Assembly (NCBI GenBank): GCA_028288725.1
Contig: JAQGIC010000029.1
Location: 1-40,553, forward strand
Direction of reading: 5' to 3'
DNA from: Rhodospirillales bacterium
Lineage (GTDB): Bacteria > Pseudomonadota > Alphaproteobacteria > ATCC43930 > CGMCC-115725
Length of the DNA: 40,553 nt
The translations under genes were made by a program, and so were the position numbers. This document shows positions 1-40,553 of the stretch, piece by piece. Within the stretch, counting starts at the first letter, position 1. Each line of letters begins with the position of its first letter. The notes under the pieces are model-generated. The model was given only the letters and a program-made list of their open reading frames with translations. It had not been told where the DNA came from and did not search any database.

Positions 1-371
1 CCGCATCCTGCCCCGCCTTCAACAGCTGGAAATACGGCTTCGACGCGCCGCCGCCCTATCTGGCCGGCTCGACCGTCGCCGCGCTGGAAGGCCGCTTCGT
101 CAAGCGCGACGTGATCTACCTGCTGGGCACGGCCGACACCAACCCGAACCATCCGGCACTCGACCGGAGTTGCGAGGCCGAGGCCGAAGGCCCCTATCGC
201 TTCGCGCGCGGTCACGGCTTCTTTGCCTATCTGCAGGCGCGCCATCCGACAGGATTGGCCCAGCGCCTGTGGGAAGTGCCGGACGTCGGCCATGACGGCG
301 GCAAGATGCTGGGCTCGGCCTGCGGGCTCGCGGCCCTGTTCGACAAGCCGGGTTGTGCCAGCGTGCGATGA
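1..371 (+). CDS. Alpha/beta-hydrolase family protein, C-terminal part only
   Basis: The reading frame is open from base 3 and has no start, so the 5' end lies outside the window; 122 C-terminal residues remain. The visible part fits the end of an alpha/beta-hydrolase fold. The stretch VIYLLGTADTN is a late beta strand followed by the candidate catalytic Asp, and VPDVGHDGGKM carries the candidate catalytic His. The nucleophile Ser would be upstream of the window. Four Cys residues (SCPAF, RSCEAE, SACG, PGCAS) suggest disulfides, hence possibly an exported enzyme; that is inference. The substrate cannot be told. The last codons and the TGA stop lie inside a degenerate copy of a dispersed repeat. 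The next gene converges from the other strand 50 bp away. Confidence 0.7.
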   Translation, partial: ASCPAFNSWKYGFDAPPPYLAGSTVAALEGRFVKRDVIYLLGTADTNPNHPALDRSCEAEAEGPYRFARGHGFFAYLQARHPTGLAQRLWEVPDVGHDGGKMLGSACGLAALFDKPGCASVR

Positions 372-416
372 CATGCGGCCTGCTCGGCCTCAGGTCTGAA
401 TCGCTCGCTAAACCAA
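359..416. repeat. Cloverleaf-type dispersed repeat, degenerate half copy (copy C)
   Basis: This stretch aligns with the copies at 10294-10406 and 22670-22784. Shared blocks are GCGATGA, the GGCC-TGCTC-GGCCTCA hairpin centre, TGAATCGCTC and the TAAA that follows. The hairpin arms here have two mismatches, so the copy is decayed, and the third arm is missing. It holds the TGA stop of the upstream hydrolase and ends just before the stop of the convergent DUF1761 gene. Confidence 0.6.
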
Positions 417-420
417 ATAC

Positions 421-819
421 CTAACTGACCAGCGCGATCACCAGCCCGTAGACGATGAAGCGCAGGGTCATGTAGCCGCCGTCGATCAGGCCCAGCAGCA
501 GGCTGCGCCGCGCGAACAGATAGCTGATCCAGAAGGAGGTCGCGACCAGGCCCAGACCGATCGCCGCCCCGGCCTCGACTGCGCGCAACAGGCCCGGCTT
601 CGGGCCGATGAAGACCGCGAACAGGGCGGCGGCGACGATGTTGAGCAGGAACGAAACCCCTAAAATGACCGGCAGCTTGCCGCGCTTCATGGCCTCGTCG
701 CTCAGGCCCGCCTCGATCTGCCAGCGCTTGCCGAACAGCGGGCCATACCAGATGCCGCCGACCAGAAAAGACGACAGCGCGGCCAGAAAAACGCCGAGCC
801 AGGAAATGGTCAGATGCAT
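421..819 (-). CDS. DUF1761 family membrane protein
   Basis: This 132-residue protein has about four hydrophobic segments: roughly residues 5-24 (ISWLGVFLAALSSFLVGG), 51-70 (VILGVSFLLNIVAAALFAVF), 82-103 and 112-131. The IWYGPLFGKRW stretch after the first helix and the GL-type helix pairs are typical of DUF1761, a family of small inner-membrane proteins of unknown function; length and layout fit. The start is well supported: on the minus strand a GGGGGAGG Shine-Dalgarno sits four bases before the ATG. The start codon is also in one arm of a perfect 9-bp inverted repeat (see 816-849). It stands alone between a convergent hydrolase and the GT4 gene, which ends 41 bp upstream on the same strand. 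Confidence 0.8.
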   Translation of the reverse strand: MHLTISWLGVFLAALSSFLVGGIWYGPLFGKRWQIEAGLSDEAMKRGKLPVILGVSFLLNIVAAALFAVFIGPKPGLLRAVEAGAAIGLGLVATSFWISYLFARRSLLLGLIDGGYMTLRFIVYGLVIALVS

Positions 820-849
820 GATGCCTCCCCCAAAGCACCCGCATCATGC
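816..849 (-). promoter_or_regulatory. Perfect 9-bp inverted repeat enclosing ribosome-binding site and start codon
   Basis: GCATGATGC at 816-824 and its exact complement GCATCATGC at 841-849 are separated by 16 bases. In the minus-strand RNA the DUF1761 start codon falls in the 3' arm and the GGGGGAGG ribosome-binding site falls in the loop. Either an RNA hairpin that masks the start codon or a DNA operator would fit. The pairing is seen directly; the role is inference. Confidence 0.4.
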
Positions 850-860
850 GCTTCGATCGG

Positions 861-2003
861 TCAGCCGACCATAACCTCGCGATAGACCCGCAGCATACCG
901 GCCTGGACGCGGGCATCGGCGAATTCGGCGAGTGCCTTCGCCCGGGCGGCCTGCCCCATGCGGTGGCGCAGCGCCGGGTCCTGGGCCAGTTGCTTCAGCC
1001 GATCGGCGACCGCGGCATCGTCGTCGACCGGAACCAGAAAGCCGGTGACGCCGTCGACCAGGGCCTCGCGGCAGCCCGGCATGTCGGTCGTCACCACCGG
1101 CCTGGCGCAGGATGCGGCCTCCAGCAGGGTCTTGGGCACGCCTTCGCCATAGCGTGACGGATAGACCGCCATATGGCTCGCCTGCCAGAAGGACGCGACG
1201 TCCGAGATATGACCGACCCATTCGACCAGCCCCTCGGCGACCCAGGCGCGCACCTCTTCCTCGGTATGGCTGTCGGCGCTGCCCTTGTCGGTGCCGCCGG
1301 CCAGGAGGAACCGGATCGGCACGCCCTCGGCCCGAAGCCGGCGCATGGCGGCGACCGCGACCGCCGGTCCCTTGTCGCGCACCAGCCGGCAGGCCATGGC
1401 GACGATGGGCACGCCCGCGGGTTCGGGCACTGGCGCGAACCGGTCGGTATCGACGCCGCAGCAGCAGATCAGCGCCACCTGGTCTTGCCGGATCGACCCA
1501 CCGGCCGCCAGCCGTTCGCCATCGTCGGGATTTTCCAGCGTGACCAGCGCGCCGCGGCCGCGCATGGCCACCGCCAGGGCCGCCAGCACCGGCCGGCGCA
1601 GCAGCCGCGCCTTCAGGCGTTGCGAGGTGAAGACATAGCCCAGGCCCGCGACGGTCGAGACCCGCGCCGTGACCCCGGCCAGTCGCGCCATCAGCCCGCC
1701 ATAGATGATCGCCTTGAGCGCGATCGAATGGACGATGTCCGGCCGCTCGCGCCGGAACAGGCGCCAGAGCATCCAGAGCGACTTCAGCTCGTTCCTGAGC
1801 GTGCCGCCGCCGCGCCGCCACGGCAGCGCCACCACGGTAAAGCCGAGGCCGGTCAGGATCTCGGCATGGGCTTGCACCCGCGCGCAGACGATGACGCGAT
1901 AGCCGGCCTCGAGCGCCGCCTGGCCGATCGCCAGGCGATGCAGCCAGAAGTACCAGTCCTCCGTGACCACGTAGATGAGCGTCTTCTGGCGTTCCGGAAT
2001 CAT
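861..2003 (-). CDS. Glycosyltransferase family 4 (GT-B fold)
   Basis: With the start at MIPERQKTLIYVV the protein has 380 residues, normal for GT4. The frame stays open for 34 codons further upstream, but those codons run into a dispersed palindromic repeat and are not protein-like, so the inner ATG is preferred; no strong Shine-Dalgarno is seen. The N-terminal Rossmann-like domain begins LIYVVTEDWYFWLHR, as in alphaproteobacterial GT4 enzymes. The C-terminal domain has VYPSRYGEGVPKTLLEAASC, carrying the E-x7-E-type motif that contacts the donor nucleotide sugar, and then DGVTGFLVPVDD. It transfers a sugar from a nucleotide donor to a lipid-linked or polymer acceptor on the cytoplasmic face. 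It is divergent from the CapD-like gene; both probably serve surface polysaccharide synthesis. Donor and acceptor are unknown. Confidence 0.88.
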   Translation of the reverse strand: MIPERQKTLIYVVTEDWYFWLHRLAIGQAALEAGYRVIVCARVQAHAEILTGLGFTVVALPWRRGGGTLRNELKSLWMLWRLFRRERPDIVHSIALKAIIYGGLMARLAGVTARVSTVAGLGYVFTSQRLKARLLRRPVLAALAVAMRGRGALVTLENPDDGERLAAGGSIRQDQVALICCCGVDTDRFAPVPEPAGVPIVAMACRLVRDKGPAVAVAAMRRLRAEGVPIRFLLAGGTDKGSADSHTEEEVRAWVAEGLVEWVGHISDVASFWQASHMAVYPSRYGEGVPKTLLEAASCARPVVTTDMPGCREALVDGVTGFLVPVDDDAAVADRLKQLAQDPALRHRMGQAARAKALAEFADARVQAGMLRVYREVMVG

Positions 2004-2035
2004 AGGTCCGATCGGTTTATTGAACCAAATCTCCG

Positions 2036-2147
2036 TCATGCCCGGGCTTGACCCGGGTATCCACGCGTTGCCGCTCGGCGGCTCCGTCGGAACCGCGAAG
2101 CGCATCGCCCAACCACGTGGATGGCCGGGTCAAGCCCGGCCATGACC
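2036..2147. repeat. REPIN-like element: two inverted palindromic units (copy 1)
   Basis: Two 30-bp units lie in inverted orientation at about 2036-2065 and 2118-2147, matching at 27 of 30 positions when one is reversed. Each unit is itself a hairpin: CCCGGG-CTTGA-CCCGGG at 2041-2057 and ATGGCCGGG-TCAAG-CCCGGCCAT at 2121-2143. One difference between the units is a C:G to G:C swap on both sides of the stem, so pairing is kept. A second copy in opposite orientation, with related middle sequence, ends the window (40453-40553). It sits between two divergent genes. Such elements are known as dispersed, non-autonomous palindromes in alphaproteobacteria. Confidence 0.85.
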
Positions 2148-2270
2148 GAAATAGAGTGGATGCATGGAGAATGCGAAAGGCGCGGGAGTATCATCGAAGC
2201 GCCGAAGGAGATCAAGCCGGGCTCCTGTGCGGCACGTGCTCGCGTTCCCGGGCTGTGCCCGGCCCCGGCT

Positions 2271-2282
2271 TTTGCTATGGTC
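2271..2282 (+). promoter_or_regulatory. Possible -10 promoter element
   Basis: The 12-mer TTTGCTATGGTC occurs here and again identically at 39306-39317, each time shortly upstream of a plus-strand gene. TATGGT resembles a sigma-70 type -10 box as used in alphaproteobacteria. No convincing -35 hexamer is visible at 17 bp spacing, so the call is weak. If right, the ATG at 2277 is part of the promoter and the gene starts at GTG 2319. Confidence 0.3.
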
Positions 2283-4259
2283 ACGGCCTTATTCCCGTCG
2301 GCAATTCGGACATCCTGGGTGAAGCGGATCAATCGGACCCTATTGGCACTGGCACATGACGCCGCCATGACCGCGCTGTCGCTGGTGCTCTCGTTGCTGC
2401 TGCGGCTCGGCGACGACATAGACAAGCTCGACCCGGCGGTGGTCGGGCAGGACATGGCGCTGTTCACTGTCGTCGTGCTCGTGTTCCTGCGCCTGACCGG
2501 GCTCTACCGGGGCATCTGGCGCTATGCCTCGCTGAACGACCTGTTCGCGATCGGCCGCGCCGTCACCGTCTCTATCCTGGTCTATACGCTCATCCTGTTC
2601 CTGACGACCCGGCTCGAGGGCCAGCCGCGCTCGACCCTCGCCATCAACTGGTTCGTGCTGATCGGCCTCTTGTCCGGCCCGCGCATTCTCTATCGCCTGT
2701 TCAAGGACGGACGGCTCGACCGGATATTCGAGCGCGACGCGCACCGCCGCGTGCCGGTTCTGCTGATCGGCGCCGGCGACGGGGCCGAGCTGTTCGTCAA
2801 CGAGATGCATCGCGATCGGCGCTCGAACTACGACCCGATCGGCATCCTGGGCCTGAACGACAGCCGAGTCGGCCGCTCGATCCATCGGGTGCCGGTGCTG
2901 GGCACGATCGACCGGCTGACCGAGGCGGTCGAGAAGCTGAGCAAGGCCGACCGGCGCCCGCAGCGCCTGATCCTGACCAACGACCTGATCGACGGCGCGG
3001 TGATCAGCCGGGTGGTCGAGCAGGCCTCCGCGCTGGGCATCGAGATCGCGCGCATGCCCCGGGTAACGGAGCTGAAATCCGGCGTCGGCGACGGGTTGGA
3101 AATCCGCCCTATCGCGATCGAGGATCTGCTGGGCCGGCCGCAGCGCGTGCTGGACCGCGATGCAATGGCCCGGCTGATCCGCGGCCGGCGCGTGCTGGTG
3201 ACCGGCGCCGGCGGCACGATCGGCTCGGAGCTGGTCCGCCAGATCGCGGCGCTCGAGCCGACGCATCTGACCCTGGTCGACAATGCCGAATATCAGCTCT
3301 ATCTGATCGATCTCGACCTGGCGGAGCATTTCGCCCGGCTGCCGCGCACGGCCTGCCTGGGCGACGTGCGCGACCGGCGCCGGCTCGACGAGATCATGGC
3401 GGAGGCCGGGCCCGAGCTGGTGTTCCACGCCGCCGCCTACAAGCATGTGCCGATGGTCGAGGCGAACCCGACCGAAGGCGTGCTGACCAACGTCATCGGC
3501 ACGCGCAATCTGGCCGAGGCCTGCCGGGCCGCCGGCGTCGCCGCCATGGTGATGATCTCGACCGACAAGGCGGTCCACCCGACCAACGTCATGGGTGCCA
3601 CCAAGCGCCTGGCTGAATGCGTCTGCCAGGCGCTGGATCTGGCCGGCCGGGCGGGCGGACAGAACCCCAAGACGCGCTTCGTCACCGTGCGCTTCGGCAA
3701 TGTGCTGGGCTCGACCGGGTCGGTCGTGCCGCTGTTCCGCCGCCAGCTTGAGGCGGGCGGCCCGCTGACCGTGACCCACAAGGATGTCACCCGCTTTTTC
3801 ATGACCGTGCGCGAGGCAGTCGAGCTGGTGCTGCAGGCCTCGACCGTCGCCATGTCGGATCACCCGCCGGAAGGGTTGGAACGCGGCGGAATTTTCGTGC
3901 TGGAGATGGGCGATGCGGTCAAGATCACCGACCTCGCCCGCCAGATGATCCGCCTGGCCGGTCTGGTGCCGGACAAGGATATCAAGCTCGAGTTCGTCGG
4001 CCTGCGTCCCGGCGAGAAGCTCTATGAAGAGCTGTTCCACGAGGCCGAGCCGCCGGTCGAGACCGGCGCCGACGGCATTCTGCTGGCCGCGCCCCGGACA
4101 TCCGACTATGCCGTGCTGGCCCGCGCCATCGACGACATGGAAGAGGCCGCCCGCGCCCGCGACGGCTCCCGCGTGCTGTCGATCCTCGGGCATCTGGTAC
4201 CGGAACTGCAGCGCGAGCCAGGGCAGCAGGCCCTGCCGGCGGCAGACGCGGCGCGGTGA
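2277..4259 (+). CDS. Membrane-bound nucleoside-diphosphate sugar 4,6-dehydratase/epimerase, CapD/WbpM/PglF type
   Basis: The protein has about 660 residues. The N-terminal part has four hydrophobic segments (around TALSLVLSLLLRL, ALFTVVVLVFLRL, SILVYTLILFLTT and WFVLIGLLSGP) that anchor it in the inner membrane. Next comes a first nucleotide-binding domain (VPVLLIGAGDG), then the short-chain dehydrogenase-type catalytic domain with TGAGGTIG at 308-315. The catalytic set is Ser428 in ISTDKA, Met439 in NVMGATK, and Lys443. Met in the usual Tyr place is typical of the large membrane dehydratases such as WbpM. It probably converts a UDP-HexNAc to the 4-keto-6-deoxy sugar for surface glycans. The start is uncertain: ATG 2277 or GTG 2319, with no clear ribosome-binding site at either. 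The frame is open upstream to 2121 but runs into the repeat. The stop overlaps the next gene's GTG start. Confidence 0.9.
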   Translation: MVTALFPSAIRTSWVKRINRTLLALAHDAAMTALSLVLSLLLRLGDDIDKLDPAVVGQDMALFTVVVLVFLRLTGLYRGIWRYASLNDLFAIGRAVTVSILVYTLILFLTTRLEGQPRSTLAINWFVLIGLLSGPRILYRLFKDGRLDRIFERDAHRRVPVLLIGAGDGAELFVNEMHRDRRSNYDPIGILGLNDSRVGRSIHRVPVLGTIDRLTEAVEKLSKADRRPQRLILTNDLIDGAVISRVVEQASALGIEIARMPRVTELKSGVGDGLEIRPIAIEDLLGRPQRVLDRDAMARLIRGRRVLVTGAGGTIGSELVRQIAALEPTHLTLVDNAEYQLYLIDLDLAEHFARLPRTACLGDVRDRRRLDEIMAEAGPELVFHAAAYKHVPMVEANPTEGVLTNVIGTRNLAEACRAAGVAAMVMISTDKAVHPTNVMGATKRLAECVCQALDLAGRAGGQNPKTRFVTVRFGNVLGSTGSVVPLFRRQLEAGGPLTVTHKDVTRFFMTVREAVELVLQASTVAMSDHPPEGLERGGIFVLEMGDAVKITDLARQMIRLAGLVPDKDIKLEFVGLRPGEKLYEELFHEAEPPVETGADGILLAAPRTSDYAVLARAIDDMEEAARARDGSRVLSILGHLVPELQREPGQQALPAADAAR

Positions 4260-5572
4260 CCGACGGCCGCGCCAAGGTCCGGGCGCTGCGCCGTGCCGGC
4301 AATCTGTGCGAGGCGCGCATCTTCTGCGAACTGTTGATCGACACCGGCCAGGACGTCTGGGATCTGCTGGCCGAGATCGATCAGGACGAGGGCCGCTACG
4401 CCGAGGCGATCGCCGCCTGGGATCGCGCGATCGGCCTTGGCGCACGGGCGGCCCCGACCCTGGCGGCCAAGGCCAATCTGCTGCTCGAGCTTGGTCGGAT
4501 CGACGAAGCCGACCAGGGTTTCGAGCGGGCGCTGGCCGTGGCCCCCGACCACGGCCCAGCCCTCTATGGCCGGGCATCGATCGCCAGCTTGCGCCGGGAG
4601 GCGCCCGACATCGCGCGCTGGCAAACGCTGCTCGACCGGGGGCCCAGCGACGAAGACCGTTTCCACCTGCATTTCATGCTGGGCCGGGCCTTTCTTGAGG
4701 GCGACGATCCGGAACCGGCCTTCCGGCATTTCGCCGCCGGCAACGTGCTGCGGCGTGCCGCCTTCAACTATGACGTCGCCGAGGACGAACGGCTGATGGC
4801 CGCGATCGCCGACGCGTTCCCCGTCGAGGTGATCGCCGACGCCGGCGATCCATCCGAAGCGCCGATCTTCATCGTCGGCATGCCTCGCTCGGGGTCGAGC
4901 CTGCTGGAGCAGATCCTGGCCGCCCATCCGGCGATCCATGGTGCCGGCGAGCTGCTGCACATCAAACACCTGATCATCCGGGAATTCGCCGACAAGGGGC
5001 CGTTCCCGGCCAGCATGGCCGACCGGACGCCCGCACAACTGCGGGCGCTCGGGCGCCAATATCTGGACGCCACGGCGGCCCTGGCGCCGGGTGCCCGGCG
5101 GATCGTCGACAAGCTGCCGCTGAATTTCTACTTCGCCGGGCTGATCCACCTGATGCTGCCGAATGCGCGGATCATCCATATCTGGCGCGATCCGCTCGAT
5201 ACCTGCCTATCCTGCCACACGACGCTGTTCCGCGAGCCGGTGCGCTTTGTCCATGACCAGACGGAACTCGGCCGCTTCCATCGGGCCTATGAAAGCCTGA
5301 TTGCCCATTGGGGTCGGGTCCTGCCGGCGTCGCGGTTCACCGAGGTCGACTATGGCGATCTGGTCGCCGATCCGGAAGCCGAGACCCGCCGACTGCTCGC
5401 GTTCTGCGGCGTCGCATGGGATGCCGCATGCCTGCGGCCGCAAGATGCAAGCAGGGCGATCCGGACCGCCAGCCGGCTGCAGGCGCGCCAGCCGGTCTAC
5501 CGCAGCAGCGTCGGCCGCGCCCGGCGCTATCGGGACTATCTGGGGCCGCTGATCGCGGCGCTCGGCCTTTAA
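4256..5572 (+). CDS. TPR-containing sulfotransferase
   Basis: The start is GTG at 4256, whose last base begins the TGA of the upstream gene (GTGA overlap), so translation is coupled. The 438-residue protein has an N-terminal TPR region of roughly 150 residues (AEAIAAWDRAIGLG, DEADQGFERALAVAPDHGPALYGRA). A PAPS-dependent sulfotransferase domain follows: the 5'-phosphosulfate loop FIVGMPRSGSSLLEQ at about 206-220, and the 3'-phosphate-binding strand RIIHIWRDPLDTCLS at about 305-319. The enzyme would move a sulfuryl group from PAPS to a hydroxyl of a glycan or other acceptor in the cytoplasm. Coupling to the CapD-like enzyme points to a surface polysaccharide or lipid-linked sugar as acceptor; this is inference. 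A second TPR-sulfotransferase lies at 7656-9482. The stop codon overlaps the convergent LysE stop. Confidence 0.88.
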   Translation: MTDGRAKVRALRRAGNLCEARIFCELLIDTGQDVWDLLAEIDQDEGRYAEAIAAWDRAIGLGARAAPTLAAKANLLLELGRIDEADQGFERALAVAPDHGPALYGRASIASLRREAPDIARWQTLLDRGPSDEDRFHLHFMLGRAFLEGDDPEPAFRHFAAGNVLRRAAFNYDVAEDERLMAAIADAFPVEVIADAGDPSEAPIFIVGMPRSGSSLLEQILAAHPAIHGAGELLHIKHLIIREFADKGPFPASMADRTPAQLRALGRQYLDATAALAPGARRIVDKLPLNFYFAGLIHLMLPNARIIHIWRDPLDTCLSCHTTLFREPVRFVHDQTELGRFHRAYESLIAHWGRVLPASRFTEVDYGDLVADPEAETRRLLAFCGVAWDAACLRPQDASRAIRTASRLQARQPVYRSSVGRARRYRDYLGPLIAALGL

Positions 5573-6192
5573 GCCGCCTTCTTCCACGCGACCGCGAACA
5601 CGCCGGCGCCGATCAGCATCGAGCCGCCGACCCGGTTGACCCGGCGCTGGATCTCCGGCCGGCGCACCGCCCGGCGGGCGGCCGAGGCGAGCAGGGCATA
5701 GGTCGCGGCATTCGCGGTCGCGAGCACCAGAAAGGTCGCTTCGAACAGCGCCATCTGCGGCACGATCGGGGTCGCGGCCACAAAGAACTGCGGCAGGAAC
5801 GCGACGAAGAACACGATGCTTTTGGGGTTGAGCGCCGTGACGGCATAGGCATGCAGGAACATGCGCCAGCCCTTGGTCAGGGCCACGGCCTGCGTGCCCA
5901 TCCGGCCGACGGGCGCGCGCCACAGCTTGACGCCCAGATAGATCAGATAGGCGGCGCCGACCCAGCGCAGCCCGGTAAAGAGGGCCGACGAAGCCGCCAG
6001 CAGCACGCCCAGACCCAACATCGACGCGGTCATTGCGGTGAAATCGCCGAGCGCCACGCCGGCCGTAGTCGCCAGGCCCGAACGCCGGCCCTGCCCCAGC
6101 GCATAGGACACCACCAGCAGCACGGTCGGACCCGGAATCGCGACGATGATCGCGGAAGTGACGGCGAAGGCCAGCCAGTGGTCGAAAGACAT
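5569..6192 (-). CDS. LysE/RhtB family amino-acid exporter
   Basis: This 207-residue protein has the standard LysE length and about six hydrophobic segments. The family signature is near the N-terminus: FAVTSAIIVAIPGPTVLLVV, with the IPGP motif, followed by GRRSGLATTAGVALGD. Later segments include VGAAYLIYLGVKLWR and LNPKSIVFFVAFLPQF. It is a proton-driven exporter in the inner membrane; substrates in the family are amino acids and derivatives, and the one here cannot be told. A Shine-Dalgarno AAGGGGGTG precedes the ATG. Its TAA stop overlaps the stop of the convergent sulfotransferase gene within a shared TTAA (5569-5572). It is not clearly linked to its surface-glycan neighbours. Confidence 0.92.
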   Translation of the reverse strand: MSFDHWLAFAVTSAIIVAIPGPTVLLVVSYALGQGRRSGLATTAGVALGDFTAMTASMLGLGVLLAASSALFTGLRWVGAAYLIYLGVKLWRAPVGRMGTQAVALTKGWRMFLHAYAVTALNPKSIVFFVAFLPQFFVAATPIVPQMALFEATFLVLATANAATYALLASAARRAVRRPEIQRRVNRVGGSMLIGAGVFAVAWKKAA

Positions 6193-6268
6193 CGGGACAC
6201 CCCCTTGGGGTCAGCGATGGACCATCAATCCACAATGGACCGACCGCTGGCAAGAACGCCCGACTGGT

Positions 6269-7663
6269 TCAGCGTTCGGCCGTGACGGTCTCGATCATCT
6301 TGGCGATGGCCCCGTCCCATTGCCCGGGCGCCTCCTGGCGATGCAGCGTGACCGTCGGATACCAGGGCGTGTCGGTCCGGTCGAGCAGCCAGCGCCAATC
6401 GGGCGCGTAGGGCATCAGGATCGAGACCGGCCTGCCCATGGCGCCCGCCAGATGGGCGACGCCGGTATCGACCGCGACGAGACGATCTATGCCGGCGAGA
6501 ATCGCCATCGTATCGGTGAAATCCTCGATCTCGGCGCCCAGATTGATCAGCGGCGCCCGGCCGAAATATCGCCCGATTTCGGCCTGCCCCGGGCCCATCT
6601 GCAGCGACAGGAGCGCGACACCGTCGAGCTCGGCGAGTGCCGCGAGCTTGCGGAGCGACATGGACCGGTTGAAATCATTGCCGTGGGTCGGCCGGCCGGA
6701 CCAGACGAGGCCGAGACGGCGATAGCCTTTGGGCACCAGCGTGTCGAGCCGTCGACGCCAATGCTCGGTCTTCGCCGGATCGGCCTGCACATAGGGGATC
6801 GGCGCCGGGATGTTCGCGAGGTCGGTGCCGAACAGGCGCGGCAGGCCGGAGAGCGAACAATAGGCGTCGAACGCCGGCATGTGCTCCCAGCGGTCGAAAT
6901 AGTGGGTGATGCCCGCCTGCTGCATCACGATCGGCTTCATTTCCGAACTGCCGGCCATGATGATGTTCGGGCAGATCTTGGCGAGTTCGGGAATATAGCG
7001 GCAGAACTGGATCGTATCGCCGAAGCCCTGGTCGCCGATCAGCATCAGCACGCCGTTCGGCATCGGCGTGCCGTCCCACAGCGGCCGGTCGTTCGGCGGC
7101 AGCAGAGGCGGCGCGTTCGGCAGGTCGAAGCGATGTTCGTATTCTTTCCAGCCCTCTTCGAACCGGCCGGTCAACAGCAACCCTTCCGCCAGCTCGAAAT
7201 GCGCGCTGGCATTGGTCGGATCCAGTTCGAGCGACCGGCGGACGGCGGCGATCGCCTGATCGAGCTCCAGCCGGTCATAGTGGATCACACCCAGATTATA
7301 GGCCGCTCCCGGATCCTCGGGTGCCAGCTCGACCGCGCGCTTGCCGTGAAACACGGCCTCGTCCAGGCGCGACTGGCTGCGATAGAGCTCGCAGATGTTG
7401 CGATGGTAGAGCGCCACGTCCGGCGCCAGCTGGATCACCCGCTCGAACCGGGCGATCGCCTCGAGCGACCGCTTTCGCTTGTAGGACAGGATCGCGGCCT
7501 GATGCAGCGCCGGGTGATAGGCGGGCGCGGCCTCGATGATCTGGACCAGCAACGCCTCGGCCTCGTCGAACCGTCCGGCCTGCTCGTGCGCCTCGGCATC
7601 GGCGCGCCATTGGTCGATCGTCTTGGAGATCGGCGGCGACGGCGCGGCGGAAAGGTCAACCAT
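6269..7663 (-). CDS. TPR protein with GT9-like glycosyltransferase domain
   Basis: This protein has 464 residues. About residues 15-195 are TPR repeats (HEQAGRFDEAEALLVQIIEAA, EAIARFERVIQLAPDVALYH, DEAVFHGKRAVELAPEDPGA, QAIAAVRRSLELDPTNASAH). The rest is a GT-B-like domain: LLMLIGDQGFGDTIQFCRYIP, LGLVWSGRPTHGND, and the GT9-like nucleotide-sugar signature LVAVDTGVAHLAGAMG near residue 395. Such TPR-glycosyltransferases are common in alphaproteobacteria and mostly lack proven substrates. The start overlaps the end of the upstream sulfotransferase by 8 bp, so the two form an operon and probably act on the same glycan or glycoprotein. It could alternatively glycosylate proteins, with the TPR part holding the acceptor. 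Confidence 0.85.
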   Translation of the reverse strand: MVDLSAAPSPPISKTIDQWRADAEAHEQAGRFDEAEALLVQIIEAAPAYHPALHQAAILSYKRKRSLEAIARFERVIQLAPDVALYHRNICELYRSQSRLDEAVFHGKRAVELAPEDPGAAYNLGVIHYDRLELDQAIAAVRRSLELDPTNASAHFELAEGLLLTGRFEEGWKEYEHRFDLPNAPPLLPPNDRPLWDGTPMPNGVLMLIGDQGFGDTIQFCRYIPELAKICPNIIMAGSSEMKPIVMQQAGITHYFDRWEHMPAFDAYCSLSGLPRLFGTDLANIPAPIPYVQADPAKTEHWRRRLDTLVPKGYRRLGLVWSGRPTHGNDFNRSMSLRKLAALAELDGVALLSLQMGPGQAEIGRYFGRAPLINLGAEIEDFTDTMAILAGIDRLVAVDTGVAHLAGAMGRPVSILMPYAPDWRWLLDRTDTPWYPTVTLHRQEAPGQWDGAIAKMIETVTAER

Positions 7664-9482
7664 CGATGGTGTAGCCCAGCCGGGTGATGACCGGCTCCAG
7701 GATCGGGATGACCGGCTGGAGATGCTTCAGATAATGGCGGTAGCGATAGCGCGAGCTGTCGTACAGCTTCTCCGTGACCTGCGCGTACGAGGCGGTGCGA
7801 GCGTAGCGCTTGTTCTCGTGGAACTTCAGGCAGCGCTTGTCGAAGCCGGTGCCGACGAAGCTCAGCATCCGCCGGATGTTGGCCTCCTGATCGTCGACGA
7901 TGTCCTCGTACCGGATCGGCAGATACTTCAGCGTCATCTCCCGGCGGTAATGCTCGACCAGATCCGCGATCAGCACATAGTGCCGCGCGATCGTCTCCAG
8001 CGCGTTGGCGCAATAGAAACCGTGGGTCAGGTGGTTCGAATAGACCGACAGCACGATATCGAGCGGATGGCGCAGCACATGGATGATCGGCGCATCCGGG
8101 AACATCAGGGCGATCAGGCCCAGGTGCGTTTCGTTCAACGGCATCTTGTCGGTGAACCAGGTCGCACCCGGCTCGACGATGCCGAGCTGGCGCGCGCGCT
8201 GCAGATAATAGTCCCTGAGATTGTCGAGCCCGTCCCGCTGGTCGCCCATCCAGAGGTCGGCCAGCGCTTCGGGATAGGCGAGCGGGCTGTTCAACATGCG
8301 CGGCATCAGGTTGGTGATGTCGTTGACGAAGGTCAGTTCGTCGCCGGCCGAGATCCGCGGATGGGCCGACAGCGTCTGTTCGACCATGGTCGTGCCCGAG
8401 CGCGGGAAGCCCACGATGAACAGCGGCCGGGGGCCCTTGTCGATCGGCGTACCGCGCGGCACGATCTTGAGCCGGCCCGCCGTGAAATAGCGGCTGAGAC
8501 GCTCGGTCAGCTGGTGCGCGTGATCGGCCAGATAGACGGTGCCGCTCTGCTCGACGCCCTTGCCCTTGCCGGCGTCGAAGGCCGCGAACGCTTCGTCGAA
8601 CCGGCCCATCTTGTCCAGGAGCCGCCCCTTCTCCAACAGCTCGTTGGTGCCGAGCCCGCCGCCCTCGCTCTGGCGCTCCAGCTGGTCGAGGATGGCGAGG
8701 GCCGCGTCATATTCCTTGGTCCGGCCGCACAGGATGGCGCGATGCAAGAGAATGCTCGGATTGCCGGGCGCCAGCTGCTCCGCCTGGTCCAGCAACGCGT
8801 TCGCGCGGACGAAGTCGCGATCGGTCTCCTCCATGCGAGCCCAACCCAGCACCGTCTGCAGGATCGTCGGGTCGAGCGCCATGGATTCGGCGTAGAGCGC
8901 GCGAGATTCCGCCATCTTACCCTGGTTCTTGAGGTTCCAGGCGAGATTGGCCAGCAGAATGGGCTGGCGCTGACCCAAGAGCTCGATGACCTGACGGTAA
9001 TGATACTCGCCGACCTGGGGCCGGTTGGCCTCGGTCAGGATCATGCCCATCAGATTGTGCGACTGCGGGTCGGCCGGCGCGATGCGCACGGCATTGCGCG
9101 CATGGGCCTCGGCTTCCGCGAAATCGCCCTTGCCGAACAGCAGCAGCGCCAATTCCTGGGTCGCCCAGACATTGTTCGGGTCGAGCGCCACCATGCGCCG
9201 GATCAGCGCTTCCGCCGCCGAGAGCGGTCCGGTGACCCGGCGGATCTGATACAGAATGGCGAGCGCGCCGCCCTGCGCCGGCGCAAGTTCGAGCACTTCC
9301 AGGCAGATCTTGGCGGCCTCGGCGAGGCCCCCCTTTTTATGGATCTCGATCGCCTTGTCGACCAGCGGCAGCAGATGCCGGCTCGCCTCGCTCGGCCCTA
9401 CCGTCGATAGGTCGAGCCGGCAGCAACGGACCGGACGCAAACCGCTGCCGCAGGGACACAGGGTCGGATTGGAAACGCTCAT
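7656..9482 (-). CDS. SEC-C motif, TPR and sulfotransferase protein
   Basis: This 608-residue protein has three parts. Residues 8-21 (LCPCGSGLRPVRCC) form a SEC-C type zinc motif, with Cys9, Cys11, Cys20 and Cys21 as ligands. Residues of about 35-300 are TPR repeats (AEAAKICLEVLELAPAQGGA, AEAEAHARNAVRIAPADPQS, and others). The C-terminal half is a PAPS-dependent sulfotransferase, with the 5'-phosphosulfate loop LFIVGFPRSGTTMVEQ near 350-370 and the 3'-phosphate strand IIHVLRHPLDIVLSVY near 465. SEC-C domains are best known from SecA and other proteins that touch ribosomes or nascent chains. Its presence on a TPR-sulfotransferase hints at protein substrates or a complex with exported proteins, which is inference. 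It is the first gene of a two-gene minus-strand operon. Confidence 0.87.
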   Translation of the reverse strand: MSVSNPTLCPCGSGLRPVRCCRLDLSTVGPSEASRHLLPLVDKAIEIHKKGGLAEAAKICLEVLELAPAQGGALAILYQIRRVTGPLSAAEALIRRMVALDPNNVWATQELALLLFGKGDFAEAEAHARNAVRIAPADPQSHNLMGMILTEANRPQVGEYHYRQVIELLGQRQPILLANLAWNLKNQGKMAESRALYAESMALDPTILQTVLGWARMEETDRDFVRANALLDQAEQLAPGNPSILLHRAILCGRTKEYDAALAILDQLERQSEGGGLGTNELLEKGRLLDKMGRFDEAFAAFDAGKGKGVEQSGTVYLADHAHQLTERLSRYFTAGRLKIVPRGTPIDKGPRPLFIVGFPRSGTTMVEQTLSAHPRISAGDELTFVNDITNLMPRMLNSPLAYPEALADLWMGDQRDGLDNLRDYYLQRARQLGIVEPGATWFTDKMPLNETHLGLIALMFPDAPIIHVLRHPLDIVLSVYSNHLTHGFYCANALETIARHYVLIADLVEHYRREMTLKYLPIRYEDIVDDQEANIRRMLSFVGTGFDKRCLKFHENKRYARTASYAQVTEKLYDSSRYRYRHYLKHLQPVIPILEPVITRLGYTIDG

Positions 9483-9518
9483 GGATCAAATCTTCATAAT
9501 CGGAAAAATGTGGAACGC

Positions 9519-9545
9519 AAAAAAGCGGCGCCAAATCCTTGGCGC
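9519..9545 (-). terminator. Rho-independent terminator downstream of the IalB gene
   Basis: Read on the minus strand, GCGCCAA (9539-9545) pairs with TTGGCGC (9528-9534) around a 4-base loop. The stem is followed after a short spacer by six T (9519-9524). A further GC-rich hairpin lies just before it. It separates the IalB gene from the next operon on the same strand. Confidence 0.65.
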
Positions 9546-9613
9546 GCCGAAGGCGCCGACAAGCTGCACATGGATGAGCAATATGACCAGCATTTCATGC
9601 GGTCGGGCATTGC

Positions 9614-10267
9614 CTATTTCGCCTTCGGCTTGACCTTCGGGTCGCCCGGCCTGGCGTCCGGAACCGGCACATGATCGCCGTCGAGGGCCGCAAGACCGGC
9701 GGCGAATCCGACCAGCGGAAATTCTATCGTAATTTCGCGGCCATTCAGCATCACCAGCTTGGCCCGGCCGGTCTTGCCGGCCTTCAGTCCCGGCACCAGC
9801 GCATCGATCGGCGCGCCTGTGACCCAGCAGCCGCGCGGGCCGCAATAATCATAGGCGATGGATTGCGCCGTCCCATCGTCGATCGCCAGGCCCAAACCCG
9901 GCTTCAGCCGAACGCCGAGCGGCACCAGCGCGGTCAGACCATGGCCCGTGCCATTGGCCGTCGGCCCGACGACGATCGTCATGAGCGTCTTGGCCTTGCC
10001 GTCCTGTTCGACCGCAACATCCTGGGCCAGTTCGCAGATCGAGCGCTTCGGTTTGCCCTCGGCCGTTGCTTCCTGACAGCGATACAACCAGGCGCCGAAG
10101 CGCTGCGTTATCAGGCGGGGAGACTCCGGTGCGGATATCGGCGCCGTCGACACGGACGCCTCGGCGGCCTCGCCGACGGCGGGGGCGAACCCGACCAGGA
10201 GACCGCCCGCCAGGACCGGGAGGCCCGCGAGCCTCAACGTCCCGACACCGATTCTCATCAAGTTCAT
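9614..10267 (-). CDS. Invasion-associated locus B (IalB) family periplasmic protein
   Basis: The preferred start is ATG 10267 (MNLMRIGVG), giving 217 residues. A TTG seven codons upstream is possible but poorer. The first ~35 residues are a signal peptide (LAGLPVLAGGLLVGFAPAVGEAAEA). The body matches the IalB family: RFGAWLYRCQE, then ICELAQDVAVEQDGK, LMTIVVGP, LVPLGVRLKPGLGLAIDDG, YDYCGPRGCWV and a C-terminal LNGREITIEFPLVGF. Cysteines at CQ, ICEL, YCGP and GCWV are the conserved set, probably two disulfides. IalB was named for a Bartonella invasion factor, but the family is widespread in free-living alphaproteobacteria with unknown general role. A terminator follows, and a dispersed repeat lies just upstream. 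Confidence 0.85.
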   Translation of the reverse strand: MNLMRIGVGTLRLAGLPVLAGGLLVGFAPAVGEAAEASVSTAPISAPESPRLITQRFGAWLYRCQEATAEGKPKRSICELAQDVAVEQDGKAKTLMTIVVGPTANGTGHGLTALVPLGVRLKPGLGLAIDDGTAQSIAYDYCGPRGCWVTGAPIDALVPGLKAGKTGRAKLVMLNGREITIEFPLVGFAAGLAALDGDHVPVPDARPGDPKVKPKAK

Positions 10268-10293
10268 CGCCAAACAAACCTCGCTCAACCCTT

Positions 10294-10406
10294 GAGCGCG
10301 ATGATATGAGGCTCTCTCGGCCTCATATCCGAATCGCTCTCAAAACTATATATTCAGAGACTGATTCGCCGATCAAACCGAGCAGGTTCGATCGGATGAG
10401 GCTCTA
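10294..10406. repeat. Cloverleaf-type dispersed repeat (copy A)
   Basis: This copy aligns along its whole length, in reverse orientation, with 22670-22784. It has three stems. The first is GATATGAGGC (10303-10312) with GCCTCATATC (10320-10329). The second is a middle arm flanked by GAATC and GATTC blocks. The third is CCGATCAAACC (10369-10379) with GGTTCGATCGG (10385-10395), in which one pair has become a wobble. It ends in GCTCTA at 10401-10406. It lies between the autotransporter terminator and the IalB start. Confidence 0.8.
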
Positions 10407-10420
10407 GACAATCGAGGTGG

Positions 10421-10449
10421 AAGGGGTGGCGGCTTTGCCGCCACCCCTT
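10421..10449 (-). terminator. Strong hairpin after the autotransporter gene
   Basis: A 13-bp perfect stem, AAGGGGTGGCGGC (10421-10433) with its complement (10437-10449), closes a 3-base loop 21 bp past the autotransporter stop. On the minus strand only a short T run follows. The plus strand has the better T-rich tail (TTTTCTT), so the hairpin may work in both directions. Position argues for terminating the 8-kb autotransporter transcript. Confidence 0.7.
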
Positions 10450-10469
10450 TTCTTGTCGTCTTTCGTTAC

Positions 10470-13400
10470 CTACCAGCTGAACCTGAACCCAGCCGTGATG
10501 GCGTTGCTGGAGGCGCCGTTGGCGAGATCGCCGTCATAGTGCAGGTAGACGCTGGTGTTGGCGAACACCGCGGTCGCCAGTCCGAAGCCGACGAGCGCGC
10601 TATCGCCCGGCACCTTGACCCCGGCGATCTGGAAGCCCGCCGTCGGCGCGCCCACGAAGGCGGCCGTCATGCCGCGCCCGGTCGGTGCGAACTCATGCGC
10701 CCAGGCGACCGACAGGTCGGTGGTGACCAGCATCGAGCCCAGCGCCAGATCGGTGCCGAGCCGCGCGCCGAGCGTGCTCTTGACCGAGCTTTGCGACTGC
10801 TTGGCGACATGCAGGTCGAGCACGCCGGCCCCGGTCTCGGTGAAGCCGTCCTGGTCGACCGAGGCCAGCGTCAAGCCGGCGAACGGCGTCAGCGTGGCGG
10901 TCCCCAGCGCCAGGCCGTAACCGGCCTCGAGCGATGCCGTGACCTGGGTGTCGGTCACATGGCCCGACGCCTGGCCCGGCAGGCCCGGCAGCGACACGTT
11001 GCGCAGCGTTGTGCCGTCGCCGTAGGCCACGCCCATGGTGCCGTCGAGATAGACCGGACCCTGGGTATAGTCGGCATAGAGCGCGAACTGGGTATGGTCG
11101 ACCTGACCCCGCCCGCCGCCGTCGTCCAGGCTGAAGGTCGTGCCGCCGTAGCCGAGGCCGGCACCGACCCGGAGCGCCGGCGTCAGCTTATAGTCGGCGC
11201 CGACCGAGCCGCCGGCGATGGTCTCGTCCAGGCGATGGCTGTTGCCGTCGCCGGCCAACTGGCCGACCTGACCATAACCCGAGGTCCAGACGCCCCACGG
11301 CTTGTCGATGTTCGCCACCGGGTCATCCGACCCGCCGTCGAGCCGTGCCAGTTCCGTGCGCCCGCCGGCCGCCATGGCGCTCCGGCCCGAGGCGGTGCCG
11401 GAGGCCCCCAGCCGGGCGAGCGCGGCCTGCTGCGAGAACTGACCGGTAAAGGCCGCGCCGGTCTGCAGCGCGGTGGTGCCGAGGCTGGCGTGGCTTTCGC
11501 CCGACAGACGCGTCAAGGACGAGGTCACCTCGGCCGCATTCAGCTGATCCAGCCCGCGGATCGCCCCGGCGAAGCCGGTCGGGTTCGCGGCCAGGCCGGC
11601 ATCGAACGCGACGGCGACGGCATGCTGGTTCGCGGTCTCGACGATCGCCGGCGGGGAGACCGGCGGAGACACAACCGGCGGAGACACGACCGGAGGCGAG
11701 ACCGGAGGCGACACCGGCGGCGAGGCGACCGGCAACTGCGCCAGGGTCACGATCGCATCCTTGGCATCGTAGCTCAGGCTCGGCACCAGCAGGGCCGAGG
11801 CGACCGTGACGCCGCCGGCGAACGTGCCGGTCACGCCGCCCGACGCGGTCAGGATCGTGTAGGGCGTGCTGGCCGCCAGGAACGTGCCCGACGGCACGAC
11901 CGCGACCGAACCGGCCAAGGCCGCCGTGCCGGTGACGTTGAACTTCGACCCGCTGCCATTGGCGTCCAAGGCCACGCGGAGCGTGCCGGTCGAGGCCTGG
12001 GCGAAGTTGCCGGTCAGGTTCAGCGCCGCGCCGGTCGTGCCGGCCTGGAACGTGCCGGCGTTGGTCACGTTGGCGATGGTCCAATTGCCGGTCGCGGTCC
12101 AGTCGGCGCCGGTTCCGACGGCGAGCGCGCTGCCGCTGCCGAAATGGGCGATCGGGCTGGCGAGCGTGCCGGTGCCGGTGAGATTGATCAGGCCGGCGCC
12201 GCCGCCGCCGTCGATCGAACCGGTCAGCACCGTGCCGGTGCCGAGCGTCAGGCTGTTGACCCCGGCATCGAACTGCACGGCCACGCCGCCGGTCCCGGTG
12301 ATCGTGCCGTTGTTGGTGAAGCTGGCACCGGTCCCGGTGAAGACCACGCCGACGACGCCGCCGACCGTGCCGGTGCTGGCATTGGTCATCGTGGCGTTGC
12401 TGCCGAGCGAGGCGCCGGCGATGGCATCGTCGAGGATCGTACCCGCGTTGCTGACCGCGCCGCCCGAACCGACCACGACGCCGTACCGGCCGCCCTGGAT
12501 CAGGCCGCCGGCCAGGTTGGTCACGGTGCCCGAACTGGTGACGCCGGTATCGGACGTGCCGATGATCGTGCCGCTGTTGTTGATCGAGCCGCTGCCGCTG
12601 ACACCGATGGTGCCGCCGGTCACGGTACCGGTGCTGCTGTTGGTGAAGGTACCGGTGTTGGCGACCGAACCCGAGCCGCTGATCCGCCCGGTGTTGGACA
12701 GGCCGCCGCTGTTCGACAGGCTGCCCGTGTTGTTGATGCTGCCGCTGTTGGTCAGGCTGCCGGCGTTGGCAAGGCTGCCCGTATTGGTCAGGCTGCCCGT
12801 ATTATTGAGGCTGCCGCTGTTGGCGAGCGTACCCGAGTTGGCCAGGCTGCCGCTGTTGGTCAAACCGGCCGTGTTGCTGAACGTGCTGCTGTTGGTCAGC
12901 GTCCCGCTGTTCGACAGCGAACCGTTGTTGGTCGACGACGTTCCGATATTGACCACGCCGCTGTTGGTCAGGAACGTGCCGCTGGCGACCGTGACCGTGC
13001 CGTTCAACGTGCCGGCATTGTTCAGGGTACCCACGGTCACATCGGCGTTGGTCACGGTCGAGCCGCTGTCGACGGAGTTCGACGCATTGTTGAAGATCAC
13101 GGTCTGGAAGCCCGTGACCTGCGCATTGTTCAGCGTGGCGGTGCCTTGGATCACCAGCGTGTTCGTACCGTTGGCGCCGTTGGCGACGCCGATGAGCGCA
13201 CTGCCGCTTTCGAGGATCAGTTCGTTGGTGCCGCCGGAGAACCGGATCGAGTTGCCGGCGGTGCCGCCGCCGATCGTGCCGAAATTATCCACCGTCCCGC
13301 TGGCGCCGCTGGCGAACAGGATGCCGACGCCGGCCGTGCCGGTGCCCAGGATGGTGCCCAGATTGGTGATGGTCGCCGTGCCCGCGCCAATCAGGATGCC

Positions 13401-16400
13401 GGCCGTCTGGCCGGTAATCAGGCCCGAGGTGTTGTTGGTGACAGTACCGCCCGCCGACAGCGAGACCCCCAGGCCGGCCGTGCCGCCCTGGAGAATGCCG
13501 GCGTTGCTGACCGAGACGCCGGCGACCGTGCCCAGCACCGCGGCCTGGCCGACCGGCGCGATGGTCGCCCCGGCCGCGTTATTGAGCGAGGCCCCCAATC
13601 CGGCGAGCTGGACCTGTTGACCGATGCTGCCGGTGTTGGTCAGCGTCGCGCCGGCGCCGGCACCGATGCTGGTGAAGTTGAGATATTCGGTGCCGATACC
13701 CAGGTTCGCGATCGTGCCGCCGGTGTCGAACTGGACCGTGCTGACGCCGCTGCCGCCGTCGACCACGCCGCCGAAGGTCGCTCCTTGCTGGACCTCGAGC
13801 AGATTGGTGCCGCCGCCGAACCGCCCCGCCGTGCCGGAATTGCCGATGATCGTGCCGCTGTTGATCACGGTGTAGAACTGATTGGTCCCGGTGTTGTTGA
13901 TGAAGATGTTGTTGCTGAGGATGCTCAGGCCACCGGGTTGGCCGAACCGGATGCCGACACCGGTCGTGCCGGTGCCGCTGATCGTGCCGGCATTGACGAT
14001 GGTGGTAGCGTTGACCAGCGTGCCGGACCCGTCATACCGGCTGTAGATGCCCGCAGTCCGGCCGGTGATCACCGCCCCGGACGTATTCGAGATGCTCGCC
14101 GGCGCATTGCGCAGAGAGATGCCGTACGAATTTCCGCTGCCGCTGCCCTGGATCGTGCCGGCATTGGTAATCGTGCTGGCATTCACCAGCGTCCCGCTCG
14201 AGTCGTACCGGCTATAGATGCCGGCGGTTACGCCGGAGATCAGGCTGGCGGTACCGCTGTTGGTGATGCTGGCCGACCTGTTTCGCAGGCGGATGCCGTT
14301 AGAGCTTCTGGTGCCTGCGGCCAGGATCGTGTCGCTGTTGGTTATGGTCAGGGTTCTCGCGATCGTTCCGCTGCTGCCAGCAAAGATGCCATCGCCGTAG
14401 CGGGTGCCGGTGGACTTGATCGTTCCGCTGTTGTTGATCGAGGCGCTGCCGGCAACGTACAGGCCCTGGTAGGCACCGGCGATGACACCGCTGTTGGTAA
14501 TCGACGCGGTGGACGATCCGGTGGCGTGGTAGCCGACATACACACCCGCGCTGCTTCCGGTAATCGTGCCCGGGTTCGTGACGCTGCCACCCGCGAGATA
14601 GACGCCCAGCCCGCCGAGAGTGCCGGCATTGGTCAGCGACACACCGGCAGTCGCCCCGAACACGGCAAAGTGGCCGGCGAACGCGATGGTGCCGCCCGGC
14701 TGGTTATAGAGATAGGCGCCGGCACCATCCAGCACCACCCCGCCGCCGAAGCTGCCGTTGTTGGTCAGCGTGACGCCGGCCGCGGCGCCGACGCTGTTGA
14801 AGTTCACCAGCGTCACGTTTGGAACCAGCGCTCCGGGAGCGGAAACCAGCGTTCCGGGAGCGGTGAGCGTCCCGCTGGCCGTGGTTTCGAGGGCGTTCTC
14901 GCCGGAGCTGCTGCCGAAGACCACGCCGCCGAACGTGGCGCCCTGTTCGAGCACCAGCAGATTGGTGCCGCTGCCGAAGCGGACCGCCGTGCCGGAAGTG
15001 CCGATGATCGTGCCGCTGTTGGTCAGCTTGCTGAGCCGGTATGCGTCGTTGCTGTTGAACGCGACACCGACGCCGCTCGTGCCGGTCCCGATGATCGTGC
15101 CGCTGTTGGTCACGCTGGCAGTGCCGTAGCCGATCCGCACGCCGATCTGGCCACCGGAGATGACGGCGGCGCTCCCGCTGTTGGTGATCTGGCCGCCGTA
15201 GTTAACGTTAACGCCATCGACGCCGCCAGCGATGGTGCCGGCGTTGAACAGCTTGACGCCAAATCTCGAATAAACACCGTTCCGGCCGCCCGAGATGACG
15301 CTGTTGACCCCGAGATTGGTCACGGTCCCGGCACCAGTATAGTGCCGGCCGTTATAGAGGGTGACAGCGTTCCGCGTACCCGAGATCAGCCCCGCACCGT
15401 CGTTTGTCACCAGCGCGCTGTTGTATTCCCCGTAAACGACGACGCCTTGGTAGCCGGTAATCGTGCCGGTATTGCTGACCGTGCCGCCGCTCTGCAAACG
15501 GACGCCCCTGCCGTAGGATGCCGTCGAGGCGATCGTGCCGGCATTCGTCACGCTCACCCCCGTGGCGCCATAGCTGCCATAGACGGCATTTTGGCCGCTG
15601 GTGACGAGCGAGGCGCCTTGCAGGTTGATCACGGCGGCACCGGTGCCGGCCAGCAGCACCTGACCGCCGAAGGTGGTGCCGCTGTTGGTCAGCGTGACGC
15701 CCGCCGCCGCGCCGATGTTGTAGAAATTCACCAGCGTCCCGCCGCCGACGGTCGTCGGCAGCGCCAGGTCGCCGCTGGCGGTCAATTCGACCGTATTCAG
15801 GCCGGTACCGCCCACGATCAGGCCTTGGAACACGCCGGTCTGCTCGGCCACCAGCAGGTTGTTGCCGTTGCCGAAGCTGACCGCCGTTCCGCCGTTGCCG
15901 ATGATCGTTCCGGTATTGTCCAGCGTGTTGTTTTCGTTGTTGCTGAACGCGACGCCGATGCCCGATGTCCCAGAACCCAAGATCGTCCCGGCATTCGTGA
16001 CCGTGACGGCACGATAGAAGGCGTTCACGCCGAAGGTGGCGCCCGAGATCAGGCTGCCCGTACCGTTGTTGGTGACCGAACCTTGGTAGAGCGCGACGCC
16101 GGTGCCCGAGCCGGTACCGGTAGCCTCGATCGTGCCGAAATTCGATACGGAGCTCGATGTGGAGCCGGATTGCATCCTGACGCCATAGCTCGTGCCCTGG
16201 ATCAGACTGCCGGTGGTGCTGTTCACGACCGAGCCGCGATATACGGAAACGCCGGTAGAAGCGGTGCCGATGCCCTGGATCGTCCCGGCGTTCGTGACCG
16301 TGCCGTAGTTGCTGGCGATCCTGACGCCGTAGCCGGTGCCCGAGATCAGGCTGCCCGCGCTGCTATTGGAGACCGTGCCGCCAGCAGCCAGATAGACACC

Positions 16401-18497
16401 GACCCTACTGCTCGAACTGGCGAGGGCGAGGATCGTGCCGGTGTTGAAGACGGTGCCGTACTGGTTCCTGATGCTGACGCCATAGGTGCCGCCCTGGATC
16501 AGCCCGCTGTTCGTGACCGTGCCGCCGTTTCTCAGATAGACACCGGCTGAGTAGGAAGCGGTGGCGGTGCCGATGATGGTGCCGCTATTCGTGACGAAGC
16601 CGTACTGGTTGGTGATCTTAACGCCATACTCGTTGCCCGAAATCAGGCCGCTGTTCGTGACCGTGCCGCCCTGCCCCAGAGAGATGCCGGCCCGGGAAGA
16701 GGTGCCGATGCTGATGATCGTGCCGAAGTTCGTGACCGAGCTCGACACGGAGCCGTACATCTTGACGCCGTAGCCGTAGCCCTGGATCAGGCCGCTGTTC
16801 GTGACCGTGCCGCCGGCGCCCAGATAGATGCCTGCCGCATTGCTCCCCCGACCGCCGGCCGAGATCGTGCCGAAGTTCGTGACCGAACTCGAGGTCGAGC
16901 CGGACGTCTTGACGCCAAAATTATAGCCCTGGATCAGGCTGGCGCTGCCCTGGTTGGTGACGACGCCGCCTTGCTGCAGATAGACACCGGCTCCCGTGAA
17001 GGAGTTAGCGGAAATCGTACCGGCATTCGTCACCGTCACGCCGGCCGCGGTGCCATAGACCGCGGAGTAGACGGAGGTGGCGATCGTGCCGGTGGCCGTG
17101 TTGTAAACCATGGCGCCCGCGCCACCCAACAGCACCTGGCCGCCGAAGGTGGTGCCGCTGTTGGTCAGCGTGACGCCCGCCGCCGCGCCGATGTTGTTGA
17201 AATGCATCAGCGTCCCGCCGCCGATGCTCGTCGGCAGCGAGATGGTGCCGCTCTGCAGCATTTCGACCGTATTGACGCCGGTCCCACCGACGATCGCGCC
17301 CTGGAACACACCGTTCGGCTCGTCCACCAGCACATTGTTGCCGTCGCCGAAGCTGACCGCCGTCCCGCTATTGCCGATGATCGTGCCGGTGTTGTCCAAG
17401 AAATTGTTGCCGCTGGCGAACGCGACGCCGACGGTACCCTGGATCGTCCCCGCGTTCGTGACCGAGCCGTTTCCGAAGATCCTGACGCCATACTGGGCAC
17501 CCGAAATCAGGCTGCCCGAACCGCTGTTCGTGACCGTGCCGCCGTTCGAGAATTCGACGCCGATGCCGGCGGTGCCGGTGCTGATGCCCTGGATCGTCCC
17601 CGCGTTCGTTACCGTGCCAGACTGGTTGATCCGGACACCAACCCCGGCATACCCGGCGCCCGAGATCAGGCTCGCGGTGCCGTTGTTCGCGACCGAGCCT
17701 TGGTTGAGAAAGACGCCGGTGGAAGCGGTGCCCTGAATCGTCCCGGCGTTCGTGACCGTGCCGTTTCCGCTGGAGATCCTGACGCCGTAGCTGCCTCCCG
17801 AAATCAGGCTCGCGGTGCCGTTGTTGGTTACCGTGCCGCCCGATCCCAGAGAGACGCCGATACCGGCCGCACCCGCCTGGATCGTGCCCTCGTTCGACAC
17901 CGTGCCGATATTATTGGCGATCCTGATGCCGTAGCCGCCACCGAAGATCAGACTACCCGTGCCGCCGTTCGTGACCGTGCCACCTTGTTGAAGCGAGATG
18001 CCGGCGACAGAGGGGCCGGTCGCGGTGGCAAGGATCGTACCGAAGTTCGACACCGAGTTCGATGTCGAACCGGACATGCCGATGCCGAAGTAAGAGCCCG
18101 AGATCAGGCCGCTGTTCACGACCGTGCCGTTGTATACAGAGACAGCGCTGGTAAAGGCGGCGGTGCTGCTGATGGTTCCGCTATTGGACAGCGTCCAGGT
18201 CTGAGAATTACCGCCGTAGACCCCATCGCCGCTCGTGACGCCGATCGTCGCCCCCGGTGCCACCGAGAAACTCGCCACGCCGCTGTAGTTGGCGAGGTTG
18301 ATCGTCGTCGTCGCCGGCCCAATCGCCGTTTGCGCCTGGGCGGCCGGAGCCAACACCACGCCCAGCGGCAGGATCGCCGGCAGCGCCAGGAGCGCTACGC
18401 GGGCGCAACCGCCCAGCAGGGTTTCCCGAAGGCCCCTCACCCGCGCCTTCGAGGAAACGAAAGGGGCAATGCCGGTCGGGCGCGCGGAAAAAATCAT
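10470..18497 (-). CDS. Giant type V (autotransporter) outer-membrane protein
   Basis: This protein has 2675 residues. Residues 1-55 are a long signal peptide ending ALPAILPLGVVLAPAAQA, of the extended kind seen in autotransporters. The passenger (about 56-2250) is built almost wholly of short beta-helix strands of the form VTNSGTIxG and is nearly free of Cys. At least six times it contains a longer cap unit of the type GTAVSFGDGNNVLV followed by GxVxGGxGxNxxE. Around 1855-1955 is an array of six-residue repeats (xNxGSL). Residues ~2257-2283 are a Pro-Ser-Val linker (SPPVSPPVSPPVV). The last ~280 residues from DKPWGVWTSGYG form the 12-strand beta-barrel and end in FRFSW with a terminal aromatic residue. 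It probably acts as an adhesin or surface layer fibre. No protease motif was noticed. A terminator follows, and an AraC-type gene lies upstream on the same strand. Confidence 0.93.
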   Translation of the reverse strand: MIFSARPTGIAPFVSSKARVRGLRETLLGGCARVALLALPAILPLGVVLAPAAQAQTAIGPATTTINLANYSGVASFSVAPGATIGVTSGDGVYGGNSQTWTLSNSGTISSTAAFTSAVSVYNGTVVNSGLISGSYFGIGMSGSTSNSVSNFGTILATATGPSVAGISLQQGGTVTNGGTGSLIFGGGYGIRIANNIGTVSNEGTIQAGAAGIGVSLGSGGTVTNNGTASLISGGSYGVRISSGNGTVTNAGTIQGTASTGVFLNQGSVANNGTASLISGAGYAGVGVRINQSGTVTNAGTIQGISTGTAGIGVEFSNGGTVTNSGSGSLISGAQYGVRIFGNGSVTNAGTIQGTVGVAFASGNNFLDNTGTIIGNSGTAVSFGDGNNVLVDEPNGVFQGAIVGGTGVNTVEMLQSGTISLPTSIGGGTLMHFNNIGAAAGVTLTNSGTTFGGQVLLGGAGAMVYNTATGTIATSVYSAVYGTAAGVTVTNAGTISANSFTGAGVYLQQGGVVTNQGSASLIQGYNFGVKTSGSTSSSVTNFGTISAGGRGSNAAGIYLGAGGTVTNSGLIQGYGYGVKMYGSVSSSVTNFGTIISIGTSSRAGISLGQGGTVTNSGLISGNEYGVKITNQYGFVTNSGTIIGTATASYSAGVYLRNGGTVTNSGLIQGGTYGVSIRNQYGTVFNTGTILALASSSSRVGVYLAAGGTVSNSSAGSLISGTGYGVRIASNYGTVTNAGTIQGIGTASTGVSVYRGSVVNSTTGSLIQGTSYGVRMQSGSTSSSVSNFGTIEATGTGSGTGVALYQGSVTNNGTGSLISGATFGVNAFYRAVTVTNAGTILGSGTSGIGVAFSNNENNTLDNTGTIIGNGGTAVSFGNGNNLLVAEQTGVFQGLIVGGTGLNTVELTASGDLALPTTVGGGTLVNFYNIGAAAGVTLTNSGTTFGGQVLLAGTGAAVINLQGASLVTSGQNAVYGSYGATGVSVTNAGTIASTASYGRGVRLQSGGTVSNTGTITGYQGVVVYGEYNSALVTNDGAGLISGTRNAVTLYNGRHYTGAGTVTNLGVNSVISGGRNGVYSRFGVKLFNAGTIAGGVDGVNVNYGGQITNSGSAAVISGGQIGVRIGYGTASVTNSGTIIGTGTSGVGVAFNSNDAYRLSKLTNSGTIIGTSGTAVRFGSGTNLLVLEQGATFGGVVFGSSSGENALETTASGTLTAPGTLVSAPGALVPNVTLVNFNSVGAAAGVTLTNNGSFGGGVVLDGAGAYLYNQPGGTIAFAGHFAVFGATAGVSLTNAGTLGGLGVYLAGGSVTNPGTITGSSAGVYVGYHATGSSTASITNSGVIAGAYQGLYVAGSASINNSGTIKSTGTRYGDGIFAGSSGTIARTLTITNSDTILAAGTRSSNGIRLRNRSASITNSGTASLISGVTAGIYSRYDSSGTLVNASTITNAGTIQGSGSGNSYGISLRNAPASISNTSGAVITGRTAGIYSRYDGSGTLVNATTIVNAGTISGTGTTGVGIRFGQPGGLSILSNNIFINNTGTNQFYTVINSGTIIGNSGTAGRFGGGTNLLEVQQGATFGGVVDGGSGVSTVQFDTGGTIANLGIGTEYLNFTSIGAGAGATLTNTGSIGQQVQLAGLGASLNNAAGATIAPVGQAAVLGTVAGVSVSNAGILQGGTAGLGVSLSAGGTVTNNTSGLITGQTAGILIGAGTATITNLGTILGTGTAGVGILFASGASGTVDNFGTIGGGTAGNSIRFSGGTNELILESGSALIGVANGANGTNTLVIQGTATLNNAQVTGFQTVIFNNASNSVDSGSTVTNADVTVGTLNNAGTLNGTVTVASGTFLTNSGVVNIGTSSTNNGSLSNSGTLTNSSTFSNTAGLTNSGSLANSGTLANSGSLNNTGSLTNTGSLANAGSLTNSGSINNTGSLSNSGGLSNTGRISGSGSVANTGTFTNSSTGTVTGGTIGVSGSGSINNSGTIIGTSDTGVTSSGTVTNLAGGLIQGGRYGVVVGSGGAVSNAGTILDDAIAGASLGSNATMTNASTGTVGGVVGVVFTGTGASFTNNGTITGTGGVAVQFDAGVNSLTLGTGTVLTGSIDGGGGAGLINLTGTGTLASPIAHFGSGSALAVGTGADWTATGNWTIANVTNAGTFQAGTTGAALNLTGNFAQASTGTLRVALDANGSGSKFNVTGTAALAGSVAVVPSGTFLAASTPYTILTASGGVTGTFAGGVTVASALLVPSLSYDAKDAIVTLAQLPVASPPVSPPVSPPVVSPPVVSPPVSPPAIVETANQHAVAVAFDAGLAANPTGFAGAIRGLDQLNAAEVTSSLTRLSGESHASLGTTALQTGAAFTGQFSQQAALARLGASGTASGRSAMAAGGRTELARLDGGSDDPVANIDKPWGVWTSGYGQVGQLAGDGNSHRLDETIAGGSVGADYKLTPALRVGAGLGYGGTTFSLDDGGGRGQVDHTQFALYADYTQGPVYLDGTMGVAYGDGTTLRNVSLPGLPGQASGHVTDTQVTASLEAGYGLALGTATLTPFAGLTLASVDQDGFTETGAGVLDLHVAKQSQSSVKSTLGARLGTDLALGSMLVTTDLSVAWAHEFAPTGRGMTAAFVGAPTAGFQIAGVKVPGDSALVGFGLATAVFANTSVYLHYDGDLANGASSNAITAGFRFSW
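11649..11730 (-). repeat. Short tandem repeat coding the Pro-rich linker
   Basis: Repeats of 12-15 bp (GGCGGAGACACAACC-like on the plus strand) encode the units PPVS and PPVVS between the autotransporter passenger and its translocation unit. Copy number could vary between strains, changing linker length without a frameshift because each unit is a multiple of three. Confidence 0.75.
12636..12935 (-). repeat. 18-bp tandem array in the autotransporter passenger
   Basis: About 16 units of an 18-bp repeat (CTGCCGCTGTTGGTCAGG-like on the plus strand) encode repeats such as GSLTNT, GSLANA and GSINNT. The unit is six codons, so gain or loss of units keeps the frame. It is the most regular stretch of the passenger and differs from the longer, less regular strands around it. 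Confidence 0.8.
15651..15748 (-). repeat. Long direct repeat in the passenger, unit 2
   Basis: This ~95-bp segment is nearly identical in DNA to 17130-17225, differing at only a handful of bases. It encodes the cap region that includes IGAAAGVTLTNSGTTFGGQV. Such DNA-level identity between units that differ elsewhere suggests recent duplication or gene conversion. Confidence 0.75.
17130..17225 (-). repeat. Long direct repeat in the passenger, unit 1
   Basis: Partner of the segment at 15651-15748 in the same orientation. It encodes the same cap sequence. Recombination between the two would delete or duplicate about 1.5 kb of passenger in frame. Confidence 0.75.
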
Positions 18498-18723
18498 CGG
18501 AGGCCATTCCTAAAGGACGTTCGCGAAGCAAAACATTGAGAGATCGAAGGCCCGCGGGATCGGCCGCGAGCCGTTTCGATCGCCGGATCAGAAATCCAGG
18601 TGTTGGGGGTTTATCAGTCGAAAAGCGCGGCTTGTTAGGACTGGCGTCCCACTTGCCTTTTAATTTCGCACTGATCTCAACCACTTATCCGGGTGAAGTC
18701 CTTCGCGCGTTACACTGAAGACT

Positions 18724-19773
18724 TCAGAGGTGGGGCCGTACGCCCCACTGGGGGCCCTGCGCACGCCATTGGCCAGGCGTTTGACCGAACCGCCGCTTGA
18801 AGGCGCGGGCGAAATAGGCCTGGTCGATATGGCCCCACAATGCCGCGATCTCGCCGATCGGGTGCTCGGACCAGGCCGGGTCGCGCAAGGTCCGGGCGAT
18901 CGCCGCCAGCCGAATCTCGGCGACATGGGCGCTGACCTGCAGGCCCTCTTCCTTCAGCATGCGATAGAGCGTGGAGCGGGCCAAGCCCAGCGCATCGGCG
19001 ATCCGGTCCGGCGTCAGGTCTATTTCACCGGCGTACCGGGCCAGATAGGCTTTGATCTGGTGCATTTGCCGGGCCTTCAGGAACAGCTTGTCGCGATGGC
19101 TGTCGCTGACCCGGGCGGCGAACGCGTCCTCGATGCCGCAGCGCAGGTCATTGACCGCTTGCGTGAACCCGTCGGCATCGTCGGCATGGGCGACCACCGC
19201 GCCGATGCGCTGGGCCATCAGTTTGGCCAGGAAATGATCGGCCTGAAACACCGCGCCGTCGAAGTCCTGGGTGATCTTACCGGCGTCGGCCAGCCATTCG
19301 CGCGGCACGAACAGCCAGGTCTCCTCGAAGATGCTATGGGTCCAGAAGCTGCCGGGACCGGCATAGTCCCGGAGATAGACGGCGCCGTCGGAAATGCGCG
19401 CCGACTTCCCGCCCGATTCGATCCCGCCATCGACCCGCCGGCAATAGGAAATGCGCACACGGTCGGACCGCAGGCGCCGGGAACGCTCCGGCGTGCGCAG
19501 GAAGCCCATCGGGTCTGAAATGGCCTGCATGATCGTGACATCGGCCCGTTGGCGGCTCAATGCGACCGACCGATAATCATGCAAGGGGGTATTCGGCACG
19601 ATGATCGGCTCGGAATGCACTCTGGTGAAGTCGGTCCAGAAGGAAAAGCGATCCTTCGCCCGCACCTGCGCCGTCGTGATCCGAAAGCCGCCGACATCTT
19701 CGGGCTGATCGACCGCCTGTTCCGATGCCCATGTTCTACTATCGAGGGGAACGAGCCATGAACAAGTGGACAT
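18724..19773 (-). CDS. AraC-family transcriptional regulator
   Basis: This 349-residue protein has an N-terminal ligand/oligomerisation domain of the AraC-binding-like type (RAKDRFSFWTDFTRVHSEP, later GGKSARISDGAVYLRD) and a C-terminal AraC DNA-binding domain with two helix-turn-helix units. These are TPDRIADALGLARSTLYRML near 255-275 and IGEIAALWGHIDQAYFARAF with RRFGQTPGQWR near 300-335. The start ATG has a GAGGGG ribosome-binding site nine bases upstream. It lies 226 bp upstream of the giant autotransporter on the same strand and is a good candidate for its regulator; no operator half-sites were recognised in the gap. Its TGA stop is inside a 13-base palindrome (CTGAAGACTTCAG, 18715-18727), which may be chance. 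Confidence 0.92.
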   Translation of the reverse strand: MSTCSWLVPLDSRTWASEQAVDQPEDVGGFRITTAQVRAKDRFSFWTDFTRVHSEPIIVPNTPLHDYRSVALSRQRADVTIMQAISDPMGFLRTPERSRRLRSDRVRISYCRRVDGGIESGGKSARISDGAVYLRDYAGPGSFWTHSIFEETWLFVPREWLADAGKITQDFDGAVFQADHFLAKLMAQRIGAVVAHADDADGFTQAVNDLRCGIEDAFAARVSDSHRDKLFLKARQMHQIKAYLARYAGEIDLTPDRIADALGLARSTLYRMLKEEGLQVSAHVAEIRLAAIARTLRDPAWSEHPIGEIAALWGHIDQAYFARAFKRRFGQTPGQWRAQGPQWGVRPHL

Positions 19774-19824
19774 TGCCGAAAAGCCCCTCTTCGCCCGCTT
19801 TGCAGCGCGAATTCAGAAAATGAT

Positions 19825-19891
19825 CCCGCGAAAAGCCGACGGAATCGGTCGTCGCGTTTCAAGCGACGCTCAGCTTCGATCGGCTTTCGGG
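19825..19891. repeat. Nested inverted repeat (large hairpin)
   Basis: Outer arms AAAGCCGA (19832-19839) and TCGGCTTT (19880-19887) are extended by CCCG/CGGG at 19825-19828 and 19888-19891. They enclose an inner hairpin CGTCGC (19850-19855) with GCGACG (19863-19868). It sits between the ligase gene and the AraC-type gene, both on the minus strand, 52 bp before the AraC start. There is no T-run, so it is not a standard terminator. It may be an operator, an mRNA structure or a lone palindromic repeat; its sequence is not that of the two repeat families described here. Confidence 0.5.
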
Positions 19892-19972
19892 AAAACACCT
19901 GAGATCGTTTTCACACGCAAATATAAATTCTGAATGAATCAACCGCCCGCTGTGCAAGACGCCGCCCGCCCG

Positions 19973-21538
19973 TCATACCACCAGCGCCTGCAGCGTCTCG
20001 ACGCGATCCGCCTCCGCCGCCGGCTTGTCCCACCGAATGCGGTGGACGCGCGGGAAACGCATGGCCAGACCCGACTTGTGCCGGGTCGACGCCTGCACGC
20101 TGTCGAATGCCAATTCCATCACCAGCGTCTGCTCGACTTCGCGCACGGGCCCGAATCGATTGGTCGTATGGTGGCGGATCCAGCGGTCGATCTCGACCAG
20201 TTCCTGATCGGTGAAGCCGGAATAGGCCTTGCCGACCGGCACCAGCTCGTCGCCGCGCCAGGCACCGAACGTATAGTCCGAATAGAATGACGAGCGCTTG
20301 CCATGGCCGCGCTGGGCATACATCAGCACGCAATCGAGCGTGAGGGCGCCGCGCTTCCATTTGAACCAGGGCCCCTTGGGCCGACCGGCCAGATAGGGCG
20401 TGTCGCGCCGCTTCAGCATCAGGCCCTCGATGCCGCGTTCGCGCGCCTCGTTGCGCAAGGCCGACAACTCGCCCCAGCTCGCGAACGCAATGAGCGGCGA
20501 CAGGTCGAGCCGCGGCCTGACCGTGCGACGAAACCAATCCTCGAGCAGCGCGCGACGCTCGACCTGGGCGAGGCCGCGAAGGTCCGCGCCCTCGATCCAG
20601 AGCGCGTCATAGAGCCGGACATGGGCCGGGTATTGCTGGATCAGCTTCGCGTCGGGCTTCTTGCGATTAAGCCGCTGCTGCAGGTCGTTGAACGAGCCGA
20701 TAGCCTCGAAGCCGCCGACCAGCAATTCCCCATCCAGCACCACACCGTCGGGCAGCACCGCCGCGAGATCCGGAAAGGCCGCCGACAGCTCGTCGCCGGT
20801 GCGCGAATAGATCCGCGTCTCACCGCCGCGCGCGGCGATCTGCACGCGGATGCCGTCCCATTTCCATTCGGCCAGATAGTCCCCGGGCGCCATCTGATCG
20901 AGCGCCGCGTCGTCGAGCGGCGTCGCCAGCATCAGCGGCATGAAGGTCGGCCGTTCGCCCGGGTCGGGCTTCGGCGTGCGGCCTTCGAGCCAGCCGAACA
21001 GGGGCTCGTAGGGCGCGTCGAGCCCATGCCAGACCTCCTCGACCATATCCGGATCGACCGGGCCCAGCGCCGCCACCGCCGTCTTGGCAAGGCGCGCCGA
21101 CACGCCGACGCGCAGGCCGCCGGTCATCAGCTTCAGCAGCGCCCAGCGCCCGGTCGCATCGAGCGCGTCGAGCCAGCCTTCGAGCAGCCGGCCGACCTGG
21201 CCGCGCCCCACGGTCGAGAGGCCCCCGACGATCTCGGTCAGGTCCGGCACCCGGTTGGCGCCCGGCCGCTCGGGCCAGATCAGCGCCGCCGTCTCGGCCA
21301 GGTCGCCGACGAAATCATAGGACCAGCCGAACAGCTCCGCATCGACCCGTTCCAGCACCAGCGCGCGGATCTGCGCCGCCTTGGCCTCGCGGAACGACAG
21401 CGCCCCGGTCAGTGCCGCCAGCGCCCAGCCGCGCTCCGGATCGGGCGTGGTGCGGAAATATTCCTCCATCAGGCGCAGCTTGCCGTTGCGCGCCGGCGTG
21501 AACAGCAGCGCGTCGAGCAGGCGGGCGAAGGCGATCAT
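19973..21538 (-). CDS. ATP-dependent DNA ligase of the ligase-associated (cisplatin) damage-response cluster
   Basis: This 521-residue protein has the family length. An N-terminal helical DNA-binding domain (about 1-195) precedes the nucleotidyltransferase domain with the KxDG site EWKWDGIRV; Lys226 is the residue that takes AMP. Further motifs are IYSRTGDELS (III), VLDGELLVG (IIIa), GIEGLMLKRRD (IV) and GPWFKWKRG (V). A C-terminal OB fold carries the FAWRG-type GAWRGDELVPVGKAYSGF. It seals nicks using ATP. Its partners here are the MBL exonuclease (23273), the Lhr-Core helicase (24334) and PdeM (32333), the four-gene set known from pseudomonads and alphaproteobacteria. In this genome the ligase is cut off from the exonuclease by two unrelated genes and a repeat. 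Confidence 0.95.
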   Translation of the reverse strand: MIAFARLLDALLFTPARNGKLRLMEEYFRTTPDPERGWALAALTGALSFREAKAAQIRALVLERVDAELFGWSYDFVGDLAETAALIWPERPGANRVPDLTEIVGGLSTVGRGQVGRLLEGWLDALDATGRWALLKLMTGGLRVGVSARLAKTAVAALGPVDPDMVEEVWHGLDAPYEPLFGWLEGRTPKPDPGERPTFMPLMLATPLDDAALDQMAPGDYLAEWKWDGIRVQIAARGGETRIYSRTGDELSAAFPDLAAVLPDGVVLDGELLVGGFEAIGSFNDLQQRLNRKKPDAKLIQQYPAHVRLYDALWIEGADLRGLAQVERRALLEDWFRRTVRPRLDLSPLIAFASWGELSALRNEARERGIEGLMLKRRDTPYLAGRPKGPWFKWKRGALTLDCVLMYAQRGHGKRSSFYSDYTFGAWRGDELVPVGKAYSGFTDQELVEIDRWIRHHTTNRFGPVREVEQTLVMELAFDSVQASTRHKSGLAMRFPRVHRIRWDKPAAEADRVETLQALVV

Positions 21539-21664
21539 GCGGCGACCATCAGGACGAACTCAGCCTCCTAACCCCCGCATTTTAAAATGGTTTCGCCGGT
21601 TCTCGCAAATGAAGGAACGAAGGGCGCCTTGGCCTGTTCTGGGCAAAACCCCGAGGAGCGGCAA

Positions 21665-22672
21665 ATGAGCATGAAAGACGGAGCGTCGATTTCGCGGCGC
21701 CAAATGGTCGGCGGCATGGGTGTCGGTCTCGTCGCGGCCACGGCCGCCCCTCCGGCCCTCGCCCAAAATGGCGCGACGAAACCCACCGCGGCCCCCTTGC
21801 AGGACCCGCAGACCAAATATCCGAAGCCGCCCTACAAGAAACAATCCCAACCCTGGCCGGGCCTCGCCAGCAAGATGGAGCCCCGCCCCGATCATGGCGA
21901 GACGAGCTATCGCGGATCGGGCCGGCTCCAGGGCCGCAAGGCGCTCGTCACCGGCGGCGATTCCGGCATGGGCCGCGCCGCCGCCATCGCCTTTGCCCGC
22001 GAAGGGGCCGATGTCGCGATCAACTATCTGCCGGACGAGGAGCCCGACGCGCGCGAGGTGATCGCGCTGATCAAGGCGGAGGGCCGGATCGGCCTCGCCA
22101 TCCCCGGCGACATCCGCAGCGAGGATTTCTGCCGGCAGCTGGTCGACCAGGCGGTCCACGGCCTGGGCGGTCTCGACATCCTGGTCAACAACGCCGGCCG
22201 CCAGCAGACCCATGCCTCGATCCTGGACATCACGACCGAGCAGTTCGACTGGACGATGAAGACGAACATCTACGCGCCGTTCTGGATCATCAAGGCGGCC
22301 CTGCCCCACCTGCCCCCCGGCGCCGCGATCATCGGCACCGCGTCGGAACAGGCCTACGATCCCTCGGCCGATCTCTATGACTATGCCCAGACCAAGGCGG
22401 CCACGATGAACTATGTGAAGTCGCTGGCGAAGCAGCTGGCGCCCAAGGGCATCCGGGTCAACGCGGTGGCGCCCGGCCCGATCTGGACGCCGCTGCAGAT
22501 CTCCGGCGGCGCCACCATGGAAAAGCTGGAGAAGTTCGGCGGCGAGTCACCGTTGGGCCGGGCCGGGCAGCCGGCGGAATTGGGCTCGATCTATGTCCAG
22601 CTGGCCGCCGCCGACGCGAGCTTCGCGACCGGCCAGGTCTATGGCTCGTCCGGCGGCCACGGCCAGCCCTAG
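21665..22672 (+). CDS. SDR-family oxidoreductase with Tat-like signal
   Basis: The start at ATG 21665 is set by AGGAG seven bases upstream; the frame is open for 26 codons further but has no better start. The 335-residue protein begins with a twin-arginine type leader (SRRQMVGGMGVGLVAATAAPPALAQ). A Pro-rich spacer follows, then a classical short-chain dehydrogenase domain: TGGDSGMG cofactor loop near 105, NNAG near 180, Ser in GTASEQ, and Tyr/Lys in the YAQTK (YxxxK) motif. It resembles the YhdF/GS39 branch of stress-induced SDRs. The substrate is unknown. A Tat leader on an NAD(P)-dependent enzyme is notable. It runs divergent from the ligase. Its TAG stop is the first triplet of a dispersed repeat. 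Confidence 0.88.
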   Translation: MSMKDGASISRRQMVGGMGVGLVAATAAPPALAQNGATKPTAAPLQDPQTKYPKPPYKKQSQPWPGLASKMEPRPDHGETSYRGSGRLQGRKALVTGGDSGMGRAAAIAFAREGADVAINYLPDEEPDAREVIALIKAEGRIGLAIPGDIRSEDFCRQLVDQAVHGLGGLDILVNNAGRQQTHASILDITTEQFDWTMKTNIYAPFWIIKAALPHLPPGAAIIGTASEQAYDPSADLYDYAQTKAATMNYVKSLAKQLAPKGIRVNAVAPGPIWTPLQISGGATMEKLEKFGGESPLGRAGQPAELGSIYVQLAAADASFATGQVYGSSGGHGQP

Positions 22673-22826
22673 AGCCTGATCCGATCAAACCGGCTCGGTT
22701 TGATCGGTGAATCAGTCTCTAAATATCTGATTTAGAGGGCGATTCAGATATGAGGCCGAGCAGGCCTCATATCATCGCGCTCTAGAGCGCGATCAAGCCG
22801 AGCAGGCTCGATCGGATCAGGCTCCA
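22670..22826. repeat. Cloverleaf-type dispersed repeat, full copy plus inverted half (copy B)
   Basis: The full unit spans 22670-22784, closed by TAGAGC and GCTCTA. It holds three stems: CCGATCAAACC/GGTTTGATCGG (22681-22707, loop GGCTC); CTCTAAA/TTTAGAG (22717-22737) inside GAATC/GATTC; and GATATGAGGCC/GGCCTCATATC (22747-22773, loop GAGCA). A second, inverted first-stem half follows at 22785-22826. The junction of the two is a perfect 20-base palindrome (22774-22793). The unit begins with the stop codon of the SDR gene, and the far end is 1-2 bases from the stop of the convergent SnoaL-like gene. Confidence 0.85.
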
Positions 22827-22827
22827 G

Positions 22828-23256
22828 CTATCCGGCGAGAAGCGCCTTGAGCGCTGGGCCGGCGCGTTCGGCCATGGTCTGGCCGAGCGCCATCAAGGCG
22901 TTCCCGGGGCGGATCATCACCTCCAGCTCGACGATCAGCCCGTCGGCATCGAAGCGGAACATGTCGATTCCCTTCAAGGACTTGGCCCCGATGTTGGCCC
23001 CGAACTCGAGCACGGCGCTCGACCCGTCCGGTGTGTAGAAGGTGCGGAAATAAGTGAAATTCTCGAACACCGTGATGACCGTGCTCAACACCAGCACGGT
23101 CGCCTCCTTGCCCGGATAAGGCTTGAAGAAGGCCGGCGAGCGGAACACGACCCCGTCGGCGAGGATCGACGGCAGCGCGGCGACATCGCCGGTCGCGATG
23201 ATCTCGCCCCAGGTCGCGAGCGTGCGCGCGACCTGGGGCGGTATGGCTTCGGTCAT
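22828..23256 (-). CDS. SnoaL-like / NTF2-fold protein
   Basis: This 142-residue protein has the length and pattern of the SnoaL-like branch of the NTF2 fold. The N-terminal helix (TLATWGEIIATGDVAALPSI) is followed by LADGVVFRSPAFFKPYPGKE. The beta-sheet strands follow (AVLEFGANIGAKSLKGIDMF), then the FDADGLIVELEVMIRP motif. Members bind small molecules and act as isomerases, cyclases or ligand-binding proteins. No specific catalytic set can be named. It starts 16 bp after the exonuclease stop on the same strand and so is likely co-transcribed with it, although it is not a known part of the ligase-associated set. It probably arrived as a guest gene. Confidence 0.85.
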   Translation of the reverse strand: MTEAIPPQVARTLATWGEIIATGDVAALPSILADGVVFRSPAFFKPYPGKEATVLVLSTVITVFENFTYFRTFYTPDGSSAVLEFGANIGAKSLKGIDMFRFDADGLIVELEVMIRPGNALMALGQTMAERAGPALKALLAG

Positions 23257-23272
23257 GACGATATCCTCCCGA

Positions 23273-24292
23273 TCATTCTGCTTCTTCTTCCCCCAGACCC
23301 ACGAGCCGGAGCGCCCGCGCCCGCCGGCCGCTGAGCGTCGCCTGGCGGATCAACGCGTCCTCGGTGCCGTGGGTAACCCAGATCTCCGGGGCGGCGACGT
23401 CGTCGAAGGTCCGCATCAGCTCGTCCCAATCGGCATGGTCGGAGATGACCAACGGCAGCTCGACGCCGCGCTGCTTGGCGCGCTGCTTCACCCGCATCCA
23501 GCCGGATGCCATGGCGACGACCGGATCCGGCAGCCGACGCGCCCAGACGTCGGCGGTGACGCCCGGCGGCGCCAGGATGATATGGCCTTTGAGATCGTCC
23601 TTCGGCACGTTCAGCATGGGCCGTATGTCGCCGAAACGCTGGCCGAAGCCTTCATAGATCGCGCAGATATTGATGATGGCGCCGTGCAGATAGATCGGCG
23701 CATCGTGCCCGGCGGCGCGGATCAGCGCCAGCACGCGCTGCGCCTTGCCCAGCGAATAAACGCCGACCAGAGCGCAACGTTCGGGAAACAGCCGCAGCGT
23801 ATGCAGCAGCTTGTCGATTTCCTCGGTGTCCGGCGGATGGCGGAACACCGGCAGTCCAAAGGTTGCCTCGGTCACGAACACGTCGCATTGCACCGGCTCG
23901 AACGGTGCGCAGGTCGGGTCGTGCCGGCGCTTGTAATCGCCCGAAACGACGGCGCGGCTGCCCTGCCAATCCATCACGACCTGGGCGCTGCCCAACACGT
24001 GACCGGCCGGCACCAGGCGGACCGAAACCCCACCCAGCCGGATGGTCTCGCCATAGCCCAGCGCCTGCAGGCTGCCGCCCGCACGCTCGCCCAGCCGATG
24101 GCGCATGATGGCGAGGGTCTCCGCCGTCGCCAGCACCGCGCCATTGTCGGCGCGCGCATGATCGGAATGGCCATGGGTGATGATGGCCCGGTCGGCGCGC
24201 CGGGTCGGATCGATGAAGAAATCGCCCGGCACGCAATAGAGCCCGCCGGGGACCGGCTTCAGCCAGGTTTCGGGATGCGGCGCACTGGTCAT
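23273..24292 (-). CDS. Ligase-associated DNA exonuclease (metallo-beta-lactamase fold)
   Basis: This 339-residue protein matches the MBL/beta-CASP-like exonuclease of the ligase-associated cluster. The metal-binding motif is THGHSDHARADN with His40, His42, Asp44 and His45. Further family blocks are VPAGHVLGSAQV, AVVSGDYKRRHDPTCAPFEP, VFVTEATFGLPVFRHP, YSLGKAQRVL and the late VISDHADWDEL and VTHGTEDALI. Pseudomonad homologues are Mn-dependent single-strand DNA nucleases. It would trim DNA ends before ligation. It is divergent from the helicase, with only 41 bp between the two start codons, so both promoters must be packed there or overlap coding sequence. The downstream neighbour is the SnoaL-like gene, then the ligase. 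Confidence 0.95.
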   Translation of the reverse strand: MTSAPHPETWLKPVPGGLYCVPGDFFIDPTRRADRAIITHGHSDHARADNGAVLATAETLAIMRHRLGERAGGSLQALGYGETIRLGGVSVRLVPAGHVLGSAQVVMDWQGSRAVVSGDYKRRHDPTCAPFEPVQCDVFVTEATFGLPVFRHPPDTEEIDKLLHTLRLFPERCALVGVYSLGKAQRVLALIRAAGHDAPIYLHGAIINICAIYEGFGQRFGDIRPMLNVPKDDLKGHIILAPPGVTADVWARRLPDPVVAMASGWMRVKQRAKQRGVELPLVISDHADWDELMRTFDDVAAPEIWVTHGTEDALIRQATLSGRRARALRLVGLGEEEAE

Positions 24293-24333
24293 TCAGACGA
24301 GGATGGTCTCTTCGGGCTGGCAAAACCAGAGGC

Positions 24334-26793
24334 ATGCGCCAAACTAAGCACGAGATGCCCGACGAACCCCATCCGCCCGACACGATTCTGCCCGAGCGCT
24401 TCCGCGCCTGGTTCCACGCGCGCGGCTGGCAGCCGCATGGCCATCAATTGGCCATGCTGGCGGCGGCCCGGACCGGTCAGTCGGCGCTGCTGATCGCGCC
24501 GACCGGCGGCGGCAAGACGCTCGCGGGCTTTCTGCCGAGTCTGATCGATCTGGCCGAAGAGGCGCCGCCCGGCCTGCATACGCTCTATATCTCGCCGCTC
24601 AAGGCCCTGACGGCCGATATCCAGCGCAACCTGATGACCCCGGTCGGCGAAATGGGGCTCGATCTGCGCATCGAGACCCGGACCGGCGATACCGGCACCA
24701 AGGAGCGGCAGCGGCAGAAGGTCGATCCGCCGCACATGCTGCTGACCACGCCCGAGTCGCTGGCGCTGCTGATCTCCTACCCGGAAGCGCGGACGATCTT
24801 CGCCGGCCTCAAGGCGATCGTGATCGACGAGCTGCATGCGTTGGCCGGGACCAAGCGCGGCGATCTGCTGGCGCTGGGTCTGGCCCGCCTGGCGAAGCTG
24901 GCGCCGGGCGCGCGCCGCACCGGCCTCTCGGCGACGGTCGCCTGGCCCGACGATCTGGCCGCCTTTCTGGCGCCCGACGGCACGCCGGTCGCCCAGATCC
25001 GCGGCGGCGGCACGCCGGAGCCGGAGATAACGATCCTCGATCCCGCGGCGGAACTGCCCTGGGCCGGCCATATGGGCGTCCATGCCCTGCCCGAGATCCT
25101 GCTCGCGATCAAGGCGCACAAGACCACCCTGGTGTTCGTCAATACCCGTGCCCAGGCCGAGATCGTGTTCCAGGAGCTGTGGAAGCAGAACGACGACAGC
25201 CTGCCGATCGCGCTGCATCACGGCAGCCTGGCGACCGAGCAGCGCCACAAGGTCGAGGCGGCGATGGCGGCGGGCAAGCTGCGCGCGGTCGTCGCGACCT
25301 CCTCGCTCGACCTGGGCGTCGATTGGGCCGCGGTCGATCTGGTGGTGCAGATCGGCGCGCCCAAGGGCGTCGCCCGCCTGGTCCAGCGCATCGGCCGGGC
25401 CAATCACCGCTTCGATGCGCCCAGCCGCGCCATCCTGGCGCCGGCCAACCGGTTCGAGGTGCTGGAATGCCGCGCCGCCGTCGACGCGGTCGCGGCCCAT
25501 GAGCTGGATGGCGAGCGGCCGAACCCCGGCGGCCTGGACGTGCTGGCGCAGCATATCCTGTGCCTGTGCTGCGCCGAACCGATCACGGCCGACGCGCTGT
25601 TCGACGAGGTTTCGGGCGCCGCCCCCTATCGCACGCTCGACCGCAAGACGTTCGACGATTGCCTGGACTATGTCGCGACCGGCGGTTATGCGCTGGCGAG
25701 CTACGAGCGCTGGCACAAGCTGTTCCAGGATTCGCTCGGCCGCTATCAGGTCGCCGGCGAGCAGGTCGCCCGCCGCTACCGCATGAACATCGGCACGATC
25801 GTCGAGGCGACGACGCTCAAGGTGCGGTTGGGCGGCGGCCCGTCGCTGGGCGAGGTCGAGGAATATTTCGCCCAGCAGCTGCGCCTGGGCGACACGTTCC
25901 TGTTCGCCGGCCAGCTGCTTCGATTTATCGAGATCCGCGACATGGTCGTGATCGCCCAGCGCGCGTCGGGCGGCGGCGCTCCGAAGATCCCGGCCTATGC
26001 CGGCGGCAAGCTGCCGCTGTCGACATATCTGGCCCGGCGCGTTCGCGCGATCATCGCCGACCCGGCCCAATGGGGCAGCCTGCCGCCCGACGTCAAGGAA
26101 TGGCTGGGGCTGCAGCGCTGGCGCAGCCAGATGCCGCCTGAGGGCGGGCTGCTGATCGAGACCTTTCCGCGCGGACCCCGCTGGTTCCTGGTCGCCTATT
26201 GCTTCGAGGGCCGCAACGCGCATCAGACGCTGGGCATGCTGCTGACCAAGCGGATGGAGCGCGCGGGCCTGCGCCCCCTGGGCTTCGTGGCAAGCGACTA
26301 TGTGCTGGCGGTCTGGAGCGTCGAACCGGTCGGCACGCGCGCGCTGGGCGAGCTGTTCGACCAGGATATGCTGGGCGACGACCTGGAGGCCTGGATGGCG
26401 GAATCCTCGATGCTGCGCCGGACCTTCCGCAATGTCGCCGTCATCGCCGGATTGATCGACCGCAACATCCCGGGCCTCAACAAGACCGGGCGGCAGGTCA
26501 CCTTCAATACCGACCTGATCTATGACGTGCTGCGCAAGCACCAGCCGGACCATATCCTGCTGCGCGCGACCCGCGCCGATGCCGCCACGGGCCTGACCGA
26601 CATCAAGCGCCTGGGCGAGATGCTGGGCCGGATCAAGGGCCGCATCACCCACCGCCGCCTGAACCGCATCTCGCCGCTGGCCGTGCCGGTGCTGCTGGAG
26701 ATCGGCCGCGAGACGGTCTACGGCAACGAGGACGCGTTGCTGGAGGACGCAGCGACGTTGATCGCGGAGGCGATGGCACGGGGGGAAGCGTAG
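24334..26793 (+). CDS. Ligase-associated DEXH-box helicase (Lhr-Core)
   Basis: This 819-residue protein has Lhr-Core length. The first RecA-like domain holds Walker A (APTGGGKT, residues 55-62), the DEXH box as DELH (165-168) and LSATVAWP (motif III). The second holds VFVNTRAQAE, SSLDLGVDW and QRIGRANHR (motif VI, from 351). The winged helix and Lhr-specific C-terminal domain follow (RYRMNIGTIVEATTLKVRLG, LGEVEEYFAQQLRLGDTFLF, TFPRGPRWFLVAYCFEGRNA). Lhr-Core is a 3'-5' ssDNA translocase that unwinds RNA:DNA hybrids. A second possible start lies at ATG 24355; the ribosome-binding site is unclear. In many genomes pdeM follows directly, but here it is 5.5 kb downstream. Confidence 0.95.
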   Translation: MRQTKHEMPDEPHPPDTILPERFRAWFHARGWQPHGHQLAMLAAARTGQSALLIAPTGGGKTLAGFLPSLIDLAEEAPPGLHTLYISPLKALTADIQRNLMTPVGEMGLDLRIETRTGDTGTKERQRQKVDPPHMLLTTPESLALLISYPEARTIFAGLKAIVIDELHALAGTKRGDLLALGLARLAKLAPGARRTGLSATVAWPDDLAAFLAPDGTPVAQIRGGGTPEPEITILDPAAELPWAGHMGVHALPEILLAIKAHKTTLVFVNTRAQAEIVFQELWKQNDDSLPIALHHGSLATEQRHKVEAAMAAGKLRAVVATSSLDLGVDWAAVDLVVQIGAPKGVARLVQRIGRANHRFDAPSRAILAPANRFEVLECRAAVDAVAAHELDGERPNPGGLDVLAQHILCLCCAEPITADALFDEVSGAAPYRTLDRKTFDDCLDYVATGGYALASYERWHKLFQDSLGRYQVAGEQVARRYRMNIGTIVEATTLKVRLGGGPSLGEVEEYFAQQLRLGDTFLFAGQLLRFIEIRDMVVIAQRASGGGAPKIPAYAGGKLPLSTYLARRVRAIIADPAQWGSLPPDVKEWLGLQRWRSQMPPEGGLLIETFPRGPRWFLVAYCFEGRNAHQTLGMLLTKRMERAGLRPLGFVASDYVLAVWSVEPVGTRALGELFDQDMLGDDLEAWMAESSMLRRTFRNVAVIAGLIDRNIPGLNKTGRQVTFNTDLIYDVLRKHQPDHILLRATRADAATGLTDIKRLGEMLGRIKGRITHRRLNRISPLAVPVLLEIGRETVYGNEDALLEDAATLIAEAMARGEA

Positions 26794-26920
26794 ATCGCGC
26801 TCCGCGTTACCAAGCTGCTTCCAAATGCCACTTTTTTAATTCTTTTCGCCGCATCCAGCCATGGTGCATTTTTTGCCTCCCGGACGTTTGCGTGGCATCG
26901 GGGATCAAGCGGAGGCGTTC

Positions 26921-27700
26921 ATGAAAATTCATATTGGGCCGTGCTATGGGCGCGGTCGTCTCGCGATCACGGCGTTGATGCTTTTGGGGGTATTTCTCCT
27001 CAATCCCGATCGGGCCTCGGCCCAGGATTGCGGCGGCGGGCCGCTCAGCTCGTCGAAGGGCAATATCATCGGCAGCGTCGCGGGTGCCGCCGGCGGCGGC
27101 CTGCTGGGCAATCAGTTTGGCGGCGGCAGCGGCAAGGGCGTCATGACCGGGCTCGGCGTCGTGGGCGGGGCGCTCGCCGGCGGCTACGTCGGCCGCTCGG
27201 TCGAGGGCTGCGACCACCCGCGTCAGCGGTCGGCACCACAGGGTGCCAACCAGGCGGCGGGGGCGGCGAGCGGGTCCCGCACCTGCCGCGCCGTGAAAAC
27301 CCAGGCGGTGATCGACGGGCGGGAGCAGCCGGTCGAGGGCGTCGCCTGCCTCGATCCGGACGGGGTCTGGAGAACCGCGTCGGGGCCGGCCGCCCAGCAG
27401 GCGGCAGGGACCGACCTGGTGCTGAGAGCCCAGCAACGCCTGCATGAGCAGGGGTTCTATGTCCGCGACAATGTCGACGGACGATGGGGGCCCGCGACAA
27501 GCTCGGCGCTGCGCAACTTCCAGCGGGCAAACGGTATTGCTTCGACCGGCCAGCTCGATGCCCCGACCAGGACGGCACTGGGCCTTGACCCCGTTCCGCT
27601 TACCGACCTCCCTGCCCAGGGCAGCCCGCCGGCCCAGGCTGGCGCCCCGCAGCCCACGGCGACGCCGGTCGCCGCCACGCCAAGCTCGATCTACAAGTGA
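26921..27700 (+). CDS. Secreted glycine-zipper protein with peptidoglycan-binding domain
   Basis: The start ATG 26921 follows a perfect GGAGG by five bases; an upstream in-frame ATG at 26861 is rejected. The 259-residue protein starts with a signal peptide (AITALMLLGVFLLNPDRASA). A glycine zipper follows (NIIGSVAGAAGGGLLGNQFGG and VMTGLGVVGGALAGGYVG), as in 17-kDa/SlyB-type envelope proteins, then a CRAVKTQAVIDG/CLDPDG segment. Near residues 160-215 is a PG_binding_1 domain: AQQRLHEQGFYVRDNVDGRWGP through LRNFQRANGIASTGQLDAPT. The tail is Pro/Ala-rich. It probably sits between the outer membrane and the cell wall. The next gene, rlpA, converges and also acts on peptidoglycan. Confidence 0.85.
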   Translation: MKIHIGPCYGRGRLAITALMLLGVFLLNPDRASAQDCGGGPLSSSKGNIIGSVAGAAGGGLLGNQFGGGSGKGVMTGLGVVGGALAGGYVGRSVEGCDHPRQRSAPQGANQAAGAASGSRTCRAVKTQAVIDGREQPVEGVACLDPDGVWRTASGPAAQQAAGTDLVLRAQQRLHEQGFYVRDNVDGRWGPATSSALRNFQRANGIASTGQLDAPTRTALGLDPVPLTDLPAQGSPPAQAGAPQPTATPVAATPSSIYK

Positions 27701-27787
27701 GGCGCCTGGGCCATGAGCGCCCGACTTGAAGCTGAACCGGCTTCTCCTGGCGGAGCCTGCCCCCCAAGAACATGGCAGCGGCACGCA

Positions 27788-28210
27788 TCATTGGGTCGCC
27801 ACTGCCGAGATCGCCGCTCCAGGCTGGTCGGAGCGGAATTCCTCAATCCGGACTTCGGCTTCGCCGTCGGTGCTGATTTCAAGCGTGCGGGCGGCCGCCG
27901 CCGAAAGGTCGATCACACGGCCTCGCCCGAAGGGCCCGCGATCATTGATCCGAACGGTCACGGTCCGTCCGGTATCGAGGCGGGTGACCCTCACTACCGT
28001 GTCAAAGGGAAGGGTTCGATGGGCCGCCGTCAACGCATGCATGTCGAAGCGCTCACCATTCGCGGTCCGGTGCCCCTGGTGATCGCGGCCATACCACGAA
28101 GCGAACCCGACTTGGCTGAAGACCGGCTTCTCCGCGCCGGTCGGCCCAACGGAGGAGCAGGCCGACAGGAAGGTCAGCATACATAGCAGCAGACAGGATT
28201 GGCGCTGCAT
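27788..28210 (-). CDS. rlpA: RlpA-family septal ring lytic transglycosylase lipoprotein
   Basis: Starting at MQRQSCLLLC the protein has 140 residues, with a lipoprotein signal ending in LSAC (lipobox). A double-psi beta-barrel follows: GFASWYGRDHQGHRTANGE, TAAHRTLPFDTVVRVTRL and VRINDRGPFGRGRVIDLS. RlpA cleaves glycan strands that lack stem peptides at the septum. There is no SPOR domain, which is common in short alphaproteobacterial forms. The start is uncertain: an ATG at 28297 has a better ribosome-binding site (GGGGAAG) and would add 29 residues. That would give an unusually long n-region for a lipoprotein signal, so the inner start is preferred. Confidence 0.88.
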   Translation of the reverse strand: MQRQSCLLLCMLTFLSACSSVGPTGAEKPVFSQVGFASWYGRDHQGHRTANGERFDMHALTAAHRTLPFDTVVRVTRLDTGRTVTVRINDRGPFGRGRVIDLSAAAARTLEISTDGEAEVRIEEFRSDQPGAAISAVATQ

Positions 28211-28574
28211 CCGCGCAGGAGGACGCGGTCCTTCGCCCCATGAAACCGGCCGGCCGAGCGCGGCGGCAGACGGCAGGACATCGTTCCGCTGTGCCATGCC
28301 ACTTCCCCGTGCTCGTTATGGTCTTTGCTTCATTGCTTTATTCGGCACGGCGCCGCAACTATGAGATCAAAATGGGCCGCTCGACCCAGAGGCCTGCAAA
28401 GTTGCGGCGTGCGGCCGACCGACCATCATCCTTCTGTCAAATTCCGGACAAAGCTGCTAGCCACTCGTGAAACAGCACGGACGGTATCTGCCTGTGGTAT
28501 AGGCTACCCTCATCGATCCGGCTACGACCGCATGACGCAATTTGGGTGGCAGCGCTAGCTTCGCGAGCAATGCC

Positions 28575-28970
28575 ATGATGCAACGGCCGCAGATCGGGAT
28601 AAAGGTTGTGCAAACTCAACAGACCACGGTTCTATTCGTTGAAGACGACCCGCGCGTCCGTGACGTCCTTCCCTACGTCTTGCCCGCAGAGTTCAAAACG
28701 TTCGTCGTCGGCAGCGGCGCCGAGGCGATCAGCGTGCTCGCCGACGAGCAGGTGGATGTATTGTTCACCGACATCGTCATGCCGGGCATAAATGGCATTG
28801 AACTCGTCCAGCTAGCCAAACGCGCCAATCCCGATTTGCTGGTCATTATGATGACCGGATACATTTCCAGAGCAGCCGAAGCGGAGGCTGTCGGACGCTT
28901 GATGTACAAGCCTCTTCGCCCGCGCCAGATTGAAAAGGCTGTTCGGGAAGCAATCGCCAGTCGGCCGTAG
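28575..28970 (+). CDS. Single-domain response regulator (CheY-like receiver)
   Basis: Counting from ATG 28575 the protein has 131 residues and consists of one receiver domain. The key residues are present: acidic pair Asp24/Asp25 in LFVEDD, phosphoacceptor Asp66 in FTDIVMPG, Thr94 in MMTGY and Lys112 in MYKP. There is no output domain, so it works by protein contact, for example in a phosphorelay or with a PAS/kinase partner. No kinase is in the window. The start is uncertain, since ATG 28578 and a GTG at 28608 preceded by AAAGG are also possible. Codon use looks less GC-rich at third positions than in the flanking genes, as in the next few genes, which may mean a different origin. Confidence 0.87.
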   Translation: MMQRPQIGIKVVQTQQTTVLFVEDDPRVRDVLPYVLPAEFKTFVVGSGAEAISVLADEQVDVLFTDIVMPGINGIELVQLAKRANPDLLVIMMTGYISRAAEAEAVGRLMYKPLRPRQIEKAVREAIASRP

Positions 28971-29005
28971 AGATAACCCGCCGAGTAAAGGCATTCCCCC
29001 GCGCG

Positions 29006-29563
29006 TCATGTCGCCGGTGAACTCGCCCAATGCGGCCGCGCGACATTTTCATACACGGTCATGCCCAGCACCATGTCGACCTGGTGTCCGTCCCGGGCGA
29101 GCGGCAGTGCCAGCCGTTCCCTGCGTTCGAAGCCCTTCTGGATCAGAGCGACCACGGTCATGCCGCGCCGATAGGAGATGACGCCGCGCTCCACCACCGC
29201 CACGATATCCCAGTAAGAGGGGGAATCGAGGAATGCAGGTGATATGTGGTCGACCCATTCTCCGGTCACATCGCGCCCGATCGCCGCCACATGGGCAGTT
29301 CCCAGCAGCCGGTGCCGGAGCCGAATAGGATTGCCGACGACATCGGTCAGCCAGACCCAAGGCAGCGTCGCGCCGATGGCAACCGGATCGATATCCTGGC
29401 GTCGCGGGAACCGTCTGCCGTTCCGGGGCAGATCGCTCCAATAGCGATAGAGGCGCCACAGGAACGGGTGAGCGACCCGGCGGAGCCTTTCCTCCCCGGG
29501 TCCGTTCGGCTCGACCTCCCACACGTCTTCCGATGCTTCTTCTTTGTTCATCGTGCTTGCCAT
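29006..29563 (-). CDS. PAS_5 domain protein
   Basis: This 185-residue protein matches the PAS_5 family, common in alphaproteobacteria. Its marks are WRLYRYWSDLPRNGRRFPRR, DIDPVAIGATLPWVWLTDVV, LRHRLLGTAHVAAIGRDVTG, then a PSYWDIVAVVERGV stretch and LPLARDGHQVDMVLGM near the end. PAS domains sense small ligands, redox state or light through a bound cofactor or cavity; no cofactor residue can be named. It has no kinase or DNA-binding output. It converges with the lone receiver gene, whose stop is 35 bp away. The two may work together, but nothing in the sequence proves this. Confidence 0.8.
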   Translation of the reverse strand: MASTMNKEEASEDVWEVEPNGPGEERLRRVAHPFLWRLYRYWSDLPRNGRRFPRRQDIDPVAIGATLPWVWLTDVVGNPIRLRHRLLGTAHVAAIGRDVTGEWVDHISPAFLDSPSYWDIVAVVERGVISYRRGMTVVALIQKGFERRERLALPLARDGHQVDMVLGMTVYENVARPHWASSPAT

Positions 29564-29728
29564 TGCCGTTTCGATTGCCGTTCAACACACGGCGACCGCT
29601 AAAGCTCCGGGTACGATGGTACTGACGCAACTTGAACACAGGCGGGCGAAGGCTTCGAAAGCCGACAGCCTGGCACCCGGCGGATCCAGCGCCGGTGATG
29701 CTGCTACACGGCAATCTCGACGACCGGG

Positions 29729-29755
29729 ATGATACGTCGCCTCACGCCGTATCAT
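29729..29755. promoter_or_regulatory. Perfect 8-bp inverted repeat, possible operator
   Basis: ATGATACG at 29729-29736 and CGTATCAT at 29748-29755 are exact complements, 11 bases apart. That puts their centres 19 bases (about two helical turns) apart, as for a dimeric regulator. The site lies in the gap between the PAS_5 gene (minus) and a small gene (plus), 26 bases before the latter. The function is inferred from position and symmetry only. Confidence 0.4.
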
Positions 29756-29781
29756 AGTGGCGCAGCATGCCGGTGAAGCAG

Positions 29782-29991
29782 ATGGCCGAGTATCGAATCT
29801 ATAGAGTTGATACGAGGGGAAGGATGCCTGCCGAGGTTCGGCAGCATGACGACGATCGAGCCGCAATCGCCGCTGCTGTCGCAGACTTCCCGATGGAACC
29901 GCTTGAAATCTGGCAAGGCGCGAGACTGGTCCGCGTCCTGGAGCGGGACCATGCGGACGGAGCGATCCAGCCGGCCAGGCCGGCGCTTTAA
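29782..29991 (+). CDS. Small conserved alphaproteobacterial protein (EIWQGAR type)
   Basis: This is a 69-residue protein beginning MAEYRIYRVDTRGR. A central acidic HDDDRAAIAAA follows, then PLEIWQGARLVRVL. This is the pattern of a small protein of unknown function that recurs in alphaproteobacteria (MxxYRxYxLDxxGxI, DDxxAIxxA, EIWQGxR). A possible start five codons earlier (29767) has no better ribosome-binding site. The last ten residues (DHADGAIQPARPAL) are poorly conserved in character. No membrane segment or signal is present. A near-perfect operator-like inverted repeat lies just upstream. Confidence 0.65.
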   Translation: MAEYRIYRVDTRGRMPAEVRQHDDDRAAIAAAVADFPMEPLEIWQGARLVRVLERDHADGAIQPARPAL

Positions 29992-30073
29992 TGGTCGAGC
30001 GGCGGCGGTTCACGAGCTTGCGTGCTGATCCGATCGGCTCCCCGCCGGCCTACTCGACCTCCACCCCCACAAC

Positions 30074-30616
30074 ATGGCGCACGCTGCTTCCACCCTTCTT
30101 GTCGCCGGGCACGACCAGTCGGATACCTTCTTCCACCGGCTGGCCATCCTTGCGGACCGCCAGGATCGCCCCGTCGCCCGCGAAATCGGGATCGAGTTCG
30201 CCGATGAGCTGATGGCGATTGAGGCCGAGGTCTCACTCCCAGGACCGGCCGCGGCAAAACCGCCCTCGATTCCGACGGGCGTCAAAAGCCTGCTCTATGT
30301 CGGCGGCCGGCCCGGCGAGCTGCAACGGTTGCGAGCATTCGCCGACCGCAGTGCAATCGAACTGTTGCATCGCGATGGCGGCATCTAGGATCGGGCCGGA
30401 TTACTGGCCGGGCTGATCAGCCGCGCCGATGTCGCCTGTTTCCCCGTCGCCTGCGTCAGCCATGAGGCCGCCGCCTCGGTGAAACACCTTTGCCGTCAAG
30501 GCGGTAAGCCATATCCGCCGCTGCGCAGCGTCGGCCTCGGCTCGCTGGTCGCCGGCCTGAGCCGGCTCGGTCCCGCCGGCTCGGGCGCGACAAGTGAACG
30601 CAGAAGTCCACATTAG
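30074..30616 (+). pseudogene. DUF2325 family gene interrupted by one in-frame amber codon
   Basis: The first part (104 residues) ends with the DUF2325 core SLLYVGGRPGELQRLRAFA and LLHRDGGI, then a TAG at 30386-30388. The same frame continues without a break as DRAGLLAGLISRADVACFPV, CVSHEAAASVKHLCRQGGKP and LRSVGLGSLVAGL to a TAG at 30614-30616. That is exactly the second half of the family domain. Family members usually have Glu after DGGI (GAG), so one base change to TAG explains the stop. The N-terminal LLVAGHDQSDTFFHRLA and FADELMAIEAEV fit the helical part of short DUF2325 proteins. A nonsense mutation, a sequencing error or readthrough are all possible. DUF2325 function is poorly known. 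Confidence 0.8.
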
Positions 30617-30700
30617 GTTCCCGCGTGAAGATCCTGTTTACTTCTGTGACCGACCATTCCCCCTCCCGCTTTGCAAAAAGATCAGGAGCCGGCCATCACG

Positions 30701-32251
30701 ATGCCCCGTTCGAGAGCGCACCTTGGAGCTTTTTTCCTCGCTGTCGGCCTCGCCGGTTGCGCCGATTTGACGCCACCGGTTTCCCATCCCCCCCTGAGCG
30801 GCCCGGAAGCCCGTCTCGACGCCGCGTGGCGGATGACCCTCGGCGGCTATGTGGTTCCGGTCGATCCGAGCGCGCTGGCCGCCGCCGCGAGCGAGGGGAT
30901 GGACGCCGTCGCCCAGCAACGCGCGCCGGAACTGAAGCCGGGCACCGCCCCGCGCGCCGATTGGTCCGAACGCCCGTCGGTCCAGTCGACCGAGCCGATC
31001 GAAACGGCCTTGCTGGGCCATTTCCGTGCGCTCGAAGCCCAACCCGGCCTCGATGCCGACCGCCTGTCCGATGCGGCGATCGAGGCCATGACCGCGGCGC
31101 TCGACCCGCATTCCAAGCTGGAGCCGCCGGGCGGCGAGGCCATGTGGGAAAAGCTCGCCGATCCGGCCGAGCATTATAAGGGATTGGGCTTCCAGGTCCG
31201 TCCCGCCGCGAGGGGCTATCTGGTCACCCGGCTCTATCCGGACGGCCCCGCCGCCCGGGCCGGCCTCGCGGTCGGCGACGTCATCACCGCGATCGACGGC
31301 ACCAAGACCGCGGGCCTCAGCAACCGGGCCTTCACCCAGCTGTCGCGCGGCGAACAGACCGCGCCGGCCGCGCTGGAGATCGATCGGCAGAGCAAACATC
31401 TGCACCTGGCCGCGACCCGCGGCGCGGTCGAGATTCCCCGCGTCGAGGCGCGTATCGTGGGCGACGTCGCCGTGCTGCGGCTCAATACCTTCACCCGGGA
31501 TGCCGGCCAGGAGCTGCGCCAGAAGGCCGCCCGCCTGTTCGCGGGCCAGCCGGCGCCCCGCGGACTGGTGCTCGACCTGCGCGGCAATCTGGGCGGATTG
31601 ATCTCGGAAGCCGAGGATGCCGGCGGCATGCTGCTGCCCGATGGTGCTTGGCTCGCGACCTTCTGGAGCGTCGGCCATCCGGACGAGCGTCATGTGGTCC
31701 GGCCGCCCTCGGCCCTGTCCGGTTCGGTCCCGACCGTGGTGCTGATCAACAGCGACACCGCGTCGGCGTCGGAAGTGCTGGCGGCGGCGCTGCGCGATCA
31801 CGGCCGCGCCACGCTGATCGGCACGCCCAGCTTCGGCAAGGGCATCTCGCAGGGCCACCAGTCCCTGCCCGACGGCCGTACGCTGGTCGCCACCGGCTGG
31901 TTCCTGCGCCGCCCGTCCGGCGGCTGGCTCCAGGACAGCGGCCTGGTTCCGGACCTCACCGTCGCCGGCCTGGAGGAAACCTATGCCGGGCACGAATCCG
32001 CGCTGCCCGGTGCCCTGAAGCCGCCGGCGCAGGTCGAGCGTATCGCCCAACGCCCGCCGCCGGCGTCGGCCGCCTGCCTCGCCGCCGGCCATGTCGCCGC
32101 CGCCCGCCCGGGCGACCCGCAATTGCTGGCCGCCGTCGCCGTGCTGGATTGCCAGCGCTCGATCGCCCCGGTGCTGGAGGCCAAGGCGTCGACGGCGATG
32201 CCGGACGATCAGGCCCGCCAGTCGGGCGCGGTAGCGAGACAAAAGAAGTAA
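30701..32251 (+). CDS. S41-family (CtpA-like) processing protease, lipoprotein
   Basis: The preferred start is ATG 30701, giving 516 residues; an AGGAG lies 12 bases upstream. The leader ends in the lipobox LAGC, so the protein is a lipoprotein. It has an N-terminal helical region (AIEAMTAALDPHSKLEPP), a PDZ domain near 160-235 (LGFQVRPAARGYLVTRLY, AARAGLAVGDVITAIDG) and the S41 catalytic domain. The latter carries LVLDLRGNLGGLISEAE, the nucleophile Ser in SDTASASEVL and the Lys general base in SFGKGISQGHQ. C-terminal processing peptidases trim envelope proteins and peptidoglycan enzymes, which suits the nearby rlpA and glycine-zipper genes. The C-terminal ~80 residues are Ala/Pro-rich with two Cys and fit no domain I know. 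Confidence 0.9.
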   Translation: MPRSRAHLGAFFLAVGLAGCADLTPPVSHPPLSGPEARLDAAWRMTLGGYVVPVDPSALAAAASEGMDAVAQQRAPELKPGTAPRADWSERPSVQSTEPIETALLGHFRALEAQPGLDADRLSDAAIEAMTAALDPHSKLEPPGGEAMWEKLADPAEHYKGLGFQVRPAARGYLVTRLYPDGPAARAGLAVGDVITAIDGTKTAGLSNRAFTQLSRGEQTAPAALEIDRQSKHLHLAATRGAVEIPRVEARIVGDVAVLRLNTFTRDAGQELRQKAARLFAGQPAPRGLVLDLRGNLGGLISEAEDAGGMLLPDGAWLATFWSVGHPDERHVVRPPSALSGSVPTVVLINSDTASASEVLAAALRDHGRATLIGTPSFGKGISQGHQSLPDGRTLVATGWFLRRPSGGWLQDSGLVPDLTVAGLEETYAGHESALPGALKPPAQVERIAQRPPPASAACLAAGHVAAARPGDPQLLAAVAVLDCQRSIAPVLEAKASTAMPDDQARQSGAVARQKK

Positions 32252-32332
32252 CCGCGACGCACCAGCAAACTAGCGCCGAGGCGCCTGATGTCCTAACACG
32301 GTCGGGTGACCTATCAGCCTCCCGTTCCGCCC

Positions 32333-33037
32333 ATGAAGCCGATCGCGCTCAAGCTCGCCGGTACCATCCTGATCGCCGACCCGAGCGGGGCGATCTGGTG
32401 GCCCGACACGCGCACGCTGATCGTCGCCGACCTGCATTTCGAAAAGGGGGCCGCGTTCGCGCGGCGCGGCGCGCTGCTGCCGCCCTATGACACCCGGGCG
32501 ACGCTGGCCGCCCTCAGCGCCCTGATCCAGCGCCTGGACCCGGTCTCGGTCGTGGCGCTGGGCGATTCCTTTCATGACGCCCGGGGGGCCGATCATCTGC
32601 ACGGCGACGATGCGACGACCCTGGCCGCGCTGGTCCGGCGCCAGGACTGGATCTGGGTCGCCGGCAATCACGATCCCGCTCCGGGACCGGCGCTCGGCGG
32701 CCGAGTCGTGGCCGATGCGCTGGCGGTCGGGCCGCTCACCCTGCGTCACGAGGCCCTGAGGGGCGCCTCACCCGGCGAACTGAGCGGCCATTTCCACCCC
32801 AAGGCGGGCATATCGATCCATGGCCGGCGATTGACCTGCCGCTGTTTCGTCGCCGATGAAACCCGAGTGATTCTGCCGGCCTTCGGCAGCTACACAGGCG
32901 GCCTCGACGTCCGCGACCCCGCTATTTCCGGTCTGTTTCCCGGGGGTTTCGACGCCTATCTCGCGGGCAAGACGCGGCTGACCATGATACCCTTCCCCAA
33001 AGGCACGCGTCCTCAACAGGAGCTGCCGCTCGATTAG
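32333..33037 (+). CDS. pdeM: Ligase-associated DNA damage response endonuclease PdeM (metallophosphoesterase)
   Basis: This 234-residue calcineurin-like phosphoesterase has all metal-binding motifs: DLHFEKG (Asp33, His35), VALGDSFHD, VAGNHDP and SGHFHPKAG. The FEKG following the first motif, and CRCFVADETRVILPAFGSYTGGLDV near the end, are typical of the PdeM/MPE member of the ligase-associated cluster. Homologues are Mn-dependent phosphodiesterases. It normally neighbours the helicase, exonuclease and ligase, but here it lies 5.5 kb from the helicase. The start at ATG 32333 is preferred; a GTG at 32306 is also in frame. It begins 81 bp after the S41 protease, and a second MBL-fold gene follows 16 bp later. 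Confidence 0.93.
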   Translation: MKPIALKLAGTILIADPSGAIWWPDTRTLIVADLHFEKGAAFARRGALLPPYDTRATLAALSALIQRLDPVSVVALGDSFHDARGADHLHGDDATTLAALVRRQDWIWVAGNHDPAPGPALGGRVVADALAVGPLTLRHEALRGASPGELSGHFHPKAGISIHGRRLTCRCFVADETRVILPAFGSYTGGLDVRDPAISGLFPGGFDAYLAGKTRLTMIPFPKGTRPQQELPLD

Positions 33038-33053
33038 TTCAAGGGAACGCTCG

Positions 33054-33848
33054 ATGACCCCCGACGTCACCGGCTTCTTCGACGAGACGACCAAGAGCGT
33101 CTCCTACCTGGTCGCCGATCCCGGGACGGGGATGGCGGCGATCATCGATCCCGTGCTCGATTTCGATCCCGCGACCGGCACGACCGCGACCGGCACGGCG
33201 GACCGGATCGTCGATATCGTGCTCGGCCGGCATTTCACCGTGCAATGGCTGCTGGAAACCCATATCCACGCCGACCATCTGTCGGCTGGGGCCTATTTGC
33301 GGCAACGGCTGGGCGGGACGCGGGCAATCGGCGCCGGCGTGCGCCTGGTGCATGAGGCGTTTCGCGATCGGTTCGCCTTGCCGCCCGGCGGCCCCGACGG
33401 GTTCGATCATCTGTTCCAGCCCGAGGAATCCTTCCGGATCGGCGGCCTTCAGGCGGCGGCGCTCGCCACGCCCGGCCATACGCCGGCCTGCCTCAGCTAT
33501 CTGATCGGCGACGCCGTGTTCCTGGGCGATACGCTGTTCATGCCCGACTGCGGCACGGCACGGGCTGATTTCCCGGGCGGCGACGCGGCGACGCTCTATC
33601 GCTCGATCCGCCGCATCCTGAACCTGCCCGAGGCGACCCGGCTGTTCGTGGGCCATGACTACCCGCCGGTAACCCGCCACGCCGACTGGATGACCTCGAT
33701 CGCCGACGAGCGCGCGGCCAACATCCATGTGCACGACGGCATCGACGAGGCAGACTTCGTCGCCATGCGCCAGGCGCGCGACGCGACGCTCGATCTGCCC
33801 CGCCTGTTCCACCCCGCGGTCCGCTTCAATCTGGGCAGTGGCCTATAG
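33054..33848 (+). CDS. MBL-fold hydrolase, persulfide-dioxygenase/glyoxalase-II-like
   Basis: This 264-residue metallo-beta-lactamase-fold enzyme has THIHADHLSAGAYLR (His70, His72, Asp74, His75), ATPGHTPACLSYLIGD with the next His ligand, FLGDTLFMPDCGTARADFPG with the bridging Asp, and LFVGHDYPP with the last His. The DCGTARADFPGG block and GHDYPP are typical of the ETHE1/Blh-like persulfide dioxygenase branch, which oxidises glutathione persulfide, rather than glyoxalase II. An AAGGGA ribosome-binding site precedes the ATG. The gene is 16 bp after pdeM and may share its transcript. The neighbouring MAPEG protein downstream is also linked to glutathione chemistry. The TAG stop begins a dispersed repeat. 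Confidence 0.9.
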   Translation: MTPDVTGFFDETTKSVSYLVADPGTGMAAIIDPVLDFDPATGTTATGTADRIVDIVLGRHFTVQWLLETHIHADHLSAGAYLRQRLGGTRAIGAGVRLVHEAFRDRFALPPGGPDGFDHLFQPEESFRIGGLQAAALATPGHTPACLSYLIGDAVFLGDTLFMPDCGTARADFPGGDAATLYRSIRRILNLPEATRLFVGHDYPPVTRHADWMTSIADERAANIHVHDGIDEADFVAMRQARDATLDLPRLFHPAVRFNLGSGL

Positions 33849-33922
33849 AGCGCGATGACGGGAGGCCCGACCCGGTTTCCCGTTTGAATCGCCTTCTCAA
33901 TCAAAGACCTAGAGTCCCGATC
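33846..33922. repeat. Cloverleaf-type dispersed repeat with rewritten stem (copy D)
   Basis: The stretch starts with TAGAGCGCGATGA, identical to the end of copy B reversed. A first stem then keeps pairing with a different sequence: GACGGGAGGCC (33857-33867) with GGTTTCCCGTT (33874-33884), 11 pairs of which three are wobble. Next come TGAATCGCC and a decayed middle arm ending in CTAGAGTCCCGATC. The third arm is missing, since the MAPEG gene starts there. The first triplet TAG is the stop of the MBL-fold hydrolase. Confidence 0.65.
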
Positions 33923-34300
33923 ATGCACTTTGCCTATTGGATGCTGTTGGCGGCCGCCATGCTGCCCTATCTGACCATCCTTTTCGTCAAGCGCGCGGGC
34001 GAACGCCGCTTCGACAATCACCGGCCGCGGGCCTGGATGGAGCAATTGAGCGGCTGGCAGCAGCGCGGCGACTGGGCGCATCGCAATCATTTCGAAGTCT
34101 TTCCGATCTTTCTGGCCGCGATCTTCGTGGCCGAGACGACCGGGGCGCCGCAGGAGCGGATCGACCAGCTCGCCAGCATCTTCGTGGCCCTGCGCATCGT
34201 CTATACCGGGCTCTATCTGGCCGATCTCGCGACGCTGCGATCGATCGTCTGGAGCCTGGGCTTCGTCGTGACCCTCTGGATTTTCGTGCTCGGGGCTTAG
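33923..34300 (+). CDS. MAPEG family membrane protein
   Basis: This 125-residue protein has four hydrophobic segments: about 2-21 (YWMLLAAAMLPYLTILFVKR), 55-72 (FEVFPIFLAAIFVAE), 83-100 and 105-124. The pattern RAxNxxxxxxPxF of MAPEG proteins is seen as WAHRNHFEVFPIFLAAIF. The family includes microsomal glutathione S-transferase and eicosanoid enzymes; bacterial members are mostly uncharacterised. The start is ATG 33923, immediately after the dispersed repeat; the frame is open for 13 codons upstream within the repeat. No clear Shine-Dalgarno is visible. The photolyase gene follows 44 bp later on the same strand. Confidence 0.87.
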   Translation: MHFAYWMLLAAAMLPYLTILFVKRAGERRFDNHRPRAWMEQLSGWQQRGDWAHRNHFEVFPIFLAAIFVAETTGAPQERIDQLASIFVALRIVYTGLYLADLATLRSIVWSLGFVVTLWIFVLGA

Positions 34301-34344
34301 GCGGCCCTTGCCGGACCGGCCGGGCCCGCTATCTCGCTCGAGCC

Positions 34345-35811
34345 ATGAGCAGTTCCGCCCCGAAACCACCCGTCATCGTCTGGCTGCGCCAGGATCTGCG
34401 CCTCGCCGATCAGCCGGCGCTGGCCGCGGCGGTCGCGACCGGGCATCCGGTGCTGCCGGTCTATGTGCTCGACGATGGCGCCCATCCCCTGGCGCCGGGC
34501 GGGGCCAGCCGCTGGTGGCTGCACCACAGCCTGACCGCGTTCGCCCGGGACCTGAAACGCCGCGGCGGCACGCTCATCCTGCGGCGCGGCACGGAGCCCG
34601 GCCGGATGATAGAGGCCCTGGCGCACGAAGTCGGCGCGCTGGCCGTCTATTGGGGGCGACGCTACGACGCCACGGAGATCGAGCACGACAAAGCGGTGAA
34701 GACCCGCCTCGGCGCGGCCGGGATCGGCGCGAAGAGCTTCAACACCAGCCTGCTGTTCGAGCCCTGGGCGATCCAGAATCAGAGCGGCGGACCCTATCAG
34801 GTCTTCACGCACTATTGGCGCGCCTGCAAGTCCACGCCGGAGCCCCCGTCGCCGTGGCCGGCACCGGCAACGGTCCCAGCACCGGCGCAGCTGCCGGCCG
34901 GCGACGACCTGGACGATTGGGCACTCCTGCCGACCGGCCCCGATTGGGCGCGGGGCTTCGGACCGGTCTGGCAACCGGGCGAGGCCGGCGCCGCCGCCCG
35001 GCTGGACCGGTTCCTGGCGGATCGGCTGCACGGCTACAAGACCGCGCGCGACCTGCCGGACCGCGACGGCACGTCGGGACTGTCGCCGCATCTCCGCTTC
35101 GGCGAGATCTCGCCCCGCCAGATCTGGCACGCTGTGCGGCACCATCTGGCGACCGCCAGGCGACCACCCGACGGCGATGCCGACACGTTCCTGGCCGAGC
35201 TCGGCTGGCGCGAATTCTCGTACAGCCTGCTCCACTACCACCCGGCGATCGCGCGCGAACCGCTGAAGCCGCAGTTCGCCCGTTTCCCCTGGCGGCCGGA
35301 CGAAACGGCGCTCCGGGCCTGGCAACGCGGCATGACCGGCTATCCGATCGTCGACGCCGGCATGCGCCAGCTCTGGGCGACCGGCTGGATGCATAATCGG
35401 GTGCGCATGATCGTCGCCAGCTTCCTGATCAAGCATCTGCTGCAGCCCTGGCAGGGCGGCGAGCGCTGGTTCTGGGACACGCTGGTCGATGCCGACCCGG
35501 CCAGCAATGCCGCGAGCTGGCAATGGGTCGCGGGTTCCGGCGCCGATGCCTCGCCCTTTTTCCGCATCTTCAACCCCGTGCTTCAGGGCAGGAAATTCGA
35601 TCCCGACGGCGCCTATGTCCGCCGCTGGGTCCCGGAATTGGCCGGGCTCGACCGCACGACCATCCACGAACCATGGACAACCGAAGATTTACCATCTTGC
35701 GGTACATCCAAAGCCATGGCCCGGACGTATCCCTCTCCGATGATCGATCTGATGGTGGGCCGCGATCGTGCGCTCACCGCTTTCGCCAGCCTGAACGGAA
35801 AAGATCCATGA
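34345..35811 (+). CDS. phrB: Deoxyribodipyrimidine photolyase (class I, CPD)
   Basis: This 488-residue protein has the photolyase length. The N-terminal antenna domain starts VIVWLRQDLRLADQPALAAA. The C-terminal FAD domain has the cofactor cradle GYKTARDLPDRDGTSGLSPH, LRFGEISPRQIWHAV and WREFSYSLLHYHP, the substrate/FAD motif IVDAGMRQLWATGWMHNRVR, and the Trp-rich DPASNAASWQWVAGSGADAS with FFRIFNPVLQGRKFDPDG. It uses blue light and FADH- to split cyclobutane pyrimidine dimers. The frame is open far upstream over the MAPEG gene, but ATG 34345 (MSSSAPKPP) is the family start. The segment just before the end (EPWTTEDLPSCGTSKAMA) departs from the usual pattern. The next gene starts 43 bp on, in the putative photo-oxidative operon. 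Confidence 0.96.
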   Translation: MSSSAPKPPVIVWLRQDLRLADQPALAAAVATGHPVLPVYVLDDGAHPLAPGGASRWWLHHSLTAFARDLKRRGGTLILRRGTEPGRMIEALAHEVGALAVYWGRRYDATEIEHDKAVKTRLGAAGIGAKSFNTSLLFEPWAIQNQSGGPYQVFTHYWRACKSTPEPPSPWPAPATVPAPAQLPAGDDLDDWALLPTGPDWARGFGPVWQPGEAGAAARLDRFLADRLHGYKTARDLPDRDGTSGLSPHLRFGEISPRQIWHAVRHHLATARRPPDGDADTFLAELGWREFSYSLLHYHPAIAREPLKPQFARFPWRPDETALRAWQRGMTGYPIVDAGMRQLWATGWMHNRVRMIVASFLIKHLLQPWQGGERWFWDTLVDADPASNAASWQWVAGSGADASPFFRIFNPVLQGRKFDPDGAYVRRWVPELAGLDRTTIHEPWTTEDLPSCGTSKAMARTYPSPMIDLMVGRDRALTAFASLNGKDP

Positions 35812-35854
35812 CAGCACCTTTGCCTCGCCCCCTTTCGATCGGACGGCCGACCCC

Positions 35855-37186
35855 ATGAAGATCGCGATCGTCGGCGCCGGCATTTCCGGCCTGGGATGCG
35901 CCTGGCTGCTGAACCAGCAGCACGACATTACGGTCTACGAGGCGGCGGACCGCCTCGGTGGCCATTCCAACACGGTCGAAGTGGCGGGGGTGCCGGTCGA
36001 TACCGGCTTCATCGTCTATAACGAGCTGAACTATCCGAACCTGACCCGGCTGTTCGGCCACCTGGGCGTTCCGACCAAGCCCAGCATCATGAGCCTGGGC
36101 GTGTCGTTCGACGACGGGCGGCTGGAATATGCCGGCGACACGGTCGCGGGCCTGTTCGCCCAGCGCCGCAACCTGATCAAGCCGGGCTTCTACGGCATGG
36201 TCGCCGAGATTCTGCGCTTCTATCGCCAGGCACCGGCCGTGCTGGCGCTGGCCGAGGCCGACAGCCCGACGCTCGGCGCCTATCTCCAGCAAAATCGCTA
36301 CGGCCGGCGGTTCATCCACCAGCATCTCTTGCCGATGGCGGCGGCGATCTGGTCCTGCCCGGCCGAGCAGATGCTGGAATTCCCGGTCACCAGTTTCGTC
36401 CGCTTCTGCGACAACCACGGCCTGCTGAAAGTGTCGGACCGGCCGGAATGGCGCACGGTCGACGGCGGCAGCCGGGAATATGTCCGGCGCCTCAGCGCCT
36501 CTTTCGCCGAGAAGATCCGGCTCGGCACCCCGATCCGGACCGTTCGCCGAACCGGCCAGGGCGTGGAGGTGACCGACGCCACGGGCCGGATGGCGCTGTT
36601 CGATCAGGTCGTGCTCGCCTGCCATGGCGATCAGGCCGCCCGGATGCTGACCGACACCACGACGGGCGAGGCCGACATCCTGGGCAGCTTCCGCTACCAG
36701 GCCAACCGGGCGATCCTGCATCGCGATCCCAAGCTGATGCCGCGCCGCCGCCGGGTCTGGTCGAGCTGGAACTATCTGGCCCGGCAATCCGCCAACGGCA
36801 GGGGCGCATCGGTTTCGGTGACCTATTGGATGAACCGGCTGCAGGGCCTCGATGGCGCGCCGAACCTGTTCGTCTCGCTGAATCCGATCGACGAGCCGAA
36901 CCCGACGCTGGTCGAACGCGAATTTCTCTATGATCATCCGGTGTTCGATCAGCGCACCATGGCGGCGCAGCGCCAACTGCCGGGGCTGCAAGGCGATGGC
37001 GGCGTCTGGTTCTGCGGCAGTTATTGCGGCTGGGGCTTCCACGAGGACGGCTTTGCCGCGGGCCTGGCCGTCGCCCGGGCGCTGGGCGTCCAGCCGCCGT
37101 GGCAGACGGCGCCGGCCTTCGCCGCGGAAGCGGTCTGGCCGCTGACCGGCGAACCGGCGGTGACGACGCTCGAAGACGCCGCGTGA
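35855..37186 (+). CDS. FAD-dependent oxidoreductase (COG2907, flavin amine-oxidase fold)
   Basis: This 443-residue protein has an N-terminal FAD-binding motif AIVGAGISGLGCAWLL (GxGxxG), the acidic end YEAADRLGGHSNTVEV, and a C-terminal FAD-closing stretch VWFCGSYCGWGFHEDGFAAG. It is the usual COG2907 protein found with DUF1365 and CFA-family genes, as here. In Rhodobacter a member of this kind (UfaD, as I recall) acts with a CFA-like methyltransferase (UfaM) in methylated and furan fatty acid synthesis, part of the singlet-oxygen response. That role is transferred by context and is not proved here. The DUF1365 gene follows, with either a 4-base GTGA overlap or 17 bp, depending on its start. 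Confidence 0.9.
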   Translation: MKIAIVGAGISGLGCAWLLNQQHDITVYEAADRLGGHSNTVEVAGVPVDTGFIVYNELNYPNLTRLFGHLGVPTKPSIMSLGVSFDDGRLEYAGDTVAGLFAQRRNLIKPGFYGMVAEILRFYRQAPAVLALAEADSPTLGAYLQQNRYGRRFIHQHLLPMAAAIWSCPAEQMLEFPVTSFVRFCDNHGLLKVSDRPEWRTVDGGSREYVRRLSASFAEKIRLGTPIRTVRRTGQGVEVTDATGRMALFDQVVLACHGDQAARMLTDTTTGEADILGSFRYQANRAILHRDPKLMPRRRRVWSSWNYLARQSANGRGASVSVTYWMNRLQGLDGAPNLFVSLNPIDEPNPTLVEREFLYDHPVFDQRTMAAQRQLPGLQGDGGVWFCGSYCGWGFHEDGFAAGLAVARALGVQPPWQTAPAFAAEAVWPLTGEPAVTTLEDAA

Positions 37187-37203
37187 CGGATGGTGATGGG
37201 GGC

Positions 37204-38037
37204 ATGACGGACGGCACCGTCTATTTCGGGGAAGTGATGCATCGGCGCCTGGGCGCCGTGCGGCATCGCTTTACCTATCGGGTCTTCTCGATCCTGGTCG
37301 ACCTCGACCGGCTGGAGGCGCTGGGGCACCGCCTGAAGCTGTTTTCGCACAATCGCGCCAACATCTTCTCGTTCCAGGATCGCGATCACGGCCCGCGCGA
37401 CGGCTCGCCGCTGCGTCCCTGGGTGGAGCGGCATCTGTCGGCGGCCGGCCTCGACCATGTCCGGGGCGGCCGGATCCGCCTGCTCTGCTTTCCGCGGCTC
37501 TGGGGCTATGTCTTCAACCCGTTGAGCGTATTCTTTTGCGAGGCACCCGACGGCAGCCTGGCGGCGATCCTCTACGAGGTCAGCAATACCTTCGGCGAGC
37601 GCCATTGCTATCTGGAGCCGGTCCGGCCCAGCGCCGGCGGTGTGATCGAGCAGGCCTGCGCCAAGCGCTTCTATGTCTCGCCGTTCATCGAGCTCGAGGG
37701 CGACTATCGCTTCCGGGTCCAGGCGCCGGCCGAGAGGCTGATGGTCGCGATCCGGCAGCGTGGGCGCGACGGCCAGACCCTGCACGCGATCCTCAGCGGC
37801 AGGGCAGCGCCGTTCGACGATCGTACCCTGATACGCGCGCTCTTGGCGCATCCGCTGATGACGTTCAAAGTGATGGCGGCGATCCATTGGGAAGCGCTGA
37901 AGCTGTGGCGCAAGGGCGCCAAATTCCAGACCCGACCGGCCCCGCCGCCGGCCGAAATCTCCTACGGACCGGGACCAGTCCCGGCCAATTATGGACCGGG
38001 CCTTGTCCCGGCGAGCGACGCGACGACCGGACGATGA
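37204..38037 (+). CDS. DUF1365 family protein
   Basis: From ATG 37204 the protein has 277 residues. A GTG at 37183 that overlaps the upstream TGA is an equally possible coupled start. Family marks are VMHRRLGAVRHRFTYRVFSI, LFSHNRANIFSFQDRDHG, IRLLCFPRLWGYVFNPLSVFF, YEVSNTFGERHCYL and KRFYVSPFIELEGDYRFRV. DUF1365 has no proven activity but is nearly always next to COG2907 and CFA-family genes, so a part in the same lipid modification is likely. The last ~25 residues (YGPGPVPANYGPGLVPAS) are translated from a palindromic DNA repeat and are unlike the rest. The stop overlaps the next gene's ATG (ATGA). Confidence 0.9.
   Translation: MTDGTVYFGEVMHRRLGAVRHRFTYRVFSILVDLDRLEALGHRLKLFSHNRANIFSFQDRDHGPRDGSPLRPWVERHLSAAGLDHVRGGRIRLLCFPRLWGYVFNPLSVFFCEAPDGSLAAILYEVSNTFGERHCYLEPVRPSAGGVIEQACAKRFYVSPFIELEGDYRFRVQAPAERLMVAIRQRGRDGQTLHAILSGRAAPFDDRTLIRALLAHPLMTFKVMAAIHWEALKLWRKGAKFQTRPAPPPAEISYGPGPVPANYGPGLVPASDATTGR
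37963..38012 (+). repeat. Palindromic repeat pair translated as protein tail
   Basis: Two near-identical 20-base units, GGACCGGGACCAGTCCCGGC (37966-37985) and its partner at 37993-38012, follow each other in direct order. Each unit is a palindrome around CCGGG-N-CCCGG. They are read as YGPG(P/L)VPA twice. It looks like a REP-type unit that entered the end of a coding region and was kept in frame. Confidence 0.65.
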
Positions 38038-39260
38038 GACATAAGATGAGCGCAGCAGATCCGAGCAACCCACCCCGCGCCGGCCTCCCCTATGGGCTGC
38101 GTGCCCTCATCCGCATGGGCGACGGCCTGCCGCTGGGCAGCATCGTGATCCAGGTACCGGACGGCCGGCGCTATCGCTTCCAGGGCGAGGCGCCCGGCCC
38201 GGCCGCCGATCTGATCTTCCACCGCGCCAGCGCCGCCCGCCGTTTCCTGTTCGGCGGCGGCGTGGGCTTCGCCGAGGCCTTCATGGATGGCGATTGGGAA
38301 ACCAGCGACCTCACGGCGCTCCTGGAATTGGCGGCACTGGCCGAGGACGTGCTGTCGCACAAGCAATTGCAGGGCGGCCTGATCGCGCGCTTCGTCAATC
38401 GCGTGCTGCATGCGATGCGGGCGAACACCAAGACCCGCGCGCGGCGCAACATCGAACAGCATTACGATCTGGGCAACAGCTTCTACCAGCACTGGCTCGA
38501 CCCGAGCATGACCTATTCGTCCGGCATCTATGCGACCGACGACACCGACCTGGAGGCGGCGCAGGACGCGAAATACGGCAGGATTACCGCGTTGCTCGAC
38601 CTCAAGCCCGAGCATCACGTGCTGGAGATCGGCTGCGGCTGGGGCGGCTTCGCCGAATATGCCGCGAGCCGCCACGGCTGCCGCGTCACCGGCATCACCA
38701 TCTCGCCGTCGCAGCTGGAATTCGCCCAGGCCCGGATCGAGCGGGCGGGCCTGAGCCATCTGGTCGATCTCCAGCTGATCGATTATCGCGACGTCCAGGG
38801 TACCTACGACCGCATCACCTCGATCGAGATGATCGAGGCGGTCGGCGAGCAATATTGGCCGGCCTATTTCCAGACCCTGAACGCGCGCCTGAAGCCCGGC
38901 GGCATCGCCGCGGTCCAGGCGATCACCATCGCCGACCGCTTCTTCGAGCAATATCGCAAGAGCGCCGATTTCATTCAGCGCCATGTCTTCCCGGGCGGCA
39001 TGCTGCCGTCTCCGGCCAAGCTGAAGTCGCTGGCCTCCACCACGGGGCTCGCCTGGCGCGACGATGCCGGCTTCGCCCGCGACTATGCCCGCACGCTCGC
39101 CACCTGGCGGCAGCGCTTCGATGGCGCCTGGCCGGAAATCGCCCAGATGGGCTTCGACGAGCGGTTCCGGCGGCTGTGGCGCTATTACCTCAGCTATTGC
39201 GAGGCGGGTTTCCGTTCCGGCGGCATCGACGTGCTGCAGATCGCGCTCGTCAAACCATGA
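38034..39260 (+). CDS. CFA-family SAM-dependent fatty-acid methyltransferase
   Basis: This 408-residue protein has the family length. The motif NIEQHYDLGNSFYQHWLDP is followed by MTYSSGIY, the SAM-binding VLEIGCGWGGFAEYAA (from 196), SIEMIEAVG, and FIQRHVFPGGMLPSP. Compared from memory with E. coli CFA synthase, the bicarbonate ligands are changed. Cys139 (YSCAY) is Ser163 here and His266 (LLHTIG) is Gln295, while Glu239 is kept as Glu268. This favours a UfaM-like methyltransferase over a true cyclopropane synthase. The start ATG 38034 overlaps the stop of the DUF1365 gene; ATG 38046 is possible. It is the last gene of the photolyase, FAD oxidoreductase, DUF1365 and methyltransferase run. Confidence 0.92.
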   Translation: MRHKMSAADPSNPPRAGLPYGLRALIRMGDGLPLGSIVIQVPDGRRYRFQGEAPGPAADLIFHRASAARRFLFGGGVGFAEAFMDGDWETSDLTALLELAALAEDVLSHKQLQGGLIARFVNRVLHAMRANTKTRARRNIEQHYDLGNSFYQHWLDPSMTYSSGIYATDDTDLEAAQDAKYGRITALLDLKPEHHVLEIGCGWGGFAEYAASRHGCRVTGITISPSQLEFAQARIERAGLSHLVDLQLIDYRDVQGTYDRITSIEMIEAVGEQYWPAYFQTLNARLKPGGIAAVQAITIADRFFEQYRKSADFIQRHVFPGGMLPSPAKLKSLASTTGLAWRDDAGFARDYARTLATWRQRFDGAWPEIAQMGFDERFRRLWRYYLSYCEAGFRSGGIDVLQIALVKP

Positions 39261-39305
39261 TGCAGGGCTTCCGTCGCGAGGCTGCATAAGCAACGACGGC
39301 CGAAA

Positions 39306-39317
39306 TTTGCTATGGTC
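39306..39317 (+). promoter_or_regulatory. Possible -10 promoter element of queE-queD
   Basis: This is the same 12-mer TTTGCTATGGTC as at 2271-2282. Here it lies 47 bases before the queE start codon, in a gap that needs a promoter for the queuosine genes. No clear -35 hexamer is visible at the usual distance. Confidence 0.35.
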
Positions 39318-39364
39318 CCGGCGGCGTCGGCGTTCAGGCCGATGGCTGTATAGCCGTGGGATCC

Positions 39365-39997
39365 ATGACCTACACCGTCAAAGAACTGTTCCACACCCTG
39401 CAGGGTGAGGGCGGACAGGCCGGCCGTTCGGCGGTCTTCTGTCGTTTCGCCGGCTGCAATCTGTGGTCCGGCCGCGAGGCCGACCGCGCGTCGGCAACCT
39501 GCCAATTCTGCGATACCGATTTCGTCGGCACCGATGGCGGCGGCGGCGGCAAGTTCGCCACGGCCGAGGATCTCGCCGACCGGATTCTGGCCGCCTGGCC
39601 CGGCGGCGCCGAGCGGCGCTATGTCGTCATGACCGGCGGCGAGCCGCTGCTGCAGCTGGACGCGGCCCTGATCGCGGCCGTGCACGCGCGGGGCTTCGAG
39701 ATCGCGGTCGAGACCAACGGCACGATCGCGCCGCCCGACGGGCTCGACTGGATCTGCGTCAGTCCCAAGCAGGGATCCCTGCTGATCGCCCAACGCGGCC
39801 ACGAATTGAAAGTGGTCTATCCGCAGGCCGGGCAGGATCTGGACGCGCTTGCCCGCCTGGACTTCCAGCATTTCTTTCTGCAGCCCATGGACGGGCCAGA
39901 CCGCGCGGCCAACACCGCCGCCGCCGTCGATTATTGCCTGACCCATCCGCGCTGGCGCCTGTCGCTGCAGACCCACAAGATCATCGGGATCGCCTGA
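39365..39997 (+). CDS. queE: 7-carboxy-7-deazaguanine synthase (radical SAM)
   Basis: From ATG 39365 the protein has 210 residues. It starts YTVKELFHTLQGEGGQAGR, the QueE substrate-binding signature. The iron-sulfur Cys set is of the QueE CX14CX2C kind: Cys31, Cys46 and Cys49 (in CNLWSG and CQFCDTDF). MTGGEPLLQLD (the GGEP SAM motif), AVETNGTI and VSPKQG follow. It turns 6-carboxytetrahydropterin into CDG on the path to preQ0 and queuosine. QueD, which makes its substrate, is encoded one base downstream. queC and queF are not in the window. No preQ1 riboswitch was recognised in the leader. Confidence 0.96.
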   Translation: MTYTVKELFHTLQGEGGQAGRSAVFCRFAGCNLWSGREADRASATCQFCDTDFVGTDGGGGGKFATAEDLADRILAAWPGGAERRYVVMTGGEPLLQLDAALIAAVHARGFEIAVETNGTIAPPDGLDWICVSPKQGSLLIAQRGHELKVVYPQAGQDLDALARLDFQHFFLQPMDGPDRAANTAAAVDYCLTHPRWRLSLQTHKIIGIA

Positions 39998-39998
39998 A

Positions 39999-40370
39999 TT
40001 GGCCTACGACATCGAGATTACCAAGGAATTCCGCTTCGACGCGGCCCATTGCCTGCCGAACATGCCGGACGGGCACCGCTATCGCCGCCTGCACGGCCAT
40101 TCCTTCCGGGTCGAGGTCACGCTCGACGGCACGCCCGATCCGCGGCTCGGCTGGATCGCGGATTTCGACGAGATCGACCGCGTGCTGGCCGGTATCGCGA
40201 CGGAGCTCGATCACGATACGCTGAACGATATTCCGGGCCTCGAAAACCCGACGCTGGAAGTGATCGGCGCCTGGATCTTCGAGCGCGCCACCGAGCGCCT
40301 GCCCGGCGTCACGCGCATCACCATCCATCGCGACTCGATCGGCGAGCGCTGCACGATCCGGCGGCGGTAG
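39999..40370 (+). CDS. queD: 6-carboxytetrahydropterin synthase, variant lacking the usual catalytic Cys
   Basis: This 123-residue protein starts at TTG, one base after the queE stop, so it is translationally tied to queE. The zinc ligands are in DAAHCLP (His17) and LHGHSF (His32, His34), and the Asp71/His72 pair lies in LDHDTLND. By comparison with E. coli QueD (GHKCGRLHGH, from memory), the position of catalytic Cys27 is Tyr28 here (GHRYRRLHGH). A Cys appears instead at 18, next to the first zinc His. I believe a similar form occurs in other alphaproteobacteria, so it is probably active through another residue. The alternative is a pterin enzyme with a different reaction. IPGLENPTLEVIGAWIFERA is typical of the family. 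Confidence 0.93.
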   Translation: MAYDIEITKEFRFDAAHCLPNMPDGHRYRRLHGHSFRVEVTLDGTPDPRLGWIADFDEIDRVLAGIATELDHDTLNDIPGLENPTLEVIGAWIFERATERLPGVTRITIHRDSIGERCTIRRR

Positions 40371-40378
40371 CTTCTCCA

Positions 40379-40399
40379 CCGTCATTCCCGCGCAGGCGC
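40379..40399. repeat. Fragment of a second type of intergenic repeat
   Basis: ACCGTCATTCCCGCGCAGGC resembles the start of the GTCATTCCCGCGNAGGCGGGAAT palindrome spread through many alphaproteobacterial genomes. Here only the first half is present, followed by an AT-rich stretch (about 40400-40450) with no gene. Confidence 0.4.
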
Positions 40400-40452
40400 T
40401 AGGCTATATACATATCTTTCTGTTTCATTTCAGATGGTTAGTCTTTTACATC

Positions 40453-40553
40453 GTCATGGCCGGGCTTGACCCGGCCATCCACGTGGTTGGGCAAGCCGAT
40501 TTCACGGCCAAACAGGGCTCCGGCGGAGGGGCGTGGATGCCCGGGTCGAGCCC
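40453..40553. repeat. REPIN-like element, copy 2, cut by window end
   Basis: This sequence is the reverse orientation of the element at 2036-2147. The first palindromic unit ATGGCCGGG-CTTGA-CCCGGCCAT is identical in its stem. The middle shares CACGTGGTTGGGC and a GGCTCCG-like block. The far unit (GTGGATGCCCGGGTCGAGCCC) runs off the window. The middles differ more than the ends, so selection or recent copying acts on the palindromes. Confidence 0.8.

Follow-up and report, generated by a model that had tools for sequence, protein, structure and literature searches.

The three-hairpin repeat found in the window (the whole stretch of 40,553 nt that was analysed) is most probably a non-autonomous element of the IS630/Tc1-mariner type (MITE), whose placement would result from insertions that restore the stop codon they hit. 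A probability of about 0.8 is given to this reading. The insertion is accompanied by a TA duplication at Rhizobium sites, the ends resemble those of an IS630 element of the same genome, and the element is non-coding, 115 bp long and present in high copy number. The TA duplication, the stop-codon placement and the additional hairpin adjoining copy C had been overlooked in the initial annotation.

Copies in the window and in the genome

The borders of the element are exact, TA-GAGC...GCTC-TA, over 115 bp. Each half is a palindrome consisting of TAGAGC-xx-GAT, a hairpin arm, and TGAATC-x'x'-NCTCTA. The two halves face each other and are separated by about 11 A/T-rich bases. The initial annotation had proposed four copies built on one plan. 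Two are complete, copies C and B, which have 117 nt in common with 87% complementarity, and the other two, A and D, are only degenerate halves (Table 1). Perfect 11-bp outer hairpins with 5-base loops, and GAATC/GATTC beside the middle arm, are indeed present at 22670. The gene ending on copy C (21587-22672) matches Pfam adh_short_C2 with an E-value of 3e-53. The right-hand TA of copy C is common to this copy and to the hairpin that adjoins it. The left TA of copy B has decayed to TT.

Table 1. Positions of the element and its parts in the window.
Feature	Position	Strand	Evidence
Copy C, full 115-bp element TA|GAGC...GCTC|TA	22670..22784	+	blastn and covariance model, 136.5 bits; reference copy of the alignment
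Copy C, left palindromic half TAGAGC-CT-GAT (hairpin) TGAATC-AG-TCTCTA	22670..22721	+	RNAalifold pairs columns 1-52; half-unit pattern
Copy C, hairpin of arm 1, 11 bp, 5-base loop	22681..22707	+	folding; compensatory change in the alignment
Copy C, spacer between halves, 11 nt, A/T-rich	22722..22732	+	alignment columns 53-63
Copy C, right palindromic half, with another 11-bp hairpin (22747-22773)	22733..22784	+	RNAalifold pairs columns 64-115
TAG stop of the SDR-family gene 21587-22672, from the left edge of copy C	22670..22672	+	gene call, sequence
Additional single hairpin (solo or deleted unit)	22783..22826	+	sequence; covariance model match 22790-22814, 17.6 bits; inverted repeat
Copy B, full element, between two minus-strand genes	10292..10406	-	covariance model, 104.4 bits; gene calls
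Copy A, degenerate half copy	359..~418	-	covariance model, 30 bits, E 2e-5; gene calls
Copy D, degenerate half copy with a different arm	33846..~33914	- (relative to the model)	covariance model, 17.5 bits, E 0.03; gene calls, sequence

The window was scanned with the covariance model with filters off. The match of copy A extends to 495, of which only the part up to about 418 is element-like. Copy A has convergent genes on either side and covers the last codons of the left one. An unrelated palindrome at 2042-2139 scores like copy D (18 bits, E 0.02), so that the score alone does not separate them. Copy D was accepted because TAGAGCGCGAT...GAATCGC surrounds a hairpin of other sequence, and because its TAG (33846-33848) is the stop codon of the plus-strand gene 33054-33848.

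Two other features of the window were observed. Another palindromic repeat, of the GTCATGGCCGGGCTTGACCCGGCCATCC type, occurs in at least three places, within 2029-2152 and 40453-40501, and resembles the alphaproteobacterial REP families that bear a CGTC tag (PMC3733652). The minus-strand open reading frame 10470-18497 encodes 2675 residues with many degenerate repeats at a spacing of 18 nt and longer. It gave no Pfam match at an E-value of 0.001 and may encode a large repeat-rich surface protein.

The host genome (5.54 Mb in 146 contigs), alphaproteobacterial as judged from its relatives, contains more than 100 copies of the element. A covariance model was built from 26 of 30 loci found with blastn (L005, L015, L022 and L023 were left out), which align without gaps and with a mean column identity of 97%. 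At E ≤ 0.1, the model matches 149 of the 150 scored candidates; this is a lower bound as 4,414 candidates were obtained at first look, and the weakest 16 matches have E-values of 1e-6 or more. The pattern of the ends, TAGAGCSNGAT, occurs 143 + 122 times, versus 10 + 16 times for the backward control. The initial annotation had suggested a search of this kind; it returned further copies, and the description of a non-coding three-hairpin family located at gene ends holds for a far larger set than that of the window. At L020 (1502-1726), two elements in tandem have the central TA in common, an arrangement that the insertion of one element into an end of its neighbour would give.

A TA dinucleotide is duplicated at Rhizobium insertion sites

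Empty sites were found in Rhizobium relatives of the element, that is, in another genus than that of the window. In these relatives, a 113-bp insertion duplicates TA, mostly at CTAG. Joining the flanks of site L302 and searching plasmids retrieved 103 records. Among the 60 listed, 15 are filled, matching in two pieces over about 715 bp, and 45 are empty, matching in one piece of about 600 bp. In five empty relatives that were read, a single TA is present (within CTAG in three, TTAG in two), versus a TA at both borders of filled sites. The same pattern was observed at a second site, filled in L303 and empty in L313, where the empty site was read by locating the flank. At the L303 site, strain WSM1325 has a changed site and was not counted. 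The comparison of L307 with the joined flanks in R. binae was left out as the alignment was too poor. A different long palindrome, GCATAACCCCGAAAA...TTTTCGGGGTTATGC, another repeat-like hairpin, is found just to the right of the element in L303, and in L313.

The difference between empty and filled sites is the TA duplication expected of IS630/Tc1-mariner elements. In the host genome, TA is present at both ends in 47 of the 61 copies found. In these 47, the preceding base is C in 31, T in 14 and A in 2, and the following base is G in 45 and T in 2. The 155 half-units collected elsewhere have a similar preceding base (C 118, T 28, A 6, G 3). According to Tenzen and Ohtsubo in 1991, the IS630 transposon reportedly prefers the TA in CTAG. 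Elements of the IS630 family duplicate TA, and 34 of 39 analysed products of ISY100 were in TA with the normal duplication (PMC2170065).

A candidate transposase

The host genome has one DDE_3 match (E 2.5e-33), located in an IS630-type element of 1065 bp (L031, 964-2028). The ends of this element are TAGAGCCGGAT and TAGAGCGGGAT, with TAGAGCNNGAT at both. The likeness to the 115-bp element is modest beyond TAGAGCNNGAT, and past about 11 nt, and no 11-bp arm like that of the element was observed at the L031 end. Two frames encode the transposase; they overlap, and a run of A at this place points to programmed frameshifting.

The ends of 34 IS630 loci were tested (L031, 5 of 20 loci, and 28 others), 27 of which are long enough. 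TAGAGC is found at both ends in six of the 27, all 1015-1065 bp long and two of them from one genome, and 21 have other ends. In four of the six, one end has GAATC among its first 32 bases, a motif also found in the halves of the element. No DDE_3 match was found in six of 12 genomes bearing the motif, which speaks against the link to IS630; mobilisation there would be past, or due to something else, or the transposase was missed by the assemblies. From the shared ends and the family, we infer that a transposase of this subgroup acts on the element by a cut-and-paste route.

Relatives across Alphaproteobacteria

As judged from sequence comparison, relatives of the element across Alphaproteobacteria keep the skeleton and have unrelated hairpin arms. 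Within the same family, six of 39 genomes (including the host genome) match at E ≤ 1e-5, over 90-138 bp, with the same skeleton and unrelated arms. The skeleton pattern was detected in five of 43 genomes of the order and nine of 385 of the class, the host genome being counted in both, and the backward control pattern matched none of these. Among named genomes, at least 111 stretches carry the skeleton. Those of the 80 names listed that are more specific than "Proteobacteria" are alphaproteobacterial as far as the names tell. Among the matches listed, hosts include Mesorhizobium, Xanthobacter, Azorhizobium, Bosea, Caulobacteraceae, Hyphomicrobium, Filomicrobium, Rhodospirillaceae and Sphingosinicella.

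The member found in Rhizobium has two palindromes and is about 113 bp long. Close copies of this sequence type also occur in Mesorhizobium and Bosea contigs. In most Rhizobium copies examined, the left half is changed to TAGAAC...GTTCTA, which is again paired within the half. Osteras et al. are said to have described in 1995 RIME1, a Rhizobium-specific intergenic mosaic element about 108 bp long, which has two large palindromes, lies between genes and is present in high copy number. On this description, the Rhizobium/Mesorhizobium member is presumably RIME1. It could be proposed that the element of the window is simply the published RIME1 in a wider range of hosts, with nothing new in kind. 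The two palindromes and the length of the Rhizobium member speak for this proposal, together with its abundance: a Mesorhizobium copy used as query matched 347 plasmid records, of which 345 are from Rhizobium, at 1,408 places in total. However, the window copies have only the skeleton in common with the Rhizobium member, and the published name says Rhizobium-specific. We consider this identity rather doubtful, although it is the strongest competitor to the reading as an IS630-type MITE.

Placement on stop codons

Genes were called with an in-house codon-usage caller trained on the window and applied to 78 copies of the host genome (blastn, at least 90 query bases aligned). None of the 78 lies within a called gene for 60% or more of its length. 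The 71 copies with both neighbours called lie between convergent genes in 44 cases, tandem genes in 24 and divergent genes in 3, versus 39 convergent out of 157 background gene pairs (Fisher p 1e-7). In 50 of the 78 copies, the edge triplet of the element (TAG in 48) coincides with the end of a gene, and this occurs on both sides in eight. The 58 such edges read TAG in 56 cases, TAA in one and TGA in one. The remark in the initial annotation that copies lie over the last codons of genes pointed to this placement, which itself had not been recognised.

The element was removed in silico. At the 45 edges with an intact TA, this leaves TAG in 35, TAA in nine and TAT in one, hence a stop in 44 of 45; at all 58 edges, decayed ends included, TAG or TAA is left at 51. 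Since an in-frame TAG or TAA is impossible inside a gene, it was the stop codon itself that these insertions hit. Of the remaining CTAG sites of these loci, 32 are stops, 45 are intergenic and 18 fall inside genes. Copies are at stops more often than are non-coding CTAG sites (50/78 versus 32/77, Fisher p 0.006), with related copies counted as independent, many copies of this genome being close relatives. No called stop is present at 28 of the 78 copies, nor at 98 of 144 ends elsewhere.

In other genomes, 144 left ends were testable: 46 are the stop of a called gene and one is inside a gene. Only one further gene runs on into the element within 60 bases. As for the remaining CTAG sites of these loci, 34 are stops, 139 lie inside genes and 152 are intergenic. 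The deposited annotation ends a gene exactly on the TAG of the element at eight of eight Rhizobium loci, which were picked for having a gene under the match; a gene is named in 24 of 50 listed rows with annotation. At two Rhizobium loci, the gene has the same length in filled and empty strains (1347 and 1008 bp, two empty strains each), indicating that the position of the stop is old there. The codon in the empty strains is TAA or TGA, not TAG.

Alternatively, the host might have co-opted the element as a bidirectional hairpin at mRNA 3' ends, or terminator, which is compatible with a transposon origin. The 44 of 71 copies between convergent genes, and base pairs kept through compensatory change, are in favour of such a role. 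A U-tract is nevertheless absent beside the hairpins, the placement is equally explained by the loss of insertions from genes, and presence or absence varies among related strains. As an account of the family, we regard this role as unlikely.

Two tandem hairpins

The conserved form of the element is two tandem hairpins and not a closed cloverleaf. The search pattern imposes TAGAGC, GAT, TGAATC and CTCTA, so that pairing is tested only by the arms and by the two bases left free. Strict dimers number 41, of which 31 are from the host genome and 10 from others; their two free bases pair within the half in 38 and 39 of the 41, and are complementary across halves in 0 and 1 of the 41. Among the half-units of other genomes, 141 of 155 have xx complementary to x'x', with a shuffle mean of 34.9 and a maximum of 49 in 1000 shuffles. 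The arms of these half-units form at least 30 clusters at 70% similarity. With one representative taken per arm cluster, these bases pair within the half in 28 of 30, versus a mean of 6.0 and a maximum of 14 for shuffles. Outside the host genome, 135 of the 155 arms fold better than all of 100 shuffles. Within the alignment, a compensatory change from A-U to G-C at columns 20/30 is found in 10 of the 26 copies.

Energies were calculated with RNA parameters and are not decisive in the host genome. For its 31 dimers, the mean energy is -60.9 kcal/mol for the forced cloverleaf versus -61.0 kcal/mol for two hairpins. Two hairpins are lower in energy in 17 of the 31 and in eight of 10 dimers elsewhere. 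The tRNA-like closed four-way junction put forward in the initial annotation is thus discarded as the conserved fold, on the grounds of covariation within halves.

It is very improbable that the element is a structured RNA of cloverleaf type acting as an RNA gene or cis-regulator. The fold is very stable (22669-22828, z of -12.7 relative to 200 shuffles, for a stretch that includes the extra hairpin beside copy C), and 11 of the 31 dimers of the host genome have the closed form as their minimum-energy structure. Against this function stand the covariation inside halves and not across, the placement at gene ends with only three of 71 copies between divergent genes, the TA-flanked insertions and their empty sites, and the diversity of the arms. 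Rfam gave no match at the gathering threshold across the window, by which a known RNA family is rejected; the initial annotation had likewise recognised no named family.

The least probable reading is that of a REP/BIME-like repeat mobilised in the form of single-stranded DNA by a hairpin-recognising RAYT (Y1) transposase: hairpin units occur as singles and dimers at gene 3' ends, and GTAG REPs supply TAG stops to flanking ORFs (PMC3733652), but Y1_Tnp (PF01797) has no match in the host genome while five of 14 control genomes match, a lack by which this candidate was rejected, and TA is duplicated at empty sites.

Proposed mechanism

For the preferred reading as an IS630-type MITE, a transposase of the IS630 subgroup with TA-GAGC ends would recognise the ends of the element and move it into TA, preferably in CTAG, with duplication of the TA. 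Because the first base of the element after the duplicated TA is G, an insertion in TAG or TAA leaves a TA-G stop in place. As CTAG is its own reverse complement, this restoration works for genes on either strand. Insertions within genes would be lost and those at stop codons kept, so that the surviving copies would lie between convergent genes and at stop codons. The arms differ by lineage yet stay paired. The hairpin may be selected, for instance as a harmless 3' end of host transcripts; alternatively, correction of palindromes by template switching may keep it perfect.

A broader proposal is advanced tentatively, its chances being judged slightly below even. The element would belong to a class-wide lineage of IS630-type MITEs, of which RIME1 is probably a member. 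Its ends would be fitted to the amber stop, so that it lands on and restores stops on either strand and hides from selection in a gene-dense genome. The lineage would repeatedly exchange its arms for others, new and perfectly paired, which then form the 3' ends of host transcripts. Independently of this proposal, the results join palindromic repeats of many alphaproteobacteria in one transposon-like family with a simple grammar, and suggest a testable origin for RIME-type repeats. They also provide a clean case of a mobile element avoiding harm by landing on stop codons. It becomes testable as well whether selection or template-switch correction keeps the hairpins perfect as their sequence turns over.

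Comparison with known systems

Among the papers covered, mostly judged from listings and with most subscription journals outside the search, none was recognised as joining these facts. Titles and beginnings of abstracts on insertion of IS or MITEs into stop codons yielded none on point, and an absence from the literature is not claimed. The review of prokaryotic MITEs PMC10969869 makes no mention of stop codon, IS630, Rhizob, Alphaproteobacteria or RIME.

The element and IS630 insertion sequences are alike in the TA duplication and the preference for CTAG, and a subgroup of the latter has TA-GAGC ends. Unlike these sequences, the element has no coding content and carries hairpin arms. With RIME1, the likeness is in length (about 108-115 bp), two palindromes, intergenic location and high copy number; the corresponding traits here are 115 bp, two palindromic halves and no copy among 78 inside called genes. 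The arms of the window copies are unrelated in sequence to those of the Rhizobium member, the probable RIME1, and the skeleton reaches far beyond Rhizobium. Bru-RS of Brucella, likened by description, is a palindromic intergenic repeat of 103-105 bp, also from an alphaproteobacterium (PMC2267715). GTAG REP elements are short palindromes at gene 3' ends, the termini of which often supply the TAG of flanking ORFs (PMC3733652). The supply of TAG therefore has a precedent in another class of repeats, which differs in being GTAG-tagged hairpins linked to Y1 (RAYT) transposases, whereas the host genome is without Y1.

By analogy, the nearest described analogue in mechanism appears to be RUP of Streptococcus pneumoniae, the ends of which are like those of IS630-Spn1, by which it is proposed to be moved (PMC3049150). 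Both are short and non-autonomous (about 107 bp for RUP), have ends like those of an IS630 element and are over-represented between convergent genes. As likened by description, RUP differs in being AT-rich and in having an unrelated host, and the account of RUP, in the parts of PMC3049150 covered, includes neither a two-palindrome skeleton with lineage-specific arms nor the restoration of stop codons.
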